Source of the DNA: an uncultured SAR86 cluster bacterium
GTDB taxonomy: Bacteria > Pseudomonadota > Gammaproteobacteria > Magnimaribacterales > AG-339-G14
Assembly: GCA_902595715.1 (NCBI GenBank)
Contig: CACJRI010000005.1
Location: 1-64,000, forward strand
Reading direction: 5' to 3'
Length of the DNA stretch: 64,000 nt
Under the pieces are notes generated by a model. That model was not told the DNA's origin. It saw only the letters and a program-made list of their open reading frames with translations, and did not search any database. Shown here piece by piece: positions 1-64,000 of the stretch. A program made the translations under genes and the position numbers. Each line of letters opens with the position of its first letter. The stretch's first letter is position 1.

Positions 1-579
1 ATCGTCACGCCAGATGTTCTTGTTCCGCGTCCAGAAACTGAAACATTGGTAGATGCTATTCTCAATGAAAATCTACAAGGTAAAACTCTTCTCGAGCTTG
101 GAACAGGGTCTGGAGCGATTTCTATATCCATCGCTCAAGAAAATAAAGATTGTTTTATCTTAGCAACAGATATTTCTATTAAAAGTATCTTGGTGGCAAA
201 ACAAAATGCAGAGAAGTTTTGCTGTGAAAACATAATTTTTTTAAATCATGACTGGAATAATGAATGGCTTTTTCCTCAGGTTGATTATCTTATTTCTAAT
301 CCTCCTTATGTAGATAAAGAGGCAACTACCGGAAAAGAAGAAGGGATCTGGCATGAACCAGAAAAAGCTTTATTTTCAAAAGATAAAGGTCTATGTGATT
401 TAAAAATAATTTTATCTAAAGGAAAAAATTTTTTAAATGAAAATGGTAAAGTTTATTTAGAACATGCTCCTGATCAATACGAAGAATTAAATAAATTTGC
501 CGTGGAAAATGGATATCTTAATTTTTCGAATTTAAATGATTTAAATGGAGATAAAAGAGTTTCGGTTTATCAATGTTAA
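1..579 (+). CDS. prmC: Peptide chain release factor N5-glutamine methyltransferase, 5' truncated by window edge
   Basis: Frame 1 is open from base 1 (IVTPDVLVPRPETETLVDAI), with SAM motif ELGTGSGAISIS and NPPY motif. Confidence 0.93.
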   Translation: MVTPDVLVPRPETETLVDAILNENLQGKTLLELGTGSGAISISIAQENKDCFILATDISIKSILVAKQNAEKFCCENIIFLNHDWNNEWLFPQVDYLISNPPYVDKEATTGKEEGIWHEPEKALFSKDKGLCDLKIILSKGKNFLNENGKVYLEHAPDQYEELNKFAVENGYLNFSNLNDLNGDKRVSVYQC

Positions 580-1310
580 AAGAAGAATTATTAAGATATA
601 GCAGACATATTATGTTGCCTGAAATAGACATTGAAGGGCAGGAAAAAATTAATGATATGTCGTTGGCATTTATTGGCATGGGCGGCTTAGGATGCTCTGC
701 CTCTCTTTATTCAGCTTTATCTGGATTTGGTCAAATCAAAATAATAGACTTCGACTTTGTAGAAGCTTCAAACTTACAAAGGCAGATTCTTTTTGATGAA
801 AATGACTTATCAAAAAATAAAGCCACTACCTCAGTAAAAAAATTATCTCAATTAAATCCTTTTGTTGAGCTAATAGGATTAGAGGAAAAAGTTGATTCTG
901 CAAACATCGAACATCTTCTGAAGGATTCAGAAATAATTCTTGATTGCTCTGATAACTTCGAAACAAGAAAAATTGTAAATAGATATTGCGTAGAACATAA
1001 CAAAATTCTTATTTCTGGATCTTCTATTGCTTGGAATGGACAATTAGGTTGCTTTGATTTAAGAGATACTATGAATTCCTGCTATGAGTGTTTATTTGAA
1101 GATCTCGAGAACGAAGATTTATCTTGCAGAGAGTCTGCGATTGCTTCTCCATTAGTTGGAGCCATAGGCTCTTTAATGGCAATTGAAGCGATAAAAGCCA
1201 CTATAGAAAAAAATTTTGAATCATATTTTATGATTTTTGATTCGTTGAAAGGAATTTTTAAAAGAGTTGATATTCATAAAAATCCAGAATGTAGGATCTG
1301 TAGAATCTAA
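573..1310 (+). CDS. moeB: ThiF/MoeB/HesA-family adenylyltransferase
   Basis: GMGGLGCSASLYSALSGFG nucleotide-binding motif, CSDNFETR, paired Cys near C-terminus; follows prmC. Confidence 0.85.
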   Translation: MLKEELLRYSRHIMLPEIDIEGQEKINDMSLAFIGMGGLGCSASLYSALSGFGQIKIIDFDFVEASNLQRQILFDENDLSKNKATTSVKKLSQLNPFVELIGLEEKVDSANIEHLLKDSEIILDCSDNFETRKIVNRYCVEHNKILISGSSIAWNGQLGCFDLRDTMNSCYECLFEDLENEDLSCRESAIASPLVGAIGSLMAIEAIKATIEKNFESYFMIFDSLKGIFKRVDIHKNPECRICRI

Positions 1311-1313
1311 ATC

Positions 1314-2369
1314 ATGTTTAAAGGCTATATAGAAGGTTATTACTCTAGGAGGTTACCAATTGATGCTTTTAAAGACTTAAAAACACCAATTTCTCATTAC
1401 TTTTATGGGCCAAAGGAAGATATTTATTTACGTCATCGATGGAAGGAACTTGATAAAAATCTTAAGAGAAGAATTCTTCCAAAAAAAATCAAGCAAGTTT
1501 ATTGCATTTCTCCTTCTTCAGAATTTTGTGAAGACATTGAAAAAAATTTAAAGCTTTTGAAAAGAAAATTATCTCATGCTCTTGAGATGGCTGGCTTTGA
1601 TGAAATAGCAATTTTCTTCGATGACATTGATATAACTAATTTTGGTCAGGAAGCGGCCGACAAAGATTTGGGAAAAAAACATGCAGAAGTTTTAAATGAA
1701 GTTTCTATGCACTTTCCAAAACAAAAAAATATGTGGTTTTGTCCGTCAATTTATAATTTATCTTTATCAAAGGGGATATTTGATGAAGGATATCTAGGAG
1801 GGCTAAAAGAAAATTTAAATAAGCGCGTAGTTATTTTTTGGACAGGTGATACTGTTATCAGTGAAAGGATCAATAATTCATCTCTAAAGTCTATTCAAGA
1901 CTTTTTTAAAAATCCTATAGCCATTTGGGATAATTTTTATGCAAATGATTATTGCCCAAGTAGATTGTTTCTAGGTCCCTTAAAAGGAAGATCATTAAAC
2001 AAATCAATAGTTGGACACTTTCTTAACGGAACTGGTTTAAAAGAAACAGACAAATTTTTATTAAATTATCTATTTAACCCAAAGCAGAAAGTTCCATATT
2101 TACCAAAAGAATTAAAACCAATCTTCTCTGATCCATTTAAGACGTTAAACGAAAAGGAATTACAGCGCGCTTTAAATATTAGTAAAAAATCAATTCGATT
2201 TATTTTTGAAAACCCTCTTGATGAAATTTTATTGGAATGGAAACCATTTTTAATGTCTTCTTTAAATGATATAAAACTTTTTCATTTAGAATCAAAAAAA
2301 GAGGTTGAAGGATTTCTTGAGCGAAGATATTCTCCTTTATTCGTAAAGGGTTTAACAAAAAAAAGGTGA
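1314..2369 (+). CDS. GH84-like beta-N-acetylglucosaminidase / O-GlcNAcase domain protein
   Basis: YIEGYYSR start, GPKEDIYLRHRWKEL, FFDDID (paired Asp), VIFWTGDTVISE, IWDNFYANDYCPSRLFLGP motifs; no signal peptide evident. Confidence 0.75.
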   Translation: MFKGYIEGYYSRRLPIDAFKDLKTPISHYFYGPKEDIYLRHRWKELDKNLKRRILPKKIKQVYCISPSSEFCEDIEKNLKLLKRKLSHALEMAGFDEIAIFFDDIDITNFGQEAADKDLGKKHAEVLNEVSMHFPKQKNMWFCPSIYNLSLSKGIFDEGYLGGLKENLNKRVVIFWTGDTVISERINNSSLKSIQDFFKNPIAIWDNFYANDYCPSRLFLGPLKGRSLNKSIVGHFLNGTGLKETDKFLLNYLFNPKQKVPYLPKELKPIFSDPFKTLNEKELQRALNISKKSIRFIFENPLDEILLEWKPFLMSSLNDIKLFHLESKKEVEGFLERRYSPLFVKGLTKKR

Positions 2370-2373
2370 GATT

Positions 2374-3990
2374 ATGTTAGGGAATATGATGAATGAACAA
2401 CTTCTAATTTCAGGAGTTTTAGAACATGCTATAAAAAATAACGCCAATACAGAAATAGTAAGCAACACTGTAGAAGGAGGCATACACAGATATACCATTA
2501 AAGACTCTGCGAAAAGATCAAAGAAATTGGCCAATGCTTTGCTTAATTTAAATATTAAAGAGGGGGATATAATTGCCACAATGGCAGTAAACAGTTATCG
2601 CCATTTAGAACTTTATTTTGGTATTTCTGGATTAGGAGCTGTTCTTCATACTCTTAATCCAAGATTGTTTCCAGATGACATTAAATACATAGTTAATCAT
2701 GCTGAAGATAAATATATCTTCGTTGACGCGCCTTTCTTACCAATCATAGAAAATGTCATTTCTGACCTTAAAACAGTTAAAGGAATTGTGGTACTTACTG
2801 ATAAGGAGCACATGCCATCTTCATCGATTAAAAATCTCATCTGTTATGAAGATCTTATTGCTGATGAATCTGAAGATATAGTTTGGCCTGAGTTTGATGA
2901 GAATACAGCATCATCATTGTGTTATACATCCGGCACAACTGGAAATCCTAAGGGAGTTCTTTATTCTCACAGATCTACAGTTTTGCATGCTTGGTATGCT
3001 ACCGCAGGTAATGCAATGAATTTAACTTCTGAAACTGTTTTGCTTCCTGTAGTGCCAATGTTTCATGTTAACGCGTGGGGAATTCCATATGCCTCATTTA
3101 TGTACGGTGCCAAAATGGTTTTTCCAGGCCCCTTTACTGATGGTGAATCAATTTGTAATTTAATTACTTCTGAAAAAGTAAATCAGCTTATGGGAGTTCC
3201 TACGGTATGGCTTGACTTACTGAATTACACTGAAAAGAACAAAATCAAACTTGATTCTGTAAATAGTGTTTTGGTCGGTGGTTCTGCTGCTCCAAAAGCT
3301 ATGATTAAAGCCTTTCAAGAGAAACATGATTGTTTTTTACTTCATGGTTGGGGTATGACAGAAATGAGTCCGCTTGGGACACTTAATTCCTACACTCCAG
3401 AGATGGATGGCATGGATCTGGAAGAAAGATATGAAATTCAAACAAGCCAAGGTAGAGCAGTTTACGGTTGTTCAATGAAAATAATAAATGATGAAGGTAA
3501 GGTTCTTCCTAATGATGGAAAAACGTTTGGGAGACTTATGGTCAAAGGCCCTGCAATTATTGAACGTTATTTTAAGTCTAATGAGACTGCTCTGGAAGAT
3601 GGATGGTTTGATACAGGAGACGTTGCAACGATAGATACTCATGGTTATATGAGAATAGTTGATAGAAGTAAAGATGTTATAAAATCTGGAGGAGAGTGGA
3701 TTAGCTCTATTGATCTAGAAAACACGGCAGTTGGACATCCGGGAGTAGCAGAGGCATGCGTTGTTGGCGTTGCTCATGCCAAATGGGATGAAAGACCTTT
3801 GTTGTTTATTGTTAAAAATAACTTGGAAGATTGCGATAAAGATTCAGTATTGGATTACCTTTCTGATAAAGTAGCTAAGTGGTGGCTTCCTGATGACGTT
3901 ATCTTTCTAGATGAGCTTCCTCACGGAGCAACAGGGAAACTTCTCAAGACAGGTTTGCGAGAAGACTACAAAAATCATTTAATGAAATAA
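2374..3990 (+). CDS. Fatty-acid--CoA ligase (AMP-dependent synthetase, AlkK-like)
   Basis: [52 protein letters not shown] motifs. Confidence 0.92.
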
Positions 3991-4005
3991 AAAAAGGAGA
4001 AAACA

Positions 4006-4458
4006 ATGGCTGGATTAGTACCTGCAGACACTTTAAAAGATTACATTGGTAAAGATATGGGGGCTTCAGATTGGTTAAAAGTCGATCAAGATAGAATAAA
4101 TCAATTTGCTGATGCAACGAATGACCATCAATTCATTCATATCGATTCAGAAAAAGCTACGCCACTTTTTGGCTCAACAATAGCTCATGGATTCTTATCC
4201 CTCTCATTGATGGCTGGGTTGCCAGCTCCTCAAGTTGCTCCTGAGGGCATGACCATGGTTTTTAATTATGGACTTGATAAGGTTCGATTTTTAACTCCTG
4301 TAAATGTGGGTTCAAAAGTAAGGACTAAATCAACACTTTTATCTGTTGATGATAAAGGTGACGGAAGATATCTTTTGAAATACGAAGTTGTAATGGAGAT
4401 AGAAGGGCAAGAAAAACCCGCTTATGTAGCCGAGTCTTTATCCATGTTCATTACTTAG
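4006..4458 (+). CDS. MaoC-family (R)-specific enoyl-CoA hydratase
   Basis: FADATNDHQFIHID and IAHGFLSLSL hydratase motif. Confidence 0.9.
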   Translation: MAGLVPADTLKDYIGKDMGASDWLKVDQDRINQFADATNDHQFIHIDSEKATPLFGSTIAHGFLSLSLMAGLPAPQVAPEGMTMVFNYGLDKVRFLTPVNVGSKVRTKSTLLSVDDKGDGRYLLKYEVVMEIEGQEKPAYVAESLSMFIT

Positions 4459-5890
4459 ATAATTTATCCTTTAAAAGTTTATTCACAATTTGTGGGCTTG
4501 CACTTCCCGAAGTTTTTTTCATTACTTGCCCAACAAAAAAGCCTTGCAATCTATCTTTGCCTGATTTTAGCTGTTCAAATTGTTTCTGATTTTCAGAAAT
4601 TACCTCATCTAGGATTTTTTCTATTTCACCGTCATTAGAAATTTGTTCTAAACCTTCTTTCTGAATGAGCTCTTGTATTTCTCCTCCTTCACTCCATACA
4701 ATCTCAAGAAGTTTTTTCGCAGAAGGGCCAGATATTTTTTGGTCTTCAATATTTTGAATTATCTCTGCAATGTGCTTTGGATCTACTCTAGACTCAGAAA
4801 TCTTTGTGTCATTTTTATTAAGCAGCGCAAATAAGTCTCCAGTTATCCAATTAACAGCATTTTTAGGAGAAACTTCATAAGACAATACTTCTTCAAAAAA
4901 GGATGCAGTTTCTTTATTTATTGTCACAAGTTCAGCATTTTCATCTGATAGTTTGTAAGAGCTTCTGAACCTTTCTTTCATAATTTCTGGCAATTCAGGA
5001 AGATTTTTTCTTACATCGTTAATTTGATCTTTTGAGATTTTTATTGGAATTAAATCCGGTTCTGGGAAGTAGCGGTAGTCATTGGCTTCTTCTTTTGAAC
5101 GCATGGATCGCGTAAGATTTTTCTTAGAATCATACAATCTAGTTTCTTGAATAATTTCTTCTCCCTTTTCAAGCTCTTTAATTTGTCTATCTATTTCAAA
5201 AATAATTGCTTTTTCAACAAATTTGAAAGAATTTATATTTTTTAATTCAGTTCTAGTGCCTAGTTCTTGATCATCGGGCCTTTTAACAGATACGTTAGCG
5301 TCGCATCTCATAGATCCTTGTGACATGTCGCCATCTGAGATTCCCAAGAAAGTAACAATGCTGTGTATTTTTTTTAAATACTCAACTGCTTCCTCAGCAG
5401 AACTTAGATCAGGCTCAGAGACTATTTCTAATAAGCAAGTTCCAGCTCTATTTAAATCTATTGCGGAGTTATTGCTGTATAAGTCATGGATTGATTTTCC
5501 TGCATCTTCTTCAAGATGAGCTCTAGTAACGCCAATAATTTTTGATTCATCACCAACTTTTATTTCAACACTTCCTTTGCCGACTATAGGATCATCTAAC
5601 TGACTTATTTGATAACCCTTAGGCAAGTCGGGATAAAAGTAATTCTTTCTTGCAAAAATTACTTTTTCAGATATTTCGGCATTTATTGCGCAACCAAACT
5701 TTAATGCATGAGAAATAGCTTCCTTATTTAATACCGGCAATACACCAGGAAGCCCTAAGTCAATTTCACTAGCCTGAGTATTTGGTTCAGCACCAAAAAC
5801 TATTGGTGAAGAGGAAAAAAGTTTTGTTTTAGTTGCAAGTTGTACATGAACTTCTAGTCCAATAACAGGTTGCCAATTATTTAAACTCAT
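4451..5890 (-). CDS. gatB: Asp-tRNA(Asn)/Glu-tRNA(Gln) amidotransferase subunit B
   Basis: VIGLEVHVQLATKTKLFSS, YFYPDLPKGYQISQ, GSMRCDANVS. Confidence 0.97.
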   Translation of the reverse strand: MSLNNWQPVIGLEVHVQLATKTKLFSSSPIVFGAEPNTQASEIDLGLPGVLPVLNKEAISHALKFGCAINAEISEKVIFARKNYFYPDLPKGYQISQLDDPIVGKGSVEIKVGDESKIIGVTRAHLEEDAGKSIHDLYSNNSAIDLNRAGTCLLEIVSEPDLSSAEEAVEYLKKIHSIVTFLGISDGDMSQGSMRCDANVSVKRPDDQELGTRTELKNINSFKFVEKAIIFEIDRQIKELEKGEEIIQETRLYDSKKNLTRSMRSKEEANDYRYFPEPDLIPIKISKDQINDVRKNLPELPEIMKERFRSSYKLSDENAELVTINKETASFFEEVLSYEVSPKNAVNWITGDLFALLNKNDTKISESRVDPKHIAEIIQNIEDQKISGPSAKKLLEIVWSEGGEIQELIQKEGLEQISNDGEIEKILDEVISENQKQFEQLKSGKDRLQGFFVGQVMKKTSGSASPQIVNKLLKDKLSK

Positions 5891-7316
5891 GGAAATTCGT
5901 TAATTTTTGAAATTTGTTTGCAAGGTTAAGAATTCTTCCTTCCTCAAGATAGTTTCCAATAAGTTGAAGGCCAATTGGCATTTCGTCAGCCGTACCTGAT
6001 GGAATTGATAAGGCTGGTAAACCTGCTAAGTTTGCAGGAATTGTATAAATATCTTGTTCATACATTTCTACAGGATCGCTTATTGAGCCGAGTTCAAAAG
6101 AAGAGTTAGAGCAAGTAGGCATTGCTATCGAAGAAACTTTTTTAAAAGCTTCATCAAAATCACTCTTTATTAAATTTCTTATTTTTAAAGCCTTATTATA
6201 AAAGGCATCATAGTAACCTGCTGAAAGACAAAACGTTCCAATAAAAATTCTATTTTTTACTTCTCTGCCAAATCCTTCTGTTCTTGAATTCACATAAAGA
6301 TCTTCTAAAGAAGATACGCTCTCGCTTCTATGGCCAAATCTAATTCCATCATATCTTGCTAAATTTGCTGAACACTCTGCAGGGGCTATTACATAGTAAG
6401 CAGGCAAGGAGTACTCAATATGAGGTAGATTAATTTCTTCAATTTTTGCTCCATCTTTTTCAAGAATAGAAATGGCATTCTTGAAAGAATCCCGCACCTG
6501 ATCATTTTTAATATTCTCAATTAGTTCTTTAGGAATTCCAATTATATGTTCTTGATCTGCATCGACTTCCTGTTGTAAATCTTTTACTTCTTCATTCAAA
6601 GATGTCGAGTCTTTTTGATCAAATCCAGACATATATTTGAGAGCTATAGCCGCATCCTTAGCATTTTTTGCAATTATTCCTGCTTGATCAAGGCTAGACG
6701 CGAAAGCAATCATTCCCCATCTGGAAACTCTTCCATAAGTAGGTTTTATACCTGTTACTCCACAGAAAGAAGCCGGCTGTCTTATGGAGCCTCCTGTATC
6801 GGTTGCAGTTGCAAATGAGCAAAGATTGGCTCTAACAGCAGCTGCGGATCCTCCAGAAGAACCTCCCGGAGAAAGTTTTTCGTTAATAGGGTTTAAAACA
6901 TTTCCGTAAAAGCTTGTTTCGTTAGAAGATCCCATAGCAAATTCATCCATATTTGTTTTTCCCAAGGTAACTGCTCCTGCAGCATCCAATTTAGAGAAAA
7001 CCTCTGAAGAATAAGGAGAAATGAAGTTGGATAACATTCTAGAACCACAAGTTGTTTTTTTATCTTTAATACAAAAAATATCTTTGTGAGCAATTGGAAT
7101 CCCTTCTAGAGGCCTAGCTTTGTTTTTTGCAATATTTTCATCTGCTATTAGGGCTTTTTCTTCTGACTCTTCTTCAAAGACTGAAATGAAGCAATTTAGA
7201 GATTTTTTTTTCTTAATTTCATTTAAATATGCTCCTGTAATTTCTTTAGATGAGAAAGATTTATCAGTAAGCCCAAGTATTTGATCTGTTAAAGAAAGAT
7301 TTATTAATTCACTCAT
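5877..7316 (-). CDS. gatA: Asp-tRNA(Asn)/Glu-tRNA(Gln) amidotransferase subunit A
   Basis: Amidase signature PGGSSGGSAAAVRANLCSFATATDTGGSIRQPASFCG. Confidence 0.97.
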   Translation of the reverse strand: MSELINLSLTDQILGLTDKSFSSKEITGAYLNEIKKKKSLNCFISVFEEESEEKALIADENIAKNKARPLEGIPIAHKDIFCIKDKKTTCGSRMLSNFISPYSSEVFSKLDAAGAVTLGKTNMDEFAMGSSNETSFYGNVLNPINEKLSPGGSSGGSAAAVRANLCSFATATDTGGSIRQPASFCGVTGIKPTYGRVSRWGMIAFASSLDQAGIIAKNAKDAAIALKYMSGFDQKDSTSLNEEVKDLQQEVDADQEHIIGIPKELIENIKNDQVRDSFKNAISILEKDGAKIEEINLPHIEYSLPAYYVIAPAECSANLARYDGIRFGHRSESVSSLEDLYVNSRTEGFGREVKNRIFIGTFCLSAGYYDAFYNKALKIRNLIKSDFDEAFKKVSSIAMPTCSNSSFELGSISDPVEMYEQDIYTIPANLAGLPALSIPSGTADEMPIGLQLIGNYLEEGRILNLANKFQKLTNFHEFK

Positions 7317-7318
7317 AA

Positions 7319-7606
7319 TTATTCAATTACTTTAGGGGTTAGATAAAAACCAGAGTCTTTTTCCTTAGAAAGTTCTTGAAGTTTCTCTCTTTCAATATCT
7401 TTCTTTTCTATGTCTTCTCTCAAAGTCTGAGTATTTTCTATGGGATGTGTTAATGGATTTATTTTTGAAGTATCTACCTCATCCATTTTGTTAACCATTG
7501 TCAAAATAGATTCTAGATCTTCTACCAAAGAGTCAGATGTCTCTTTGTCTATTTTGATCTTACTCAATAAAGAGATGTTTTTAAGGTCTTGTTCAGTAAT
7601 TTTCAT
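7319..7606 (-). CDS. gatC: Asp-tRNA(Asn)/Glu-tRNA(Gln) amidotransferase subunit C
   Basis: Size, operon position, DTSKINPLTHPI...LREDI motif. Confidence 0.92.
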   Translation of the reverse strand: MKITEQDLKNISLLSKIKIDKETSDSLVEDLESILTMVNKMDEVDTSKINPLTHPIENTQTLREDIEKKDIEREKLQELSKEKDSGFYLTPKVIE

Positions 7607-7686
7607 TATAATGACTCAAAGAGAGGAAGATTTTATATCAACTTAAAATCAACTACTATTCGAATTATTTAAAAAGTTACAAAATT

Positions 7687-8727
7687 ATGGTTCTAAAAGC
7701 TCTTAAAGGCATCTACTCAACAGATTTATCAATTGACTTGGGTACTGCTAATACACTCATTTTTGCCAAAGGAAAGGGAATTGTTCTAAATGAACCATCC
7801 GTAGTGGCTATAAAAAAATCCGAGGGTCATAGATCAGTGGTTGCGGTAGGCTCTGAAGCAAAAAGAATGCTTGGAAGAGTTCCTGGAAACATCGAAGCAA
7901 TTCGACCACTTAAAGATGGAGTTATTGCAGATTTTCAAGTAACAGAAAAAATGCTTCAACATTTTATTCAGGTCGTTCATGGAGAAAATTTCTTTAAACC
8001 AAGTCCAAGAATATTGATTTGCGTTCCTTGCCAATCGACACAAGTAGAAAGAAGAGCAATAAGAGAATCAGCCCTTCAAGCAGGTGCTAGAGAAGTCAGG
8101 CTTATAGAAGAGCCTATGGCAGCAGCAATTGGTGCTGGATTGCCGGTTGAAGAGGCATCAGGTTCAATGGTAGTAGATATTGGTGGAGGTACAACTGAAA
8201 TAGCAATTCTTGCACTTAATGGTGTCGTTTTTTCAAGCTCTTTGAAAACGGGAGGTGATAGATTCAATGAAGCTATTGTGTCTTATATTAGAAGAAAATA
8301 CGGAGTTTTGGTTGGTGAATCAACTGCTGAAAGAATAAAAGAAACTGTGGGTTGTGCAACTCCTGAAAGTGAAGATAAATCAATGGAAATCAGAGGAAGA
8401 AATTTAGCTGAAGGTGTTCCGAACACAATTAATTTTTCAAGCTTAGAAGCTTATGAAGCCATATCGGGACCTCTATCTTCAATTCTTCAATCTATAAGAA
8501 ATGCCTTAGAACAATCTCCTCCAGAACTAAGCGCAGATATTTCTGAAAGAGGAATAGTTTTAACAGGAGGAGGCGCCTTGCTTACAGACTTAGATATAAT
8601 GATATCTGAGCAAACTGGAATTCCAGTAATTGTCGCTGATGATCCTTTGACTTGTGTAGTAAAAGGCGGAGGAATTGCCCTAGATATAATTGATAAATTT
8701 GATGTAGATCTTTTATCTACAGAGTAA
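7687..8727 (+). CDS. mreB: Rod shape-determining protein MreB
   Basis: [43 protein letters not shown]. Confidence 0.98.
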
Positions 8728-8731
8728 TTTC

Positions 8732-9580
8732 ATGTTCGGCGGTGAACACAAGCAAACCGATATCGCGCAAACAGCTATATTCACCACTGGGTCAATGCGC
8801 GCGAGTCGTTTCTATCCAGCAATCATTTTCACTTTTCTTATAATGTATGGAGATTATTCGTTTGATTTAAGCAGTAAAATTAGATTCGTTTCGTCATATC
8901 TTTTTACTCCTTTTACACAAATTGAATACCTAGCTAAAGATAGTTTTAATTCCTTTGATTCTTATTTTTCATCTCAAAAAAAGCTTTCTGAAGAAATTAA
9001 CACATTGAGAAATCAGATAAGAGATCTAGAAAATCAAAATCTTGCTCTCAAAAATATAAAAGCTTCTCTAAATGAGCTTGAGGAGCTTTTTGATCTAAGT
9101 AAGAGTTTTCAAGAAAGAGAAATATTTTTAGGTAAAATTACAGACTACAAAAAATTTCCTAAAGAACTTGTTTTAGTTGAAACCAGAACAAACAAAATTT
9201 CAAAAGATATGATTGCTTTTAATGTTTTCGGACTAATTGGAGTAATAGACGAGCTACTTAATAACTCAATAAAAATAACACCTCTACACGATGCATCAAT
9301 AAAAGTTCCGGCAAAGAACTCTAGGACTTTAGAAAATATAATTATAGTTGGAACGGGTAAGCCTAAAATATTTCAAATTGAAGAATTTAAAAAAAATGGA
9401 GATATTAAAAGAGGTGACGAAATCATTTCGTCTGGATTGGGAGGCAGGTTTCCGGAAGGTTTCTTACTCGGAAAGGTGACCGAGATCAAAGAAAATGATC
9501 AATCAAACTTTTTGCTAATTACAGTTGAAAATACTTTTGACTTTAGTTTTGGCTCTACTATTTTATTTACTAAGCCATGA
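8732..9580 (+). CDS. mreC: Rod shape-determining protein MreC
   Basis: Position after mreB, N-terminal TM plus coiled coil, C-terminal GDEIISSGLGGRFPEGFLLGKV. Confidence 0.93.
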   Translation: MFGGEHKQTDIAQTAIFTTGSMRASRFYPAIIFTFLIMYGDYSFDLSSKIRFVSSYLFTPFTQIEYLAKDSFNSFDSYFSSQKKLSEEINTLRNQIRDLENQNLALKNIKASLNELEELFDLSKSFQEREIFLGKITDYKKFPKELVLVETRTNKISKDMIAFNVFGLIGVIDELLNNSIKITPLHDASIKVPAKNSRTLENIIIVGTGKPKIFQIEEFKKNGDIKRGDEIISSGLGGRFPEGFLLGKVTEIKENDQSNFLLITVENTFDFSFGSTILFTKP

Positions 9581-10083
9581 ATAGTCTTGATGATAAAAAA
9601 CCTTCTATTTTTAATTTTTATTTTTTCGTAGGAATTACTTTAATTATCTCCTCAATAGTTGAAGTTTTATTGAATGACTTTCTTTTATCCAGGTTAAGTT
9701 TGCCCCTAACTTTGATGACCTTAATTTATTGGAATGTAGCAACGCCGAGAAGTATAGGTTTCTTTTGGACCATGCTTTCTGGTTTCATTTTAGATATCTT
9801 TTTAGGATATCTCTTAGGAATTCATGTTGTAATATTTCTTTTAGCATCTTACTTTTCACAAAGATATTTTCATAGGTTTAGAGCTTTGTTTAGGTTGCAA
9901 CAATCTTTGATTGTGGCAATTATTGTTTTTATTTATCAAATTTATTTCATTTTAATTTCCAATAATTTTAGCTTATCTATAATTTTTGAATTATTAATCT
10001 TAACAATCATCTCAAGCCTTTCTTGGCCAATTATTTATGGAGTTTTGAGATATTTGAGGATAAAGCTTACTTATGGACAGTAA
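9577..10083 (+). CDS. mreD: Rod shape-determining protein MreD
   Basis: Polytopic membrane protein following mreC. Confidence 0.85.
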   Translation: MNSLDDKKPSIFNFYFFVGITLIISSIVEVLLNDFLLSRLSLPLTLMTLIYWNVATPRSIGFFWTMLSGFILDIFLGYLLGIHVVIFLLASYFSQRYFHRFRALFRLQQSLIVAIIVFIYQIYFILISNNFSLSIIFELLILTIISSLSWPIIYGVLRYLRIKLTYGQ

Positions 10084-10092
10084 AAACTTTGC

Positions 10093-10806
10093 CTAAGTCA
10101 TATCACCAAGATAGACTTTTTTAACTAATGCATTTTGCACGATTTCATTAGGAGTCCCTTGAGCAATAACTTGTCCCGCATTAATGACGTAAATGAAATC
10201 ACAAATATCAAGAGTAGCATTTACGTTGTGATCACTTATCAGAACTCCAATCCCTTTTTCTTTAAGATCCTCAATCAAAGTCTTAATTTCGCTTATTACG
10301 AGAGGGTCAATTCCTGCAAAAGGTTCATCAAGTAATATAAGTTTTGGGCTTAATGCAATTGCTCTTGCAATCTCAACTCTTCTTCTCTGACCTCCAGATA
10401 AAGAATTACATTTTTGAGTTTTGATACTCATCAGATCAAATTCTTCAGAAATTTGAGACAGTTTATTTTCAATTTCTCTCTTATCATATTTTTTTGCTTC
10501 TAGTGCAGCCTTAATATTCTCTTCAACGGTAAGTTCTCTGAATACAGATGGTTCTTGAGGAAGGTAAATTACTCCTAATTCTGATCTTTGTTCAAAACTC
10601 AGGTTATTTACTATTTTTGAGTCATAAAGCACATCTCCCATAGAAGGCTTGCTCAAACCAGCCAGAATAGAGAACAAAGAGGTCTTGCCTGCTCCATTTG
10701 GCCCTAGCAAGCCAAATACTTTATCTGAGGTTATACAGATATCTATGCTCTCAAGTATATTTATTTTATTTGAAACTTTTCTAAGTTTTTTTGCTTCAAT
10801 ACGCAT
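10093..10806 (-). CDS. lptB: LPS export ABC transporter ATPase LptB
   Basis: GPNGAGKTSLFSIL, SLSGGQRRRVEIARAIA, LLDEPFAGIDP; next to lptC. Confidence 0.93.
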   Translation of the reverse strand: MRIEAKKLRKVSNKINILESIDICITSDKVFGLLGPNGAGKTSLFSILAGLSKPSMGDVLYDSKIVNNLSFEQRSELGVIYLPQEPSVFRELTVEENIKAALEAKKYDKREIENKLSQISEEFDLMSIKTQKCNSLSGGQRRRVEIARAIALSPKLILLDEPFAGIDPLVISEIKTLIEDLKEKGIGVLISDHNVNATLDICDFIYVINAGQVIAQGTPNEIVQNALVKKVYLGDMT

Positions 10807-10811
10807 TAAAG

Positions 10812-11444
10812 TTAATTATTTTTAATATTTAGTTTTGATGGAAAAATTAATTCTCCATTTGATTTTAACTTCACCAAAGACGTCTCTGTAACTAACCCTT
10901 CATTATCTTTTAAATAAATAGGACTGCCTTTAAAAACCATCTCATCTTCATTCAAAATAATTTCTTTTACAGAGATTTCATATTCATCTACAAAAATGAT
11001 CAATTCATTAGATGATAAGTTTTTTTTGTTAAGGTCAATGTCAATGTTGCCAGCCTTTCCTGAAATAATTTTTTCATTTGCTTTGCCAGAAATTTCTGTT
11101 TCAGTTTCAAGTTGTACTAAATTTTTATCGTAAGCAATTGTTCCCTTACTTGAAATTATTTTTAAAAAGGTATTTTTTCCGGAAATATCTATTTTTGGTT
11201 GATAAACATAAAGCTTTTTTTCTTCTTTCAAAGAATTAACCATTGAAGATTTTACTTTTAAAATAAAATCACTATCTTTAAAGCCTAGATTAATGGAAAT
11301 ATTTTTTGCTTCAAAAACTATTTCATTATTTTGTTTTATTAATTCAGAAGATGAAGAGTTTAAAAAAAATGAAGATAAAAATAAGACAGAGCCAATGAGA
11401 AAAAATAAAGCAACTAAATATACAAAAATGCTTTTTGGCATCAA
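10812..11444 (-). CDS. lptC: LPS export protein LptC
   Basis: Single N-terminal TM, beta-rich OstA-like repeats, located between lptB and kdsD. Confidence 0.75.
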   Translation of the reverse strand: MMPKSIFVYLVALFFLIGSVLFLSSFFLNSSSSELIKQNNEIVFEAKNISINLGFKDSDFILKVKSSMVNSLKEEKKLYVYQPKIDISGKNTFLKIISSKGTIAYDKNLVQLETETEISGKANEKIISGKAGNIDIDLNKKNLSSNELIIFVDEYEISVKEIILNEDEMVFKGSPIYLKDNEGLVTETSLVKLKSNGELIFPSKLNIKNN

Positions 11445-12418
11445 ATTATTTTTGCTGAAAGAATTTCATGCATCCTGATTAAACCTATTATTTTTTTATT
11501 GGAATTCTTTACGATTAATGAATAGATTTTTTGATCTTCCATTATCCTCGAAACATCAAGGACAAAATCGACATCGTTAACAAATTTAAAATTTTTAGTC
11601 ATGACTTTTTTTATGGGAGTTGAAGTAAGATCTACATGATTGTTTATCATTCTTCTTAAATCTCCATCTGTAAAAATACCTTTTACAAGACCCTTGATTT
11701 TTATTAGACCTAATCCAAACCCCTTTTTTGAGATTTTTTCCATTGCATCAATTATAGAAATATTTCCATCTATGAAAGGCAAATCTTTTTCTTTGATCAT
11801 AATCTCTTTAACCTTAATAAAACTTTTTCCAAGACTTCCTCCAGGATGATTTGCACCAAAGTCAGATCTTTTTAAACCTTCATAGTTTGTTATGGCTATA
11901 GAAATAGCATCTCCAATCATCATCATGGCAGTAGTACTGGAAGTTGGGGCAAGATTCAGCATATCTGCCTCTTTTTCTAAATTTAAAGATATGTGCGCTA
12001 GAGATGACAATGCAATTGTGGAGTTTTTATTTCCAGTAATAGAACAAATATTTACTTTTTTTTGCTTTAGGTTTGGAAGAAGGTCTACTAACTCTTCCGT
12101 CTCACCTGAGTACGAAAAAATAATTAGAGAATCTTTTTTAGTTATTGCTCCAAGATCTCCATGACTAGCCTCGGCGGCATTTATATAAAAAGATGGCTTT
12201 CCTAGACTAGAAAGCGTGGCTGATATCTTTTCAGATACCTTACCTGACTTTCCTATACCCAAAAAAATTAAATTTCCTTTTGTTTTAAATAAAAAGTTGC
12301 AAACTTGATTAAATTCATTTTTGGAAATTCCCGAAGAAACTTTTTGAAGAGCTTCAATTTCATTTGAAATGACTTTTTTACCAATTTCAAAAAAATTAAT
12401 TTTTTTTGGTTTTTTCAT
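11441..12418 (-). CDS. kdsD: D-arabinose 5-phosphate isomerase (SIS + two CBS domains)
   Basis: GIGKSGKVSEKISATLSSLGKPSFYINAAEASHGDLGAI; CBS domains at C-terminus. Confidence 0.93.
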   Translation of the reverse strand: MKKPKKINFFEIGKKVISNEIEALQKVSSGISKNEFNQVCNFLFKTKGNLIFLGIGKSGKVSEKISATLSSLGKPSFYINAAEASHGDLGAITKKDSLIIFSYSGETEELVDLLPNLKQKKVNICSITGNKNSTIALSSLAHISLNLEKEADMLNLAPTSSTTAMMMIGDAISIAITNYEGLKRSDFGANHPGGSLGKSFIKVKEIMIKEKDLPFIDGNISIIDAMEKISKKGFGLGLIKIKGLVKGIFTDGDLRRMINNHVDLTSTPIKKVMTKNFKFVNDVDFVLDVSRIMEDQKIYSLIVKNSNKKIIGLIRMHEILSAKII

Positions 12419-12468
12419 CTGTGATTAATTATCCTGTAGTAGACTAGGCTCTTTAGTTTCGATTATAA

Positions 12469-14357
<1,889 letters not shown>

Positions 14358-14361
14358 GATA

Positions 14362-14985
14362 ATGTTAATAGTTTTGCCTAAAGGAAGACTGCTAAAAGAA
14401 ATTAAAAATCTTTTAGGGCAGGTTGGTATATCTTTTAAAGATTCATCAAGAAAATTAGTTATGGATACCTCCGTTAAAGATATCAAAGTAGCAATCCTCA
14501 GATCTTGGGATATTCCTAAGTTTGTAAACAAAGGTATTGCAGATATAGGCTTTGTTGGGAAGGATGTTCTTAATGAGATTGAAGATGAAGAAAATTTTTA
14601 TGAGTCTTTAGATATGGGATTAGGTAAGTGCCGTCTTTCTTTAGCTGCATATAAGGAAGTGACTAATTCAAACAAACCAATAGTGGCAACTAAATATCCA
14701 TTATCTGCAAAAGCTTTCTTTGCTTCAAAAATGCAAAATGTAGAAATAATTCAATTAAAAGGTGCAATAGAAATTGCTCCAATACTTGGGCTTTCAGATT
14801 ACATCGTCGATCTTGTACAAACAGGAAATACGCTAAAAGATAATGGATTGTCTGAATTAGAGGTGATTCAAGATATTTCAACTAGGTTAATTATTAATAA
14901 ATCCTCTTTCAAAACAAATAATTCAAAAATACAAAGATTAATTCTCTCTATAAAAGATGCTCTAAATGAAAACTTTAAAAATTAA
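14362..14985 (+). CDS. hisG: ATP phosphoribosyltransferase, short (HisG-S) form
   Basis: LPKGRLLKEI, DIGFVGKDVL, DYIVDLVQTGNTLKDNGL; 207 aa. Confidence 0.95.
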   Translation: MLIVLPKGRLLKEIKNLLGQVGISFKDSSRKLVMDTSVKDIKVAILRSWDIPKFVNKGIADIGFVGKDVLNEIEDEENFYESLDMGLGKCRLSLAAYKEVTNSNKPIVATKYPLSAKAFFASKMQNVEIIQLKGAIEIAPILGLSDYIVDLVQTGNTLKDNGLSELEVIQDISTRLIINKSSFKTNNSKIQRLILSIKDALNENFKN

Positions 14986-16270
14986 AAAAGTATCTTTTAC
15001 TTCAGCTAAAAAATACTTATTGCAAAGTAAAATTACGAATCAAACTGCTCATGTCAGGAAAGCTGTTGAAAAAATAATATTTAATGTAAAAAAAAATGGA
15101 GATAAAGCTTTAATAAAGATTTCTAATAAAATTGATAAGACAGAATTTAAATCAGTTTCCGAAGCTTCTTTCAGTAAGTCTGATTTAGAAAAAAATTATG
15201 AAAAGTTAGACAATGCAATAAAGAAAAACTTAAATTTCATTAAGAAAAGAATCATAAATTTTCATAAAAGAATAAAGATACGTGATTTAAAAGCCAAGGA
15301 TGTGATTTTTAATTTATTAGGTCATATTCATAGGCCCATAGAAAGGATTGGGCTTTATGCGCCCGGAGGCAAAGCTGTTTATCCATCTTCTATTTTAATG
15401 ACTGCATTACTTGCGAGAGTGGCAGGTTCTAAAGAGATTAACCTTTTTTTTCCAAGTTCTTCCGAGAAAGCAAAAACATTAATGTTGGGGACTGCTCATT
15501 TAGCAGGAATAACTAATGCTTATAATTTCGGCGGAGCTCATGCAATAGCCGCAATGGCTTATGGGACAGAGACAATACCAAAGTCAGATAAAATCTTTGG
15601 CCCCGGAAATAAATATGTTGCAGAAGCGAAAAGACAGGTATTTGGTGATGTTGGCATAGATTCTTTTGCTGGACCTTCTGAGGTATTAATTATTTCCGAT
15701 AAGAAAAAAGGATTTGAAGAATTAGCGGCTGATTTAATTGCGCAAGCTGAGCATGGAGAAGACTCCAAGTGTATTTTTATTCAAATTGGAGGAGAGGGTT
15801 TAGAAGCTTTATTTAATGAACTTAATCGACAAGTGACTGAGGCTCCAAGAGGCAAAACAATAAAAATAGCTTTAGAAAAAAACTCAATGTTTATTCAGGT
15901 TAAAAATTTAGAAGAAGCAATTGAAATTAATAATCTTGTGGGACCAGAACACTTACAAATTATCTGCAAAAATTTTAAAGAGCCTTTATTAAAAAGGTTC
16001 ATTGCCGGAGCCATTTTTATTGGAGAAAATAATACTGCTGTCTTGGGAGATTATGCTGCAGGACCTAGTCACGTTATTCCAACAAATTCTGCTGCTAGAT
16101 TTAGTTCGCCTGTCAGCATTGAAGACTTTTTAGTGAGAAGCTCCGTAACAGAGATTAGATCTATTAAGAATAAGGCAAAATATAATGAGCTGCTTGATAA
16201 TTCAATATTTTTAGCAGAGCTTGAAGGTTTGCATGGGCATGCTAATGCTCTGAAGCTAAGGCGCAAATAG
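14966..16270 (+). CDS. hisD: Histidinol dehydrogenase
   Basis: GLYAPGGKAVYPSSILM, GPGNKYVAEAKRQVFG, AGPSEVLII, DYAAGPSHVIPT. Confidence 0.97.
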   Translation: MKTLKIKKVSFTSAKKYLLQSKITNQTAHVRKAVEKIIFNVKKNGDKALIKISNKIDKTEFKSVSEASFSKSDLEKNYEKLDNAIKKNLNFIKKRIINFHKRIKIRDLKAKDVIFNLLGHIHRPIERIGLYAPGGKAVYPSSILMTALLARVAGSKEINLFFPSSSEKAKTLMLGTAHLAGITNAYNFGGAHAIAAMAYGTETIPKSDKIFGPGNKYVAEAKRQVFGDVGIDSFAGPSEVLIISDKKKGFEELAADLIAQAEHGEDSKCIFIQIGGEGLEALFNELNRQVTEAPRGKTIKIALEKNSMFIQVKNLEEAIEINNLVGPEHLQIICKNFKEPLLKRFIAGAIFIGENNTAVLGDYAAGPSHVIPTNSAARFSSPVSIEDFLVRSSVTEIRSIKNKAKYNELLDNSIFLAELEGLHGHANALKLRRK

Positions 16271-16273
16271 ATG

Positions 16274-17047
16274 CTACCTATCTACAATTGAATTGTAGAC
16301 TTCAATCACTGTATCAACAGGAATAGCAAAATTTAAACCTTGATTTCCTCCAGAAGTTGATTTTATAACATTTACCACACCTAACAATCTTCCTTTATCA
16401 TCAATTAATGCGCCGCCAGAGTTTCCTGGATTTATTGATGCATCAGTTTGGATAAAATTTCCTTTTTTGTCTTGGAAAGTTCTATTTATGGCACTAACAA
16501 TGCCCTTGCTAAATGATTGTCCCAATCCTTGAGGATTTCCAATTGCAATTACAGGCTCTCCAACTTTAACCTGATCAATGTTTTTCCTTATTTTAAAAGG
16601 TTTTAGATCAATCGAATCAACAATTCCTAAAACTGCAATATCTGCCTCTAAATCAAATCCTAAAACTTGTGTCTGTAATGTTTTGCCTAAATAATTTTCT
16701 ACTATCAATTCTTGGTTTTGACTAACAGCATCACTAATGACATGGAAGTTCGTGACTATAAGACCTTTTTCAATAACAACTCCTGACCCATTTGGGAAAA
16801 AGCCGGTTTTTATAACTCGTCTATAACTATTAAAGCCAAATTCATTAGATTGTTCTTGCCATGCTTTCCATTTTTTTATTGTCCAGATGTTTACTACGGA
16901 AGGGGAAGTTCTTTCAAGTACATTTGAAATATCATGATAAATTGGGATATAGATATCTGTTTTGCCATAAAAACTAGAAAAAATTAAAGCAGAGAGGGCG
17001 CCTAAAACAACCCATAAAGATATTACAAAATAACTTTTTTTGATCAT
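16274..17047 (-). CDS. Membrane-anchored DegS/AlgW-like serine protease without PDZ domain
   Basis: Trypsin-like motifs TNFHVI, LEADIAVL, NPGNSGGAL; N-terminal TM; ends directly after protease domain. ATG at 17047 preferred over the track's TTG at 17059, which lies in a TATAAT element. Confidence 0.85.
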   Translation of the reverse strand: MIKKSYFVISLWVVLGALSALIFSSFYGKTDIYIPIYHDISNVLERTSPSVVNIWTIKKWKAWQEQSNEFGFNSYRRVIKTGFFPNGSGVVIEKGLIVTNFHVISDAVSQNQELIVENYLGKTLQTQVLGFDLEADIAVLGIVDSIDLKPFKIRKNIDQVKVGEPVIAIGNPQGLGQSFSKGIVSAINRTFQDKKGNFIQTDASINPGNSGGALIDDKGRLLGVVNVIKSTSGGNQGLNFAIPVDTVIEVYNSIVDR

Positions 17048-17104
17048 TGGTAATAGCAATTATAACCTCTCTGAGTTATCATTCTCGCCTTTCAAAACTT
17101 AATT

Positions 17105-17533
17105 ATGGAAACTAAAAGCTATAAGCGTGTTGATGTCGATAAAAAATGGCATCTTGTTGATGCAGAGGACAAAATTTTAGGCAGATTGGCTGTCAAAATA
17201 GCCTCTATTCTCTCGGGAAAAAATAAAGCACATTACTCTCCGAATGCAGACTTAGGTGACTTTGTAATTGTCATTAACGCCGAGAAGGTTAAAGTGACTG
17301 GTAATAAATTTTCTCAAAAAAACTATTATCACCATACTGGATATCCTGGGGGACTTAAGACAAAATCCTTTGAAAAGATGCAAGAAGATTCTCCTGAAAA
17401 AATAATCGAAAAGGCTGTTAAAGGAATGCTGCCTAAAAATAAACTTGCTAATCAAATAATTAAAAAGTTAAAAGTTTATTCAGGTTCAATTCATCCTCAT
17501 ATTGGCCAGCAACCCAAAGAATTATCTATTTAA
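17105..17533 (+). CDS. rplM: 50S ribosomal protein L13
   Basis: [33 protein letters not shown]. Confidence 0.98.
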
Positions 17534-17537
17534 TATC

Positions 17538-17927
17538 ATGTCAGATGTAATATACGCAACAGGAAGACGAAAAAGCGCAACCGCTAGAGTTTACCTTTAT
17601 GAAGGCTCTGGAAACATATTAATAAATGATCTACCTTTAGAAGAATACTTTGGGAGAGAAGTAGCTAAAATACTGGTTAAACAGCCTTTGAAACTTTTAA
17701 ATTGTGATCAAAAATTTGATTTAAAAATTAAAGTTTCTGGCGGGGGTTCCTTTGGTCAAGCCGGCGCAATAAGACACGGTATATCAAGAGCGCTGGAGAA
17801 AAAGGATAGTGATTTTAGAGGAGCATTAAAAACCGCAGGTTATTTAACACGAGATTCAAGAAAAGTGGAAAGAAAAAAAGTTGGATTAAGAAAAGCAAGA
17901 AAAGCTCCTCAATTCAGTAAAAGATAA
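17538..17927 (+). CDS. rpsI: 30S ribosomal protein S9
   Basis: [14 protein letters not shown]...[25 protein letters not shown]; start corrected to ATG 17538. Confidence 0.98.
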
Positions 17928-17930
17928 AAT

Positions 17931-18524
17931 ATGCAACCCAAAAGTCCTCCTAATCCTGGTAGAAGGAAATTTCTTACATATACAACTTCATTCCTCGGAA
18001 TTATCGGAGCATTTTTTACTGCAATACCTTTTGTGAGTGCTTTCAAACCTAGCGCTAAAGCCGAGGCAGCTGGTGCACCCGTTAAAGTTGATGTTTCAAA
18101 ATTACTCCCTGGAGAAATGATGACCGTTGAATGGAGGGGAAGACCAGTTTTCGTAGTAAATATTCCAGAAGAAAATACAAATTTCATAACAAAAAACTTA
18201 GAGCGGCTAGCTGATCCTGATATGGAAGATCCCTCACAGCCGGAATATGCAAAAAATGAAATAAGATCAAGAAAAAAAGGAATTGCAGTCTTGACTGGAG
18301 TTTGCACTCATTTGGGTTGTGCTCCTAAATATTATCCAGAAGCAAAGCCAGAAGACTTTGATTCAAATTGGCAGGGAGGATTTTTTTGTCCTTGCCATGG
18401 TTCAAAGTTTGATTTAGTTGGAAGAGTCTATGCAAATGTTCCCGCCCCTACAAATTTAGTTGTGCCTCCACATTTTTTTGAAAAAGATAACTTATTGGTT
18501 ATCGGTTCAGACGGAGTTAGTTAA
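17931..18524 (+). CDS. petA: Ubiquinol-cytochrome c reductase Rieske iron-sulfur subunit
   Basis: CTHLGC and CPCHGS cluster-binding motifs; TAT-like N-terminus GRRKFL. Confidence 0.97.
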
Positions 18525-19780
18525 TGAGCGAAAATACTATCGGAAAAAAAAGCCTTAATTGGGTCGATAAGAGATTTCCTGTAATAGATCTTTTTGAAAG
18601 GCATCTTTCTAAATATTACTCACCATCTAATATAAATATTTGGTATTTATTTGGCTTTCTTTTATTAATCGTGCTGGTAATGCAGATTCTTACTGGTTTG
18701 TGGTTAATGATGAATTATACCAATACAGCAGAAGGTGCATTTTCTTCAATTGAATACATTATGCGAGATGTCGATTATGGTTGGCTTATCAGATACATGC
18801 ATGCTGGCGGCGCATCAGCATTTTTTGCATTAATTTATCTGCATATGTTTAGAGGCATGATGTACGGTTCATACCAGAAGCCAAGAGAATTAATTTGGGT
18901 TGGTGGATGGTTTGTTTATGTTCTTCTATGCGCAGAAGGCTTTACAGGGTATGTTCTTCCTTGGGGACAGATGTCATTTTGGGCAGCTCAAGTGATTATA
19001 TCTTTGGTAGGTTCTATTCCTTTCTTTGGAGAAGACCTTGCTATCTGGATCAGAGGTGATTATATAGTCTCAGGAATTACCTTATCGAGGCTTTTTGCAT
19101 TTCACGTAGTTTTATTACCTATTTTAATTATTGCTGTTGTTTTCTTTCATATTTTAGCTCTCCATGAAATTGGCTCTAATAATCCGGATGGTATCGATGT
19201 AAAAAAACATACAGATCAGGATGGCGTTCCACTTGACGCTAAGCCTTTCTTTCCCTATGACATATCTCATGATTTCTATGCATTAGGAGTATTTTTATTA
19301 ATTTTTTGTACAGTGATATTTTTCTTCCCAGAAGGGGGAGGATACATTATCGAGTACGTTAACTATGAGCCTGCTAATCCGCTTTCTACTCCAGCTCATA
19401 TAGTCCCATCTTGGTATTACACTCCGTTTTACGCAATGCTTCGAGCAATAGATTTCCCTCTATTTGGATTAACTGCTAAATTTTTAGGTTTCGTTGTCAT
19501 GGCAGCAGGTATTGCAATTTTCGCTGCTTTACCATGGTTAGATAGAAGTCCAGTTAAATCAATCAAATATAAAGGTATTTTTAGTAAAGTTTTTTTAGCT
19601 GGTTTTGTAATTAGTTTCTTTGTTTTGGCTTATCTTGGATCTGTCCCTCCTACTGAGACAAAGAATATGTTGGCTAAAGTTTTTACTTTTCTTTATTTCG
19701 CATATTTTCTCTTGATGCCTTTTTATACAAGATTTGAGAAATGCAAACCTGTCCCAGAGCGTGTAGGAGATGCAGCTTGA
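18524..19780 (+). CDS. petB: Cytochrome b (bc1 complex)
   Basis: [44 protein letters not shown], polytopic. Confidence 0.97.
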
Positions 19781-20439
19781 AAATCCTCTTTTATTTTACA
19801 ATCTTATTCTCTTCTGCCTTTATTTTTTCTGCTGGAGAATATCGATGCGGGTCAATGGAGTGTGATTACTTCGAGGCAGATGTATCAGATAAAGCTTCTT
19901 TACAAAGAGGGCTATCTACTTACATGAATTATTGCTATGGCTGTCATTCCCTTAAATATTCTAGATACAAAAGGGTCGCCGAAGACCTACTTATTCCTTT
20001 GGAAATGTATGAGAACAACTTAATTTTTGATGGTTCAAAAATAGGAGAACTTATGGAGATAAGTTTAACTAAAGAAGATGCAATAAATTGGCTTGGGGCT
20101 TATCCACCCGATCTCACTTTAGAAGCCAGATTGAGAAGACCGGATTGGATATATACTTACTTAAGAAATTATTATCCTGATTCTTCTAGACCTTATGGAG
20201 TAAACAATAAAGTTTATCAAAATGTAAATATGCCTCATGTTTTAGAAGATATGCAAAACAATCTTTCCCAAAGCGAATATGATCAAGTTATTTATGATTT
20301 AACCAATTTTATGACATACGTGGCAGACCCTTCAGCTGAGCAACGCAAAAGAATTGGTATCTATGTATTACTTTTTTTGATTATTTTTACAGCTTTTGCT
20401 TATATGACATATCGAGAATTTAAAAAAGATTTAAAATAG
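19777..20439 (+). CDS. petC: Cytochrome c1
   Basis: [14 protein letters not shown] heme motif; C-terminal TM; TTG start overlapping petB stop preferred over upstream ATG. Confidence 0.9.
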
Positions 20440-20443
20440 CGTT

Positions 20444-21076
20444 ATGAGTATTCTTAGCAATAGGTCAGCTATGGTTTTGTTCCATGATGATATTGGACAT
20501 AGATCTCAAAAAGTTAGGATTGTAATTGCTGAAAAAGGAATATCTTGCAATTTAGAGGTGCTTACTAAAGATGATCTTCCTAAAGAAATTTTAGAGATAA
20601 ATCCTGACGGACATTTACCCCTTTTGGTAGACAGAGAACTCTCTTTATATCACTCTGGCTTAATAGTTGAATATCTTGATGAAAGATTTCCTCATCCACC
20701 TCTTTTACCTGTTTATCCAGTTTCTAGAGCTCAATTTAGATTAATCCTTCAAAGAATTGAAAAAGACTGGGCGGAAAACTTAGATATTCTTGAAAATACA
20801 AAATCTTCTAAGCCACAAATTACAAAAGCAAGAAACGACCTTCAAAAAAATATTTCAAACTCTTTGGCTATGTTTGATAATAAAAAATTTTTCAGAAACG
20901 ACGAGTTTTCAGTTTTAGATGCTGTAATCATTCCAATTCTTTTGAGACTTGATTATCATCAAATTAAAATTCCCAACAACAAAGCTTCAAAACCTCTTTT
21001 TGACTATATTGAAAGAATGCAGGACTTGCCTAGTGTTAAAGAGAGTTTTACTTCTTTAGAAATAGAATTACTCTAA
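20444..21076 (+). CDS. sspA: Stringent starvation protein A, GST-like
   Basis: NRSAMVLFHDDIGHRSQKVRIVIAEKGI; follows petABC. Confidence 0.9.
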   Translation: MSILSNRSAMVLFHDDIGHRSQKVRIVIAEKGISCNLEVLTKDDLPKEILEINPDGHLPLLVDRELSLYHSGLIVEYLDERFPHPPLLPVYPVSRAQFRLILQRIEKDWAENLDILENTKSSKPQITKARNDLQKNISNSLAMFDNKKFFRNDEFSVLDAVIIPILLRLDYHQIKIPNNKASKPLFDYIERMQDLPSVKESFTSLEIELL

Positions 21077-21078
21077 TT

Positions 21079-22137
21079 TTACTGAAGGCCAATTTTTTCT
21101 GGCTTAATAAAAATCCTATTTTCTTCTTTTGTATATTCACCCAATAGTCCATTAAACCTAGTATTGATACCTTTGCCAAAAAAAAGTAGCGAATCGAATC
21201 CTAGCGCGTAAAAAAGCTTTTCTTGAATTTGTTTTTTTGAAAACTCATCATCAAATAAAAAGTTATTGTTTAATAAAATAGGATGCTCTAAACCTTTTAA
21301 ATTAGAATTAAATTCTTTTTTTGAAAATCTCCACAGATCAAGTTGACCAGGTAAGACATAAATCTCAGGATCGAAAATTAAGTTGAAATTAATTGCAGGG
21401 ATAATTCTTTCAGCTGAAACTTCCTTTGTATCAATGATAATTTTATTTACATCTTTTCTGAATCTTGGAGTCTGATAAATTCTATTTTGAGTTATTCTCT
21501 CTAACTCTTTTTTTCGGTTTACACTTTTATTTATCTCAAACAGGTCTGAAATTTTACTTTCAATGTTCGATTTTTTTTCAATCAAAAAATAATTTTCTGC
21601 TTGTAATTCTCTATCTGTTAAAACCACGGATTCTTCTCGAAGAATCTCAGGATTCGAGCTGTAAAGATAGTCTGTATAGTCATAAAAAGGATCAATGAAA
21701 TTTAAATTTAATTTAACTTTTTCTTTTAATCCGATAATAACCAAAATATTGTTGGTATTTTTTAAATTACATCTATTTAAAATGTTTATCAAATTGCTAT
21801 TGAGGTAAATTAGTTTTTTTGTTTTTTTTGATATTTTTGAGCAGTTAAAAGATTTTTCTTTGGAAAGATCTACGAAATTAATTTCAGAATTTCTTTTTTG
21901 TCTTTCTCTCAAAATAAAGAAACCATTCTTTATTCCTTCCAAAAAGGCTTTCTGATAAGCATTTTTATCTTCGAAAAAAATAATGTCCATATTTGAGCTT
22001 AATCGAGATGAACTTAGAATGAGATCCTTACTTTTAAACTCTTCAATATCATCTCTTTGCGAGTATTCATTGCTAGATAAACTGCAGCAAGATAGGATGA
22101 AGACTAAGACAACATGTGAGATTATTTTTTTTAACAT
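21079..22137 (-). CDS. lpoA: LpoA/LppC-like lipoprotein, shortened
   Basis: Lipobox VFILSCCS; divergent from rsmI; YALGFDSLLFF...GLLGEYTKEENRIF C-terminal pattern; start set to MLKK at 22137. Confidence 0.65.
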   Translation of the reverse strand: MLKKIISHVVLVFILSCCSLSSNEYSQRDDIEEFKSKDLILSSSRLSSNMDIIFFEDKNAYQKAFLEGIKNGFFILRERQKRNSEINFVDLSKEKSFNCSKISKKTKKLIYLNSNLINILNRCNLKNTNNILVIIGLKEKVKLNLNFIDPFYDYTDYLYSSNPEILREESVVLTDRELQAENYFLIEKKSNIESKISDLFEINKSVNRKKELERITQNRIYQTPRFRKDVNKIIIDTKEVSAERIIPAINFNLIFDPEIYVLPGQLDLWRFSKKEFNSNLKGLEHPILLNNNFLFDDEFSKKQIQEKLFYALGFDSLLFFGKGINTRFNGLLGEYTKEENRIFIKPEKIGLQ

Positions 22138-22960
22138 GACAGGAACATTATATTTAGTTGCAACACCAATTGGTAATCTAGAGGATATAACTTTAAGAGC
22201 AATTAGAATACTTAATGAGTCAAGCATTGTTCTTGCAGAAGATACAAGAAATTCAAAAAAACTTTTTGTAGCGCATAAAATTTCCAGTAAGTTGGTTTCT
22301 TATAACGACTATTCATCTCAAAAAAAAAATTCTTCAATAATAAAACAACTAAAAGATGGAAAAACCATTTCTTTGATCTCAGATGCTGGAACACCCTTAG
22401 TCTCAGATCCGGGTCATGAATTGGTTTCACAAGTCATTAGTGAGAAAATAAATGTTGAAAGTATTCCAGGCCCTTCCTCAGTAATTTCAGGGTTAATTAC
22501 CTCTGGATTTAAGAATAATAAATTTATTTTTGAAGGCTTTTTACCAAAAAAATCAAGCGAGTTGAAATCATTGCTTTCAACATATAACTATGAAACAAAA
22601 ACAATTATTTTTTTTGAATCTCCTTACAGAATAAAAAAAACCTTAAAAGTTATGAGAGATATTTTTGGCAAAAATAGAAGAATTAGTATTGCCCGAGAAA
22701 TGACTAAAATGCATGAAACAATTCTTAGAGGCACAATTGAAGAGATGAACCTTATAGCAGATGTGGATTTGAATATTTCAAGGGGAGAAATTGTTATTGT
22801 TTTGGATGGATCTGACAAGAAAAACGAGGAATTTGATAACAAATTGGATTATTTATATGCATCATTATCAAATGATCTTTCTTTAAAACAATTTTCAAAG
22901 ATTTTTTCAAAAATTTCGAGACAAAGTGCAAAAGAAATTTACAACAAATATAAAGAATAA
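22136..22960 (+). CDS. rsmI: 16S rRNA 2'-O-ribose C1402 methyltransferase
   Basis: MTGTLYLVATPIGNLEDITLRAIRIL, DAGTPLVSDPGHELV; start set to 22136. Confidence 0.95.
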   Translation: MTGTLYLVATPIGNLEDITLRAIRILNESSIVLAEDTRNSKKLFVAHKISSKLVSYNDYSSQKKNSSIIKQLKDGKTISLISDAGTPLVSDPGHELVSQVISEKINVESIPGPSSVISGLITSGFKNNKFIFEGFLPKKSSELKSLLSTYNYETKTIIFFESPYRIKKTLKVMRDIFGKNRRISIAREMTKMHETILRGTIEEMNLIADVDLNISRGEIVIVLDGSDKKNEEFDNKLDYLYASLSNDLSLKQFSKIFSKISRQSAKEIYNKYKE

Positions 22961-22967
22961 GTATAAT
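22938..22967 (+). promoter_or_regulatory. Predicted sigma-70 promoter of rnpB inside rsmI 3' end
   Basis: TTTACA (22938-22943), 18 bp, TATAAT (22962-22967); predicted +1 near 22974 matches the RNase P RNA 5' stem. Confidence 0.75.
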
Positions 22968-22973
22968 TCCTGC

Positions 22974-23308
22974 GAGCTGACCGAGTAATCGCTGCATTGC
23001 AGAGGAAAGTCCGGGCTCCACAGGAAAAAGTGCCAGGTAACTCCTGGAGGTAAGTTTTAAACTTACCATGGAAAGTGCAACAGAAAATAAACCGCCTTAG
23101 GGTAAGGTTGAAAGGGTGAGGTAAGAGCTCACCGTGTTTTTTGGTAACGAAGAACAGCTAGGTAAACCCCACTTGGAGCAAGGCCAAATAGAGATTTTAT
23201 AATGTGTTCCGCATTGAATCTGGGTAGGCCGCTAGAGATTCATGGTGACATGAGTTCGAGATGAATGATTACTTCAAACAGAACCCGGCTTATGAGTCAG
23301 CTCAATCC
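22974..23308 (+). ncRNA. rnpB: RNase P RNA (bacterial A-type)
   Basis: GAGCTGAC...GAGGAAAGTCCGGGCTCCACAGG...GTGCCAGGTAACTCCTGG...GTGCAACAGAAAATAAACCGCC...AACCCGGCTTATGAGTCAGCTC; termini pair GAGCTGAC/GTCAGCTC. Confidence 0.96.
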
Positions 23309-23376
23309 GCATTATCAGCCTTTATTTCAGTGTAAAAATCTGTTTTTAAGGGATTTTTATATATTTACAATCCTTT

Positions 23377-23416
23377 AAAAGTGTGTAAAAGTGTGCAAAA
23401 GTATACGTAAGTGTAA
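23377..23416 (+). promoter_or_regulatory. Four 10-bp direct repeats upstream of mraZ, candidate MraZ boxes
   Basis: AAAAGTGTGT / AAAAGTGTGC / AAAAGTATAC / GTAAGTGTAA in tandem, 16 bp before mraZ ATG. Confidence 0.75.
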
Positions 23417-23432
23417 CTTTTGGGACTATTTT

Positions 23433-23909
23433 ATGGCTGGACTTTATGGGTTTAGCAGTCTTTCCTTAGACACAAAGGGGAGAATTGTTATACCTACAAG
23501 ATACAAAGATTTGTTGAAGGAAATGGCTTCAGGGTCGATTATTATCACTCGAGACCCTCAATATCCATCACTCTTGATTTATCCAGGAGCATTGTGGAAG
23601 AAAATTTCCGATGCTTTTGAAAATCTCTCTGGCCTAAATCCAAAAATTAGATCTTTACAGTGGAATTTTCTTGGAAATGCTCATGCTATTGATTTTGAAG
23701 TCTCAGAAAGAATGACTCTTCTTATTCCTCAGCCCCTGAGAAATTACAGTCAAATTAAAGAAAAAACTAAAGTTGTTCTAATCGGTATGGGCCAAAAACT
23801 TGAACTATGGAGTGAAAAAAACTGGAAACTGAAAGAAGAAGGGAAAAATGTTAAAGGTGAAAGACTAGAAATTGAACTTCCTAGTGAAGTTCAGGAGATT
23901 CCATTTTGA
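23433..23909 (+). CDS. mraZ: Transcriptional regulator MraZ
   Basis: FSSLSLDTKGRIVIPTRYKDLL; upstream of rsmH; start corrected to ATG 23433. Confidence 0.95.
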   Translation: MAGLYGFSSLSLDTKGRIVIPTRYKDLLKEMASGSIIITRDPQYPSLLIYPGALWKKISDAFENLSGLNPKIRSLQWNFLGNAHAIDFEVSERMTLLIPQPLRNYSQIKEKTKVVLIGMGQKLELWSEKNWKLKEEGKNVKGERLEIELPSEVQEIPF

Positions 23910-24778
23910 ATTATTCTCATGAACCAGTTTTATTGAAAGAGACTTTAACCAATCTCATTTATGATAAAAGCGGTTCATACCTTGACTGCACTTTTGGTTT
24001 AGGCGGGCACTCAAAAAAAATTCTAGAAAATCTTAATTCAGATGGCAGTCTTTATTCAATTGATAAAGATAAAGAGGTCAAACATTATGCAAATCTTATC
24101 AAGGATGAGAGATTTAATTTCCAAACATCAACTTTTTCAAACATCTCGAGCTTATTTTCAAAAAAAACTATGAATGGTGTTCTTTTTGACTTAGGAGTCT
24201 CGTCCCTTCAATTAGATAAGCCTGAAAGAGGTTTTAGCTTTATGCGAGAGGGAGAACTGGATATGAGATTTGATAATAGTTCTGGAATGTCTGCTAAAGA
24301 ATGGATAAATACCGCATCAGAAAAAGAACTTGCAGACGTTTTTTATTTTCTTGGAGAGGAAAGAAAATCTAGACAGTATGCAAAAAAAATTATCCAAGCA
24401 AGGAAAGATACAAATATTTCTTCAACAAAAAATCTGGCAGAGCTTTTCAAACCAAAAGGTTTTCAAAAAAAACATCCAGCCACAAATATTTTTAGAGGCA
24501 TAAGAATCTTAATTAATAATGAATTTGAGGAATTAAAGAAAGGCCTAATTTCAGCAATAAAAGTTCTAAAAGACAGGGGCATTTTAGCTGTCATAAGCTT
24601 CCATTCAGCTGAAGACAGAATAGTTAAAAACTTTTTCAAGAAAGATTACAAAATTTTTTTTGAGGGTATTAACTTGAAAAACGTAAATAAAATAAAACCA
24701 TCGAAGGAAGAGAAATTAACTAATCCTCGATCTAGAAGTGCAATTTTAAGAATTGGGGAAATAGAATATGTCTCTTAA
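23906..24778 (+). CDS. rsmH: 16S rRNA m4C1402 methyltransferase
   Basis: HEPVLLKETL, LDCTFGLGGHS, FSFMREGELDMRFD. Confidence 0.97.
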   Translation: MNYSHEPVLLKETLTNLIYDKSGSYLDCTFGLGGHSKKILENLNSDGSLYSIDKDKEVKHYANLIKDERFNFQTSTFSNISSLFSKKTMNGVLFDLGVSSLQLDKPERGFSFMREGELDMRFDNSSGMSAKEWINTASEKELADVFYFLGEERKSRQYAKKIIQARKDTNISSTKNLAELFKPKGFQKKHPATNIFRGIRILINNEFEELKKGLISAIKVLKDRGILAVISFHSAEDRIVKNFFKKDYKIFFEGINLKNVNKIKPSKEEKLTNPRSRSAILRIGEIEYVS

Positions 24779-25037
24779 ATACATATCATTTCTTTCTCTT
24801 TTGTTTATCTTAACTTTTGTTTTGTTAGTTTACTTACAGCTAGACTTTAATATAAAAAAAACAAATTCAGATATTTATAAACTGACAAAAGCATTTAATT
24901 ATGAATTGGATGAGAATCTCTCCTTAAATAGCAGAATACAATTAAAAAAATCTCTAAAAGAAGCTTATGAGAATTCTTCGCAAAGCCTTTCCATGATCAG
25001 ACCAGATGAGATATTGAATATTGAGGTTGCAAATTGA
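24768..25037 (+). CDS. ftsL: Cell division protein FtsL
   Basis: Short bitopic protein directly after rsmH. Confidence 0.8.
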   Translation: MSLKYISFLSLLFILTFVLLVYLQLDFNIKKTNSDIYKLTKAFNYELDENLSLNSRIQLKKSLKEAYENSSQSLSMIRPDEILNIEVAN

Positions 25038-25534
25038 ATATAAGGCTCGAGGTAAAAATATTTTTTCTTTTTTCATTAATCCTACTAAGTAGTTTTGCGT
25101 TAGCTTCTTCATTTGTCGGTATGAATTCAAAAGAAAAAGAGCAAAAAACAATACCTCATTTTCACTTAAATGGTTCTGAAGTCATTTCTCAAAATGGCAA
25201 GTCAATAGTGCTAGGAGAAAGTTACTCTTTATCTTTGGTTAATTTATCAATTGATGACAAAGAACCTTTGGGGCTGATCAATAATTATTACAAAATCCAA
25301 GAAGTTCTATTACAGAAGGATCTTTTAATTAAAGAAGTAGAATACAAGAAATTTGGTCAAATAAAAATTCAAACGACCAATAATAAATTTATCAAATTTC
25401 AAGATTTTCAACTTTCTGAGCAACTAATAATCTTGAAATTATTCTTTCAAAGTAAAGATTCACAAAATTTATTAAAAAACTTTAAAACCATAGATTTGCG
25501 ACATAAAAATAAATTAGCAATTGGATATTATTAA
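25034..25534 (+). CDS. ftsQ: FtsQ-like division protein lacking an evident POTRA domain
   Basis: N-terminal TM; position before ftsA; HFHLNGSEVISQNGKSI and C-terminal FKTIDLRHKNKLAIGY resemble the FtsQ beta-domain. Confidence 0.65.
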   Translation: MNIRLEVKIFFLFSLILLSSFALASSFVGMNSKEKEQKTIPHFHLNGSEVISQNGKSIVLGESYSLSLVNLSIDDKEPLGLINNYYKIQEVLLQKDLLIKEVEYKKFGQIKIQTTNNKFIKFQDFQLSEQLIILKLFFQSKDSQNLLKNFKTIDLRHKNKLAIGYY

Positions 25535-26763
25535 TGGCGAACAATAATAAAAGTAATTTAAGAGTTGGAATTGACATAGGAACTTCTAAAGTTGTTTGCA
25601 TAATTGCAGAAAACACCTCTGACGGTATAAATGTCTTGGGTTTAGGTATTCAAAATTCATTGGGTCTTCGAGACGGCGTTATTGTAGATATTGAATCAAC
25701 AGTAGCTGCTGTAAAAGAGGCAGTTTCTAAAGCTGAGCTTATGTCAGGCAAACAAGTTACTAAAGCTTACGTAGGAATTTCAGGAGGGAGTGTTAATGGC
25801 TTAAATTCTTCGGGAGCTGTGCCAATTAAAGATAGAAAGGTAAAAATGAGTGAGGTAGAAAAGGTTATGTCTACTGCTCAAGCTCAAAGAATTCCTGAAG
25901 GCTATGAGCTTCTGCATGCTTTACCAAGAGAATTCATTATAGATAATCAACCCGGAGTGAAAGCGCCATTAGGAATGGCTGGAGTAAGATTGGAAGCTCA
26001 TGTTCATCTAGTTTCCTGTCTTAAAAATTCTTCTACAAATATTGGATCTTGCATGAACATGTGTGGAATAGATGTTCAAAAATATGTTTTAGAACAACTT
26101 GCATCAAGTCATTCAGTCCTTACTGATGATCAAAAGAAATTAGGTGTTTGTCTAATAGATATTGGAGGAGGAACTTCTGATGTAGCAATTTTTTCAGATG
26201 GTGCAATAAGCTTTACAGCAAATGTTCCAATTGCTGGCGAACACGTTACTAATGATATTGCAAGAGCGATTCAAACTTCAATACAAAACGCGGAAGATAT
26301 AAAGAAGAAACATGGCTGTGCTTGGAGTGAATTAGCAGATTCTGATGAATCCATTACCACGCAATCAATTAATGGCAGAGAAAATAAAACTTTTTCAAGA
26401 CACGGTCTTGCGACAGTTATTGAAGGAAGATATCAAGAAATTTTTCAAATTATTAAACAACGAATGGGAAATATAAACCTTGCTCAAGAAATACCTGCAG
26501 GAATTGTTTTGACTGGCGGCGCTTCAAGAATAGAAGGTATCTCTCAATTAGCCGAGGAAATATTTCAAGTTCCTGTCAGAGTTGGAAAGCCTCAAGGCTT
26601 AATAGGTTTGAGTGATATTTTAGCAAATCCAATATATTCCACTGCAGTTGGATTAATTTTATTTGCTCAAAGAAAGTTGGAAGAAGATTACATGGATTTT
26701 GCTATTTTGAACGAACGAAGCTTTATTAATAAAGCTTTTAGATGGATACAAAATACTTTTTAA
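25534..26763 (+). CDS. ftsA: Cell division protein FtsA
   Basis: VGIDIGTSKVVCIIAE, LIDIGGGTSDVAIF, VLTGGASRIEG. Confidence 0.97.
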   Translation: MANNNKSNLRVGIDIGTSKVVCIIAENTSDGINVLGLGIQNSLGLRDGVIVDIESTVAAVKEAVSKAELMSGKQVTKAYVGISGGSVNGLNSSGAVPIKDRKVKMSEVEKVMSTAQAQRIPEGYELLHALPREFIIDNQPGVKAPLGMAGVRLEAHVHLVSCLKNSSTNIGSCMNMCGIDVQKYVLEQLASSHSVLTDDQKKLGVCLIDIGGGTSDVAIFSDGAISFTANVPIAGEHVTNDIARAIQTSIQNAEDIKKKHGCAWSELADSDESITTQSINGRENKTFSRHGLATVIEGRYQEIFQIIKQRMGNINLAQEIPAGIVLTGGASRIEGISQLAEEIFQVPVRVGKPQGLIGLSDILANPIYSTAVGLILFAQRKLEEDYMDFAILNERSFINKAFRWIQNTF

Positions 26764-26783
26764 CTTTAATTTTAGGAGGAGTT

Positions 26784-27908
26784 ATGAAATATAAGCTTGT
26801 AGATAATGGAAAGAGAAATCAGACCATAATAAAAGTTGTGGGCGTTGGCGGTTGTGGAGGTAACGCTATTGACCATATGGTGACCAATGGAGTGGATGGG
26901 GTAGAAACTATTTCTGCAAATACTGACTCTCAAGCACTTACTAAAAATAAGGCGGCTGAAAAAATAATCTTAGGAGAGATAACTAATCAAGGACAAGGTG
27001 CTGGAGGAAAACCAGATGTCGGTAGAGATACTGCTTTAGATGACTATGAAAGGTTAACGACAATGTTTGATGGAGCTGATATGGTTTTCATAGCTGCTGG
27101 AATGGGAGGAGGAACAGGAACAGGAGCTTCACCGATTGTAGCCAGGGCTGCAAAAGACGTTGGCGCATTAGCTGTAGCAATCGTAACGAAACCCTTATCT
27201 TTAGAGTTTAAGGATGATCTAGCTGAAACAGGTATTAAAGAATTAAGGTCTGAGGTGGACTCCCTGATCACCATTCCCAATCAAAAATTAAGCGAAGTAT
27301 TTGGTGGGGATTGCACAATGCTCGAGGCTTTTGGTCATGCAAACGATGTTTTATTAGGCGCTGTAAGAGGAATAGCAGATATCATTACTCAAACAGGCTA
27401 TATGAATGTGGACTTTAATGATGTTAGGACTGTTATGGCTGAACAAGGTGTTGCCATGATGGGAACTGGCATAGCAAGTGGGCCTAGCAGAGCTAAAGAT
27501 GCTGCAGCTGAGGCAGTAGGCAGTCCACTTTTAGAAGATATAAATTTGCAAAACGCTAAAGGCGTTTTAGTAAACATTACAGGTCATGGGATTAAAATGG
27601 GCGAGATAGAAGATGTCCTCAGACAAGTTTCAGAATTTGCAGATGAAAAAGCTCAAATAATTCATGGAGCGGTTGAAGATAAAAGTATGGAGGGCGATAT
27701 AAAAGTCACTATTATTGCTACAGGCTTAACAGATAGCTCTCAACAAAATGAGAGGACAACTGCATTTAAAGTTGCCAACGATCCCTATGGAAGGTTTCAA
27801 GAAGTACCTACTTTAGGTAAAGCTGAAAATGAAATGTCTAAATCAGAAACATCAAAAAAAAATAATTATCTAGACATACCGTCATTTGTGAGAAAACAGA
27901 TAGATTGA
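26784..27908 (+). CDS. ftsZ: Cell division protein FtsZ
   Basis: [29 protein letters not shown]; start at ATG 26784 with SD TAGGAGGAG. Confidence 0.98.
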
Positions 27909-27909
27909 T

Positions 27910-29544
27910 TTGAATGCAAATGAGAATAATAAATACAGGGAACTAATTCTCTGGATAGTTATATTCTTCATTTTATTAGCTTTACCAACCAAGTTAGTTT
28001 TTTTTCAAAAAAACAACTTCAGTTTAGGAAAAGAATTTTCGCAAAAAGTCACAATTAGGCAATCTCCAATTACTTCAAAAAGAGGAGTAATTTTTGACAG
28101 AAACAACTTCATCTTGGCTGAAGATATTCCATCTTATGAGATTGGCATAACCCTGAAGGATTTTTCATTTGATCCACTTCATATAAATCTTTTATCAGCT
28201 AATTTAAATTTAGATATTGATAGGTTAAAAAAACGATTAGCTAGAAAGAAAACTAAATATTTAGTTCTTAATCAAAAAGTAGAAAAACAAAAAAAAGAAT
28301 ATATTAAGTCTTTAGAAATTCCTGGAATAGTCATAAGCAGAAGAACATTTAAAAGAAATTATCCTCAAGGAGAAATATTTTCTCAATTAATAGGACTTAC
28401 TAATTATAAAAATGAGGGTATTAACGGAATCGAATTTGCTCTTGATGAAACTTTAAAAGCGGAAAATGGTTATCAAGAAAATATTTATTCTAGAAAATTA
28501 GGAGTAATCCAAAATACAATAAAAAAAGAGCCAATCAGCGGGTCAGCAGTTAACTTAACTGTTGACACTAAAATGCAATTTATCCTATTTGATAAGCTAA
28601 AAAAAGCTGTTGAATTTCATAATGCAGAATCTGCGTCAGGGATAATGATTGACTTGGATTCAAATGAAATTCTAGCAATGGCGAATTTTCCGTCGTTTGA
28701 TCCGAATAACAGAAAAAAACTTAATAATATGGAATTATTGAAGAATAATTCAGCGATAGATTTATTCGAGCCAGGCTCTACTGTGAAACCCTTAGCTTTA
28801 TCAGCTCTATTAAAAAATAATCCAGAGTTAATTGAGTTAGAAGTAAATACTTCTCCAGGATGGATAGAATTTGAAGGTTATAAAACCGAAGATGCTAGAA
28901 ACTATGGAACATTATCTACAGAAGAAATAATTACTAAGTCTAGTAATGTCGGCATGGTAAAGCTATGTGCTGATTTTGATCCTAATCGAATTCTTCAAAC
29001 TTATTATTCTCTTGGTTTGGGAAAGTATATGAATGAAATTTTTATCTCTACCCGAGAGGGCTATCTCCCGGAATATAAAAATTTATCGCTAAGAGAAAAA
29101 GTTTCACTTTGTTATGGATATGGTCTTCAAACTACCTTAGTTCAATTAACTTCAGCATATAGCGCTATTTTTTCAGAAGGAGTTTATCGACCACTTAAAT
29201 TAATAAAAAACTCCTCTAAATTTGAAGAAGAAAGAATACTTAGCAAAGAAAATGCTAAACATATAAAAAACATATTATTCAAAGCAATAAAAAATGGCAC
29301 CGGTTTTCGGGCAAAAGTTAACGATCATGATGTTTATGGTAAAACAGGTACCGCAAGAATCTTTAAGAATCAAAAGTATAATGATGATCTGCATAATGCC
29401 TTATTCATAGGAATGACGAAAATAGATGATAAAGAGTACTTGGTCGGACTATTTGTTAAAAATCCAAAGATTAATGGAGAAGGAGGAGGTGACGTCGCTG
29501 CTCCAATATTTTCGGAGTTTATTGAAACCATTCAAAAACTTTAA
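27910..29544 (+). CDS. ftsI: Peptidoglycan transpeptidase FtsI (PBP3)
   Basis: GSTVK, SSNVG, KTGTA motifs; TTG start. Confidence 0.95.
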   Translation: MNANENNKYRELILWIVIFFILLALPTKLVFFQKNNFSLGKEFSQKVTIRQSPITSKRGVIFDRNNFILAEDIPSYEIGITLKDFSFDPLHINLLSANLNLDIDRLKKRLARKKTKYLVLNQKVEKQKKEYIKSLEIPGIVISRRTFKRNYPQGEIFSQLIGLTNYKNEGINGIEFALDETLKAENGYQENIYSRKLGVIQNTIKKEPISGSAVNLTVDTKMQFILFDKLKKAVEFHNAESASGIMIDLDSNEILAMANFPSFDPNNRKKLNNMELLKNNSAIDLFEPGSTVKPLALSALLKNNPELIELEVNTSPGWIEFEGYKTEDARNYGTLSTEEIITKSSNVGMVKLCADFDPNRILQTYYSLGLGKYMNEIFISTREGYLPEYKNLSLREKVSLCYGYGLQTTLVQLTSAYSAIFSEGVYRPLKLIKNSSKFEEERILSKENAKHIKNILFKAIKNGTGFRAKVNDHDVYGKTGTARIFKNQKYNDDLHNALFIGMTKIDDKEYLVGLFVKNPKINGEGGGDVAAPIFSEFIETIQKL

Positions 29545-29546
29545 TT

Positions 29547-30953
29547 ATGCTTTCCTTAACAGAAAATCTTTCAATATTAGAAAGTATAAAAATCACTGGA
29601 TTTACAGATAATTCTAATTTTGTAAAACCAAATTATGCTTTTATATCTTTTTCAAAAAATCCAAAGGAAGCTTTAAAGTATTCCGAAGATGCCATTGATA
29701 GAGGTGCCAGTATTGTCATTAGCCAAGTGAACCTTAATGAACAATTAAAAGATAAAAATTTATTTGACTTAAATTTAGTCAATCATAAAGATAAATATTT
29801 AGAGACTCTTTTTGCGAGATCTAAAAAAAGTATCAAAATCATTGGAATTACTGGTACAAACGGAAAATCTTCCACCGCATTTTTTCTTCACCAACTTTTA
29901 TCTTTTAAGGATTCCAATGCAACTCTATTAACGAACATGCCAGAAGTTTCAAATCTTAAAAATACACAAATCACTCCCTTAACTACCCCAGATAATTTTT
30001 TACTTCATTATTTTCTAAAAAAATCTATTGATTTGAAGAGAAAATACTTCCTTATGGAAGTTTCCTCTCATGGCATAGATCAAAGAAGAATTTCTGGTAT
30101 AGATTTTTTTGCTAAATCCCTCACAAGCTTTTCAAAAGATCATCTTGATTATCATAAAAATTTTAGTAGTTATAGAAATGCCAAGAAAAGCTTTTTCTCA
30201 ACATCAGATGAAAACAACGTCGTTTCCATTGATAATGAATTAGGTAGAGAACTTCATTCTGAAAACAAATCAACTTTTACCGTTTCAGTTAATGACAAAA
30301 CTGCAAATATATACTTAGAAAATAACTTAATAAAAACTCCTTGGGGTGATTTAAAAAATTATCTTCCTTTTAAAAGTAAATTTATGATTTCTAATTTTTT
30401 ATGTGCTTTGGGTCTATATGGAAAGATATCCAATGGAATAAATTTTGAGGCAGAAATGCTTAAAAATATGAAAAACCTTCCTGGCAGGTTACAAAAAATT
30501 TCTTTATTTCAGGATAAAATTTGCTATGTAGACTATGCACACACCCCAGATGCACTGAAATCTGTTTTGGATTATTTGAGAAGTAGCTATAAAGGAAAAA
30601 TCATAACTTTATTTGGATGTGGCGGGGAAAGAGATTCATCTAAAAGAGGGGATATGGGAAAAATCGCCCAAGAGAAATCGGATTTTCAAATAATTACAAA
30701 CGATAATCCAAGAAATGAAGATCCAAAAAAAATAGTGACTCAAATTGTCAAAGATATGCATTTAAAAAACTTTGACATCATTTTTGACAGAAAAGAAGCT
30801 ATCTCTGAGGGCTTAAAAAAACTTAAGAAATTGGAACAAGAATCAGTTTTGCTTATTGCTGGAAAGGGCCATGAGAACTTTCAAATTTTAAAAGGCAAGG
30901 AAATAGAATTTAACGATTTAACAATTTTAAACGAACTGAAGGATGTTATTTAA
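29547..30953 (+). CDS. murE: UDP-MurNAc-tripeptide synthetase, meso-DAP type
   Basis: GITGTNGKSSTAFFL; DNPRNEDP signature for DAP. Confidence 0.96.
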   Translation: MLSLTENLSILESIKITGFTDNSNFVKPNYAFISFSKNPKEALKYSEDAIDRGASIVISQVNLNEQLKDKNLFDLNLVNHKDKYLETLFARSKKSIKIIGITGTNGKSSTAFFLHQLLSFKDSNATLLTNMPEVSNLKNTQITPLTTPDNFLLHYFLKKSIDLKRKYFLMEVSSHGIDQRRISGIDFFAKSLTSFSKDHLDYHKNFSSYRNAKKSFFSTSDENNVVSIDNELGRELHSENKSTFTVSVNDKTANIYLENNLIKTPWGDLKNYLPFKSKFMISNFLCALGLYGKISNGINFEAEMLKNMKNLPGRLQKISLFQDKICYVDYAHTPDALKSVLDYLRSSYKGKIITLFGCGGERDSSKRGDMGKIAQEKSDFQIITNDNPRNEDPKKIVTQIVKDMHLKNFDIIFDRKEAISEGLKKLKKLEQESVLLIAGKGHENFQILKGKEIEFNDLTILNELKDVI

Positions 30954-32208
30954 AAAAAATATAGAAAATCTTGCTGCCTTTGGAGGAGGAAGAATTTATT
31001 GTCAAAATATTGACTTCAAAAAAATAGTTTTTAATTCAAAAGAAATCAAAGAAGGGGATGTATTTATACCCCTTAAAGGACAAAATCATGATGCTCATAA
31101 ATTTATTTCTGAAGCATTTGATCTTGGGGCAGCATGTGTTGTTTCTGAAAAAAAGATTGATGATAAAAATCATATTCTTGTTAAGGATACGAACACTTTT
31201 TTAGAAAATATCGCAAAAAAACAAAGAGAACTATTTGAGGGGCTGGTGGTAGGAATTACAGGAAGTAATGGCAAAACCACAACAAAAGAAACTCTAAGTA
31301 AATACTTCAAGGAAAAATTTATGCAAAATGATGTCTATAAAAGTCATGGAAATTTTAATAATTTTTATGGCCTTTGTTTTTCTCTTTTGGAATTAAGCCC
31401 GCATCATAAAGTGGGTTTTTTTGAAATTGGAACAAATAATCCTGGAGAAATTTCAAAATTGGCAAATATTTTGAAAATGAATTTAAGCATAATTACGAAT
31501 ATTGGAAATGCTCATTTAGAAGGCCTAAAAAATATCGATGGCGTGGCAAATGAAAAAAGTGATATTTTTGTTTTTACCAAGGACGAAGGATATTGTTTAG
31601 GGGACATTCCAAAAAAATATTTAAATCTAGTAAAAGATAAATCTTCTGGAAAAAAAAGTATTTTCATAAGCGACAATGATCCAAAAAAATTGATGAAAAC
31701 TGCCATTGTAAAAATTAATGATCTGCTAGAGGTTGAGTATCTTCCTGAAGAAATAGATAGCTTCTTAGATAAAAAAATTGATGTTTCTGGCAGGTTTGAA
31801 ATAAGAAAATCAAAGTCAAAAGCTCTGATCATTGATGATTCGTACAATGCAAATCCAGATTCCTTTTTATATGCTTTTAAAAAAATAAAAAATCTAGATC
31901 TTTCAAAAATTTCTTTTATTGAAAAAGGTTCAAAATATCAAAAAAAAATATGCGTTATGGGGCAAATGGGAGAACTTGGAGAAAAATCAGAAGACTTACA
32001 TAAACATATCCTCAAAGAAGCATCTTTAATATTTGATGTTGTTTTAGCAATAGATTTCAAGGTAAATTTGAAAGAATCAAATATATCTTTCTTTAAAAGA
32101 GAAGAAATTGATTCTTATTTGAAGGAATATCTTGAAGAGGATGCTTTAATTTTCTTCAAAGGTTCACGTTCGGTTAAAATGGAAAACATCATCAAGAATC
32201 TTACTTAA
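30943..32208 (+). CDS. murF: UDP-MurNAc-pentapeptide synthetase
   Basis: GITGSNGKTTTKETL; IDDSYNANPDS. Confidence 0.96.
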   Translation: MLFKKNIENLAAFGGGRIYCQNIDFKKIVFNSKEIKEGDVFIPLKGQNHDAHKFISEAFDLGAACVVSEKKIDDKNHILVKDTNTFLENIAKKQRELFEGLVVGITGSNGKTTTKETLSKYFKEKFMQNDVYKSHGNFNNFYGLCFSLLELSPHHKVGFFEIGTNNPGEISKLANILKMNLSIITNIGNAHLEGLKNIDGVANEKSDIFVFTKDEGYCLGDIPKKYLNLVKDKSSGKKSIFISDNDPKKLMKTAIVKINDLLEVEYLPEEIDSFLDKKIDVSGRFEIRKSKSKALIIDDSYNANPDSFLYAFKKIKNLDLSKISFIEKGSKYQKKICVMGQMGELGEKSEDLHKHILKEASLIFDVVLAIDFKVNLKESNISFFKREEIDSYLKEYLEEDALIFFKGSRSVKMENIIKNLT

Positions 32209-32209
32209 A

Positions 32210-33292
32210 ATGTTTTTACCAATACTTGAATATTTAGCGGACAGCTTTGGGCCTTTAAGGATCTTCAACTATTTCACTTTTAGAGCAATCCTTGCAACTT
32301 TAACCTCATTGGTTTTTATTCTTTTTTTTGGCAAGACTTTTATAAGATTCATAGCAAAACAAAAGTATGGTCAGATCATCAGAGACGAAGGCCCTCAAAG
32401 TCATTTAGAAAAAAAAGGAACTCCCACTATGGGAGGTTTATTAATTTTATTTTCTATTTTATTTTCATGCCTTTGTTGGGGAGATTTAAGTAATAAATAT
32501 CTTTTAGTTTCAATGGCAGTAACCTTTTTATTTGGTGTTATTGGGTTAATTGATGACTATTTAAAACTGCGTTATTCAAATAGCAAAGGTCTAAGTGGCA
32601 CAAGTAGGCTTTTATGGGAAATTTTAGTAGCTTTATCTGCAAGTTCATTGATTTACTATTTTGCTACCAGCGCAGAAGAAACTACTTTGTTTCTTCCTTT
32701 TTTCAAAGACTTTGCTCTGCAACTTGGGATTTGGTTCATTTTATTCAGCGCCTTGGTTCTTGTTGCAACTGCAAATGCTGTTAATTTAACTGATGGGCTA
32801 GATGGACTAGCAATTATGCCTTCTGTAATGGTGGCTGCAGGAATGGGAATAATTGCATACATTTCGGGTAATGCAATTCTCTCGGATTATCTTAATGTTC
32901 CCTATCTTTTTTATTCAACTGAAATAGTAATTTTTTGTGGGGCGCTAGTTGGAGCTGGTATAGGGTTTCTTTGGTTTAATACTTATCCAGCACAAATATT
33001 CATGGGCGATGTTGGATCTCTTTCTTTAGGTGCGGCATTAGGAATTATCGCAGTAAGTATAAGACAAGAGTTTATATTGATGTTGATGGGAGGGGTTTTT
33101 GTAATTGAAACCATGTCTGTAATTCTCCAAGTTGCTTCTTTCAAATTAACTGGTAAAAGAATATTTAAAATGGCTCCCTTACATCATCATTACGAGCTTT
33201 CAGGGCTAGCTGAACCAAAAATAATTGTCAGATTTTGGATCATTACCTTAATTCTGGTTCTTTTTGCTTTGGCTACCTTTAGACTAAGATAA
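32210..33292 (+). CDS. mraY: Phospho-MurNAc-pentapeptide transferase
   Basis: KKGTPTMGGLLIL, NAVNLTDGLDGLAI, PLHHHYELSG. Confidence 0.98.
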   Translation: MFLPILEYLADSFGPLRIFNYFTFRAILATLTSLVFILFFGKTFIRFIAKQKYGQIIRDEGPQSHLEKKGTPTMGGLLILFSILFSCLCWGDLSNKYLLVSMAVTFLFGVIGLIDDYLKLRYSNSKGLSGTSRLLWEILVALSASSLIYYFATSAEETTLFLPFFKDFALQLGIWFILFSALVLVATANAVNLTDGLDGLAIMPSVMVAAGMGIIAYISGNAILSDYLNVPYLFYSTEIVIFCGALVGAGIGFLWFNTYPAQIFMGDVGSLSLGAALGIIAVSIRQEFILMLMGGVFVIETMSVILQVASFKLTGKRIFKMAPLHHHYELSGLAEPKIIVRFWIITLILVLFALATFRLR

Positions 33293-33294
33293 AA

Positions 33295-34497
33295 ATGAAT
33301 TCATCCAAACCTGTTCTAATCCTTGGCAAAGGAATTACAGGAGAGTCATTTAGAGAATATTTTTCTAAAAAAAAACAACCATTCATTACTTACGATACGA
33401 GGGTAGGAAAGGATGATTTCAATTTAAAAAAAAATTTAAATTTTAATTTTATTGCCGAAGAAGAAATCGATTTTAACAACTTAAAATTTATAGCCTGCAG
33501 TCCAGGATTTGACTTAAATCACAACATAATCAAAACAGCAAAAGAAAAAAACATTGAAATTAAAAGTGATATAAATATTTTTTTAGAAGAAAACACATCA
33601 AAAAAAATATTAATTTCTGGGACCAATGGAAAATCAACAGTTTGTTCATGGTTAGAAAAATTATTTAATTACCAACATTTAGACACTCTTGCCATTGGAA
33701 ACATCGGAAGACCAGTTTTGGAATTTGTAGAGGAAAAAAAAGATTTTTTTGTTTTAGAGGTCTCAAGCTTTCATTTGGATATAGCACCATTACCCAAATT
33801 CAAATTGTCAGTTTTGTTAAATATTACACCTGATCATATTGATAGACATGGAAGTTTCAATGAATATGCAAAAATAAAAAAGAAGATAATTGACAGTAGT
33901 GAAATTTCAATTGTGAACGAAAGTCTCAAAGAATTTATTCCTCAAGCTGATTATTTATTTAGCAATAAAGGGTCTGTAAAAGATAAAAACTTTAATGCAA
34001 TCAAAGAAATTTGTTCCTGCTTAAATCTTAATTTTTTAGAAAAAGATATTTTGCATTGTTTTGCTCAGCTTCCTCACAGAATGGAACTTTTTCATCAGAT
34101 AGATGGAAATATAACTTTCATAGATGATTCTAAAGCAACTAATGTAGCTTCATCATTAGAAGGCCTAAAAAGTGTAGATGAATCCAAGTCATTGATAGTG
34201 ATTTGTGGAGGAAGATCAAAAGATCAGGATTTTAAAAGTTTCACTGATTATCTAAATAAACGTGCAAAGAAAATTTATTTTTTTGGCGAGAGTACGAAAA
34301 ATTTAAAAAAACTTCTTGATTCGTCAAAATCTCAAGAAGTTTCAAACCTTGAAGAGGCAGTTCATTCGGCATTAAAAATTATTGAAAGTGATACCGTTAT
34401 GATTCTTTCGCCTGCATGTTCTAGCTTAGATATGTTTGAAAGCTTTGAGGAAAGAGGAAAAAAATTTAAGGATTTAGTTTTGAATGCCAAAATTTAA
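33295..34497 (+). CDS. murD: UDP-MurNAc-L-Ala--D-Glu ligase
   Basis: ISGTNGKSTVCSWL; FIDDSKATN. Confidence 0.95.
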   Translation: MNSSKPVLILGKGITGESFREYFSKKKQPFITYDTRVGKDDFNLKKNLNFNFIAEEEIDFNNLKFIACSPGFDLNHNIIKTAKEKNIEIKSDINIFLEENTSKKILISGTNGKSTVCSWLEKLFNYQHLDTLAIGNIGRPVLEFVEEKKDFFVLEVSSFHLDIAPLPKFKLSVLLNITPDHIDRHGSFNEYAKIKKKIIDSSEISIVNESLKEFIPQADYLFSNKGSVKDKNFNAIKEICSCLNLNFLEKDILHCFAQLPHRMELFHQIDGNITFIDDSKATNVASSLEGLKSVDESKSLIVICGGRSKDQDFKSFTDYLNKRAKKIYFFGESTKNLKKLLDSSKSQEVSNLEEAVHSALKIIESDTVMILSPACSSLDMFESFEERGKKFKDLVLNAKI

Positions 34498-35650
34498 AAA
34501 TCAATCAACATTGCAAAGGATTTTTCTTGGTAAGCATGATCGCTCTCTTGGCTTTGCTGATATTGATATACCTATGCTGTTCATTTCAACTTTCTTATTA
34601 TTTTTTGGTATTGTCATGGTCACTTCCGTATCTCTCCCTCTCACTTCGGGGTCGCTCAATATGACTTTGAGTCATATTCAAAAAATTTTCATTGCGTTTG
34701 TTTTTGCATTATTTGCTTTCAGAATGCCAATGAGCTTTTGGCAAAAAAACTCAATTTATTTCTTATTGTTCTCTTTACTTTTATTGATATTGGTTTTTGT
34801 TCCTTTCATAGGAAAAGAAGTTAACGGCGCATTTAGATGGATTCGAGTTTTGGGATTTTCTTTTCAACCTTCTGAATTGATGAAGTTTTCGCTTATCATT
34901 TATATATCCTCATATTGCATTAGAAAATATGATGAATTTAGAGAAGAATGGTTAGGCTTTTTTAAACCAGTTTTTTTGATTTCGCTTTCCATCTTGCTTA
35001 TTTTGCTTGAGCCAGATTTAGGTTCATCGGCAGTGATATTTATCGTATCTTTTTCTATACTTTTTATTGCTGGAGCTCCATTAAAGCATCTTATATCAAT
35101 TTTTATAGTTGGATTATTTACATTTATTGGCTTGATATTTACAGCGAGCTATAGAATTAAAAGAATTATGGGCTATTTAGATCCTTGGAATAACGAATTT
35201 GCTGAGCAGTTAAGAGCTTCTTTAAGCGCAATAAGTAATGGTCAATGGTTTGGAGTAGGCATCGGAAATAGTCAAATGAAAGAGGGATTTTTATCGGATG
35301 CTCAAACCGACTTTATTTTTGCGATTATCACAGAAGAATTAGGCATTGTTTTTAGTTTAGTTTTAATTTTAGCTTTCTCATACTTAGTCTTTAGATGTTT
35401 TATGATAGGAAGATATGCTCGTCAAAATGATTATACATTTGGTTGTTTAGTGTCATATGGAACGGGAGTATTAATAGCTCTGCATGTTTTTATAAATATT
35501 GGCGTTTCAACAGGATTGCTACCTACAAAAGGTATTACGTTACCTTTAATAAGTTTTGGAGGTTCTAACTTGATGCTCATGTTTGTTTTGATTGCCTTAG
35601 TTCAGAAAATAAAGATTGAAGCAAACTTTTCAAATAAAGTTTCTGTCTAA
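34484..35650 (+). CDS. ftsW: SEDS glycosyltransferase FtsW
   Basis: GAFRWIRVLGFSFQPSELMKFSLIIY; GLLPTKGITLPLISFGGSNL. Confidence 0.96.
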   Translation: MPKFKNQSTLQRIFLGKHDRSLGFADIDIPMLFISTFLLFFGIVMVTSVSLPLTSGSLNMTLSHIQKIFIAFVFALFAFRMPMSFWQKNSIYFLLFSLLLLILVFVPFIGKEVNGAFRWIRVLGFSFQPSELMKFSLIIYISSYCIRKYDEFREEWLGFFKPVFLISLSILLILLEPDLGSSAVIFIVSFSILFIAGAPLKHLISIFIVGLFTFIGLIFTASYRIKRIMGYLDPWNNEFAEQLRASLSAISNGQWFGVGIGNSQMKEGFLSDAQTDFIFAIITEELGIVFSLVLILAFSYLVFRCFMIGRYARQNDYTFGCLVSYGTGVLIALHVFINIGVSTGLLPTKGITLPLISFGGSNLMLMFVLIALVQKIKIEANFSNKVSV

Positions 35651-35656
35651 AAGAAT

Positions 35657-36754
35657 ATGTCAGATAAAAATAAAAAAATTATTATCTGTGCAGGGGGAAC
35701 AGGGGGACATGTATTTCCTGCAAAAAAATTAAGCGAAATGCTTCTAAAAGAGGCTGTTGAAATAAGTTGGATTGGCTCCTCTAGAGGACCAGAAGAACAA
35801 ATATGCAAAGATTTAGGTATAAAATTTTATCGGTATCCATTAAGTGGCTTTAGAGGCAAATCTTTATTTTTTAAAATCTTAAGCCTTATTTTTTTGATTT
35901 TCTCATTCTTGAGATTTTTCCTAGAATTTCAAATCTGGAATATTTTTTCCAAAAGAAATATCCTGGTTTGTTTTGGAGGGTATGTCTCTTTAGTAGGTTT
36001 GGCACACTTTTCTGGACCAATATATATTCAAGAACAAAATTCTATACCTGGTTCTTCAAATAGACTTTTAGCTAGGTATAAAAAAATAGATAAGATTTTT
36101 TGCGGTTTTCCAAAAACTCAAAATTTTTTTGATGAAAAAAAAGCAATATTCTCTGGTAATTTAATAAATCTTGATGCACGAAAAGTTGAGAAAAAGAAAT
36201 CCTGCTCTGGTGAGTTAGATATCAAGATTATGGGTGGAAGTCTTGGCGCTAGATTGATTAACAAAACTGCACCCAAAGTTTTCAGCCAGTTATTACAAGA
36301 TTTTCCTGATTTTAAATTTATTTTGTCGCATCAATGCGGCAAAGGAAACCTAGAAGAAACAAAATCGTATTACGATTCTTGTAAAAAAAATTTTGATTTA
36401 AAGCTCTTTGAATTTGTAGAAAGTATGGAAAGCTTTTATTCGAATGCGGATCTAATAATTTCAAGAGCAGGAGCTTTATCCGTATCTGAAATTTGTGAAA
36501 CTCAAAATATTGCAATTTTCATTCCTTTGAAAAATTCAATTGATAATCATCAACATGAAAATGCTAAATTCCTGACAGAGAAAAACTCCGCATTTATTTG
36601 TGAAGAGGATCTTTTAGAAGAAAACTTAAAAAAAATATTATTTGAAATAGTTAAAAATCCTGAGATTCTTGAAAAGATGAAAAAAAACATATCTAGGATT
36701 TCTTTAACTGATAAAAAAAATATGATTATCAAAAAAATTCTTTCAAATGAATGA
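35657..36754 (+). CDS. murG: Lipid II synthase MurG
   Basis: IICAGGTGGHVFPA; GGSLGARLIN; SRAGALSVSEI. Confidence 0.96.
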   Translation: MSDKNKKIIICAGGTGGHVFPAKKLSEMLLKEAVEISWIGSSRGPEEQICKDLGIKFYRYPLSGFRGKSLFFKILSLIFLIFSFLRFFLEFQIWNIFSKRNILVCFGGYVSLVGLAHFSGPIYIQEQNSIPGSSNRLLARYKKIDKIFCGFPKTQNFFDEKKAIFSGNLINLDARKVEKKKSCSGELDIKIMGGSLGARLINKTAPKVFSQLLQDFPDFKFILSHQCGKGNLEETKSYYDSCKKNFDLKLFEFVESMESFYSNADLIISRAGALSVSEICETQNIAIFIPLKNSIDNHQHENAKFLTEKNSAFICEEDLLEENLKKILFEIVKNPEILEKMKKNISRISLTDKKNMIIKKILSNE

Positions 36755-38117
36755 CATAAAAAAAATACATTTAATTGGAATAGGTGGTGCCGGAATGAGT
36801 GGTATTGCTGAAATACTAATCAATTTAGATTATGAAATTTCTGGTTCAGATTTAGTTGATACTCCAATAACGCAGAGACTTGAGTCTCTTGGAGCTGAGA
36901 TTTTTTATGCCCATGATGGCGCAAATGTAGCAGAAAAGGATTTGGTTGTTATTTCATCGGCTATTTCACATGAAAATTTGGAAGTATTTGAAGCTGAAAA
37001 ATTAAAAATTCCAGTTATCAAAAGAGCTGAAATGCTGGCAAATTTAATGATGCTTAAAGAAAGTGTTGCAATAGCTGGCAGTCATGGCAAAACCACAATA
37101 ACTTGTATTCTTGCTCATATTTTTAGCAGTAATGAGCTTGATCCTACATACATCATTGGTGGGAAGGTAGAATCTTTTGCATCAAATGCAAAGCTTGGCA
37201 AAGGCAAACATATTTTTACCGAAGCTGATGAAAGTGATGGCTCATTTTTGTTATTAAGACCCCATAAAGCAGTAATTGCGAATATAGATAACGATCATTT
37301 GGAGGCTTATGACGACAGTCTTGAAAAATTGAAAAATTCCTTTAAAGACTTTTGTCTGAAAACTCCCTTTCAGGGTCGAATATTTGCCAATGGTGATTCT
37401 CCTGAAGTAGTAGAAGTCATTGAAAACCTTCCTCGTAACGTATCTTTATTTGGTTTTTCTGCAAACAATGATTTTCAAATATTAAATTTCATGCAAGACA
37501 AAGATGGTTCTAGTTTTGTTTTATTTGATAAAGAAAAAAACAATAGAATGAGCTTTAAAACAAATATGCTGGGAAAGCATAATATTTTAAACGCAACAGC
37601 AGCTATCACTGTAGCTCTCGATGAAGGAATATCTTACGAAGGAATAAAGCAGGCTTTAGAAAAGTTCATTGTCATTGAAAGAAGGTTTCAACTTATATCA
37701 GAAAAAGTCTTTGAAAAAGACATAATTCTTATCGATGATTATGGACATCATCCAGAAGAGCTAAGCGTTTCAATAAATACAGTCAAAGAAGTTTGGCCCA
37801 ACAGAAAACTATTGTTAGTTTTTCAGCCCCACAGGTATTCACGTACAAAAGCTTTGTTTGATGATTTTGTAAGGCTTTTGTCTTCTTGCGAAAACTTGAT
37901 ACTTTTGGAGATCTATCCAGCAAGTGAAAAACCGATTCCAAACTATGAAAGTGATGACCTTATTAGAGAGATACATAAGTTAAATCCATCGGCAAAATTG
38001 GTAAGAGGCATAGAGGAGGCATATGATGCAATGAAAGAAATTGCTGAGGATAATTTCATTTTTCTAACGCAAGGGGCTGGAAATACTTCGTTGCTAGCAA
38101 AAAAATTTAAAAATTAA
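36747..38117 (+). CDS. murC: UDP-MurNAc--L-alanine ligase
   Basis: IHLIGIGGAGMSGIAEIL; GSHGKTTITCILAH. Confidence 0.97.
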   Translation: MNDIKKIHLIGIGGAGMSGIAEILINLDYEISGSDLVDTPITQRLESLGAEIFYAHDGANVAEKDLVVISSAISHENLEVFEAEKLKIPVIKRAEMLANLMMLKESVAIAGSHGKTTITCILAHIFSSNELDPTYIIGGKVESFASNAKLGKGKHIFTEADESDGSFLLLRPHKAVIANIDNDHLEAYDDSLEKLKNSFKDFCLKTPFQGRIFANGDSPEVVEVIENLPRNVSLFGFSANNDFQILNFMQDKDGSSFVLFDKEKNNRMSFKTNMLGKHNILNATAAITVALDEGISYEGIKQALEKFIVIERRFQLISEKVFEKDIILIDDYGHHPEELSVSINTVKEVWPNRKLLLVFQPHRYSRTKALFDDFVRLLSSCENLILLEIYPASEKPIPNYESDDLIREIHKLNPSAKLVRGIEEAYDAMKEIAEDNFIFLTQGAGNTSLLAKKFKN

Positions 38118-39034
38118 TGAATATAGAAAATTTAAGTATTGGTATTGTCTGTGGAGGTTTTTCAAATGAAAGAGAAATTTCTTTGAAAGGAGCTCAGTCA
38201 ATTCATCAAACCTTGATTGCGAAAAACATAAATTCCAGACTCATTGATATCAGAGATAAAAACGAAATGCATGACAAAAAAATGTATGACGGTATTGATT
38301 TTGCTCTTGTAATGATTCATGGAAAAGGCGGAGAAGACGGAGAAGTGCAAGAGTTTTTATCTTCATTGAATATTAAGTTTTCAGGAAGTGACATTTTAGG
38401 TCTGAAAAATTCTTATGATAAAGTTATGACAAAACAAATTTGGCGTGAAAACAAAATAAATACCCCTCAATATGTGTCTGACATTTTTGACTGGTTTGAT
38501 CTTCCTGACTTTTTAAAAAAAGCTCCAAAGCTGGTTATAAAACCTAGCAAGGAAGGTTCAAGTCTTGGAGTATCTATTATAAAAAATAATTTTGAAAATT
38601 TTTCAAAGGCCATTCAACATGTAAATAAGTATGAAGGCATCCCAATCATTGAAGAATTTATTCCTGGAAGAGAACTTACTATTTCAGTTTTAGGAGATTT
38701 AATCTGTGATCCAATAGAAATTGAAGCTCAAGAAGAGTTTTATAATTTTGAGGCAAAATACAATAGAACTGATACATCTTATAGCTTTCCTGTTTTTGCA
38801 GAAGACAAACTAGCTAAGCTTAAAAAGCTTTCAAAGAAAGCTTTTGACCTTTTAGGATGTGATAAATGGGGGAGAGTAGATTTAATTGAATATGAAGATA
38901 AATTTTACTTCATTGAGGTGAATACCGTTCCAGGAATGACAGAGACCAGTTTAGTACCTAAGTCAGCAGAAAAAGAAGGTTTAAATTTTTTTGAACTCAT
39001 AAAAAAAATAATAATAGATTCTATTGATAATTGA
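38117..39034 (+). CDS. ddl: D-alanine--D-alanine ligase
   Basis: GGFSNEREISLKGA; HGKGGEDGEVQEFL; FIEVNTVPGMTETS. Confidence 0.96.
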   Translation: MNIENLSIGIVCGGFSNEREISLKGAQSIHQTLIAKNINSRLIDIRDKNEMHDKKMYDGIDFALVMIHGKGGEDGEVQEFLSSLNIKFSGSDILGLKNSYDKVMTKQIWRENKINTPQYVSDIFDWFDLPDFLKKAPKLVIKPSKEGSSLGVSIIKNNFENFSKAIQHVNKYEGIPIIEEFIPGRELTISVLGDLICDPIEIEAQEEFYNFEAKYNRTDTSYSFPVFAEDKLAKLKKLSKKAFDLLGCDKWGRVDLIEYEDKFYFIEVNTVPGMTETSLVPKSAEKEGLNFFELIKKIIIDSIDN

Positions 39035-39106
39035 GTTCTTTTGACTTAGACTTCGCGTGTTTTCTTGAGTCTTACTATAAAAGATTCATACCCATAAGGA
39101 GGCAAA

Positions 39107-39904
39107 TTGAATCATTACGAAATAATTTATATTTTTAACCCTGACGAAAAAGAGTTGGGTAAATCTCTATTCGATAAAATATTAGAGACAACCAAATCCA
39201 TAAAAGGTCAGATACATAGATCTGAAGAAATTGGCTCAAGAAGATTGGCATACCCAATAAAAGATTACTATCGAGGCGAGTACTTTTTGATCAACTTGGA
39301 ATGTAATTCCTCTGAGCTAGCATCAATAACCGACCTTTTTAAATTCAATGAAAATATTTTAAGAACATCTGTTTTAAAGAAAAAACAAGCTGAAACTGGT
39401 AAATCGGCTCTTATGGAGCAAACCAAAGATTCTTTGTATGAAAAAGATTCAAAAGATGAAGGCCTTGTTAAAAAGGTTTCAAATGAAGCAAAAGAAGTTT
39501 TATCAAAAGCAGAAGAAGTAGTTGAGGACGCCATTGAAGAAGTCAAAGAAGCTGCTGAAAAAGTAGAAGAAGTAGTCGAAGATGTGGTTGAAGAAGTGGT
39601 TGAAAAAGCTGAAGAGATTGTTGAAGCTGCTGAAGAAGTAGTTGAGGACGCCATTGAAGAAGTCAAAGAAGCTGCTGAAAAAGTAGAAGAAGAAGTCGAA
39701 GATGTGGTTGAAGAAGTGGTTGAAAAAGCTGAAGAGATTGTTGAAGCTGCTGAAGAAGTAGTTGAGGACGCCATTGAAGAAGTCAAAGAAGCTGCTGAAA
39801 AAGTAGAAGAAGTAGTCGAAGAAGTAGTCGAAGAGGCCAAGGAAAAAGCAAAGGGAGTTTTTGCAAAAGTTAAGAACGTTTTTAAGGCAGATAAGAAAAA
39901 GTAA
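39107..39904 (+). CDS. rpsF: 30S ribosomal protein S6 with about 165-aa acidic repetitive C-terminal extension
   Basis: MNHYEIIYIFNPDE...GSRRLAYPIKDYYRGEYFLINLE; SD AAGGAGG and TTG start; precedes rpsR. Confidence 0.95.
   Translation: MNHYEIIYIFNPDEKELGKSLFDKILETTKSIKGQIHRSEEIGSRRLAYPIKDYYRGEYFLINLECNSSELASITDLFKFNENILRTSVLKKKQAETGKSALMEQTKDSLYEKDSKDEGLVKKVSNEAKEVLSKAEEVVEDAIEEVKEAAEKVEEVVEDVVEEVVEKAEEIVEAAEEVVEDAIEEVKEAAEKVEEEVEDVVEEVVEKAEEIVEAAEEVVEDAIEEVKEAAEKVEEVVEEVVEEAKEKAKGVFAKVKNVFKADKKK
39512..39830 (+). repeat. 120-bp in-frame tandem repeat, about 2.7 copies, within rpsF
   Basis: Units 39512-39631 and 39632-39751 differ at a single base (39573 t vs 39693 a); third copy partial from 39752. 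Confidence 0.97.
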
Positions 39905-39910
39905 AAAAAT

Positions 39911-40174
39911 ATGAGAAGACAAAAAGATAACAAAAGAAGAAATCAGAATCAGGATAACTTTCTAAAGCCTAAAAGAGCTTGTCAATTCACCGCAGCAGGC
40001 GTTGATGAAATTGACTATAAAGATGTTGAGCTTTTAAAAAAATTCATAACAGAAACAGGAAAGATTATTCCAGCACGTATGACCGGTACTAGTGCAAAGT
40101 ATCAACGTCAACTTACCAGAGCCATCAAGAGAGCAAGGCTTTTGGCATTATTACCTTTTACAGATAGTCATTAG
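39911..40174 (+). CDS. rpsR: 30S ribosomal protein S18
   Basis: [49 protein letters not shown]. Confidence 0.98.
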
Positions 40175-40178
40175 AAAC

Positions 40179-40631
40179 ATGAAGTTAATTCTACAAGAAA
40201 GCATAACTGGATTAGGAAACCCAGGAGACTTGGTTCAAGTTAAATCTGGTTACGGTAGAAATTATCTTTTACCAACAGGTAAAGCTATTGTTGCTAATGA
40301 AGAAAATATGAAGGTTTACGAAGCCAAACAAGAAGAATTGAAACTTCAAGAAGAAAAAAGGCTAGAAAGAGCAAAAGAAATTTTCGATAAAATAAATGAA
40401 TTTTCTGTTTCCCAAAATGTTGCAATTTCTGAGGAAGGCACAATGTATGGCTCAGTCGGTACAAAAGAAATTTCAGAACTTTTAGAGGCAAATGATTTTC
40501 AAATTGAAAGAAGCGCAGTCAGACTCCCTGAGGGTTCGCTCAAAGAAATTGGAAATTATGTAATTGATATTGAATTGCACCCTGAAGTCATCGCTAAAGT
40601 TAATCTCGAACTTAAACCCGAAGAATCTTAA
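40179..40631 (+). CDS. rplI: 50S ribosomal protein L9
   Basis: MKLILQESITGLGNPGDLVQVKSGYGRNYLLPTGKA; start corrected to 40179. Confidence 0.97.
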   Translation: MKLILQESITGLGNPGDLVQVKSGYGRNYLLPTGKAIVANEENMKVYEAKQEELKLQEEKRLERAKEIFDKINEFSVSQNVAISEEGTMYGSVGTKEISELLEANDFQIERSAVRLPEGSLKEIGNYVIDIELHPEVIAKVNLELKPEES

Positions 40632-40679
40632 AATCTAATTGTCTTCATTCTTTAGTAGTGGGAGAATATCAGCCCTGCT

Positions 40680-42059
40680 ATGAGAAAAGAAAACGACTTA
40701 CCATCATCTATTGAAGCTGAAAAAGCTGTTCTTGGAAGCATAATATTAGAACCAACGCTCTGGGACTCATTATCCGTAGAAGTTGATGAAAGTGACTTTA
40801 TTGCCAATGAACATAAGTTAATTTTTCGGGGTATCAAAAAACTCATTGATCTTGGATCAGAGATTGACACAGTTACTTTAATTGAATCTCTTTCAAACGA
40901 TAGCGATCTTTCATCTCTTTCTAATTTTGATCGAGTGAGTTATGTAAAAAATTTGGTATCTGAAACACCGGGTACAGCTAACTTTATTAATTACACAAAC
41001 ATCATCAAACAATCTTCTTCGCTCAGAAAATTAATATCGACTGCGGCTGATATCTCTTCTTTGGCCAAGGAAGCAGATACTTTTGAAAGCGAAAGTGCTT
41101 TAAGTGAGGCTGAAGATAAATTAATAAAACTCAGAGATTCAATTCAAAGAAGCTCCGGACCAATCCTAGCTAAAGATTTAATAAAACCGGTTTACGATAA
41201 GATAGACGAGACCATTAGATCTGATGGAGATTTGGTAGGAATAAGCACGGGCTTTAGAGATTTGGATAAGATCACGATGGGCTTACAACAAGGAGATTTA
41301 TTCGTTATTGCAGGACGACCTAGCATGGGAAAAACTGCATTTGCACTTAGTATCGCAGGCCAATTAGTGAACGATGGCATACCATCTGTTCTCTTTAGTT
41401 TGGAAATGTCAGCAAGGTCCATTATGTATAGAATGATATCTCTGCTTGGAAAAATAGAATTAAAAAAATTATTCGAAGCAAAAAATCTCTCTGAAAATGA
41501 TTTTAATGAGATAGAGAATACTCTTTCTTTACTAAGCAGATCTAAATTTTTTATTGATGACACATCTTCGCTATCTCCTTCAGAAATTCTTTCTCGATCA
41601 AGAAAGCTCAAAAGGGAAAACCCAGATTTAGGTCTGATCATCATCGATTATATGCAACTAATGCGAGCTGATACTAAAAATGATAACCGTGTTTCAGAAA
41701 TGAGTGAGATTTCAAGATCTCTTAAAGCTCTGGCTAAAGAAATTGATGTCCCGGTAATTGCTTTATCACAATTAAATAGAGCGCCTGAAACTAGGACAGG
41801 AAAAAGACCTGTTCTTGCAGATTTAAAAGATTCTGGAGCGATTGAGCAAGATGCAGATATTGTAACTTTTGTTTTTCGTGCAGAAAAATACGAACAAGAT
41901 CTTGAAAATAAAGGGCTTGCAATAATTGATGTAGCTAAACACAGAAATGGCCCTACAGATACTGTGAAATTACATTTTTCTGATAAATATACAAAATTTC
42001 AGGACCTTGCTCTAGATGATCCAGCCTTAAGAAATCCAGATTTTTCAGAAGAAGATTGA
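40680..42059 (+). CDS. dnaB: Replicative DNA helicase
   Basis: VIAGRPSMGKTAFALSIA; KDSGAIEQDADIVTFVFR. Confidence 0.97.
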   Translation: MRKENDLPSSIEAEKAVLGSIILEPTLWDSLSVEVDESDFIANEHKLIFRGIKKLIDLGSEIDTVTLIESLSNDSDLSSLSNFDRVSYVKNLVSETPGTANFINYTNIIKQSSSLRKLISTAADISSLAKEADTFESESALSEAEDKLIKLRDSIQRSSGPILAKDLIKPVYDKIDETIRSDGDLVGISTGFRDLDKITMGLQQGDLFVIAGRPSMGKTAFALSIAGQLVNDGIPSVLFSLEMSARSIMYRMISLLGKIELKKLFEAKNLSENDFNEIENTLSLLSRSKFFIDDTSSLSPSEILSRSRKLKRENPDLGLIIIDYMQLMRADTKNDNRVSEMSEISRSLKALAKEIDVPVIALSQLNRAPETRTGKRPVLADLKDSGAIEQDADIVTFVFRAEKYEQDLENKGLAIIDVAKHRNGPTDTVKLHFSDKYTKFQDLALDDPALRNPDFSEED

Positions 42060-42060
42060 A

Positions 42061-43128
42061 TTGAATCGTCCGACTTTTGTAGAAATCGATCTGAAGGCTT
42101 TGGATTTTAATCTTAAAAGTCTTAAGAGTTCTGTACACTCTGCAAAATTTTTTCCGGTTGTTAAAGCTGATGCATATGGACACGGCATAGATAAAATTAC
42201 GGAACACATCCAAAACAAAGTTGATGGATTTTGTGTTGCAACGTCTGAAGAGGCCATAAATCTTCGTTCAAAATCAAAAAAACCTATTTTAGATTTGGAA
42301 GGGCCTTACGATTTAGCCGATATGAAGGCTCTTCTCAAAAACAATATAGAGTTTGTTATCCACTCCAGCAGGCAGCTTAATTTTTTAAAACAAATTAAGA
42401 AATTCAAAGAAAGTCATCCGATATGGCTTAAATTTGACTCAGGAATGAATAGACTCGGCTTTTCAATAGAAGATTCTTCAATAATTTTTGAGGAAGTTTC
42501 TAAAAAAACTAACCAAATAGTTTTGATGAGTCATTTTTATTCATTTAAAGGTAATGCAAAACAACTAAAGAAATTTAAGGATCTTGAGAAAAGATGCTCA
42601 TCTGATGAAATATCTGTAAAGAAAAGCCTATGCAATTCTGGCGGCATGATTAATTATCCTGCTTCGCAGAAAGATATTGTAAGACCTGGAATAAGCATGT
42701 TTGGCAGTAGATCAAACTTAAAAGATAAAAACATTAAGCTTGAATCTGTAATGACATTGAAATCAAAGTTCATATCTTTAAAAGTAATTAAAAAAGGAGA
42801 AAAGGTTGGTTACGAAGGGACTTGGCAGGCTAAAAAGCGAACTAAAATAGGTATTTTGCCAGTAGGGTATGGTGATGGGTATCCAATAAACTTGAGCAAT
42901 TGTGGGAAAGTATTGATTAAAGGAAAATTAGCGCCAGTAATTGGTAAAGTCTCAATGGACATGGTTGCAATTGATTTATCCAGTATAAGTAAAATTAGTT
43001 ATAAGGATGAAGTTATTTTATGGGGTAAAGGCCATGAAGTAGACACAGTGGCTAAATATGCTAATAATAGTTCTTACACATTAATGACTGGAATAACAAA
43101 TCGCGTAAAAAAGGTATACAAGTTATGA
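42061..43128 (+). CDS. alr: Alanine racemase
   Basis: FPVVKADAYGHG; GTWQAKKRTKIGILPVGYGDGYP. Confidence 0.95.
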   Translation: MNRPTFVEIDLKALDFNLKSLKSSVHSAKFFPVVKADAYGHGIDKITEHIQNKVDGFCVATSEEAINLRSKSKKPILDLEGPYDLADMKALLKNNIEFVIHSSRQLNFLKQIKKFKESHPIWLKFDSGMNRLGFSIEDSSIIFEEVSKKTNQIVLMSHFYSFKGNAKQLKKFKDLEKRCSSDEISVKKSLCNSGGMINYPASQKDIVRPGISMFGSRSNLKDKNIKLESVMTLKSKFISLKVIKKGEKVGYEGTWQAKKRTKIGILPVGYGDGYPINLSNCGKVLIKGKLAPVIGKVSMDMVAIDLSSISKISYKDEVILWGKGHEVDTVAKYANNSSYTLMTGITNRVKKVYKL

Positions 43129-44237
43129 AAATTAAAGTTTTAAAAGAAACCCCAAGAAACATAAAGGAGTTTCCTGTTGAAAACGAATACAACCTTTCAA
43201 AGGAAGAAGTTACTGATATAGCTGAGATTTTTAGTACTCCTTTAACAGGTTCTTACAATTGGGACTATACGGTTCAAGATAATAGAATCAAAAGACTTTA
43301 CGAACTTGGAAAAGATCTTAATTGGAATGCAGAAAAAGACATCGATTGGGACAGACCTTTACCTGAAAGAGGAGATACACCTCCTCCTATATTTTGGGAC
43401 GATTACGAACCTTATCAAAAGCTCTCCACAGAAGATAAATTCACTTTTATGAGTCATAGGGGAGCTTGGTCTTTAAGCCAATTTTTGCATGGTGAACAAG
43501 GAGCTTTGCTAGTAGCATCGCAACTCGTGTCGTGTGCTCCAACTTTCAATGCAAAGCTTTATGCTGCATCTCAAACCTTTGATGAAGCAAGACATGTCGA
43601 AGCATTTAATAAATATATCCAATCTAGAGTTGGAATTATGTATCCCGTAGGAACAGGTCTTAAGTCATTACTTGATAAAATTTTGACTGACCCAAGATGG
43701 GACCTCAAATTCATTGGGATGCAAATAATCATAGAAGGACTTGCTCTTGCTGCTTTTAATCTTGCGAGACAAGGTACTTTTGATCCTGTTTTTAAAGATA
43801 TGCTTTATCTAATCATTAGAGACGAGGCAAGACACGTGACTTTTGGAGTAAATTATTTAGAGGAGTTTGTAAAAACCCTTTCCGACGAAGAAAGAGAGGA
43901 AAGAGCTCAATTTGCTTATGAGGCTTGTGTTGTGATGAGAGGTAGATTGATGTCTTCAGAAGTATATGAACATTTTGGATGGGATGTAGAAGATGCCATT
44001 GCTTTTCAAAGTAAGTCTGATGTTACAAACAACTTCCAACACTTATTGTTTACAAGAGTCGTACCTAACTTAGCAAGAATTGGCTTATTAACTGACAAAG
44101 TCAAACCTTTGTATGACGAACTAGGTGTGTTGGATTATCAGGACTGGCCAACGGATGGAGAAATTGATTGGGCATCTCTTTCAAGGCCGCTGGATAAATC
44201 GGAAGAAGTAGAAGAAGGTCAGTTTATATCCATCTAA
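43125..44237 (+). CDS. Ferritin-like diiron protein, uncharacterised (AurF/R2-like fold suspected)
   Basis: HGEQGAL, FDEARHVEAF, IEGLALAAF, RDEARHVTFG give a four-Glu/two-His diiron pattern. Confidence 0.7.
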   Translation: MKIKVLKETPRNIKEFPVENEYNLSKEEVTDIAEIFSTPLTGSYNWDYTVQDNRIKRLYELGKDLNWNAEKDIDWDRPLPERGDTPPPIFWDDYEPYQKLSTEDKFTFMSHRGAWSLSQFLHGEQGALLVASQLVSCAPTFNAKLYAASQTFDEARHVEAFNKYIQSRVGIMYPVGTGLKSLLDKILTDPRWDLKFIGMQIIIEGLALAAFNLARQGTFDPVFKDMLYLIIRDEARHVTFGVNYLEEFVKTLSDEEREERAQFAYEACVVMRGRLMSSEVYEHFGWDVEDAIAFQSKSDVTNNFQHLLFTRVVPNLARIGLLTDKVKPLYDELGVLDYQDWPTDGEIDWASLSRPLDKSEEVEEGQFISI

Positions 44238-44290
44238 TTTATCTCTGATAAAGTTTTTTAAATAGCTTAAGACTATTCTGATATACTTAT

Positions 44291-44318
44291 AAACCATCTT
44301 GTATGAAAAAGATGGTTT
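44291..44318. promoter_or_regulatory. Perfect 10-bp inverted repeat enclosing the first candidate pyrG start codon
   Basis: AAACCATCTT-GTATGAAA-AAGATGGTTT. Confidence 0.7.
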
Positions 44319-45937
44319 CAAAAAATCCTAAATTCTTATTTGTAACTGGTGGAGTCGTCTCCTCTATCGGTAAAGGTATTCTTTCAGCTTCACTAGGCTC
44401 TCTTCTAGAGAGTAGAGGGTTAAAAGTTACAGTTATGAAGCTTGATCCATACATAAACCTTGATCCTGGCACAATGAGTCCTTTTCAACATGGCGAGGTT
44501 TTTGTTACAGAAGATGGTTCTGAAACCGATCTCGATCTTGGACATTATGAAAGATATTTGAACTCAAAAATGTCGCATAAAAATAATTTTACTGCAGGTC
44601 AAGTTTATGAAGATGTTCTTAAAAGAGAAAGAAAGGGAGAATTTTTAGGTTCAACCGTGCAAGTAATTCCTCATATCACAGATGAGATTAAAAAAAGAAT
44701 TGCATATGGCGCAGGCAATAATGACATCGCAATTATAGAAATTGGCGGAACCGTTGGCGATATTGAGTCCCAACCTTTTTTAGAAGCAATTAGGCAAATG
44801 AAACTTGAGTTGGGATCTGAAAGGACACTATTTACACACTTAACTTTCGTTCCTTATTTAGCATCATCAGGAGAAACTAAAACAAAACCAACTCAACATT
44901 CCGTCAAAAGTTTGTTATCTCATGGTCTGCAAGCAGATATTTTAATTTGTCGATCTGAACAAAATCTTTCAAAAGCAGATTGTAGAAAAATTGCTTTGTT
45001 TACCAACGTAAATGAAGATTGTGTTTTTACATTACCTGATGTCCCATCAATATATGCAATCCCTGTAATGATGAATAAACAAGGCTTAGACCAGCAAATA
45101 GTAGAAAAACTAAAATTAAAGTGTTCTAAGCCAAAACTTAATGATTGGAAAAGGGTTACTAAACTTGAATCAGAGCAAAAAGGAGAGACTAAAATCGCAA
45201 TGGTAGGTAAATATACTGAATTGGTAGATTCATATAAATCAGTAAATGAAGCTTTAATTCATGCGGGCATCCACAATAAGACAAACGTAAAAATTGAGCA
45301 CATAGATTCTGAAAGATTCAATAAGGGAGTAGAAAATTTAGAAGCTGATGGTATTTTAATTCCAGGAGGATTTGGAAATAGAGGTGTCAAAGGAATGCTT
45401 AACGTAGCAAAGTTTGCTAGAGAAAATAACATCCCTTATTTTGGGATATGCTTAGGGATGCAAGTTGCGGTCATAGAATTTGCAAGAAATGTATTGAAAT
45501 TGGATGCTGACAGTACTGAGTTTAAGAAGAACACTCGGCATCCAGTAATAGGATTGATTACAGAATGGCTTGATGAAGATGGACTTATTCAGTATCGGAC
45601 GGAAGACTCTGACAAGGGGGGTACTATGCGCCTAGGAAGTCAAGTATGCCATTTAAAGAAAAATAGCAAGATGGCAAAGCTTTACAAAAAACTCAAAATT
45701 TTCGAACGCCACAGACATAGATATGAATTTAATGGCAATTATGAGGCGGCATTTAATAAAAATGGTATGACTATAGTTGGAAAATCTGAAAACGATACCT
45801 TGGTAGAAGCAATTGAAATTAAGAACCACAAATGGTTCATTGGTTGTCAGTTTCATCCTGAATTCACATCCGACCCAATAAATGCACATCCGCTTTTCAA
45901 AGGATTTATTAAAGCTGCTAAGTTAAACTCTAAGTAA
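44303..45937 (+). CDS. pyrG: CTP synthase
   Basis: [30 protein letters not shown] glutaminase motif; alternative ATG at 44312. Confidence 0.97.
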
Positions 45938-45940
45938 AAA

Positions 45941-46762
45941 ATGAGCGATTTAGTAAAAATAGCAAAAACAGAGATTTCAAATTCCAACAAACTTTGCGTC
46001 ATCGCTGGTTTAAACGTTTTAGAAGACGATCAACTTACTTTCAAGGTTGCTGAAAGATTAAAAAAAATTACTGGAGCTCAGGGGAATTCATTCATTTTTA
46101 AAGCCTCTTTTGATAAAGCTAATCGCTCATCTGTAGACTCATATCGGGGACCGGGTCTTGAAAAAGGCTTAGAAATTTTTAGAGAATTAAAAAAAAGCGA
46201 CTATCAACTTATTACCGACATTCATGAAATAAGCCAAGTCGAACAAATATCAGAGGTTGTTGATATTATCCAAATACCTGCTTTTTTATGCAGACAAACA
46301 GATCTAATCAAAGAAGCTTGCCAGTCTGGAAAGCCGTTAAACATAAAAAAAGGGCAATTTTTATCTCCTGATCAAATGAAGAATATCATTGAAAAATGCA
46401 GCAATTTTGGTAACGATCAAGTCATGCTTTGTGAAAGGGGCACTTCTTTTGGCTATGACAATTTAGTTGTAGACATGTTGGGCATGTCTAAATTAAAAAC
46501 TTTCAAATGCCCAATTATTTTTGACGTTACTCACTCTCTTCAACTTCCCGGTCAAGGAAAAACTGCTGCAGGCGGTAGAGGAGATCAAGCTGAGGACTTA
46601 GCCAAAGCCGGAGTATCTTTGGGTATAGCTGGCCTATTCATAGAAGTCCACCCCAATCCTAAAGAGGCTCTTTGTGATGGTCCATCGGCAACGCCTTTAG
46701 ATCAATTTGAAACCCTTTTGAGTAAAGTCAATGCTGTAGACGAGGCAGTGAAAGGTTTTTAA
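45941..46762 (+). CDS. kdsA: 3-deoxy-D-manno-octulosonate 8-phosphate synthase
   Basis: FKASFDKANRSS; FDVTHSLQLPG; FIEVHPNPKEALCDGPS. Confidence 0.97.
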   Translation: MSDLVKIAKTEISNSNKLCVIAGLNVLEDDQLTFKVAERLKKITGAQGNSFIFKASFDKANRSSVDSYRGPGLEKGLEIFRELKKSDYQLITDIHEISQVEQISEVVDIIQIPAFLCRQTDLIKEACQSGKPLNIKKGQFLSPDQMKNIIEKCSNFGNDQVMLCERGTSFGYDNLVVDMLGMSKLKTFKCPIIFDVTHSLQLPGQGKTAAGGRGDQAEDLAKAGVSLGIAGLFIEVHPNPKEALCDGPSATPLDQFETLLSKVNAVDEAVKGF

Positions 46763-46766
46763 GAAA

Positions 46767-48053
46767 ATGAAAGTCAAAGCAATTAAAGCGTTTGAAATCC
46801 TTGATTCCAGAGGAACTCCAACAATTGCGGCTTTGATAGAGGCAGACGATGATTTTAAAGAAATTGGTTTCGTTCCATCTGGTGCTTCTACCGGTTCCAG
46901 AGAAGCCATAGAAAAAAGAGATGGCGGTAATATTTTTAACGGTAAAGGAGTTGCGCAGGTAATTAAAAATGCAGAGGAGAATTTATTTCCAGAACTTATT
47001 GGTATGAAAATAGGCTCTCAAGTTGAATTCGATTCAAAACTAATAGAACTGGATGGGACGAAAAATAAAAAAAATTTTGGTGCAAATATTATCCTTTCTC
47101 TATCATTGGCTTACTGTAAGTTGTCAGCAAGTGCAGAAAAAAAGCCTTTATATGAGTATATTCATAATTACTTTAGGAAAAATTTTTTTTCAGAAGTAAA
47201 AATGAAGATGCCTCTTCCTATGATGAACATTCTAAACGGGGGAGCACATGCCAATAATCAGTTAGACTTTCAGGAGTTTATGATTCAGCCAGTTGGGTTC
47301 TCTTCCTTTAAAGAAGGTCTCATTTGCGGCGTGGAAGTATTTAATTTTTTAAAAAAAACATTGAATAAAAAAGGCTTTTCTACGGCAGTTGGGGATGAAG
47401 GTGGATTTGCTCCTGGAATAGATTCGGCTGAAGAAGCGCTTGATTTAATATCCAGTTCCATCCAAGAAGCAGGATATGAAGTTGATAAAGATGTAACCTT
47501 TGCACTGGATTGCGCCGCAACAGAATTGTTAAAAAATAAGGAATATGTTTTTTCAAATAAAGAAAAGTTATCGTCAGATGAATTAATTGAGTATCTTTCA
47601 AATTTAGCTAATAAATATCCTATTACTTCAGTTGAAGACGGGCTCGATGAAAACGATTGGGTTGGATGGGAGAGTCTCACTAAAAAACTTGGTAAGAAGA
47701 CTCAGTTGGTTGGCGATGATTTATTTGTAACTAATAAAGATATTCTTCAAGAGGGCATAGACAAAAATATTGCTAACTCAGTCTTGGTAAAAATTAACCA
47801 AATTGGAACAATTTCTGAAACTTTTGAAACTATACGTTTGGCTTATCAACATAACTATAAGTGCGTAATTTCTCATCGTTCTGGTGAAACGGAAGATAAT
47901 TTTATTGCCGATTTAGCTGTTGGTACCGGAGCTGGGCAAATAAAAACTGGCGCACCATCAAGGTCAGATAGAACTTCAAAATATAACAGATTGTTAATGA
48001 TTGATGCTATGGAAGATTTAGAGTTTCTCGGTAGGCAGGAGTTAATTAATTGA
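46767..48053 (+). CDS. eno: Enolase
   Basis: EILDSRGTPT; PSGASTGSREAIEKRDG; SHRSGETED. Confidence 0.98.
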   Translation: MKVKAIKAFEILDSRGTPTIAALIEADDDFKEIGFVPSGASTGSREAIEKRDGGNIFNGKGVAQVIKNAEENLFPELIGMKIGSQVEFDSKLIELDGTKNKKNFGANIILSLSLAYCKLSASAEKKPLYEYIHNYFRKNFFSEVKMKMPLPMMNILNGGAHANNQLDFQEFMIQPVGFSSFKEGLICGVEVFNFLKKTLNKKGFSTAVGDEGGFAPGIDSAEEALDLISSSIQEAGYEVDKDVTFALDCAATELLKNKEYVFSNKEKLSSDELIEYLSNLANKYPITSVEDGLDENDWVGWESLTKKLGKKTQLVGDDLFVTNKDILQEGIDKNIANSVLVKINQIGTISETFETIRLAYQHNYKCVISHRSGETEDNFIADLAVGTGAGQIKTGAPSRSDRTSKYNRLLMIDAMEDLEFLGRQELIN

Positions 48054-48352
48054 TAGACAAAATTAAAAATTATTTTTTTCCCAGTGTATTAGTGATACTT
48101 ATTTTTTTGATTTTATTTTATATTATAGGAATCTTCTACGGGGAAAATAGCATTGGTCGGTTAGACAAAATGACACAAGAAAAAATTATCTTAGAAAATA
48201 AAATTGTTAAATTGAAGGAAGACAATAAAATTGCCAGAATGGAATTGGATAGTTTTACAAATGACCCTGAAGCTTTGGAAGGTTACGCCCGAAGTAAGTT
48301 AAATTTGATTAAAAAAGGGGAAGTTCTCATTGAACTAGTACCAAATGAGTGA
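48050..48352 (+). CDS. ftsB: Cell division protein FtsB
   Basis: Short bitopic coiled coil between eno and ispD; EGYARSKLNLIKKGEVL. Confidence 0.9.
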   Translation: MIDKIKNYFFPSVLVILIFLILFYIIGIFYGENSIGRLDKMTQEKIILENKIVKLKEDNKIARMELDSFTNDPEALEGYARSKLNLIKKGEVLIELVPNE

Positions 48353-49055
48353 ATACGTCGCTTTAATTCCTGCTGCTGGGGTTGGTGCTAGAGCTCAACT
48401 TAAACTTGCTAAACAATTCAATTTAGTAGGAAAAAAAACCATTATTGAATTTGCCATTGACCCTTTTTTGAAAGATGAAAATTGTAAAACTATTTATGTA
48501 GTTGTCGCAGAAGATACTGATGCTTGGGAAGCTCTGTCTATTTCGCAACATAACAAAGTTAAGACTTGCATTGGTGCTTCTACTAGGATGCTATCTGTTT
48601 TGAATGGGCTGAAAGAAATCAAAGAGGATGAAGATAAATCAATATTAGTTGCCGTGCATGATGCTGCAAGACCTTGCTTGGACCTTAAAGATCTTTTGGG
48701 TCTAATGAGTAAAGCTCAGGATGAAATCAAAGAAGATGGGGAAGGTTGCTATCTTTCTTACCAACCAACAGAAAGCGTTAACTTGGTAAAAAATGAAAAA
48801 GTACAAAAATCCTTAGATCGAAATAACGTTTGGTTGTCAGCGACACCTCAAGTTTTTTGTTTGGAAGATCTATTGTCAGCTTTAACCAAAGCCAGTGATG
48901 ATGAAAAAGTATTTACCGATGAAGTAAGCGCTATGCTGCATTATTTTAAAAAAGACATATCCATTTACCCCTGTAATAAAACAAATATTAAGGTGACTAA
49001 AAAAGAGGATTTGGAAACAGTAGAGCAATATTTAAAACTTGCTGGCAGAATTTAG
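48345..49055 (+). CDS. ispD: 2-C-methyl-D-erythritol 4-phosphate cytidylyltransferase
   Basis: IPAAGVGARAQLKLAKQF; VHDAARPC; FTDEVSAM. Confidence 0.94.
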   Translation: MSEYVALIPAAGVGARAQLKLAKQFNLVGKKTIIEFAIDPFLKDENCKTIYVVVAEDTDAWEALSISQHNKVKTCIGASTRMLSVLNGLKEIKEDEDKSILVAVHDAARPCLDLKDLLGLMSKAQDEIKEDGEGCYLSYQPTESVNLVKNEKVQKSLDRNNVWLSATPQVFCLEDLLSALTKASDDEKVFTDEVSAMLHYFKKDISIYPCNKTNIKVTKKEDLETVEQYLKLAGRI

Positions 49056-49537
49056 TGAGCAATCTGAGAATTGGGCAGGGATTTGATGCTCATAAAATCA
49101 TCAAAGGTTCTAAAGATTTCATCTTAGGCGGTATCGCAATCGACTCTGAGTATGAGGTCGTTGCTCATTCTGATGGGGATATCATCAGTCATGCAATCAT
49201 CGATGCCCTCTTAGGTGCTTGTAAGATGGGTGACATCGGCAAATTGGCACCCTCCAATGAGGAAAACAAGGGCGTATCTAGTATTCATCTTTTGAAAAAA
49301 GTTGCCACAATGCTTTTAGAGGCAGGATATAAAATTGTAAATATTGACCTTACTTATGTTGGAGAAGAGCCTAGGCTTGAGAAATTCAAAAAAAAAATTG
49401 AAGAGAATTTAGCTAAAGAATTAAAAATGAATCCCAATGATATTTCTTGCAAAGCAACGACGACAGACGGTTTAGGTTATGAAGGCGCTCGAGAGGGCAT
49501 CAGTACTCAAGCGATTGCTCTCGTTAAGAAGAACTAA
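49055..49537 (+). CDS. ispF: 2-C-methyl-D-erythritol 2,4-cyclodiphosphate synthase
   Basis: RIGQGFDAHKI; AHSDGDIISHAIIDALLGA; GTG start overlapping ispD stop. Confidence 0.96.
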   Translation: MSNLRIGQGFDAHKIIKGSKDFILGGIAIDSEYEVVAHSDGDIISHAIIDALLGACKMGDIGKLAPSNEENKGVSSIHLLKKVATMLLEAGYKIVNIDLTYVGEEPRLEKFKKKIEENLAKELKMNPNDISCKATTTDGLGYEGAREGISTQAIALVKKN

Positions 49538-49542
49538 TTAAT

Positions 49543-50223
49543 ATGAAAATAATACTGACCAATGATGACGGATTTGACCATCCTGGTATCAAAGCTCTTT
49601 TTAAAGAATTGCATGACAAACACGATGTATTTCTTATAGGTCCAGATCAAAATCGAAGTGGATTTAGTAGCGCGATAACTTTTTTGACTCCCTTAAGACA
49701 CAAAAAATATGCGGATAATATATTCAGTCTAAACGGTACACCCGTTGATTGTGTGAAAGTGGCAAGAAACATGCTGTGCCCCTTTGAACCGGAAATAGTC
49801 GTTTCTGGAATAAACCCAGGTCCAAATTTAGGCTCAGATGCCATTTTGTCTGGTACCGTTGGTGCTGCTTTAGATGGTAGGAATTTGAAGTATCCTTCAA
49901 TTGCAGTGTCTGTAGCATCTTTTGAAATCAATGATTTTTCTTTTGCCGCAAAGTTTGTTGCCAAAGTTTTAGACAATCTAGAGAACTTGGACATAGAAGA
50001 CTTTCAAATTTTAAACATCAATGTACCTGATCATAAAGAATTTCCTGATCCTAAAATTAAAATCACTAAAACTTTCCTCAATGAGGAAGAAGGTGAGAAG
50101 AATCTTGATGTGTCCGATCGAAAGAATTTGGAAGATGGATTCATTTCAATTTCCCCAATTAAGATAGACATGCATTCCAACTCTCAACAACAGGTAGTTG
50201 CAGACTGGGCAAAAAATTTATAG
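49543..50223 (+). CDS. surE: 5'/3'-nucleotidase SurE
   Basis: ILTNDDGFDHPGIKAL; NGTPVDCVK; GINPGPNLG. Confidence 0.96.
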   Translation: MKIILTNDDGFDHPGIKALFKELHDKHDVFLIGPDQNRSGFSSAITFLTPLRHKKYADNIFSLNGTPVDCVKVARNMLCPFEPEIVVSGINPGPNLGSDAILSGTVGAALDGRNLKYPSIAVSVASFEINDFSFAAKFVAKVLDNLENLDIEDFQILNINVPDHKEFPDPKIKITKTFLNEEEGEKNLDVSDRKNLEDGFISISPIKIDMHSNSQQQVVADWAKNL

Positions 50224-50228
50224 ATCAA

Positions 50229-50885
50229 TTGAATTTTGAATTTGCCAGAAAAGAATTAACCAAAGAACTATCTCAAAAGGGCATTAAAGATCCGAGAGTA
50301 CTAGAAGCCGTTTACCAAATTCCGCGACATGAATTTGTCGATGCAACATTTACTTCTAGAGCGTACCAAGACATGTCCTTACCAATTGGTCATCAACAAA
50401 CCATTTCACAACCTTTTGTTGTAGCAAAAATGACAGAACTTTTGATTCAAGGAAATGTCTTAGACCAAAAACCTTTAGGAGCGGTTTTGGAGATCGGCAC
50501 TGGCTGTGGATACCAAACAGCAATACTTGCAAGATTTTGCAGAAAAGTATTTTCTTTAGAAAGAATCGAAGCCCTATCACTTCGGGCAGATAATAATTTA
50601 AAGAAAGTTGGTGTGAATAATTACCAGTTACGTTGGTCTGATGGTACTTTAGGCTGGCCAACCCCAAAAAAATTTGATGCCATCATTTGTACAGCTGCAA
50701 TTTCACAAATTCCAAAAAAATTAAAAACTCAACTTGAGGTGCATGGCAAACTTATTTGCCCCGTTGGCGATGGGAAGAAACAACATTTACTACTTTTAGA
50801 AAAAAAATCTAAAGATGAATTTCATGAAACTATTTTAGATTCTGTGTTATTTGTTCCTATGCTTGAAGGAAAGGTTTCTGAATAG
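50229..50885 (+). CDS. pcm: Protein-L-isoaspartate O-methyltransferase
   Basis: PRHEFVDATFTSRAYQDMSLPIGHQQTISQPFVVAKMTELL; VLEIGTGCGYQTAIL. Confidence 0.96.
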   Translation: MNFEFARKELTKELSQKGIKDPRVLEAVYQIPRHEFVDATFTSRAYQDMSLPIGHQQTISQPFVVAKMTELLIQGNVLDQKPLGAVLEIGTGCGYQTAILARFCRKVFSLERIEALSLRADNNLKKVGVNNYQLRWSDGTLGWPTPKKFDAIICTAAISQIPKKLKTQLEVHGKLICPVGDGKKQHLLLLEKKSKDEFHETILDSVLFVPMLEGKVSE

Positions 50886-50887
50886 CT

Positions 50888-51214
50888 TTATTCAAGAATT
50901 AATACATCAATTTTATTTGTTTTTTTCTTCCACTCCTCGTGATCTGGCATGGGATCTTTTGCCTCAGTAATGTTCGGCCAAATCTTTGAATATTTTTCAT
51001 TTATTTCAATAAATTCTATTTGATCAGCTGGAACTTCGTCTTCTGCATAAATGGCTTCAATGGGGCACTCAGGTTCACACAAACCGCAATCGATGCATTC
51101 GTCAGGATTGATGACTAAAGTATTTTCTCCTTCATAGAAACAATCTACAGGACATACTTCGACACAATCGGTGTGCTTACAATTGATGCATCCTTGGCCA
51201 ACAATAAAAGTCAT
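50888..51214 (-). CDS. fdxA: 7Fe ferredoxin FdxA
   Basis: [21 protein letters not shown]...[17 protein letters not shown]. Confidence 0.95.
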
Positions 51215-51236
51215 TAATCAATTATAATTTAAATTG

Positions 51237-51725
51237 ATGATTTCTAATGACGAACTACAAGATTTAGCTATAAAGATAGGTCAGCTATTAACAGAAACAA
51301 AGAAAAGTGTTTCTACAGCCGAATCTTGTACAGGAGGTTGGATCGGAAAGGAATTTACAGGCATTCCAGGAAGTTCAAATTGGTTTGGTTTTGGGTTTAT
51401 CACTTACTCGAATAAGGCAAAATTAAAAACTCTTGGCGTAAGCAAAGATTCTCTTAAAGAAGAGGGAGCCGTAAGTGAAAGAGTTGTAAAAGAAATGGCA
51501 GAAGGAGCTATAAAAAATAGTGGTTCAGATTTTTCAATTTCAATAAGTGGTATTGCAGGACCTAGTGGAGGAACGGATGACAAGCCGATTGGCACGGTAT
51601 GCTTTGGAATAGGCTCTAAAACCGAAATAATTTGCTTCACCAAACTCTTCGAAGGAAGTCGCGATGAAGTCAGAAAACAGAGCGTAGCTTTTGCTTTAAA
51701 AGAATTATTAAAATGTTTGCAATAA
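51237..51725 (+). CDS. pncC: CinA C-terminal domain / nicotinamide-nucleotide amidase
   Basis: STAESCTGGWIGKEFTGIPGSSNWFGFGFITYSN; GIAGPSGGTDDKPIGTV; ATG 51237 preferred. Confidence 0.93.
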   Translation: MISNDELQDLAIKIGQLLTETKKSVSTAESCTGGWIGKEFTGIPGSSNWFGFGFITYSNKAKLKTLGVSKDSLKEEGAVSERVVKEMAEGAIKNSGSDFSISISGIAGPSGGTDDKPIGTVCFGIGSKTEIICFTKLFEGSRDEVRKQSVAFALKELLKCLQ

Positions 51726-51746
51726 TTATTAATATATTGTTAAATA

Positions 51747-51762
51747 CTGTATAAATATACAG
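51747..51762. promoter_or_regulatory. LexA/SOS box for recA
   Basis: CTGTATAAATATACAG matches CTGT-N8-ACAG; ends 7 nt before recA ATG. Confidence 0.9.
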
Positions 51763-51769
51763 TTTTATT

Positions 51770-52795
51770 ATGCCTACAAAAAAATCAAAAAAAGACGATA
51801 CATCGTCATCAGAAAAAGGAAAATCCCTAGAAACAGCCATCTCCCAGATTGAAACCCAATTTGGTCCCGGTACCATCATGAGGATGGGCGAAAGAGAGGT
51901 CCAGAGCATTCCAAGTATTTCTACAGGTTCATTAGGATTGGATTTGGCACTTGGCATAATGGGCTTGCCAAAAGGCAGAGTAGTGGAGATTTTTGGTCCC
52001 GAATCTTCAGGAAAAACAACTTTGACTTTGCAAGTTATAGCCGAGTGCCAGAAACAAGGAGGAACCGCAGCATTTATAGATGCAGAGCATGCTTTAGACC
52101 CAGTCTACGCAGAGAAAATTGGAGTAAAAATAGATGATTTGCTTCTTTCTCAGCCTGATACAGGTGAACAAGCTCTAGAAGTTGCCGACATAATGGTTAA
52201 ATCTGGCGGAATAGATGTTTTAGTCATTGATTCTGTAGCCGCATTAGTACCCCGAGCCGAAATTGAAGGTGAAATGGGCGATCATCACGTTGGCCTTCAA
52301 GCTAGACTCATGTCACAAGCGCTTAGAAAAATAACAGGTAATATAAAAAAATCAAATACTCTTGTTATATTTATTAATCAAATTCGAATGAAAATTGGTG
52401 TAATGTTTGGCAGTCCTGAGACTACCTCTGGTGGTAATGCTTTGAAGTTTTATTCTTCAGTTAGATTAGATATCAGAAGAATCGGTACAGTTAAAGACGG
52501 TGACGAAGTTGCAGGAAATGAAACCAGGGTTAAGGTTGTTAAAAATAAAGTTTCACCTCCATTCAGACAGGCAGAATTTCAAATTCTCTACAACAAAGGA
52601 ATTAACCGAGCTGGAGAAATTCTAGATATCGGAGTAGAGAGGAAAATCGTTGAAAAGGCAGGCGCTTGGTACGCTTACGATGGAGAAAAAATTGGTCAGG
52701 GCAAGATCAATGCTAGTCAGTGGTTAAAAGATAACCCCAATATAGCTAAGAAAATAGAAAAACAGATTACAGACTCAATCAAAGAGACCCAATAG
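51770..52795 (+). CDS. recA: Recombinase RecA
   Basis: [50 protein letters not shown]. Confidence 0.98.
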
Positions 52796-54052
52796 GTCTT
52801 TTTCCGTTATTTCAGATTTTGTCTGATCTTCTCTTTTTATTATTTCGATTAAACCTTTTTCAATGTTTTTTTCGCTAATGACTATTTGATAGGGGTTACC
52901 CATTAAATTGGAATCAGAAAATTTATTACCTGGAGATGCATCTCTATCGTCATAAAAAACATCTACATTATTATTCATAAGGTAAGAGTAAATTTCACCA
53001 GCTTTGGTTTTGACTATCTTTGATTTCTTTTCGTTGATTGATATTAAGGAACAATCAAAAGCAGAAATATTTTTAGGAAAAACAATACCTTCATCATCAT
53101 GATTTTGCTCTATAGCAGCTGCCACAATTCGAGAAACTCCAATTCCATAGCAGCCCATTTCTAAAATCTTCTGACTATTATCATGTTGGACACTAAGACC
53201 CATAGCTTTACTGTATTTATTACCTAGTTCGAATATATGACCTACTTCAATTCCCTTTTTAATTGAAAGTTTGCCGTATTCGCTATCAATATCAGAGAGA
53301 TCTTTTTTTTCAATTTTTTTCTCAATTTCTTTCCTTAGAGAATCATCTAATAATTCAATGTTCGATGAAAAATCTTCATCGTTGAATACTAATGTATCCT
53401 CTCCAGAATCTGCTAGTACATGAAATTCTTCAGACATATTTCCACCAATCGCTCCTGAGTCAGCTTTTACAATCTTGTAATCAAAGCCAATTTCGTCAAA
53501 TATCTTTTGATAACACTCTTTCATATCTTGATAGCTTTTACTCATCCCTTTTTCGTCAAGATCAAACGAATAAGCATCTTTCATTAAGAACTCTCTACCT
53601 CTCATTACCCCAAATCTAGGTCTAATTTCATCTCTAAATTTCGTTTGTATTTGATAAAAAGTTTTCGGCAGATCTTTATGACTTTGTAATTCTTGACGAC
53701 ATATGTCGGTAATGACTTCTTCATGCGTAGGTCCTAGATAAAATTCCCTTTCATTCCGATCCGAAAAACCTAATAGTTCTGGGCCCATTTGCTCTGACCT
53801 TTTTGTTTCGTCCCACAGAGATTTTGGTTGAACCATTGGCATTAAAACTTCTAAGCAACCATATTCATTCATATTTTTTCTAATGATTGATTCGACTTTA
53901 TTTAAAATTCTTAAGCCAAGCGGCATCCACGAATAAATGCCAGAAGCCAATGGCTTTATCATATTGCTTCTGATCATAAGTTTGTGACTAATGAGTTCAG
54001 CGTCTTTTGGGGCTTCTTTTTGAGTTTTATAGTGAAATGAGGAAGCTTTCAT
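52775..54052 (-). CDS. proS: Prolyl-tRNA synthetase, short form without full INS editing domain
   Basis: [57 protein letters not shown]; 425 aa. Confidence 0.95.
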
Positions 54053-54122
54053 TTAAAATATAAATTAATATTCGGCTTTAAAAATTAATAATACTAAAAA
54101 AAGATGCTTACAGTGAGGATTA

Positions 54123-54404
54123 ATGCCTATTTATGAGTACCAATGCAGTAAATGCGACAAAATATTTGAAAGAATCGTTTCTGTAGCAGACTCTACAAAA
54201 ACTGTTTTTTGTGATTGCTCTCCAAAAGCAAAGGCTAAAAAAATTATCTCAGCACCTTCCTTTCGTTTAGAAGGATCTGGTTGGTATGAGACTGACTTTA
54301 AGACAGGTAATAAAAAAAATCTTGTACAATCAGACGTAAATAGTAAAAAAACATCTAAGGAACCAAAAAAAACAGAAAATTCAAAACCTACTAAAAAAGA
54401 TTAA
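54123..54404 (+). CDS. FmdB-type zinc-ribbon protein
   Basis: MPIYEYQCSKCDKIFE...CDCSPKAKAKKIISAPSFRLEGSGWYETDFKTG. Confidence 0.93.
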   Translation: MPIYEYQCSKCDKIFERIVSVADSTKTVFCDCSPKAKAKKIISAPSFRLEGSGWYETDFKTGNKKNLVQSDVNSKKTSKEPKKTENSKPTKKD

Positions 54405-54419
54405 AAAATCTTTCTCATT

Positions 54420-56183
54420 ATGGAACGCACTCAAATAAAAAATATTTCTAATAAAGAAATTGATTCTTCATTTCTTATTTCTGGCTGGGTTGAAAAGGTT
54501 AGGGATCATGGCGGTGTCATATTTTTAGATGTCAGAGACGCATCTGGGTTGATACAAGTTGTTGTTGAGCCAGACGATAAAGAATTATTCAAAAAGTCGG
54601 AATCTATAAGAATGTCTTATGTTCTTGAAGTTACAGGAATTCTCAGAAAAAGACCTAAAGGCACAACTAATGATTCATTGGCATCTGGAGAACTTGAACT
54701 AGTTTCAAAAGAAATTGATATCCTTTCCAAAAGCAGACCTTTGCCCTTTCAGCTAGATGAACATGCGAAGGTCGGCGAAGAAGTTAGGCTCAAATACCGT
54801 TACTTGGATTTGCGAAGACCAGAAATGCAATCAAATCTAAAAATTAGATCTCAAGTAAATCACATCATCAGAAGCCATCTCATTGAAGATCAGTTTATTG
54901 AAATTGAAACTCCAATGATGGCTAGAGCTACTCCAGAAGGAGCTAGAGACTTTCTTGTCCCAAGCAGACTTTACAATCAAAAGTTTTATGCTCTCACTCA
55001 GTCTCCACAGCTTTTCAAACAAATGTTGATGATTGGTGGTTTTGAAAAATACTTTCAAATTGTTAGATGCTTTCGGGATGAGGATACCCGCAAAGATAGG
55101 CAGCCAGAGTTTACTCAATTGGATATCGAATTATCTTTTGTTAAAGAAGCAGATATTCTAAGTATCTCTGAAAGCCTTATCAAAAGAATATTTTTTGAAA
55201 CTTTAGATACAGAATTTGACGATTTCCAAAGAATTAAATATCAAGAAGCAATAAAGGAATATGGCTCAGATAAACCTGATTTAAGAAACCCTTTAAAGCT
55301 TGTCGATGTAAAAGATATTTTTGAAAAGTCTTCATTTAAGGTTTTTGCAGATCCGGCCAAGAATGAAAAGGCAAGAATTGTTGCTCTTAAAATTGAACAA
55401 GAAATAAGCAGAAATAAAATAGATGAGTACACTAAATTTGTCGGTAATTTTGGAGCAAAAGGACTAGCCTATATAAAAGTAAATGATTCTGCAGATCTAG
55501 AAAATGGGCTTCAGTCTCCAATTCTTAAATTCCTTTCTAACGAAGAGATTTCTAGTTTAGCTGAAAGGCTTGAACTCAGTTCTGGAGACACAGTCTTTTT
55601 TGGCGCCGATCACAGAAATGTTGTAAACGATTCTATGGGCGCATTAAGAGAAAAATTAGGTGAAGATCTTAACTTAATAGATTTAGAGGCTTATAAATTT
55701 GTTTGGATAACAGACTTTCCTTTGTTTGAAGAGGATATTCAAGGAAACTTGTCTCCATCACATCATCCTTTTACAGCAACTCAAGGAGGTCTCCAAGCTC
55801 TTAAGAAAGATCCAGCAAATGCTTTTGCAAAGGCATATGATCTTATTTTAAACGGTAGTGAAATTGGAGGCGGTTCTTTGAGAATTAATAATTTTGATGA
55901 ACAATTGGAAGTATTATCCATTTTAGGAATAGAAAAAAAAGAAGCGGATGAAAAATTTGGTTTCTTTTTAGAGGCTTTGTCCTATGGATGTCCTCCCCAT
56001 GGCGGAATTGCTTTTGGATTAGATCGTTTGATCATGTTGCTTTGTAAACAAGAATCCATCAGAGATGTAATTGCTTTTCCAAAAACTCAATCCGCAACTT
56101 GCTTGCTTTCCGATGCTCCGAGTTTAATTGATCAAGATCAATTAGATATGTTATCTATAAAAATTCTTGAAGAGGATAAATAG
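54420..56183 (+). CDS. aspS: Aspartyl-tRNA synthetase
   Basis: RYLDLRRPEMQSNLKIRS; RCFRDEDTRKDRQPEFTQLDIE; GGIAFGLDRLIMLL. Confidence 0.98.
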   Translation: MERTQIKNISNKEIDSSFLISGWVEKVRDHGGVIFLDVRDASGLIQVVVEPDDKELFKKSESIRMSYVLEVTGILRKRPKGTTNDSLASGELELVSKEIDILSKSRPLPFQLDEHAKVGEEVRLKYRYLDLRRPEMQSNLKIRSQVNHIIRSHLIEDQFIEIETPMMARATPEGARDFLVPSRLYNQKFYALTQSPQLFKQMLMIGGFEKYFQIVRCFRDEDTRKDRQPEFTQLDIELSFVKEADILSISESLIKRIFFETLDTEFDDFQRIKYQEAIKEYGSDKPDLRNPLKLVDVKDIFEKSSFKVFADPAKNEKARIVALKIEQEISRNKIDEYTKFVGNFGAKGLAYIKVNDSADLENGLQSPILKFLSNEEISSLAERLELSSGDTVFFGADHRNVVNDSMGALREKLGEDLNLIDLEAYKFVWITDFPLFEEDIQGNLSPSHHPFTATQGGLQALKKDPANAFAKAYDLILNGSEIGGGSLRINNFDEQLEVLSILGIEKKEADEKFGFFLEALSYGCPPHGGIAFGLDRLIMLLCKQESIRDVIAFPKTQSATCLLSDAPSLIDQDQLDMLSIKILEEDK

Positions 56184-56917
56184 TGGCAGGACATTCTAAG
56201 TGGGCCAACATAAAGCATCGCAAAGGTCGTCAAGATGAAAAAAGACAAAAAGTCTTTTCAAAACTAATTAGAGAGCTTACCGTTGCAGCAAAATTAGGAG
56301 GACCTGAACCTGCAGATAATCCAAGATTAAGACTGGCTCTGGATAAGGCTCTTGGAGCCAATATGCCAAAGGATACAATAGAAAGGGCTATAGCAAGAGG
56401 CTCTGGAGATCAGGAAGCGGAAAATTTAGAAGAAACTATTTATGAAGGCTATGGTCCCAACGGGGTTGCCATAATCGTTGAAACTTTAACGGACAATAAA
56501 AATAGAACAGTTGCTGAAGTAAGACATGCCTTTTCTAAATATGGGGGAAGTTTAGGTACCGATGGGTCTGTTGCATATCTATTTACAAAGGTTGGCCAAA
56601 TAGTTGTTGCAAATACTGATGAGGAAAAGATATTTGATATCTCTGTATCCAATGGTGCAGATGAAGTTGAAAAGGGCGACGAAAATAATCTTATTATTTC
56701 AGTTGAAGCCGAAGAATTTCATAATCTTAAAAATGTTCTCGAAGAGAATGAAATAAAAATTAACCAATATGAGTTGATTATGAAAGCATCAAATAGCATT
56801 GAGCTTGATGATGAAGCCTCTGAAAAAGTCATCAATCTTCTTGAAAGTCTTGAAGATTTGGATGATGTGCAAAATGTTCATTCCAATGCCGAGTTTTCTG
56901 AAGGGAGCTTTGCTTGA
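56183..56917 (+). CDS. yebC: YebC/PmpR family regulator
   Basis: MAGHSKWANIKHRKGRQDEKR. Confidence 0.97.
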   Translation: MAGHSKWANIKHRKGRQDEKRQKVFSKLIRELTVAAKLGGPEPADNPRLRLALDKALGANMPKDTIERAIARGSGDQEAENLEETIYEGYGPNGVAIIVETLTDNKNRTVAEVRHAFSKYGGSLGTDGSVAYLFTKVGQIVVANTDEEKIFDISVSNGADEVEKGDENNLIISVEAEEFHNLKNVLEENEIKINQYELIMKASNSIELDDEASEKVINLLESLEDLDDVQNVHSNAEFSEGSFA

Positions 56918-57324
56918 TGACGAATTCAAGGAATAAGGGAGCATCATTTGAAAGAGAAATTGCAAATGCTTTGAACGATTCTTTGGAATTAAAAAAACCA
57001 TTAAAAAGAATATTGGAGCAAACTCGAGAAAAACATCTTCCCGATCTTATTCTTGGCAATTGGTATATTGAATGCAAGAGATATGGGCAAGGCGCAGAAC
57101 CTCTTGAAGGCTGGTGGGATCAAGTGATTGCTGCAACTCCAGAAGATAGTTATCCAGCTTTGATCTATAAATTCAATCACAGGCCTATCAAGGTAAGAGT
57201 ACCACTCCATGTTGTGAACAATAATCTTCCTAAAGATTTTAATAATACATGCGATTTTTCTTTAGACAGCTTCACAGTTTTACTTAAATCTCTCTTTGAG
57301 GAAGATATAAAAAGGCATCTTTAA
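56917..57324 (+). CDS. PD-(D/E)XK nuclease, phage-type Hjc-like Holliday-junction resolvase candidate
   Basis: NKGASFEREIANAL (Glu), LPDLIL (Asp), YIECKRY (E-X-K), GWWDQVIAA; between yebC and ybgC; ATG 56917 overlaps yebC stop. Confidence 0.75.
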   Translation: MTNSRNKGASFEREIANALNDSLELKKPLKRILEQTREKHLPDLILGNWYIECKRYGQGAEPLEGWWDQVIAATPEDSYPALIYKFNHRPIKVRVPLHVVNNNLPKDFNNTCDFSLDSFTVLLKSLFEEDIKRHL

Positions 57325-57731
57325 TGTCAGATACTATAGAACTGAGAATTTACTATGAAGATACGGATGCACAAGGCTTAGTTTTTTACGCTAATTATCT
57401 TAAATATTTTGAAAGGGCTAGAACTGAATTTCTAAGAAAGTGTGGTTATCTACAAAACGAGCTATTAGACAAAAACATTATTTTCATCGTCAATAAATTA
57501 GACATTCATTACAAAAAACCTGTCCTATTAGATCAATTAATAAAAATAGAATCTTCTCTTTTGGAATTAAAGAAAGCTAGTTTTAGTTTCAACCAAAGAG
57601 TTATTATAAATTCACAAATAATGTGTGAAGCTAATGTATTATGCGGCTGTGTTGATCTTAAAACTAAAAAACCCATTGCTCTTCCAGACGAGCTAAGAAA
57701 AAAGATGTTAGATAAAAAAAATGCAAGCTGA
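57324..57731 (+). CDS. ybgC: YbgC-type acyl-CoA thioesterase
   Basis: RIYYEDTDAQGLVFYANYLKYFERARTEFLR. Confidence 0.96.
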   Translation: MSDTIELRIYYEDTDAQGLVFYANYLKYFERARTEFLRKCGYLQNELLDKNIIFIVNKLDIHYKKPVLLDQLIKIESSLLELKKASFSFNQRVIINSQIMCEANVLCGCVDLKTKKPIALPDELRKKMLDKKNAS

Positions 57732-58392
57732 ATTAAGTTTTGTAGATTTATTTTTAGGAGCGAGCCTAGTTGTTCAACTAGTGATGATAATTTTGTTCAT
57801 TTTGGCTGGAACCTCCTGGTGGTTTATTTTTGATAAGTGGCTTACCTTGACCAGAGCGAGACAGGATATTTATCAGTTTGAAAACCATTTTTGGAATTCT
57901 AAAAATATTGAAAAAATTTTTAATGAACTCAATCGTAAGGAAAATAATTTTGGACTATCTCAAATTTTTGTTATTTCTCATGAAGAATTTCTAAAGGCAG
58001 AAAATTTTGAAAAAGCTGAAGATCGTATCAATAAATCAACGGAAATAATAATTAATAGGCAAGAAGAAAGATTAGAAGAAGGATTATCTTTCCTTTCTAC
58101 TGTAGCGTCTGTAAGCCCCTTTATAGGTCTGTTTGGAACTGTATGGGGAGTTATGAACGCTTTTAGTGGTTTAGCACAGCTTTCCCAAGTATCAATTAAT
58201 GCAGTAGCTCCAGGAATATCTGAAGCACTGGTAGCAACTGCCTTAGGCCTTTTCGCGGCTATTCCTGCTCTTATTTCTTATAATTGGAGTGTTAAGACAA
58301 TTGATATAATTATTAAAAGTTACGAAAATTTTACATCTGAACTTTTAATAACTTACCAAGAATTCAATGTCCAAGAGACGACAAAAAAGTAG
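57721..58392 (+). CDS. tolQ: Tol-Pal system protein TolQ
   Basis: FLSTVASVSPFIGLFGTVWGVMNAF; GISEALVATALGLFAAIPA. Confidence 0.97.
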   Translation: MQAELSFVDLFLGASLVVQLVMIILFILAGTSWWFIFDKWLTLTRARQDIYQFENHFWNSKNIEKIFNELNRKENNFGLSQIFVISHEEFLKAENFEKAEDRINKSTEIIINRQEERLEEGLSFLSTVASVSPFIGLFGTVWGVMNAFSGLAQLSQVSINAVAPGISEALVATALGLFAAIPALISYNWSVKTIDIIIKSYENFTSELLITYQEFNVQETTKK

Positions 58393-58798
58393 AAAACTTT
58401 TAACCGAAATTAACGTAATTCCATATGTGGATATTTCACTAGTTTTGCTAGTTATTTTTATGGTCGCAACACCATTTATGATTCAAGGAATTGATCTTGA
58501 TTTACCAAAAACGGAAGCACAAGCTCTTAATAAATCTAAAGATGATAATTTAACAATTTCAATAAGTAAGGAGGGCTTCTTTTCTCTTGACCTAGGCGAA
58601 AAGAATGAAATTTATAAAAGTTTTCAGTCATTTGAAGAACAGTTAGAAAAAATTTTAAAAAACAATCCTAAAGTAGAGATATTTTTAAGAGCAGATAAGG
58701 AAACGCTTTATGAAAATGTTGCTCAAACAATGTCTTTGATCAAAAAATTTAAAACAGATTCTATTAATCTCATAACCGAACCCATTAAAAATGAATAA
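58367..58798 (+). CDS. tolR: Tol-Pal system protein TolR
   Basis: EINVIPYVDISLVLLVIFMVATP. Confidence 0.96.
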   Translation: MSKRRQKSRKLLTEINVIPYVDISLVLLVIFMVATPFMIQGIDLDLPKTEAQALNKSKDDNLTISISKEGFFSLDLGEKNEIYKSFQSFEEQLEKILKNNPKVEIFLRADKETLYENVAQTMSLIKKFKTDSINLITEPIKNE

Positions 58799-59411
58799 AG
58801 CTTTAACTAGTTTAAATACTTTTTTTTTAATTCTTTTATTTTTATCTTTAATTTTTTCTGTATTTTCTGTCCCAAAACTTAATGTTGATGAGCAACAATC
58901 AATTAAGGTGAATTTTTACGAGTTAAGTCAACAAGATGACATATTGTTCGATTCATCTATCCCAAATGTAACAATTAAACAAGAAACAAAAAAATCCTCT
59001 TTAACTGATAAAAAGATAGAACCTTCAGAAGCAGCAGTTGTTTCAAAATTTAAATTTAATAAATCAGATATCAAAAACGAAATTAGCAAAATTAAGCTTT
59101 CAAAAGAAAGAGAAGATATTTTGAGAATTTCAGCTATCATCCAGTCAAGAATTTCTTCAATTTGGATTAAACCTAATTCTTTAAGTGAGTCTTTAATAAC
59201 AAAAGTATCAATAAATCTTGCTCCCTCAGGAGAAATATTAAATTTTAAGTTGATTGAGCCAAGTTCTAATAATTCTTTTAATGAATCTATTTTAACGGCA
59301 ATGAATAAAATGACTTTTTTAGAAGACGTCAAGTTTCTCGATAGAAAGCTATTTGAAGAGAACTTTAGGAACTTTAATTTAGTTTTTAAATCATCTGGGG
59401 AGATAGAGTGA
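58791..59411 (+). CDS. tolA: TolA-like protein, shortened
   Basis: N-terminal TM, between tolR and tolB; C-terminal SIWIKPNSLSESLITKVSINLAPSGEILNFKLIEPS pattern. Confidence 0.8.
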   Translation: MNKALTSLNTFFLILLFLSLIFSVFSVPKLNVDEQQSIKVNFYELSQQDDILFDSSIPNVTIKQETKKSSLTDKKIEPSEAAVVSKFKFNKSDIKNEISKIKLSKEREDILRISAIIQSRISSIWIKPNSLSESLITKVSINLAPSGEILNFKLIEPSSNNSFNESILTAMNKMTFLEDVKFLDRKLFEENFRNFNLVFKSSGEIE

Positions 59412-60691
59412 TTAAGTTTTTCTTTTTGGTAGTTTTTTTGGTTTCTAACAATATATTTTCTATCTTAGAAATAGAAATTTTAAAAGGAAGCGATAATCTA
59501 TCAAAAGTTGCATTTGTGCCTTTTGGAGTAGAAGACGGCATTGAAGAAAGTTATGGAGGACAAATATCTAAATTTATTGAAGGAAATATGCTTTTGTTTG
59601 GCGAGTTTGAAAATTTAGATGAAAGTGAAATGCTTTCTTATCCTTCATCAGAGAGTGATTTTTATTATAGAGACTGGAAGATACAGGGAGTGGATTATTC
59701 TTTAATCGGCAAAGTAAACTCTGTTAATTCTTTAGGTAATCTCAATATTTCATATTCTTTATTCAACATAAATAGAAGAATAAAGATATTAGAGGGCGAA
59801 ATCATTGGAAGTGAAAATAATCTTGAGGGCATATCAAAAATAATTAGTAATAGAATTTATGAGCAAATTACAGGTTTGAAAGGTATATTTGATACTAAAC
59901 TAGCTTATGTAGTGAACTCTGATCCAGAGACATATCAAATCTGTATTTCAAATATAGATGGAAAAAATGAACAAATCCTTTTTACTTCTAAAGCTCCTAT
60001 AATGTCACCTGACTGGTCGCCAGATAGAAAAAAAATTGCCTATGTGTCATTCGAAAATGGCTTAGCTGAAATTTTTATTCAAGACCTAATATCTGGCCAG
60101 CGAGATTCAATTCAAGCTTTAGGAATGACAAATAGTGCTCCAGTATGGTCACCTGATGGGAAAAGCTTAGCTTTGGTTGTTTCTTTTTCTGGCAATCCTG
60201 ATATTTTTTTATATTCTTTAAATAATAAAAAATTGACAAGACTAACTAATCATTACGGAATAGATACTGAGCCATCTTGGTCTCCAGATTCAAAAAAAAT
60301 AATATTTACGTCTGATAGAACAGGTTCCCCTCAGCTATATGAAATAAACACAAAATCTAAAAGAAAAAAAAGATTAACAAGAGATGGGAATTATAATGCT
60401 AGAGGTAGATATTTTCCCGATGGAAAATCCATATTTTTTGTCCACGGAAATGATGGAAATTTCCAAATTGCAACAAAAAAACTTTCAAGCAGATATATAG
60501 AAACTTTAACTTCTACTTCACTTGATGAGTCTCCAGCCATTTCTCCAAATGGAAATATAATCATATATGCTACAAAGGATGGAACTAATGGTTACTTAGG
60601 AGGTATTACTTTAGATGGAAAATCCAGGTTTTCACTACCAGTCAAAAATGGATCAGTGAGAGAGCCAGCTTGGTCACCATTATTAAATTAA
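59408..60691 (+). CDS. tolB: Tol-Pal system protein TolB
   Basis: Beta-propeller repeats PDWSPDRKKIAYVS, PVWSPDGKSLAL, PSWSPDSKKIIFTSDRTGSPQLY. Confidence 0.96.
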   Translation: MIKFFFLVVFLVSNNIFSILEIEILKGSDNLSKVAFVPFGVEDGIEESYGGQISKFIEGNMLLFGEFENLDESEMLSYPSSESDFYYRDWKIQGVDYSLIGKVNSVNSLGNLNISYSLFNINRRIKILEGEIIGSENNLEGISKIISNRIYEQITGLKGIFDTKLAYVVNSDPETYQICISNIDGKNEQILFTSKAPIMSPDWSPDRKKIAYVSFENGLAEIFIQDLISGQRDSIQALGMTNSAPVWSPDGKSLALVVSFSGNPDIFLYSLNNKKLTRLTNHYGIDTEPSWSPDSKKIIFTSDRTGSPQLYEINTKSKRKKRLTRDGNYNARGRYFPDGKSIFFVHGNDGNFQIATKKLSSRYIETLTSTSLDESPAISPNGNIIIYATKDGTNGYLGGITLDGKSRFSLPVKNGSVREPAWSPLLN

Positions 60692-60762
60692 ACAAAACTT
60701 AATTTAAAATTTCTTGTCTAAAAGAAAAGTATTATAATTACCCTTATAGAAGGAGCTATTAA

Positions 60763-61242
60763 ATGAGGAGACTATTTATGGAACCAATTGGAATATTTAT
60801 TTTAGCTATGATTTGTCAGGTATATTCTTGCGCTGCAAATGTGTCAGATTCAGTTGAACGAATGCAATATGCCTCTGTAGCTGGGGAAGAGTATCTTCAA
60901 GAAGAAAAGCTCGATACTAACTTAGGTGACAAGGTTTTCTTTGAATTTGATAAATCAAGTTTAGACGCTGAAGATAAAAATCTTCTTGAGCAATATCTGC
61001 CTTTTATCAAAAAAGCAAAAATAGTTCGTTTAGAAGGTCATTGCGATGAAAGAGGTACTAGAGAATATAATTTGGCCCTTGGAGAAAGAAGAGCTCTTGA
61101 GGTGAGAGACTTTCTAATTGTGAAGGGAGTTTCAGGCAAGAAGATAAGAGTGGTAAGTTTTGGGGAAGAAAAGCCGCTTAAAAGCGCATCAAATGAAAAT
61201 GCTTGGGCTGAGAATAGAAGAGTAGAAATCTCTCTTTATTAA
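60763..61242 (+). CDS. pal: Peptidoglycan-associated lipoprotein
   Basis: VFFEFDKSSLD...LEGHCDERGTREYNLALGERRALEVRDFL; lipobox-like VYSC; SD GAAGGAG. Confidence 0.95.
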   Translation: MRRLFMEPIGIFILAMICQVYSCAANVSDSVERMQYASVAGEEYLQEEKLDTNLGDKVFFEFDKSSLDAEDKNLLEQYLPFIKKAKIVRLEGHCDERGTREYNLALGERRALEVRDFLIVKGVSGKKIRVVSFGEEKPLKSASNENAWAENRRVEISLY

Positions 61243-61243
61243 T

Positions 61244-61945
61244 TTGAAATTTCTAAAAAGCTTTTTATTTACATTTCTTTTAAGTTCTTCAAACTTTGCA
61301 TTTTTGCAAAATAATGAATCTATAGAACTTCTTCTTGAAAAAATTAATCTATTAAAGAAAGAAATAGAATCTTTAACAGCTTCAATCGAAACTAATAACT
61401 TAACGATCGCAAGGTCAGAAGAAGCAAACCAAATTAGATATGTTGATTTAGATAAAAGAATCCATCTTTTAGAAACAAAACTTCTATTTGAGGATAATCA
61501 AGATCAAGAACCTATCGAAGATTCAATAAACCCTCTTTCAGGTTTAGTTGAGGAAGATATTGATTCAGGAGAGTTTAGTCTTTGGTCAAATTCAATGAAA
61601 CTTCTAGATAATTCTAGATATTCAGAAGCAGCAGAAAACTTAAGGCTTTTAATACTCTCATATCCTGATGGGACATATACTGGCGATGCATATTTTTGGT
61701 TGGGAGAAATATATTTGGTACAAGAAATGTTTGAAGATTCAGCAGAAATTTTAAATGCTTTTTCAATAAGATTTGAACAACATCCAAGAAAAGCAGATGG
61801 CTTATATAAACTTGCTCTTGCTAGATTAAACTTAGATGACTTGTCTACGGCACAATCTCTCTTACAAGAAGTTATAAGTAATTATCCAAATTCAGGAGCT
61901 GCTTTACTTGCTGAACAAGATTTAATTAAATTAAATTCTCAATAG
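61244..61945 (+). CDS. cpoB: Cell division coordinator CpoB/YbgF
   Basis: N-terminal coiled coil plus TPRs (AYFWLGEIYLVQEMFEDSAE) after pal; TTG start. Confidence 0.9.
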   Translation: MKFLKSFLFTFLLSSSNFAFLQNNESIELLLEKINLLKKEIESLTASIETNNLTIARSEEANQIRYVDLDKRIHLLETKLLFEDNQDQEPIEDSINPLSGLVEEDIDSGEFSLWSNSMKLLDNSRYSEAAENLRLLILSYPDGTYTGDAYFWLGEIYLVQEMFEDSAEILNAFSIRFEQHPRKADGLYKLALARLNLDDLSTAQSLLQEVISNYPNSGAALLAEQDLIKLNSQ

Positions 61946-61965
61946 AGGTATAATCCCTTTTTTTT

Positions 61966-62041
61966 GGGTCGTTAGCTCAGTTGGTAGAGCAGTTGGCTTT
62001 TAATCAATTGGTCATAGGTTCGAATCCTATACGACCCACCA
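61966..62041 (+). tRNA. tRNA-Lys (anticodon TTT), encoded CCA
   Basis: GGGTCGTTAGCTCAGTTGGTAGAGCAGTTGGCTTTTAATCAATTGGTCATAGGTTCGAATCCTATACGACCCACCA cloverleaf. Confidence 0.97.
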
Positions 62042-62046
62042 AAAAT

Positions 62047-62403
62047 ATGATTTATTTTTTGATTGGTGTCGGTGCATTCTTTGGAGCTATTTCAAGATAC
62101 TTTCTAAGCGGTTACCTTGAAAAAATTTTACTTTTTGGATTTCCCTTAGGCACAGTAATCATAAACCTTATTGGTTGTTATCTAATTGGTGTTTTTCTTG
62201 CTTTTAATCTCTCTAATAAAGATTTAATTGGACCTATCGTAGCAATCGGATATTTAAGCTCTTTCACGACTTTTTCAGCATTTACAAAAGAGATTTTTTT
62301 ATTTTCAAATTCAAATGGATGGATCCCTTCTATTTTCATTGCTTTAATAATTTCTTCTCTTTGTGTATTCTCTACTTTTATGGGACACAAGATGTTTTCT
62401 TAA
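62047..62403 (+). CDS. crcB: Fluoride channel CrcB/Fluc
   Basis: GAFFGAISRYFLSG; GTVIINLIGCYLIGV; GYLSSFTTFSAFTKE; start corrected to 62047. Confidence 0.93.
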   Translation: MIYFLIGVGAFFGAISRYFLSGYLEKILLFGFPLGTVIINLIGCYLIGVFLAFNLSNKDLIGPIVAIGYLSSFTTFSAFTKEIFLFSNSNGWIPSIFIALIISSLCVFSTFMGHKMFS

Positions 62404-62405
62404 AA

Positions 62406-62750
62406 ATGACTAAGACTATTTTTGAAAAAATTATTGATAAGGAGCTTCCTGCAAATATTATTTTTGAAGATGATAAGTGCATAGTTATAGAAGATATTTC
62501 TCCTAAGGCGCCAATTCATCTCTTAGTTATACCTAAAAAGCCAATAAAGATGCTCTCAGACGCAAGTGAAAAGGATCAAGCATTACTAGGTCATCTTATG
62601 ATGACCGTAAAAAAAGTTTCAGAACAACTAAATATAAAAGATAACTTTAACGTAGTTATAAATAATGGGGAAAAGGCAGGGCAGACAGTTTTTCATTTGC
62701 ACTTGCACTTATTATCAGGGAAAAACTTTTCAGACTTTCTTCCTGCTTAA
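62406..62750 (+). CDS. HIT-family hydrolase (HinT-like)
   Basis: TIFEKIIDKELPANIIFEDD; HLHLHLLSG; start corrected to 62406. Confidence 0.94.
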   Translation: MTKTIFEKIIDKELPANIIFEDDKCIVIEDISPKAPIHLLVIPKKPIKMLSDASEKDQALLGHLMMTVKKVSEQLNIKDNFNVVINNGEKAGQTVFHLHLHLLSGKNFSDFLPA

Positions 62751-64000
62751 GACAATTCACTTATTGCTCTTTTTGTAGCAAAAATTTCTTCTAGTCTCTT
62801 TATGATGCTCTCTCTAATTTCAAAAAGATTTTGAGATAAAGATAAAGCTTCTTTCAGTTGAAAAACAGCTGCATCATGTCGCCCTGTCAGAATAAAGAAT
62901 TCAGCTCTAGATCTGTGAAGTTCAAGTATATTGCCTGATAGACCTTGAGCCTCAGCAAGTTTGTACCAAATATTAGGGTCTGTTTGTCTTTCTTTCGATA
63001 AACTCTTAAGAAGCTTTTCAGCAACTTCTGATTGTTCATTTTTAATATAAGCATCAGCCAAAAGAATTGAAGCTGAGTAATTATTTTCGTGAATTTCTAA
63101 AATATTTTTGCCTAATGATATTGCTTCATAATAATTTCCAGCAGCTAAATGAAGTTCCATTAAACTCGACTCTAAAACTAGATTATTAGGAATTTCCTTA
63201 ATAAGTTTCCTCAGAAGTGAGAAGCTACTATCGAAATCATTCAAATTTTTGTATGCCAATGACAATCCATAACTTCCAGAATATGAAATATTGTTAATAT
63301 CAGATTTTTGGTCTTTCTTATATTTTCTGATTAGTTTTTTCAAATCTTTATTTGCCCATATCTCTGCTCTCTTTTGCATAAAATAAAAGTCAATATTATC
63401 TCTAAAAGAATTCTGGGCAGTTTTCTTTAGGCTGTCGGCTCTTATTCTCATATCACTAAGCCGTTCACTAGGCAAAGGATGAGTCATCAAATAAGAAAAT
63501 TGTTCTGAATCTTCGTTTTGATATTTACTTTGCATTCTTTGGAACATCATTGTCATATCATCGGGATTGAAACCTGCTTTTACTAAATTATTAAAACCTA
63601 TTCTATCGGCTTCTTTTTCATTACTTCTTGTAAAGTTTATAGACATTTGTTGCATTGCAGCAGGAGCAATCAAAATTGCTTCAGGATTTCTTGAGGCAGC
63701 AGCTACTGCGATACTTCCCAAAACCATTAAAGCATTTGCAAGGGGAGAGACTTTATTTTGACTTCTTGCATAATGTCTTTGACTCAAATGAGCTAACTCA
63801 TGACACATAACTGATGCTAACTCTCCTTCTTTTTCTGTATTTAGGAACATACCTAAATTTATTCCGATTATTCCTCCTGGAGCAGCAAATGCATTTATAG
63901 TTTTATCTTCTAGAATAATAAATTCAAACCTTCTATCTCGAACTTCGCTAGTTTCAGAAAGACGATAAATTAAATCTTCAAGGTAAGTTCTCATCAGTGG
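62747..64000 (-). CDS. bepA: M48 metalloprotease with TPR repeats, BepA/YfgC-like; N-terminus beyond window
   Basis: MCHELAHLSQRH zinc motif, INAFAAPGGIIGINLGM, EKEADRIGF; frame open to window edge. Confidence 0.88.
   Translation of the reverse strand, partial: PLMRTYLEDLIYRLSETSEVRDRRFEFIILEDKTINAFAAPGGIIGINLGMFLNTEKEGELASVMCHELAHLSQRHYARSQNKVSPLANALMVLGSIAVAAASRNPEAILIAPAAMQQMSINFTRSNEKEADRIGFNNLVKAGFNPDDMTMMFQRMQSKYQNEDSEQFSYLMTHPLPSERLSDMRIRADSLKKTAQNSFRDNIDFYFMQKRAEIWANKDLKKLIRKYKKDQKSDINNISYSGSYGLSLAYKNLNDFDSSFSLLRKLIKEIPNNLVLESSLMELHLAAGNYYEAISLGKNILEIHENNYSASILLADAYIKNEQSEVAEKLLKSLSKERQTDPNIWYKLAEAQGLSGNILELHRSRAEFFILTGRHDAAVFQLKEALSLSQNLFEIRESIIKRLEEIFATKRAISELS

Follow-up and report, generated by a model that had tools for sequence, protein, structure and literature searches.

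A repeat-built acidic helical arm on ribosomal protein bS6 in one SAR86 genus, and a similar arm on bS16

The DNA analysed here (the window) is a 64,000-nucleotide stretch from an uncultured gammaproteobacterium of the SAR86 cluster, an abundant surface-ocean lineage. Its source genome, G000, measures 1.21 Mb in 27 contigs, with a completeness of 83%. The locus of interest is rpsF, a single-copy gene in the order rpsF–rpsR–rplI (Table 1). The gene starts with TTG, 4 nt downstream of an AAGGAGG motif, and its product matches the Pfam family Ribosomal_S6 (PF01250) over residues 3–91 (E-value 3.8e-20; 72.3 bits against a curated cut-off of 27). This core is followed by a tail of 172 residues with a net charge of -37. 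A sequence-only reading had described an S6 protein with a long, genetically encoded acidic tail containing a 40-aa unit and a basic end (KVKNVFKADKKK), and all three are present as read. Some details of the open reading frame needed refining: the initiator codon is TTG, the array holds 2.7 copies (Tandem Repeats Finder period 120 bp, 97% matches), and core and linker together reach about residue 115, after which the helical arm runs from around residue 115–117 through the C-terminus. The final 22 residues are basic, with a net charge of +7. Two long antisense open reading frames over the array (39268–39933 and 39503–39922) were attributed to mirroring of the repeat and set aside as artefacts. 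Further downstream in the window, an open reading frame at 43125–44237 carries EARH motifs and encodes a putative ferritin-like di-iron protein.

Table 1. Coordinates of the bS6 locus in the window and of the related genes elsewhere in SAR86
Feature	Position	Strand	Basis
rpsF Shine-Dalgarno AAGGAGG	39096..39102	+	Read from sequence
rpsF (265 aa, starting at TTG), encoding bS6 and its C-terminal helical arm	39107..39904	+	Pfam, orthologues
bS6 core, residues 1–93	39107..39385	+	PF01250 at residues 3–91; dN/dS 0.045
Polar variable linker, ~residues 94–115	39386..39451	+	dN/dS 0.21 (residues 94–119)
Tandem array, 2.7 × 120-bp / 40-aa acidic amphipathic helix unit	39512..39834	+	Tandem Repeats Finder, helical periodicity, unit homogenisation
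Basic amphipathic C-terminal cap AKEKAKGVFAKVKNVFKADKKK	39836..39901	+	GVFAKVKNVF invariant in genus, codons vary
rpsR (bS18)	39911..40174	+	6 nt past rpsF stop
rpsP (bS16) with acidic amphipathic-helix arm	G000:C4, L148:3034-4095		Six-frame search
Free-standing S16-arm homologue, genus g14	L208:596-1237	-	
Free-standing S16-arm homologue, genus g14	L209:789-1427	+	

The product of rpsR, bS18, is the binding partner of bS6. Because rpsR begins so close to the rpsF stop codon, and because no strong or clear Shine-Dalgarno sequence is seen upstream of it (39904–39913), its translation is possibly coupled to that of rpsF, in which case S18 synthesis may depend on ribosomes completing the long S6 tail.

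A feature of the bS6 tail is its α-helical hydrophobic periodicity. In G000 the hydrophobicity peaks at 99 degrees with a moment of 0.48, compared with 0.14 ± 0.03 in 300 composition-preserving shuffles, none of which equals it; the amphipathic character that the earlier reading had offered as one option is thus borne out. The complete arms of the genus peak at 98–100 degrees (3.61–3.67 residues per turn), with moments of 0.43–0.48 against shuffle means of 0.12–0.15, and single units have helical moments of 0.50–0.52 per 18-mer. The repeat unit, as determined by autocorrelation, is 40 aa long in G000, 51 in G003, G010 and G011, 18 in G012 and 48 in G013. These lengths correspond to 11, 14, 5 and 13 turns, so that duplication holds the hydrophobic face nearly in phase, a property that partly follows from 7/11/18-residue sub-repeats and does not require separate selection.

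Profile searches agree with this picture. The S6 protein weakly matches amphipathic-helix Pfam families, namely apolipoprotein, YtxH and phasin: the match to Apolipoprotein A1/A4/E (PF01442) scores 32.1 bits (1.1e-7), under a curated cut-off of 90 bits, and that to phasin (PF09361) scores 18.8, below the family cut-off of 24.9 and with a repetitive sequence. Three shuffled S6 tails gave no Pfam family match, which indicates that the matches reflect the helical pattern. Structure prediction for the isolated tail (mean pLDDT 78) gives one helix of 75 and another of 68 residues, an arrangement similar to a helical hairpin or bundle. Its similarity to the designed bundle 4tql (TMq 0.82) has a non-significant E-value, and Foldseek returned no significant fold match for the predicted tail. 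A full-length AlphaFold2 model of bS6 built from six sequences was poor (mean pLDDT 49). With its biased, repetitive C-terminus, the protein also falls into the class of low-complexity ribosomal tails. A search of the repeat for an RNA element found nothing beyond two snoRNA matches that, at 22 bits, fall short of the gathering score of 50 and were put down to chance, and no DNA match was found among 50,697 phage records that would point to a phage or mobile origin. One match from Ignavibacteria (L147), a 140-aa open reading frame of YtxH-like appearance, shares composition alone with the tail and was set aside.

The arm is found throughout the genus. Among its 16 genomes (G000–G015), eight have a complete S6 gene, and all eight encode the arm with the same cap, in proteins of 185–290 aa in total; this range implies that no exact length is required. 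The tails terminate in KKK, KK or KSD. Four assemblies are broken inside the tail: in G005, G006 and G009 one contig stops just past the linker and the next starts inside the cap, ahead of rpsR, and in G007 only the repeat and cap side of S6 is present. Since the locus breaks assemblies, the lengths given may be underestimates. The remaining four genomes (G002, G004, G014 and G015), each less than 90% complete, have no S6 match. The tail is thus present in 12 of the 12 genus members with a readable locus, and alignment of the orthologues found no close relative lacking it, in keeping with the sequence-only reading, which had ascribed it to a lineage. The sister genera g2, g3 and g4 have acidic S6 tails of 53–93 residues without repeats or clear helical periodicity, those sampled being indistinguishable from shuffles. 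Helical z scores are 4.6–13 in the complete genes of the genus compared with at most 2.6 in the other sampled relatives. Other SAR86 families have S6 tails similar to those of the sister genera, with the exception of f4/g7, where S6 ends at 94–95 aa. In a survey of 370 genomes across the class, the S6 open frames among the matches listed reach at most 256 aa, counted from stop to stop. Because the sister genera have shorter, non-periodic acidic tails, the helical form of the tail is a genus-level innovation.

The arm evolves under constraint while its repeats turn over. In six close S6 genes, dN/dS is 0.045 in the core, 0.21 in the linker (residues 94–119) and 0.10 in the arm, a value that repeat homogenisation could bias downwards; over the final 45 residues of all eight complete genes it is 0.08. 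The cap sequence GVFAKVKNVF is invariant across the genus though most of its codons vary. Repeat units differ by 0.6 per 54 nt within a genome compared with 4.7 between genomes, so the arrays undergo homogenisation or renewed duplication whereas the pattern at protein level persists. The contrast with the linker, the non-repeated cap and the S16 arm, which is without such length turnover, all point the same way: the S6 arm is under purifying selection.

A six-frame search of G000 with the S6 arm revealed one other gene, rpsP, which encodes bS16 and is followed by rimM, trmD and rplS. In the genus, S16 is 347–353 aa long; its arm takes up about 207 residues, and the net charge beyond residue 90 is -59 to about -60. 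The S16 arm has helical z scores of 7.6–11.5 and a dN/dS of 0.08, compared with 0.34 in the S16 linker, and it exceeds the Phasin_2 (PF09361) cut-off (2e-10; 41.2 versus 24.9), its sequence being repetitive. It is present in 15 of the 16 genus genomes, broken within the arm in G012; no S16 was found in G008. The sister genus g3 also carries the S16 arm. In the remaining sampled SAR86, S16 tails are Pro-rich and acidic, mostly (AEEAP)n, without helical periodicity. At the S16 loci, contigs of many SAR86 end in or near the tail (for example G012:C2:1-483, G040:C12, G025:C10 and G065:C12); assemblies seem to break repeatedly at these repeats, and the true tails may be longer than stated. In one genome (G091, L192), the (AEEAP)n tail changes to an Arg/Ser-rich frame, probably through a frameshift within the repeat, either an assembly error or real.

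When the S16 arm was itself used as a query, free-standing homologues were found in five genomes of the SAR86 genus g14; the gene adjoins an open reading frame resembling the end of sbcB (putative). Along most of the g3 S16 arm, identity to the free protein is 56–61% (E-values 3e-36 to 3e-41). Their global alignment scores 517; shuffles preserving the order of hydrophobic, polar and Gly residues reach 273 ± 20 and the best rotation at most 476, which indicates colinear homology beyond shared composition. The S16 arm of the genus studied here (g1) is more distant from the free protein (346 versus 280 ± 19 in shuffles). Like the S16 arm, the free homologue exceeds the Phasin_2 cut-off (8e-11; 42.5 versus 24.9), again with a repetitive sequence. 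In all 17 S16 genes read, the Met at the fusion point is preceded by GAGG, AAGGAGG or AAAGG (L148:3457-3475 and 16 equivalents), and the free g14 genes have AAGAGG at the matching position, their likely start coinciding with the conserved Met. The ATG and Shine-Dalgarno-like motif kept at the fusion point suggest that bS16 probably captured a free gene by fusion with its ribosome-binding site retained, and that a separate free product may still be made from rpsP via the internal start. The opposite direction, fission in g14, is possible, as is horizontal transfer of the arm gene, given the patchy distribution.

The relationship between the two arms of the genus is less direct. The S6 and S16 arms resemble each other more than phase-preserving shuffles do, with scores of 310 versus 218 ± 15 (global) and 320 versus 234 ± 13, values that internal repetition inflates. 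Their nucleotide similarity shows no excess over synonymous-codon shuffles; recent DNA copying between the arms was therefore rejected, the protein pattern alone exceeding shuffles. The S6 arm has no significant match to the free g14 protein. A common origin of the S6 and S16 arms is thus no more than suggested.

Our tentative proposal is that one SAR86 genus has replaced an acidic bS6 tail with a capped helix arm acting as a spacer. The tandem array, which preserves helical phase, would supply acidic amphipathic helices ending in the conserved basic cap; these would self-pair into an antiparallel hairpin or a small bundle, with the Val/Ala/Ile face buried and Glu outward. In solved ribosomes, bS6 sits on the 30S platform by bS18/bS21 and the 16S 3′ end, and its C-terminus faces the solvent side (PMC10085706, PMC9976891), so the arm would project from there and serve as a polyanionic spacer. 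Its basic cap may dock back on rRNA, on a protein nearby or on some other acidic surface. The bS16 arm may act likewise from the 30S body, and together the arms would give the solvent face a net of approximately -95 charges outside the conserved cores (-37 from S6 and -59 from S16). Charge and position, from which alone we infer the function, suggest a spacer that lowers nonspecific contacts among ribosomes, mRNA and nucleoid. The arms could also bias access to the mRNA exit and anti-Shine-Dalgarno region next to bS6–bS18; in Flavobacterium the 16S 3′ end is held in a platform pocket formed by bS21/bS18/bS6 (PMC10085706, PMC9976891).

The S16 data also raise the possibility, somewhat doubtful as a whole, that a captured free helix protein yields both a tailed bS16 and a free helper from rpsP, that this type of arm spread to bS6 in one genus, and that the arms have a dedicated role on the 30S subunit. 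If so, the genus would have two long conserved 30S arms and a free helper protein made from rpsP.

Several other explanations were weighed against the spacer proposal. In the first, the S6 end would be an exposed and permissive site where Glu/Val/Ala slippage, in expansion and contraction, is tolerated, selection purging only harmful versions that aggregate or shift frame and the tail having no specific job. Tandem repeats may grow by slippage without benefit, the arrays turn over fast, as the similarity of units within a genome shows, and total S6 length varies over a wide range. Low-complexity tails on S6 and S16 are also widespread among bacteria, and E. coli can dispense with S6 (PMC6821194). 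Against this stand the lower dN/dS of the arm than of the linker, the invariant cap with its varied codons, a helical face that stays in phase despite differing unit lengths, and the presence on S16 of a similar arm that is strongly constrained and hardly varies in length. We consider such expansion rather unlikely as a full account; it is a serious alternative where the exact length is concerned, but a weaker one for the cap and the helical pattern.

The main functional rival is binding to a membrane or hydrophobic surface, since phasin and apolipoprotein are the closest profile families. Here the arms, in the manner of apolipoproteins, phasins, LEA proteins and Vipp1-type helices, would lie on a membrane, lipid or hydrophobic aggregate and tether ribosomes, a use that the sequence-only reading had also raised, with the cap assisting. 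The helical moment of the units, the basic amphipathic cap, the weak apolipoprotein match of the S6 arm and the above-cut-off phasin matches of the S16 arm and free homologue are consistent with this idea. However, strongly acidic helices are unfavourable for anionic bacterial membranes and matches to amphipathic-helix families are generic, making such binding unlikely. In one specific form, as coats of PHA granules, it was rejected: no PHA synthase (PhaC_N) was found in the genomes of 41 relatives, a Caulobacter control being positive.

Less probable still is an intermolecular coiled coil, in which the arms of S6 and S16 would join one another, a second ribosome or some basic partner, serving to link 30S domains or in ribosome dimerisation or hibernation. 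If fully helical, arms of 145 and 207 residues, at 1.5 Å per residue, could span the ribosome; the two arms co-occur in the genus and resemble each other beyond phase-preserving shuffles, and the C. acnes bS16 extension bridges to uS4 (PMC10085706). Both arms are nevertheless strongly acidic, which makes direct pairing electrostatically poor and, with a net charge near -40, disfavours simple homodimeric coiled coils; moreover, g3 has the S16 arm without the S6 helical arm.

E. coli RimK adds about four Glu to bS6 (PMC11957791), and the sequence-only reading implied a contrast with RimK, the lineage perhaps hard-coding an acidic appendage. That contrast is not supported: RimK_N (PF18030) is absent from all 16 genus genomes (G000 being 83% complete and several relatives more than 90%) and from the rest of the family, in which the sister genera have S6 tails that are shorter and ordinary. 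Of 151 genomes covering the order, only 28 carry PF18030, among them some relatives without any S6 tail (G042). The one weak match checked in the genus, to the RimK-like ATP-grasp family PF08443, proved to be glutathione synthetase. The absence of RimK_N and the Glu-rich tail would fit an encoded substitute for polyglutamylation, but the C-terminal Glu acceptor is missing from the genus S6, which ends in basic residues, not poly-Glu, and the tails are helical and far exceed the few residues added in E. coli. The RimK-less sister genera with ordinary tails, and a tail that usually ends in lysines, mean that a coded stand-in for polyglutamylation explains the arm poorly, and we regard a RimK substitute as very improbable. 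That the arm is an assembly or annotation artefact, mis-joined or out of frame, is barely credible: repeat arrays do interrupt contigs and can collapse during assembly (G005, G006, G007 and G009), but the same protein, cap and frame recur in independently assembled genomes and selection is measurable on the arm.

These genomes are small (~1.2 Mb), yet the two conserved acidic arms together take up about 380 residues in every 30S subunit. Given how abundantly cells produce ribosomal proteins, this cost argues for a use. The free homologue, the conserved internal start and the relatives with and without the arm make a vague class of low-complexity ribosomal tails testable. Nothing on SAR86 ribosomal tails was found in a search of one open-access library of papers.

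S6 and S16 extensions are already known, and the probable capture of a gene by S16 with its start retained is the more novel part of these results. Extensions of the S6/S16 type occur across bacteria, and M. pneumoniae has a helix-forming S6 extension (PMC9534751). That of Mycoplasma pneumoniae is likewise long, encoded, C-terminal and helical, and has been seen on ribosomes in cells (PMC9534751); compared by description, it belongs to a distant lineage, and its account mentions no tandem array of acidic amphipathic units and no basic cap. The C. acnes bS16 extension of 65 residues on uS4 (PMC10085706) likewise extends bS16 over the 30S body, but is, again by description, far shorter than the genus S16 arm. 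Ala/Glu-rich S16 tails are known from many bacteria (PMC6821194). Such low-complexity S16/S6 tails occur on the same proteins, are acidic and resemble the Pro-rich (AEEAP)n S16 of most SAR86, whereas the genus arms are nearly Pro-free, Val-rich and helical-periodic, and the one on S16 has a free-standing homologue. The bS6 that RimK polyglutamylates in E. coli and Pseudomonas shares the added acidic charge at the bS6 C-terminus, whereas the genus arm is encoded and helical, has a basic end and occurs in a family lacking RimK_N. Finally, phasin, apolipoprotein and LEA-type proteins share amphipathic, Ala/Val/Glu-rich repeats with 3.6–3.7 residues per turn; the genus arms differ in being fused to ribosomal proteins, with no PHA synthase found in relatives, and S6 scores below the curated cut-offs of these families.
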